From B21-G16 sp003644825 [NCBI: Candidatus Zhuqueibacterota bacterium] (GTDB lineage Bacteria; SM23-31; B21-G16), in NCBI GenBank assembly GCA_003644825.1, contig QNDJ01000014.1:1-12617 (forward strand): DNA of 12,617 bases, read 5' to 3'. Every line of letters begins with the position of its first letter. Positions within the stretch are counted from its first letter, which is position 1. This document shows, piece by piece, positions 1 through 12,617 of the stretch. A program made the translations under genes and the position numbers. The notes beneath the pieces are model-generated. The model was not told where the DNA came from, made no database searches, and saw nothing but the letters and a program-made list of their open reading frames with translations.

Positions 1-264
1 ATGTATCATAGTATCCACGATGAAGAAAAAGTCGTTACTCTTATCTTTAACACAAAAGCAAAATTGAGATTCTCGTTAGAATAGTAAATCTATTATCAAT
101 GAACAATTTTTGCCAAAGTTAAAATATATTAAACAATATAACCAGGATAATCTTAAAAGATGATAACAATATTAATTTAAAATTTGTAATTTTGCTCAAT
201 AATAATTATATTTGGAAAATTGAAAATTTAAAAGCGTAAATTAAAATAAAAAAGGAGTTTGTTG
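1..264. other. AT-rich leader without an assignable gene
   Basis: No gene can be supported here. One frame is open from base 1 to a TAG at 82-84 (27 codons) and could be the tail of a gene entering from the left, but the peptide matches nothing I recognise. The rest is very AT-rich. It holds a short perfect hairpin, TATATT-AAAC-AATATA, at 125-140. It must also contain the promoter of the downstream protease gene, but I could not find a -35/-10 pair with normal spacing: TTGCCA at 110-115 has no good -10 box at 16-18 nt. Confidence 0.4.
252..257 (+). promoter_or_regulatory. Ribosome binding site that fixes the protease start at ATG 265
   Basis: AAGGAG lies 7 nt before ATG 265, which is ideal spacing. 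Two in-frame TTG codons at 259 and 262 would sit only 1-4 nt from this site, so they are unlikely to be the start even though they lengthen the reading frame. Confidence 0.75.
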
Positions 265-1866
265 ATGTTAAAGAGAAAATGTTCTTATTTGCTTGTTCTG
301 GCTTTTGTTCTGGTAATTATTGCATTTATTGGTCTGGAAAATGGTTATATAAAAGCTCAGACTGATAATATATATATGAAAATTAAAGTAATAGGTGAAA
401 TTCTTAATGCTGTAAGAAACAATTATGTTGAAAAAGTAGATTCAAATAAATTGCTGGAAAAAGCCATAAATGGAATGCTTGAAGGCCTTGACCCCCATAC
501 TGTTTATGTTCCACCGGAAAGATTCACAAGAATGAGAGATAATTTTGCTGGATATGGAGGAATCGGGATTTCCTTTCTCATTGTGAGAAATAAAATAACA
601 GTAATGAGTGTTATGGAGCACGGTCCTTCAAAAAAGGTTGGTATAGAACCAGGTGATAGAATTATCAAGATTAATGGAGAATCTGCTATTGGCATAAAAA
701 TTGAAGATGTCCCTAAAAAACTCAAAGGAATCCCGGGCACAAAGGTCACTGTTACCATTGAAAGAGAAGGTTGGGATAAACCGAGGGATTTTGTTATTAC
801 CAGAGCCCATGTCGATGTTGAATCTGTGCAAACAGCATATATGATAGGAGATGATATAGGCTATATTAAACTGAATAAATTTTCCAGCACAACCGCTGAA
901 GAACTTGAAAAAGCACTGAACAAATTAGAAAAACAGGGAATGAAAAAACTTCTGTTTGACCTAAGAAACAATACCGGTGGATATCTAAACGAGGCTGTTG
1001 CCGTTGCAGACAAATTTCTTTCAGGAAATAAAAAAATCGTTTACACCAGAGGCAGAATCAGAAGCTCTAATCGAGAAGAATACTCTACTGATGCGGCAAC
1101 TCATGAGAAATTCCCTTTAATAATTTTAATAAACAGGAATACAGCCAGTGCCTCTGAAATAGTTTCTGGTGCTGTACAGGACTGGGATAGAGGACTTATT
1201 GTCGGTGAAACAAGTTTCGGTAAAGGACTGGTTCAAACTCAAATTAAATTGAGTAACGGTGGAGCTCTTCTATTAACCACAGCTAAATATTTTACACCAA
1301 GTGGAAGACTCATTCAACGACCTTATAAAAACAAAACAAGAGAACAATATAGAAGAGAAGCATACAACGATTCCCTCAGAAATGCTCTAATCCTAAAAGA
1401 GAAAAGACCAATGTTTAAAACAAATGGTGGAAGAGTTGTTTATGGTGGTGGTGGAATTACACCGGATGTTTTTATACCAGCCAGTAATGACACTGTATCA
1501 TTTTTCTTAAGAAATCTTCTTTCATCCAATGATATACCAATACAAACTTATGCTGATAAATATGCAGCTAAGTATAAAAATTTATGGATAGATGCTGATA
1601 CATTTATTAAAGAATTCAAACTCATTGACCGGATTCTAAACGAATTCAAAGAAACACTCAATGAAATTAACTATAAGTTTGACGAAAAAACGCTTCAAAC
1701 CTATAGAGAAGAACTGGAATTCTGGCTCAAATCCGAAATTGCATACCAGTTATGGGGTAATTACGGTAAACAAAAAGTATTCAATGCAGATGATATACAG
1801 CTAAAAAAATCTCTAAAATTGTTCGATAAAGCTAAGGAACTTATGATTAAATACGGATATAAATAA
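265..1866 (+). CDS. S41 family C-terminal processing peptidase (CtpA/Prc type)
   Basis: Membrane-anchored serine protease of 533 residues that, by family, trims or degrades envelope proteins from their C-termini. Residues 4-24 form a single hydrophobic signal-anchor after a KRK stretch, so the catalytic part is outside the cytoplasm. The N-terminal motif NYVEKVD followed by GLDPHTVYVPPE is typical of the family. A PDZ domain spans about 85-175 (GIGISF, PGDRIIKING). The S41 core follows, with catalytic Ser295 in TASASE, Lys320 in GETSFGKG and Gln324. The 25- and 4-residue spacings equal those in the well-studied CtpB. After GGGGITPDV there is a helical C-terminal extension of about 130 residues (LKSEIAYQLWG), as seen in longer members of the family. 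The stop codon lies 3 nt from that of the convergent neighbour and I see no terminator between them. Which substrates it processes cannot be read from the context. Confidence 0.93.
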   Translation: MLKRKCSYLLVLAFVLVIIAFIGLENGYIKAQTDNIYMKIKVIGEILNAVRNNYVEKVDSNKLLEKAINGMLEGLDPHTVYVPPERFTRMRDNFAGYGGIGISFLIVRNKITVMSVMEHGPSKKVGIEPGDRIIKINGESAIGIKIEDVPKKLKGIPGTKVTVTIEREGWDKPRDFVITRAHVDVESVQTAYMIGDDIGYIKLNKFSSTTAEELEKALNKLEKQGMKKLLFDLRNNTGGYLNEAVAVADKFLSGNKKIVYTRGRIRSSNREEYSTDAATHEKFPLIILINRNTASASEIVSGAVQDWDRGLIVGETSFGKGLVQTQIKLSNGGALLLTTAKYFTPSGRLIQRPYKNKTREQYRREAYNDSLRNALILKEKRPMFKTNGGRVVYGGGGITPDVFIPASNDTVSFFLRNLLSSNDIPIQTYADKYAAKYKNLWIDADTFIKEFKLIDRILNEFKETLNEINYKFDEKTLQTYREELEFWLKSEIAYQLWGNYGKQKVFNADDIQLKKSLKLFDKAKELMIKYGYK

Positions 1867-1869
1867 AAA

Positions 1870-2460
1870 CTATTTTTTGTTCAAAAAATCTGTAATATCT
1901 TTTCCACCAGCGAAATCATCAAGCATTTGCAGGACTTTTTCTTTTGTTTTCTGAACAATTTCAGGTAAAGAACCACCGATAATATTTTCTACATCTTTAT
2001 ATGCTTGATTAATAATTTTTTTTACCCGATCAACAAATACTTCAGGGTCTTCACCATCATACCTTGAGAAAAAAATATTTAAAATTCTTCTTGCTGTATT
2101 TTCAACATTAAAATATTCAGGAATTTTACCCTGTTGAATCTCTTTTAGAGCTTCTGGATTTTTCTCAAAAAATCTGGCAAGAAGCTGTTTTGTTTGCTCT
2201 AAAATTTCATTTTTAATCTTTTCTTTCTGACTGAAAATAAGAGATGGTGTGATGTCTTTTTTATTGATGGGTTTTTCAATCTGGTCAGAGTTTTTCTCTT
2301 TTCTATAAGTTTTGTATTGAAACCTGATATCAATTTTTTCATATCTATAACTTATAGATATTTCTGAACCAGTTGATTTACTTTCTTTTAATTGGGGTCT
2401 TCTGTTAAGTTCATTGTAGTTTTGCATCTCCTGATAGGGTCTGACCTGTGAAATATTCAT
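1870..2460 (-). CDS. Hypothetical protein resembling DUF5610
   Basis: Protein of 196 residues with no known function. ATG 2460 is preceded at 7 nt by a perfect AAGGAGG (2468-2474 on the complementary strand), so the gene is very probably real. The first ~85 residues are polar and look unstructured (NYNELNRRPQLKESKS), with a short beta-like stretch around SISYRYEKIDIRFQYKTY. The C-terminal ~110 residues are helical: PEALKEIQ, then NIFFSRYDGEDPEVFVDRV, then KDVENIIGGSLPEI and KVLQMLDDFAGG. That pattern (helix, SRYDG-like turn, a VENIxGG-SLPEI segment, a terminal helix) recalls the DUF5610 family from memory; a profile search would settle it. There is no signal peptide or membrane segment, so it is probably cytoplasmic. 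It is divergent from the 60-residue protein and convergent with the protease. Confidence 0.7.
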   Translation of the reverse strand: MNISQVRPYQEMQNYNELNRRPQLKESKSTGSEISISYRYEKIDIRFQYKTYRKEKNSDQIEKPINKKDITPSLIFSQKEKIKNEILEQTKQLLARFFEKNPEALKEIQQGKIPEYFNVENTARRILNIFFSRYDGEDPEVFVDRVKKIINQAYKDVENIIGGSLPEIVQKTKEKVLQMLDDFAGGKDITDFLNKK

Positions 2461-2531
2461 AAAAATTCCTCCTTGAATTTAATGAGTATAACAAATACAC
2501 AGTGAACTGCCCGGGATGTAAATAAATGGAA

Positions 2532-2553
2532 TCCTTTCCTGAAAAGGAAGGGA
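2532..2553. repeat. Hairpin in the divergent intergenic region
   Basis: TCCTTTCC (2532-2539) and GGAAGGGA (2546-2553) form an 8-bp stem, including one G-U pair, around the loop TGAAAA. It is the only GC-richer element in the 237-nt AT-rich gap between the divergent genes at 2460 and 2698. Neither side ends in a run of T, so it is not a normal intrinsic terminator. It could be a protein-binding inverted repeat or an mRNA leader structure. Confidence 0.4.
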
Positions 2554-2682
2554 AATTGTTTCTCTATTTAATTTTCGTCATTTCTCAAAAATAAGTTTAA
2601 TTTTAAATACTCCATAATTAGGAGAAAATCTAAAGAAAAACTGAAATTGTGTCGATTTTTAAGTGAGGAAGTAAATTTCCAA

Positions 2683-2690
2683 AAGGAGGT
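2683..2690 (+). promoter_or_regulatory. Strong ribosome binding site deciding a TTG start
   Basis: AAGGAGGT, near-perfect complement to the 16S rRNA tail, lies 7 nt before TTG 2698. The upstream in-frame TTG at 2647 has no such site, and ATG 2702 is out of frame and stops at once. This makes TTG 2698 the start of the small protein. Confidence 0.7.
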
Positions 2691-2697
2691 GGTAACT

Positions 2698-2880
2698 TTG
2701 TATGATTTAAGCGAAATTTTATTTCCTTACAGGGTTACAAGAATTAAACCAGACTTCAATCGATTCAGGAATAATAAAAGAAACAAAGAAAAAAATTTCA
2801 AGGAAAAACTGAATAAAGAAATCGAAAAAGAAATAAAACAGAACAAAAACACTGAAAAGAAGATCAGTTTGATGGCATAA
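2698..2880 (+). CDS. Small charged hypothetical protein (60 aa, TTG start)
   Basis: I do not recognise this protein. It has 60 residues when started at TTG 2698. The first ~20 residues are mixed hydrophobic (YDLSEILFPYRVTRI), then comes a stretch of Asn/Lys/Arg (NRFRNNKRNKEKNFKEK), and then a Lys/Glu-rich helix (LNKEIEKEIKQNKN) that could form a short coiled coil. Overall it is strongly basic, with no Cys, signal peptide or membrane segment. Such a composition would suit a nucleic-acid- or protein-binding peptide, but that is only a guess. The excellent ribosome binding site and uninterrupted frame are the main evidence that it is expressed. Its stop codon is 1 nt from that of the convergent membrane protein gene. 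Confidence 0.55.
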   Translation: MYDLSEILFPYRVTRIKPDFNRFRNNKRNKEKNFKEKLNKEIEKEIKQNKNTEKKISLMA

Positions 2881-2881
2881 T

Positions 2882-3202
2882 CTATTTCCTTTTCTTTCTT
2901 CCACCTATTATAAGAAATATAACAGATAGAAGGCCAACAAATAATACAGCAGCCGGTAAAATTATTCTACGATTGGATAATATATCACTCTGGTTCTTTC
3001 CCTCAGAAAAAACATTTAAAATATAAATTATAATGAAAAACAGAATAATTACAACCATTACCCTGTTATTTCTTCTTCGAATTCTTGAATAATCATCTTC
3101 TTTTCCTGGAACTTTTTGACGGAATAACAACAGTATTCCAAGCACAAAAACAATCAAAAAAACAAGAATTACTATTATTAATGACTCTGTATTTAAAACC
3201 AA
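2882..3202 (-). CDS. Small three-span membrane protein of unknown function
   Basis: Protein of 106 residues with three predicted membrane helices at about 7-27, 48-65 and 80-100. The loop between helices 1 and 2 is basic (SRIRRRNNR) and the C-terminus is RKKRK. By the positive-inside rule both are cytoplasmic, giving N-terminus out and C-terminus in. No family is recognised and there are no catalytic motifs. The start is uncertain: TTG 3202 is the only usable codon upstream of helix 1 and has only a weak GGGA four bases before it. It converges on the 60-residue protein gene and diverges from the symporter gene. Confidence 0.55.
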   Translation of the reverse strand: MVLNTESLIIVILVFLIVFVLGILLLFRQKVPGKEDDYSRIRRRNNRVMVVIILFFIIIYILNVFSEGKNQSDILSNRRIILPAAVLFVGLLSVIFLIIGGRKKRK

Positions 3203-3277
3203 ATTCCCAACAATAAATAAATATTAATAATAAAGATAATAAACAAAAATATAATTAGCAAAAAATAATATTTTATA

Positions 3278-3306
3278 TTGACAAAATAAAAATATTTAGT
3301 TAGTTT
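3278..3306 (+). promoter_or_regulatory. Candidate sigma-70 promoter for the symporter-hisS-fba-pgi cluster
   Basis: A perfect -35 box TTGACA (3278-3283) is followed after exactly 17 nt by TAGTTT (3301-3306), a weak match to TATAAT. It lies about 50 nt before the symporter start, in very AT-rich DNA where chance matches are common. I found no other good promoter before hisS, fba or pgi, so it may serve all four genes. Confidence 0.4.
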
Positions 3307-3358
3307 TTAAGTTTAATTAATCTAAAAATCGATGAAATGGTAATATTAAGGAGGCTGT

Positions 3359-4789
3359 ATGCAGGAGTTTCTTGATAAGCTGTTGATATTTACCACAAAT
3401 GCAAGAAATTTTATGTGGAGTGAGTGGATGATTGTTCTTCTTGTGGGAACAGGTATTATATTTACATTCTTCACAAAAGGAATTCAGGTAAGAAAGCTGG
3501 GGCTGGCACTAAAATTTGTCCTTAAAGGTGCAAGAAAAAATGAAAAGATTGAAGAAGCTCAGGGTGATATTTCTCCTTTTGCTGCTTTAATGACAGCCCT
3601 TGCAGCCACTGTTGGAAATGGAAATATAGCAGGAGTAGCTGCCGCTATTGCTACAGGTGGTCCAGGTGCTCCATTCTGGATGTGGATTTCAGGATTTTTT
3701 GGAATGGCTACTAAATACGCAGAATGTTTTCTCGGGGTAAAATACAGAAAAGTAGCTGAAGATGGCAGTATGTCCGGTGGACCTATGTACTACTGCAGAT
3801 ATGGATTAAAAAATAAAACCTTTGCTAAAATCCTCGGGATGACCTTTGCTATCTGCGGAGCTATGACCGCACTCTTCGGAACAGGAAATATGATGCAATC
3901 AAATTCTATGGCATTAGCATTCAAAACTCAGTTCAACATACCCACTCTTTTATCATCAATCGTATTAACAGTACTGGTGGGAATGGTTATACTGGGAGGT
4001 ATTAAAAGAATTGGAGCAGTTGCAGAAAAACTCGTACCTGGAATGATTATCATATACCTTTTAGGTGCGATAACTATCCTTCTTGTCAGATTTACACACA
4101 TAGACGATGCAATATTACTCATTGTAAAATCAGCATTTTCATTAAAAGCAGCAGGTGGTGCTGTTATTGGAATGTCCATTAAAAGAACAATCAGTCTTGG
4201 TGTTTCCAGAGGTGTTCTGTCTAATGAAGCAGGACTCGGTTCTGCAGCTATTGCCCAGAGCGCAGCAAAATCTCCTGACCCTGCATACAATGGACTCATC
4301 GGTATGACAGGTGTATTTATTGATACAATAGTTGTAAACACTCTTACAACTCTCACTATTGTTGTAACCGGTCTCTGGATGAAAACACCGTTCGGGGGAA
4401 TCCAGATAGCCCAGGGTGGATTAACAAGTACTGCTTTAACTACAGAAGCATTCAATTCGGTTATTCCCTATGGTGGTATCATAATATCTTTTGCATCTTT
4501 CCTTTTTGGTTATACCACCCTGATTGGATGGTCTTATTATGGAGAACAATGTCTGCAATATATCTTTGGATTAAGAATAGTTTTCCCTTACAGGATTATC
4601 TTTATTATTCTTCTTTTTATAGGTGGAATTTTAACCGGGGAACATCTTAACATAGTCTGGTATACCGGTGAAACATTTAATGCAATAATGGCTTTTCCCA
4701 ATCTTATCGGTCTGTTATTCCTTATGTTTGCTGTAAAAAGGATTACTGACGAATACTACAGAGAAAAAAAATTCGAAAAGGTAGGATAA
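3359..4789 (+). CDS. AGCS-family sodium:alanine (amino acid) symporter
   Basis: Integral membrane carrier of 476 residues of the alanine/glycine:cation symporter family (AlsT/DagA type), which imports small neutral amino acids with Na+. The diagnostic family signature is intact near residues 85-105: GNGNIAGVAAAI followed by ATGGPGAPFWMW. Other conserved parts are SGGPMYYCRYGL, the substrate/Na+ region GVSRGVLSNEAGLGSAAIAQ, and the late segment LFGYTTLIGWSYYGEQ. About ten to eleven hydrophobic helices are visible, and the length is normal for the family. ATG 3359 follows a perfect AAGGAGG (3348-3354) at 4 nt. Its stop codon is 1 nt from the hisS start, so the two are probably translationally coupled. 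Alanine, glycine or another small amino acid is likely; the exact substrate cannot be read from sequence. Confidence 0.94.
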   Translation: MQEFLDKLLIFTTNARNFMWSEWMIVLLVGTGIIFTFFTKGIQVRKLGLALKFVLKGARKNEKIEEAQGDISPFAALMTALAATVGNGNIAGVAAAIATGGPGAPFWMWISGFFGMATKYAECFLGVKYRKVAEDGSMSGGPMYYCRYGLKNKTFAKILGMTFAICGAMTALFGTGNMMQSNSMALAFKTQFNIPTLLSSIVLTVLVGMVILGGIKRIGAVAEKLVPGMIIIYLLGAITILLVRFTHIDDAILLIVKSAFSLKAAGGAVIGMSIKRTISLGVSRGVLSNEAGLGSAAIAQSAAKSPDPAYNGLIGMTGVFIDTIVVNTLTTLTIVVTGLWMKTPFGGIQIAQGGLTSTALTTEAFNSVIPYGGIIISFASFLFGYTTLIGWSYYGEQCLQYIFGLRIVFPYRIIFIILLFIGGILTGEHLNIVWYTGETFNAIMAFPNLIGLLFLMFAVKRITDEYYREKKFEKVG

Positions 4790-4790
4790 T

Positions 4791-6173
4791 ATGTCTAACC
4801 GAAAGATAAAAACATTTGCACCAAAAGGAACAAGAGACTTTTTACCAGTGCAAATGTTTACAAGAAATAAAATTATTAACTTAATAAAAAAAATTTTTGA
4901 AAAATATGGGTATGAACCACTGGAGACACCTTCAATTGAAAGACTTGATGTTCTTACAGGTAAATACGGGGAAGAAGGAGACCAGCTAATATTTAAAATC
5001 TTAAAAAGAGGAACAGGACTGGATAAAGTTGGAGTCGAACTGAAAGAATTCACTGTAACAGATTACAAAGATATAATAGATCTGGGTCTCAAATATGACC
5101 TTACTGTTCCTTTATGCAGAGTAATTGCAATGCATAAAGATAAAATTACTTTCCCCTTCAAACGATACCAGATACAGCCTGTATGGAGGGCAGATAAACC
5201 CCAAAAAGGAAGATATAGAGAATTCTACCAGTGTGATGTGGATGTAGCAGGCAGCTCATCTATGCTTGCCGATTTTGAAATCATATATATGGTATATGAA
5301 ATATTAAAAACTCTCGGGTTCAAAAATTTCCTTATAAGAATTAATAATAGAAAAATCCTGAATGCAATCCTCGAACATTGTAAAATTGAACAAAATAAAA
5401 GCTTTTTTGTTCTTTCAGCAATAGATAAACTTGATAAAATAGGTAAAAAAGGTGTTATTAACGAACTGAAAAAGAAAAATATCAATGAAAAAGTTATTGA
5501 TAACCTGCTTGAAATAATCCTGCTGGAAGGAACTTTTGAACAAAAATTAAACGAACTCGGTCATATATTCAAAGAAAATAAGATCGGAAATGAAGGAATA
5601 GAGGAACTTAAAGAGATTTTCTACTATCTGTCTAAAACAGATATAGATTCGGATTTTTATTCTTTAGATTTATCTCTTTCAAGAGGTTTAGAGTATTACA
5701 CGGGTCCAATTTATGAATCGGTAGTAAAAGAACCTAAAATTGGAAGCCTGACTGGTGGAGGAAGATATGATAAACTTATAGGTATGTTTCTCGGTGAAGA
5801 TGTTCCAGCAACAGGAACATCCTTAGGTATTGAAAGAATAATCGATGTTATGACCGAATTGAATATGATACCTGAAACCAAGACAATTACGAAAGTTCTC
5901 ATAACAACATTTGATGAAAATCTCAAACAGGAAAGTATAAACACAACCTGGAAAATAAGAAATTCTGGAATAAACGCAGAACTTTTTTTTGAACCACTTC
6001 GCCTTAACAAACAGCTTTCCTATGCAAATAAAAAAGGAATACCATTTGTCTGTATTATAGGTCCGGATGAAAAAAAACAAAATAAAGTTAAAGTAAAAAA
6101 TATGAAAACAGGAGAAGAAAAATTAATCGAAAATAACAAAATTGTAGAATTTATTAAATCAATAACTGATTAA
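4791..6173 (+). CDS. hisS: Histidyl-tRNA synthetase
   Basis: Class II aminoacyl-tRNA synthetase (460 residues) that charges tRNA-His with histidine using ATP in the cytoplasm. Motif 1 lies near residues 40-55. Motif 2 is near 124-150 (RYQIQPVWRADKP, then GRYREFYQCDVD). The histidine-binding loop is SRGLEYYTGPIYE at about 297-309, and motif 3 is GGGRYDKLIG with GTSLGIERI at about 322-350. An alpha/beta anticodon-binding domain follows from about 366 to the end. The motif 2 wording (REFYQCDVD instead of the usual bacterial REFHQ) and the segment LGLKYDLTVPLCR resemble the eukaryote-like branch of HisRS, which also occurs in some bacteria. A ribosome binding site (AAGGTAGGA) lies inside the end of the symporter gene. 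The sequence is complete, with no missing key residue. Confidence 0.96.
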   Translation: MSNRKIKTFAPKGTRDFLPVQMFTRNKIINLIKKIFEKYGYEPLETPSIERLDVLTGKYGEEGDQLIFKILKRGTGLDKVGVELKEFTVTDYKDIIDLGLKYDLTVPLCRVIAMHKDKITFPFKRYQIQPVWRADKPQKGRYREFYQCDVDVAGSSSMLADFEIIYMVYEILKTLGFKNFLIRINNRKILNAILEHCKIEQNKSFFVLSAIDKLDKIGKKGVINELKKKNINEKVIDNLLEIILLEGTFEQKLNELGHIFKENKIGNEGIEELKEIFYYLSKTDIDSDFYSLDLSLSRGLEYYTGPIYESVVKEPKIGSLTGGGRYDKLIGMFLGEDVPATGTSLGIERIIDVMTELNMIPETKTITKVLITTFDENLKQESINTTWKIRNSGINAELFFEPLRLNKQLSYANKKGIPFVCIIGPDEKKQNKVKVKNMKTGEEKLIENNKIVEFIKSITD

Positions 6174-6201
6174 ATTTAATAAAAATATACTGGAGAAAAA
6201 A

Positions 6202-7125
6202 ATGCCTATAACGAACAACAAAGAGATTCAACAGACAGCTCAAAGGGGGAAATACGCCGTTGGTGCCTTCAATACAAGCAACCTTGAAATTACTCAGGCT
6301 ATCTTAGAAGCAGCAGAAGAGAAAAAATCTCCTGTTATAATTGCCACATCACAGAGTGCAATTAAATATGCAGGAATTGATACCCTCTATCAGATTTTTA
6401 AGACCCTTGCAGAGAAAGTATCCATTCCTGTAAGCCTGCATCTTGACCATGGCACCGATTTCGATATAATAATTAGCTATATAAGAAATGGCTGGACTTC
6501 AATAATGTATGATGGCTCCCATGAGCCTTTTGAGAAAAATGTTGAGAACACAAGAAAAATTGTAGAAATCGCTCATTCAGTTGGAATCTCTGTTGAGGCT
6601 GAACTCGGTAGGCTTGTAGGTGTGGAGGATGAAATTTCAGTAAGTGAAAAAGAAGGAGCTTTTACTGACCCTGATGAAGCTGTCCAATTTGTTGAAAAAA
6701 CCGGGTGTGATACCCTTGCCATTGCTATTGGAACGTCCCACGGAGCTTATAAGTTTAAAGGAGAACCAAAGCTCGATTTCGACAGGCTAAAAGAAATAAA
6801 AACTAAAGTTAACATCCCTTTAGTATTACACGGAGCTTCAAGTGTTATCCCTGAAGTTCTATCCAGGGCAAGAAATTATGGTGCTGAACTAAAAGATGCT
6901 AAAGGAGTACCGGCTGAAGATATAAGAACTGCTGTCTCTCTCGGTATAACCAAAGTAAATATAGATACAGACCTGCGGCTTGCTTTTACTGCATCTATTC
7001 GCGAATTCCTTACTGAAAAACCTGAAGTTTTTGACCCGAGAAAAATCCTTTCTGCCGGTAAAAAAGGAATGAAAGATGTTATATCGAAAAAAATAGAACT
7101 TCTGGGTTCTGAAGGAAAAGCTTAA
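6202..7125 (+). CDS. fba: Class II fructose-bisphosphate aldolase
   Basis: Zinc-dependent aldolase (307 residues) that splits fructose 1,6-bisphosphate into dihydroxyacetone phosphate and glyceraldehyde 3-phosphate, and reverses this in gluconeogenesis. The catalytic Asp82 and zinc ligand His83 are in LHLDHGTD. Glu134 is in EAELG, and the other zinc ligands are His180 (GTSHG) and His210 (VLHGAS). The phosphate-binding NIDTD is at 253-257. The length is typical of the class IIB type also used for tagatose bisphosphate, so the exact sugar rests on family and context. The next gene encodes glucose-6-phosphate isomerase, which favours glycolysis. TGGAG at 6191-6195 lies 6 nt before the ATG. It is 28 nt downstream of hisS. 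Confidence 0.93.
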   Translation: MPITNNKEIQQTAQRGKYAVGAFNTSNLEITQAILEAAEEKKSPVIIATSQSAIKYAGIDTLYQIFKTLAEKVSIPVSLHLDHGTDFDIIISYIRNGWTSIMYDGSHEPFEKNVENTRKIVEIAHSVGISVEAELGRLVGVEDEISVSEKEGAFTDPDEAVQFVEKTGCDTLAIAIGTSHGAYKFKGEPKLDFDRLKEIKTKVNIPLVLHGASSVIPEVLSRARNYGAELKDAKGVPAEDIRTAVSLGITKVNIDTDLRLAFTASIREFLTEKPEVFDPRKILSAGKKGMKDVISKKIELLGSEGKA

Positions 7126-7152
7126 AATATTAAACAATATACAGGGGTAAAT

Positions 7153-8556
7153 ATGGAAATAAAATTTGATTTTAATAACTTTATGGCAGAATTCATAGGA
7201 AATAAAAACGGTATATCAGAATCTGAAGTTAATAATTTTAAGAATAAAGCAAAAAAAATACATAAAGACCTGATGGAAAAAAGAGAAAAAGGTGAACTAC
7301 CATTTTTTGACCTACCATATCAGGATAAACTGGCAGAGGAAATTGAAAAAACAGCAGATGACATCTCAAAAAGATTTGATTACTTTATAGTCCTCGGAAT
7401 TGGTGGTTCTGCCCTGGGGGGAATTGCCCTTCATACAGCAATAAACCACCCATATTATAATCAACTATCTAATGAAAAAAGAAACTTCAGACCAAAAATT
7501 TATTTTCTTGATAATATTGACCCTGTATTTATATCATCCATCTTTGATGTCATAGACCTTGAAAAAAGCTGTTTTAATGTTATCAGCAAATCAGGAGGAA
7601 CAGCAGAAACAGCCTCTCAGTTTTTAATCTTCTTAAATAAGTTAAAAAACACTCTGGGAAATGCTTCCTATAAAAAACATATAATTACAACAACTGATGC
7701 TAAAAAAGGTAAATTAAGAGAAATAACAGATAAAGAAGGATTCTTAAATTTTGTTATACCAGCGGGTGTAGGTGGAAGGTTTTCCGTTTTCACTCCTGTA
7801 GGTTTACTTCCTTCAGCGATAACCGGCATTGATATCAAAGAACTGCTGAAGGGGGCAGCAGAAATGGATAAAAAGTGTCAGAATGAAAATATCTGGGAAA
7901 ATCCTGCATATCTTAATGCCATTTTTCACTATATTTTTGATATTGAAAAACAAAAAAACATATCCGTTATGATGCCTTACAGCAATTCTTTAAAAGATAT
8001 AGCCGATTGGTATAGACAGTTATGGGCAGAAAGCCTCGGTAAAAAATTCAACCTTAAAAATGAAATCGTTAATACAGGTCAAACACCGGTAAAAGCACTT
8101 GGAGTAACTGACCAGCACTCTCAACTTCAACTCTATGTTGAAGGGCCTGATGATAAAGTAATAACTTTTCTTACTGTTGACAATTATAAATCTATTATGG
8201 AAATTCCTCTGGAATATAAAGAAATAAAGGATATTTCTTACCTATCCGGTCATACTCTCAATGAACTGATTAAAGCAGAAAGAGATGCAACAGAACTAAC
8301 ACTTACAAAAAATCATAAACCTAACTGTAATATAATTTTTCCTGAAGTAAATGAGTATACAGTTGGTCAAATCCTGTATATGTTTGAGGTACAAACTGCA
8401 TTTGCAGGCGGACTATACAACATCAATCCTTTTGACCAGCCCGGTGTAGAAGAAGGAAAACATTTCGCTTATGGTATTCTTGGAAGAAAAGGATTTGAAC
8501 ATAAAAAAGAGGAAATTGAAAAAAGAACACCTAAAAAAGATAAATGGGTTATTTAG
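7153..8556 (+). CDS. pgi: Glucose-6-phosphate isomerase
   Basis: Interconverts glucose 6-phosphate and fructose 6-phosphate in the cytoplasm; 467 residues. The SIS-type phosphate-binding parts are LGIGGSALGG (81-90) and SKSGGTAET (145-153). Arg209 is in GGRFSVFTPVG, the catalytic Glu293 is in WAESLGK, and His322 is in TDQHSQLQLY. The C-terminal signature FDQPGVEEGK carries the active-site Lys. The length matches the shorter bacterial form rather than the ~550-residue proteobacterial enzyme. AGGGG (7143-7147) lies 5 nt before ATG 7153. It is the last gene of the + strand cluster, and its final 8 nt overlap the 3' end of the convergent LysR gene, with no terminator visible between them. Confidence 0.95.
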   Translation: MEIKFDFNNFMAEFIGNKNGISESEVNNFKNKAKKIHKDLMEKREKGELPFFDLPYQDKLAEEIEKTADDISKRFDYFIVLGIGGSALGGIALHTAINHPYYNQLSNEKRNFRPKIYFLDNIDPVFISSIFDVIDLEKSCFNVISKSGGTAETASQFLIFLNKLKNTLGNASYKKHIITTTDAKKGKLREITDKEGFLNFVIPAGVGGRFSVFTPVGLLPSAITGIDIKELLKGAAEMDKKCQNENIWENPAYLNAIFHYIFDIEKQKNISVMMPYSNSLKDIADWYRQLWAESLGKKFNLKNEIVNTGQTPVKALGVTDQHSQLQLYVEGPDDKVITFLTVDNYKSIMEIPLEYKEIKDISYLSGHTLNELIKAERDATELTLTKNHKPNCNIIFPEVNEYTVGQILYMFEVQTAFAGGLYNINPFDQPGVEEGKHFAYGILGRKGFEHKKEEIEKRTPKKDKWVI

Positions 8557-9463
8557 TATCTAAAACAAAATCTAAAAATGTTTTGCAGATTGGAGACCGG
8601 GGTCTATTTTTATGATAGATGAGAAAAAATTTTCTATCAAATTTTATGCTATCAATTTTAACTTCTTTTAATATTCCGAGCTGTAATTCAGTTTCTACTT
8701 CCCTTCGGGAAATAATCGATATTCCGATATTAGCCATAATTCCTTTTTTAACAGCCTCAGAACTGCCTAATTCACACACAACATTAAGGTTATCAGGATT
8801 TATATCATTATGAAGTAAAACATTTTCAATAATTTTTCTTGTTCCTGAACCTTCTTCCCTCATTATAAATGGTTCTTTCAATATTAAAGATAAGGAAATC
8901 CCGGTATCAATTTCTGCCCAGGGATGATTATTATTTACCACGAGAATTAAGGAATCCTCTCTAAAATCGAGGCAAGCTATTTTATAGTTTTCAGGCTTTT
9001 TACCAACAACCCCAAGTTCATAAATTCCAGAGTTAACCCCATCAATTATCTCCTGAGAATCACCAAGTTTCAAAACAATATTGATTCCTGGATGAAAACT
9101 TCTAAATTTTCCTATTAATTCAGGCATAATGTGTGTACCGGGAATCGAGCTCCCACCAATAGTTAAATCACCTTTCTCAATTTCAAGGAATTTGTTCATT
9201 TTTTGTATTAACTCACTTTTTATATTCAGAATTCTTTTAGCATAATAATACAAAATTTTCCCGGCTTTTGTTGGCATAATTTTTTTACTTCCCCTATCAA
9301 GCAACTGAGTGTCAAAAACCATTTCCAGAGAAGCTATTCTTTCGCTAACAGTTGGCTGGGTTAACTTAACTTCTTCAGCAGCTCTTGAAAAACTGTTTAA
9401 TTCTACTATCTTGCAAAAAATATCAAGTTGTTTCAAATCAAAATTAACTTTATAATATTTCAT
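8549..9463 (-). CDS. LysR-family regulator, selenium-metabolism associated type
   Basis: Transcription factor of 304 residues. The N-terminal winged helix-turn-helix covers about residues 8-67 (LKQLDIFCKIVELNSFSRAA, then TQPTVSERIASLE), followed by a linker helix. A periplasmic-binding-protein-like effector domain starts near residue 95 (GDLTIGGSSIPGTHIMPELI), the CysB-like pattern. It is the last gene of the selenium operon, 25 nt after selD on the same strand, with AAGGGGA (9471-9477) 7 nt before the ATG. LysR proteins next to selD/yedF form a recognised group called selenium metabolism-associated regulators. From that position I infer that it controls this operon or selenoprotein genes elsewhere, possibly sensing a sulfur or selenium compound. 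The effector is unknown. Confidence 0.85.
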   Translation of the reverse strand: MKYYKVNFDLKQLDIFCKIVELNSFSRAAEEVKLTQPTVSERIASLEMVFDTQLLDRGSKKIMPTKAGKILYYYAKRILNIKSELIQKMNKFLEIEKGDLTIGGSSIPGTHIMPELIGKFRSFHPGINIVLKLGDSQEIIDGVNSGIYELGVVGKKPENYKIACLDFREDSLILVVNNNHPWAEIDTGISLSLILKEPFIMREEGSGTRKIIENVLLHNDINPDNLNVVCELGSSEAVKKGIMANIGISIISRREVETELQLGILKEVKIDSIKFDRKFFLIYHKNRPRSPICKTFLDFVLDTK

Positions 9464-9488
9464 TTTATAGTCCCCTTAAGATTAATTT

Positions 9489-10559
9489 TTAAACTTCAAT
9501 AACTGAAGATTCTTCAGATACTATTACAATTTCATTCGTTGGTTTATCTATAATCTCACCAATAATACTCGGAAATTCAACACCCTTATTTTTTAATTTA
9601 TTTAACAAGTTATCTGCTCTGTCGGGCGAAACAGAAATTAAAAGCCCCCCCGAAGTCTGTGCGTCAAAAAGAATATCCTTTATTTCAGGTTTTAAATTTC
9701 CGTCTTCTCTGACAATATGCTCGTAAAATTTCAAATTTGCTTTTGTCCCTGCAGGAACTAACCCAAGAGATGAATACTCAATTGCTTCTTTAAATACAGG
9801 AACATTCTTCAAAAATAATTTCATTCCTGTTCCTGAAGAATTTATCATATTATAAGCATGCCCTATTAATGAAAAACCGGTTATATCAGTACAGGCATTT
9901 ACACCAATTTCAATCATAGCTTCCGCTGCATACTTATTCAATGTGACCATACTTCTTGTTATTTTATTTACTGCTTGATTACTTGCGATTTCTCCTTTCA
10001 AAGCTGTAGCAATTATACCTGTTCCTACAGGTTTTGTTAGAATTACCGCATCACCTGGTTTTGCACCTTTAACAGAAATTATTTTATCTGGAGACACTAT
10101 TCCTGTTATAGAAAGCCCGTATTTAATTTCATCATCTTTAATACTATGCCCACCTACAAGAACAGCACCAGCCTCATGAATTTTTTCAATTCCACCATTA
10201 AGAATTTCCTTTAAAATACTTTTATCAAGCTTCTTTGACGGAAAAGCAACAATATTCATTGCAGTCAAAGGTTTACCACCCATTGCATATATATCACTCA
10301 ATGCATTTGCTGCAGCGATTCTCCCGAAATCATAAGGGTCATTAACAACAGGAGTAAAAAAATCCAGAGTCTGAATTAATGCTATATTTTCAGATAATAA
10401 ATATACCCCTGCATCGTCAGGCTGCTCAAGCCCGATAAGCAGGTTCGGGTCTGCTTTAAGATTTAACCCGCATAATATTTCCTGTAAGTCCGACGAACTT
10501 ATCTTTGCAGCTCAACCAGCAGCTTTAACTTTTTCAGTAAGTTTTATTTTTTCATTCAT
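9489..10559 (-). CDS. selD: Selenide, water dikinase (SelD), a selenoprotein with in-frame UGA
   Basis: Makes selenophosphate from selenide and ATP, the selenium donor for selenocysteine and selenouridine. The full gene starts at ATG 10559 and encodes 356 residues if the TGA at codon 16 (10514-10512) is read as selenocysteine. The N-terminus then reads LTEKVKAAG-U-AAKIS, in which Sec16 and Lys19 match the catalytic Cys/Sec and Lys of the family (Cys17/Lys20 in E. coli). Downstream come QPDDAGVY (about 46-53), TLDFFTPVVNDPYDFGRIAA (64-83), ALSDIYAMGG, and VGGHSIKDDEI, all canonical for the AIRS-like ATP-binding fold. A conventional caller would stop at the TGA and start near 10301, losing 86 residues including the active site. 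The start overlaps the end of the DUF3343 gene by 8 nt, implying coupled translation. LysR follows after 25 nt. Confidence 0.95.
10485..10514 (-). promoter_or_regulatory. Sec codon (UGA) and bacterial SECIS-like hairpin of selD
   Basis: On the - strand the UGA (10514-10512) is followed after 17 nt by the apical loop of a hairpin. The stem is UAAGUUC (10501-10495) with GGACUUA (10491-10485): 7 bp including one U-G pair. The loop is GUC (10494-10492), which supplies the G and U that SelB contacts in known bacterial SECIS elements. The distance from UGA to loop is in the normal bacterial range. The fold was drawn by eye. Confidence 0.75.
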
Positions 10560-10809
10560 ATCTAATAAACCTTCCGTTCTTTTGTAAGTAAATTCCTTTT
10601 ACTTCAAACTTATAGGTAGAAAGAACATTTTTCACAATATCCATTTCCATTGATTTGATACCGATTGCCATACCACAACTGGAGTCTATCTCTTTCGGAA
10701 CAGGAACAACATCATAAAAAATATTTTTACCTTTAAGAATTTTCTCAGCCTTTAAAACAGAATGAATATTCTGGAATATTAATATACTATCAAATGAATT
10801 ACTATCCAT
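10552..10809 (-). CDS. DUF3343 putative Se/S carrier protein
   Basis: Small protein of 85 residues. It matches the DUF3343 family (putative Se/S carrier) from its size, the opening FDSILIFQNIHSVLKAEKIL, and the motif VPVPKEIDSSCGMAIGI with the single conserved Cys45. That Cys is the likely carrier residue, taking selenium or sulfur as a persulfide-like adduct. It lies between the desulfurase-like gene (gap 2 nt) and selD (overlap 8 nt), which suggests delivery of selenium from the PLP enzyme to SelD; this is inferred from position and the family label, not shown. It has no good ribosome binding site of its own, so translation is probably coupled to the upstream gene. Its stop is itself a UGA (10554-10552), placed 37 nt before the selD UGA that codes for selenocysteine. 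Confidence 0.85.
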   Translation of the reverse strand: MDSNSFDSILIFQNIHSVLKAEKILKGKNIFYDVVPVPKEIDSSCGMAIGIKSMEMDIVKNVLSTYKFEVKGIYLQKNGRFIRYE

Positions 10810-10811
10810 AT

Positions 10812-11957
10812 TTAATTTTTTGAAATTTTATATAATGCTTCAATGGTTTTATCCACATCCTTTTCAGAGTTAAAAAATCCTGAAGAAAATCTCAGCGTTC
10901 CTTCAGGAAAAGTTAAAATTGTTTTATGTGCAGCAGGTGCACAGTGCAATCCACCTCTGGTCATTATATTAAATTCTTTATCAAGTTTAAAACAGAGTTC
11001 AGAAGATGTTCTATTTTTCATATTAATGGATATCAGAGGAACTCTATTTTCTATATTTAAATCTCCATATATTTTAACTGTTTCAAGTTCTAATAGTTTA
11101 TTGATAAAATATCCGGAGAGTTCCTTATCTTTTTCTCTTATATTTTCCACTTTTGTTTTCATTAAGAATTTTAAACTCCCACATAATCCTGCAATACCAG
11201 TTACATTCAGGGTTCCACTTTCAAACTTATCCGGGAGGAATTCCGGTTGTTTTTCCAGTTCAGAGTTACTACCGGTACCACCCATCTTTACAGGTTCAAA
11301 ATCTATATTATTACCAATATATAATCCACCAATACCAGATGGACCTAATAGTGATTTATGCCCTGTGAAAGCAAGTAAATCTATTCCAGATTTCTTAACA
11401 TCTATGGGAATACATCCAGCAGTTTGTGCAGCATCCAAAAGAACAGGAATATTTCCGACAATTTTTTTTATTTTTTCTACAGGAGTAATCACACCGGTTA
11501 CATTAGAGGCGTGATTAATAATTATCAATTTTGTATTTTCTTTAATAAATTCTTTAAAGTGATAAGGGTTAATTAATCCATCTCTGTTTGCTTTTACAAC
11601 ATCAATTTTAATATGCTTTTTTCTCTCGATGAATCTAAGGGGGCGCATCACTGAATTATGTTCAACAGAAGTAGTAATAATATGGTCGTTTTCTTTTAAA
11701 AAACTGTTTATAACATAATTTATACTTTCAGTAGCATTGCTGGTAAAAATTATTCTGCTTGAATCAGATATATTGAATAATTCAGATAGAAGTTCTCTTG
11801 TCTCAAAAACAAGTTTACCTGCTTCCAGTGAAAGTTTATGCCCGGACCTGCCAGGATTTGCTGCATACCTGGATAAATATTCAGTTATCTTATTTATTAC
11901 TTCTTCTGGTTTTGGAAAAGAAGTCGCAGCATTATCAAGATATACTAATTCATTCAT
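10812..11957 (-). CDS. Cysteine desulfurase-family aminotransferase class V (selenium operon)
   Basis: PLP-dependent enzyme of 381 residues related to NifS/SufS; by family it removes sulfur from cysteine or selenium from selenocysteine, leaving alanine. From the ATG start, visible residues are YLDNAATSFPKP at the N-terminus, His100 in SVEHNS, Asp175 and Gln178 in LLDAAQTAG, the PLP Lys201 in TGHKSLLGPSG, and the catalytic Cys339 in RGGLHCAPAAHK. The GGLHCAP wording and operon place it with the desulfurase-family group found beside yedF and selD rather than with housekeeping IscS. A TTG at 11963 would add two residues and overlaps the yedF stop as TTGA. I prefer ATG 11957, 2 nt after that stop, because ATG is the stronger initiator. 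No strong ribosome binding site is visible, so translational coupling to yedF is likely. Selenium versus sulfur preference cannot be told from sequence. Confidence 0.9.
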   Translation of the reverse strand: MNELVYLDNAATSFPKPEEVINKITEYLSRYAANPGRSGHKLSLEAGKLVFETRELLSELFNISDSSRIIFTSNATESINYVINSFLKENDHIITTSVEHNSVMRPLRFIERKKHIKIDVVKANRDGLINPYHFKEFIKENTKLIIINHASNVTGVITPVEKIKKIVGNIPVLLDAAQTAGCIPIDVKKSGIDLLAFTGHKSLLGPSGIGGLYIGNNIDFEPVKMGGTGSNSELEKQPEFLPDKFESGTLNVTGIAGLCGSLKFLMKTKVENIREKDKELSGYFINKLLELETVKIYGDLNIENRVPLISINMKNRTSSELCFKLDKEFNIMTRGGLHCAPAAHKTILTFPEGTLRFSSGFFNSEKDVDKTIEALYKISKN

Positions 11958-11959
11958 CT

Positions 11960-12559
11960 TCAAGGGGAAACAACTTTATCTACTGTATGTAATGTATTCA
12001 CTATTTCATACATATTTGTAACCTGCCCTACTTTCAATTTATCTTTTACATTATAATAATCAAGGCAGGTTCCACAGGAATAAATTTCAATTCCATTATT
12101 TCTCAGTTCAGTTAAAACATCAAAAAAATCTGTTTCCAGGGTAGTTAAAAAAACACCACTATTAATAAACAAAATCTTTTCAGGTTTTGGTTTAACTTCA
12201 ATAATAGTTTTAAGGAATGCTTTCATAAGTATCTTTCCAAGTTCATCCTCACCATTCCCAATTCTGTTAGAATTGATATAAATTGCCACTCTTTTATTTT
12301 TCTTTTCTGGTTCTATTTCACCCATCCCCGAAGGTAAATCATTCACACTTTTTGATATTAAAAGTTTAAAATTATCTTTAACCTTTTCAATCTTCACATT
12401 AAAACCCTGTTTTTTAGCAAACCGCTCAACATTATCTCTTGCAGTTTCATTATCGGTAATGACTACAAGTGCGTTACTCCCGATCTTCTCAAGAGCTTCT
12501 CTTGTTTTTAATACAGGTCCGGGGCATTCAAGACCTCTTACATCAATTTCTTTATTCAT
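11960..12559 (-). CDS. yedF: Sulfurtransferase-like selenium metabolism protein YedF
   Basis: Protein of 199 residues and two domains. Residues 1-70 are a TusA/SirA-like domain (IDVRGLECPGPVLKTREAL) with the conserved Cys12 of the CPxP motif, the residue that carries persulfide in TusA. Residues 88-199 are a DsrE-like domain (KRVAIYINSNRIGNGEDELG, then KILFINSGVFLTT) with the cysteine pair Cys162 and Cys165 in SCGTCLDYY. This fusion defines the selenium-associated YedF group found with selD. It probably takes part in handling reactive sulfur or selenium for SelD, although its precise role is not established. It is the first visible gene of the - strand operon. AAGGTGGAG lies just upstream of ATG 12559, and its UGA stop nearly touches the next start. 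Confidence 0.92.
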   Translation of the reverse strand: MNKEIDVRGLECPGPVLKTREALEKIGSNALVVITDNETARDNVERFAKKQGFNVKIEKVKDNFKLLISKSVNDLPSGMGEIEPEKKNKRVAIYINSNRIGNGEDELGKILMKAFLKTIIEVKPKPEKILFINSGVFLTTLETDFFDVLTELRNNGIEIYSCGTCLDYYNVKDKLKVGQVTNMYEIVNTLHTVDKVVSP

Positions 12560-12582
12560 ACTCCACCTTAAAATATCAATAT

Positions 12583-12612
12583 TATCTATTGTCTGATAAA
12601 ATATAATAGATA
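12583..12612. repeat. Inverted repeat upstream of yedF, candidate operator
   Basis: TATCTATT (12583-12590) and AATAGATA (12605-12612) are perfect 8-bp inverted arms separated by 14 nt. They lie 24-53 nt upstream of the yedF ATG, in the expected promoter zone. No clear -35/-10 pair could be assigned there. The DNA is very AT-rich, so chance is a real possibility. The LysR protein encoded at the operon's other end would be the obvious candidate to bind it. Confidence 0.35.
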
Positions 12613-12617
12613 TTACC

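Follow-up and report, generated by a model that had tools for sequence, protein, structure and literature searches.

Introduction

YedF, a protein of the selenocysteine lyase family, DUF3343, SelD and the LysR-family protein LysR_Se are associated by gene neighbourhood in Slackia heliotrinireducens and in other selenium clusters (Lin et al., 2015; PMC5322559). The same study proposed DUF3343 as a selenium/sulfur trafficking protein and LysR_Se as a selenium regulator, noted CPxP and CGxC motifs in YedF, and found no selenium-specific branch of DUF3343. The selD operon of Enterococcus faecalis (SclA, SirA-like EF2566-EF2568) likewise has selD, a SirA-like/YedF gene and a class-V aminotransferase gene side by side (PMC2432076; PMC13188914). 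SelD also occurs with NADH-dehydrogenase-like or NifS-like domains fused to its N-terminus, nearly always in the Cys type, and these partners are thought to supply or reduce selenium (Mariotti et al., 2015; PMC4561486). A 2026 review describes the form of selenium used by SelD in vivo, and the system that delivers it, as incompletely elucidated (PMC13188914).

Here we describe a five-gene unit in a 12,617-nucleotide stretch of DNA (the window) that is an entire contig. The unit is a further example of the gene set already proposed by Lin et al. (2015; PMC5322559), where the association of these families, called established in the preliminary description of this DNA, is indeed found. What is added here comes from other genomes: natural fusions of DUF3343 to SelD and to a NifS-type desulfurase, and neighbourhood counts.

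Results

Five closely spaced genes

The genes for YedF, the desulfurase, DUF3343, SelD and the LysR protein all lie on the minus strand, from 12559 to 8549 (Table 1). The preliminary description had claimed this order and strand with tight spacing, and rechecked coordinates bear it out: yedF and the desulfurase gene overlap by 4 nt or are 2 nt apart, depending on whether the latter starts at TTG or ATG; 2 nt separate the desulfurase and DUF3343 genes; DUF3343 and selD overlap by 8 nt; and the widest junction, between selD and the LysR gene, is a 25-nt gap. From this close same-strand spacing, the five genes are a putative single operon. The contig stops 58 bases upstream of yedF, so five genes are a lower bound for the unit; a search of the same genome for the upstream continuation, using the last 160 bases, returned only the self-match and matches of 14-37 bases. 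The number of promoter-like sites found here is that expected by chance (20, versus a mean of 19.2 and sd of 5.1 in shuffles), and all four terminator-like sites (2.0 expected) are on the plus strand.

Table 1. Coordinates of the features discussed, numbered from the first base of the window.
Feature	Position	Strand	Details
pgi	7153-8556	+	convergent with the LysR gene, 8-nt overlap at the LysR end
Selenium-metabolism-associated LysR-family regulator	8549..9463	-	last gene of the unit; NF040786, 299.5 bits (cut-off 250)
selD, selenophosphate synthetase	9489..10559	-	TIGR00476, 386 bits (cut-off 125)
SECIS-like hairpin UAAGUUC-GUC-GGACUUA	10485..10501	-	fold; stem 10 nt after UGA; loop nt 21-23 from the U of UGA
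UGA codon for SelD Sec16	10512..10514	-	codon 16, in frame
DUF3343 (Se_S_carrier)	10552..10809	-	PF11823, 70.4 bits (cut-off 25)
Class-V PLP cysteine desulfurase / selenocysteine lyase family	10812..11963	-	TTG start (alternative ATG 11957); TIGR01977, 482.1 bits (cut-off 377)
yedF	11960..12559	-	TusA-like domain (Cys12, CPxP) and DsrE-like domain (C162-G-T-C165)
Residual upstream region	12560..12617	-	contig end at base 12617

Each of the five proteins scores above the curated cut-off of a named family, and retranslation returned the cysteine positions and the Sec16 of SelD as originally given; all five families have previously been linked to selenium or its carriers. YedF matches TIGR03527 over its full TusA plus DsrE length (225.9 bits, cut-off 110, residues 5-199) and carries the CPxP and CGxC motifs of selenium YedF; a Pfam scan gave 70.5 bits for PF01206 and 23 bits for PF02635, against a cut-off of 22.7 for the latter. 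Of 34 aligned rows, 33 have Cys12 and one has no residue at that position; C-G-x-C is present in all 34. Comparison with solved structures by sequence yielded nine weak matches, mostly TusA-like, and a structure model built from a two-row alignment (pLDDT 48) was discarded. YedF matches are found in 18 plasmid records.

The loop cysteine of the desulfurase is residue 341 counted from TTG and 339 from ATG, and Lys203 of a GHK motif is the presumed PLP lysine; both residues, and Asn103, are invariant in the 12 aligned rows. We do not file the enzyme as SclA, since its score against the SclA model NF040779 (387.6 bits) is below the cut-off of 525. Selenocysteine-specific lyases of the human SCL type are expected to have Asp at the position of human D146 (PMC3266270); this position, matched through the EHxS motif rather than by direct alignment with human SCL, is Asn103 (EHNS), not Asp, in 12 of 12 rows. 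The enzyme is a putative source of selenium or sulfur, from selenocysteine or cysteine.

DUF3343 is predicted to adopt a small alpha/beta (ferredoxin-like) fold, with Cys45 on the loop that links strands 2 and 3 (model pLDDT 88.3); of 71 aligned domains, 68 have Cys in the corresponding column. Fold searches with this model returned common-fold matches only (highest Z 6.9, lowest Foldseek E 0.027), and no solved structure matched by sequence at E up to 1. Eight plasmid records have a DUF3343 match.

Reading of the selD UGA

With TGA translated as U, selD is open over 356 residues, and its N-terminal loop, U16-A-A-K19, has the UGA-then-xxK arrangement of the Sec type. We consider it highly improbable that the UGA is a true stop, with SelD either broken or starting downstream at TTG 10301. 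A true stop would agree with the Table 11 ORF, which has only 270 aa and begins at 10301, with a hairpin whose fold energy by itself is not significant (z of -0.22, -1.14 and -1.57 for three stretches), and with the search for tRNA-Sec, in which no hit in the host genome exceeded the gathering score (best 32.9 bits versus 47; genome 83.6% complete) and three scanned selB/selA loci held no tRNA. However, among 15 other aligned SelD rows, codon 16 is UGA in 13 and Cys in two, and Gly15 and Lys19 are invariant in all 16. Moreover, across 36 other Sec-type selD genes the seven pairs of the hairpin are canonical in 79% of cases, versus 27-60% with one arm slid by 1-3 bases, and the same genome encodes SelA (563.7 bits) and SelB (349 bits, gene cut by a contig end), both over cut-off.

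DUF3343 fusions in other genomes

Eight genomes of bacterial family f121 encode SelD with DUF3343 fused to its N-terminus in a single stop-free frame. This count is among the matches listed and leaves out G398, a ninth f121 genome with a SelD match; in G386, 25 linker bases are unread, such that seven of the eight fusions are read throughout. Except for that of G123, the fused proteins are 60-77% identical to the query. Pfam domains of both halves are present in all four of the fusions that were scanned, the DUF3343 Cys-Gly is retained in all eight, and every one of these genomes has the order YedF-desulfurase-[DUF3343::SelD]. SelA is over cut-off in five of them and was not found in the other three. 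The fused SelD proteins are of the Cys type, and that of the window is of the Sec type. They form one clade (100/100) in a tree whose group test compared the eight fused rows with four trio rows from the window and f33, the f151 SelD (L144) carrying no group label; in this tree the fusion has a single origin. A fusion of DUF3343 with a NifS-type desulfurase, followed by mnmA, occurs in one further genome (G092).

Several other candidates were rejected or fall outside the count. The long DUF3343 frames of L157 and L158 are not fusions, the desulfurase being a separate neighbouring frame; DUF3343 frames of 175-221 aa in G107, G319 and G325 were not included. Two of the listed matches outside f121 that start before residue 70, in G073 (from 41) and G422 (from 61), have TAG or TAA inside. 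The fused query matched 167 plasmid records; among the best 10, two (H20 and H22) start in the DUF3343 part, and in both SelD starts at its own place, with no DUF3343 by eye. The stretch L169:4001-4200 gave no match. In the window and 38 loci checked for YedF, no stop-free frame joins it to another operon member: TGA separates YedF from the desulfurase in L072 and L076 and from SelD in L081. Some long frames with DsrE-only matches, such as one of 642 aa in G180, lie outside that check.

Neighbours of DUF3343

Neighbours were called at 64 DUF3343 places with single-sequence phmmer queries, which may miss divergent genes; the places include G040, below the Pfam cut-off, and G152:C162, cut by a contig end, and L070 and L039 are one contig. 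At 37 of the 64 (36 of 63 if the window is excluded; 27 of 49 families), a desulfurase gene is no more than 200 nt away on the same strand, and in 33 of these 37 pairs it is upstream of DUF3343; the remaining 27 places lack one at that distance and strand. When weak matches of at least 25 bits are counted, 30 of 64 places have a SelD, YedF, YedE, SelA or SelB match within 4 kb, and 16 have no queried gene within that distance. The exact order desulfurase-DUF3343-SelD occurs at six places in four families (f1, which is the window, f33 three times, f151 and f121). With the genome of the window left out, DUF3343 is present in 22 of 33 genomes with full-length YedF versus 39 of 352 others (Fisher p 3.5e-12, a value overstated because the counted species are related). 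DUF3343 also neighbours a desulfurase in further genomes, among them G090 and G230, both absent among the SelD matches listed; the G230 pair adjoins multihaem cytochromes and has no queried selenium genes within 4 kb.

Discussion

We think it likely that the unit is an operon for selenium mobilisation and activation, running from the desulfurase through DUF3343 to SelD. The basis for this reading is gene content and order, the families, the conserved residues, SelA and partial SelB in the genome, the recurrent neighbourhoods and the DUF3343 fusions; from these we infer transfer, its direction, selenium over sulfur, and the roles of YedF and the LysR protein. The PLP enzyme would load its active-site Cys with selenium (or sulfur) taken from selenocysteine (or cysteine); Cys45 of DUF3343 would receive it and pass it on to Sec16, in the N-terminal catalytic loop of SelD, and SelD would then make selenophosphate for SelA. 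YedF probably has an accessory role as a thiol or reductant module acting on that selenium pool, and the LysR protein probably tunes the unit to the level of selenium or selenophosphate. Of the relay put forward in the preliminary description, the desulfurase-DUF3343 and DUF3343-SelD steps are supported by the fusions to SelD and to NifS, together with the 37 of 64 desulfurase neighbours; YedF as a carrier gained no specific support, as no YedF fusion is seen in the window or the 38 loci.

That two genes of the operon are fused elsewhere suggests that DUF3343, small and little studied, carries selenium between the two enzymes. We tentatively propose, at close to even chances, that it is a dedicated shuttle that shields reactive selenium and binds both enzymes in turn (Cys341 to Cys45 to Sec16), the halves of the relay being frozen as DUF3343::SelD in f121 and, in a sulfur version feeding MnmA, as DUF3343::NifS in G092. 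It is also quite possible, if somewhat short of even, that DUF3343 is a general desulfurase partner, comparable to SufE or TusA as activator or acceptor and serving sulfur and selenium alike, with adjacency to selD a local use of a common module. Indeed, the NifS-type fusion followed by mnmA belongs to a sulfur pathway, and this setting, together with the desulfurase neighbours in G090 and G230, indicates that DUF3343 is not selenium-specific; pairs without queried selenium genes nearby, as in G230, and the lack of a selenium-specific DUF3343 branch in Lin et al. (PMC5322559) point the same way. By contrast, the SelD fusion in eight genomes ties DUF3343 to SelD directly, and selenium-gene matches, weak ones from 25 bits included, lie within 4 kb at 30 of 64 places.

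Two alternatives would take the delivery step away from DUF3343. YedF could bring selenium to SelD, with DUF3343 acting in another step: acceptance from IscS is established for TusA (PMC2854127), several loci have YedF next to SelD, and all three YedF cysteines are conserved. We regard this as unlikely, given that in the window and the 38 loci each apparent junction of YedF with SelD or the desulfurase is split by TGA. Selenide released by the desulfurase might instead reach SelD freely, with the genes clustered for co-regulation alone; in-frame fusions and a conserved DUF3343 Cys are hard to square with co-regulation, and we consider this decidedly improbable. If the dedicated-shuttle reading is true, it would supply the in vivo selenium donor of SelD. 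The operon brings the parts together in compact form, and with the fusions seen in other genomes a loose proposal for DUF3343 becomes specific, order-resolved and testable. The fused DUF3343::SelD offers an experimental handle, since deleting its DUF3343 domain or mutating the Cys there leaves SelD in place.

Relative to known systems, we found no mention of the DUF3343-SelD fusion in the text of Lin et al. (2015; PMC5322559) accessible to us. This fusion resembles the SelD fusions of Mariotti et al. (2015; PMC4561486) in being N-terminal and of the Cys type; the partner in f121 is DUF3343, and the word DUF is absent from the main text of that paper. E. faecalis has an orphan SelD without SelA or SelB (PMC2432076; PMC13188914), whereas the genome of the window has both, and its desulfurase is below the SclA cut-off. 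Lastly, the clusters of Lin et al. (PMC5322559), as far as presented there, have SelA and SelB in the same gene region, whereas in the genome studied here SelA and SelB are on another contig and the LysR gene closes the unit.

A compact selenium gene cluster with a Sec-type selD

The genome assembly comprises 2.48 Mb in 493 contigs and is estimated to be 83.6% complete; the window is one entire contig. Its five tightly packed genes all exceed the cut-offs of their NCBIfam or Pfam families (table below). Depending on the start codon used, the desulfurase gene overlaps yedF by 4 nt or begins 2 nt after it. Another 2 nt separate the desulfurase gene from DUF3343, which overlaps selD by 8 nt; a 25-nt gap precedes the LysR gene, whose 3' end abuts a convergent pgi. 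Because only 58 bases separate yedF from the upstream end of the contig, and the last 160 bases of the contig have no real overlap with other contigs of the assembly, the unit comprises at least five genes. Upstream of yedF, two 8-bp inverted arms with a 14-nt spacer, noted by eye in AT-rich DNA, are a candidate regulator site. A preliminary description had read these genes as a Se-donor operon; its cysteine numbers are correct, with Cys339 of the desulfurase counted from the ATG at 11957.

Coordinates of the selenium genes in the window and of DUF3343 fusions in other genomes
Feature	Location	Strand	Family model above cut-off	Remark
yedF	window 12559-11960	-	TIGR03527 selenium YedF	first gene from upstream side
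PLP-dependent desulfurase	window 11963 or 11957 to 10812	-	TIGR01977 cysteine desulfurase family	second gene
DUF3343	window 10809-10552	-	PF11823 Se_S_carrier	third gene
selD	window 10559-9489	-	TIGR00476 SelD	fourth gene; UGA is codon 16
LysR regulator	window 9463-8549	-	NF040786 selenium LysR	fifth gene
Inverted repeat	window 12583-12612			candidate site
DUF3343::SelD	L100:4371-5633; L146-L152			family f121
DUF3343::NifS-type desulfurase, then mnmA-family gene	L156:2087-4499			genome G092

The selD UGA codon occupies the catalytic Sec position of the SelD family, where 13 of the 15 other aligned SelDs also have UGA and two have Cys. A hairpin lies 3' of the UGA, with 10 nt between codon and stem. 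Its folding energy is unremarkable (z of -0.22, -1.14 and -1.57 for three stretches). Across 36 other Sec-type selD genes, however, 79% of the cells at these seven pairs are canonical, a share that drops to 27-60% once one arm is shifted by 1-3 bases. SelA (563.7 bits) adjoins SelB (349 bits, cut by a contig end) in the same genome. No tRNA-Sec scored above the gathering score in the genome, which is not decisive at this level of assembly completeness.

DUF3343 is often located next to a desulfurase

Among 386 genomes, 62 have DUF3343 and 34 have full-length YedF above the cut-off (51 if partial matches above the cut-off are included). With the window's own genome excluded, DUF3343 is present in 22 of 33 YedF genomes and in 39 of the remaining 352 (Fisher p = 3.5e-12, an optimistic value since the species are related). 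We surveyed the neighbourhoods of all 64 DUF3343 places, window included. At 37 of these, drawn from 27 of 49 families, DUF3343 has a same-strand desulfurase no more than 200 nt away (36 of 63 once the window is excluded), with the enzyme on the upstream side in 33 of the 37 pairs. By the same measure, SelD is close to DUF3343 at seven places and YedF at six. Conversely, 27 places lack such a desulfurase, and at 16 none of the queried genes occurs within 4 kb. The strict order desulfurase-DUF3343-SelD is found at six of the 64: in the window, in family f33 (three genomes), and in f151 and f121 (one genome each). SelDs of these three families form separate well-supported groups in the SelD tree, and that of the window has no well-supported close partner. 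Inclusion of LysR within the unit is a minority layout, with a strong match in the same short cluster at two of 33 other full-length YedF loci (L070, L073), and a more distant, weaker or opposite-strand LysR at three more (L088, L089, L095).

The survey also revealed other arrangements. In MAG Yes70-06, YedE, DUF3343, LysR and YedF form one run (L039:195-3016), a different grouping of the same families. Desulfurase-DUF3343 pairs precede large genes at L167:2820-8204, where the next two encode multihaem cytochromes, and at L174:1200-6585, where the neighbouring genes are of similar size. DUF3343 homologues at L186 (G015) and L202 (G131) lack the conserved Cys, and neither has a match to desulfurase, SelD or YedF closer than 4 kb. 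The window's own genome encodes another desulfurase, which belongs to the family of the window's enzyme and shares 47% identity with it (L032:1-2992, contig G000:C223); an opposite-strand gene downstream of it resembles, by eye, aldehyde:ferredoxin oxidoreductase.

DUF3343 is fused to SelD and to a NifS-type desulfurase in other genomes

Genome G123 carries a cluster of this kind in which one open frame of 420 aa spans both DUF3343 and SelD. Searching 380 genomes with this protein, we found full-length DUF3343::SelD without an internal stop in eight genomes of family f121, from four genera and with G123 included, with 60-77% identity to the query outside G123; the frame can be read throughout in seven, 25 linker bases being N in G386. 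Among the other matches listed, two start ahead of the SelD part but contain a stop; the rest start within SelD. In all eight genomes, YedF and a desulfurase lie immediately upstream in the same order as in the window, and the DUF3343 Cys-Gly is retained; Pfam finds both domains in all four of the fusions scanned. The fused SelDs are of the Cys type and group in a single clade (100/100), which points to a probable single origin of the fusion. SelA exceeds the cut-off in five of the eight genomes and was not found in the other three. Separately, stop-free SelD matches in frames of ~670-865 aa (G050:C33, G276:C44 and G131:C1, among others) are candidates for known N-terminal SelD fusions.

We checked three other DUF3343 genes in frames longer than 350 aa. 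Two are separate adjacent genes and were ruled out as fusions; the third, in G092, is a true fusion with DUF3343 N-terminal to a NifS-type desulfurase. DUF3343 is therefore fused to the superfamily of each of its neighbours, desulfurase and SelD, although the fused desulfurase is of the NifS type, unlike that of the window. The gene after the G092 fusion belongs to the family of mnmA, the tRNA 2-thiouridylase, which suggests that the same carrier design also serves for sulfur, that of tRNA 2-thiouridine. Given this fusion and its neighbour, DUF3343 is best regarded as a carrier of chalcogens, with its partners setting the element.

A proposed relay from desulfurase to SelD

Taken together, the fusions and gene order favour a relay that most likely runs from desulfurase to DUF3343 to SelD. 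We propose that the desulfurase would take Se from Sec (or S from Cys) and hold it on a cysteine, that DUF3343 would accept it on Cys45 and offer it to SelD at that enzyme's N-terminal loop, and that SelD would make selenophosphate and supply it to SelA. YedF probably has an accessory role, as a thiol or reductant module, and LysR probably regulates the unit. The AlphaFold model of DUF3343, built on two sequences, is a confident small alpha/beta domain (pLDDT 88.3, pTM 0.79) with the predicted order strand-helix-strand-strand-helix-strand-strand, placing Cys45 in the loop that joins strands 2 and 3; Cys is retained in this column in 68 of 71 DUF3343 domains. PDB matches to the model are to a common PII-like/ferredoxin-like fold, including Atx1-type copper carriers at Z of about 5, and indicate no function. 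The YedF model was discarded as unusable.

The desulfurase may or may not be Se-specific, since by its model it is not SclA (387.6 bits against a cut-off of 525) and it differs at the position equivalent to Asp146 of human selenocysteine lyase, which confers Se specificity on that enzyme (PMC3266270). Matched via a shared EHxS motif, this site is Asn in the window's desulfurase and in all 12 alignment rows.

Comparison with described systems

Lin et al. (2015; PMC5322559) described YedF, DUF3343 and LysR_Se, the selenium LysR regulator, beside a Sec lyase as a Se gene set, proposed that DUF3343 functions in the trafficking of Se or S, and suggested selenophosphate as the signal sensed by LysR_Se. 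In the SelD fusions listed by Mariotti et al. (2015; PMC4561486), the partner domains are NADH-dehydrogenase-like or NifS-like and sit N-terminal to SelD, which is almost always of the Cys type; the word DUF is absent from the main text of that paper, whereas the fusion partner here is DUF3343. Because the Se set had already been proposed by Lin et al., and a library search of main texts on DUF3343, PF11823 and SelD fusions found no published report of DUF3343 fusions, the operon is ordinary for its kind, and the DUF3343 fusions may be the new part.
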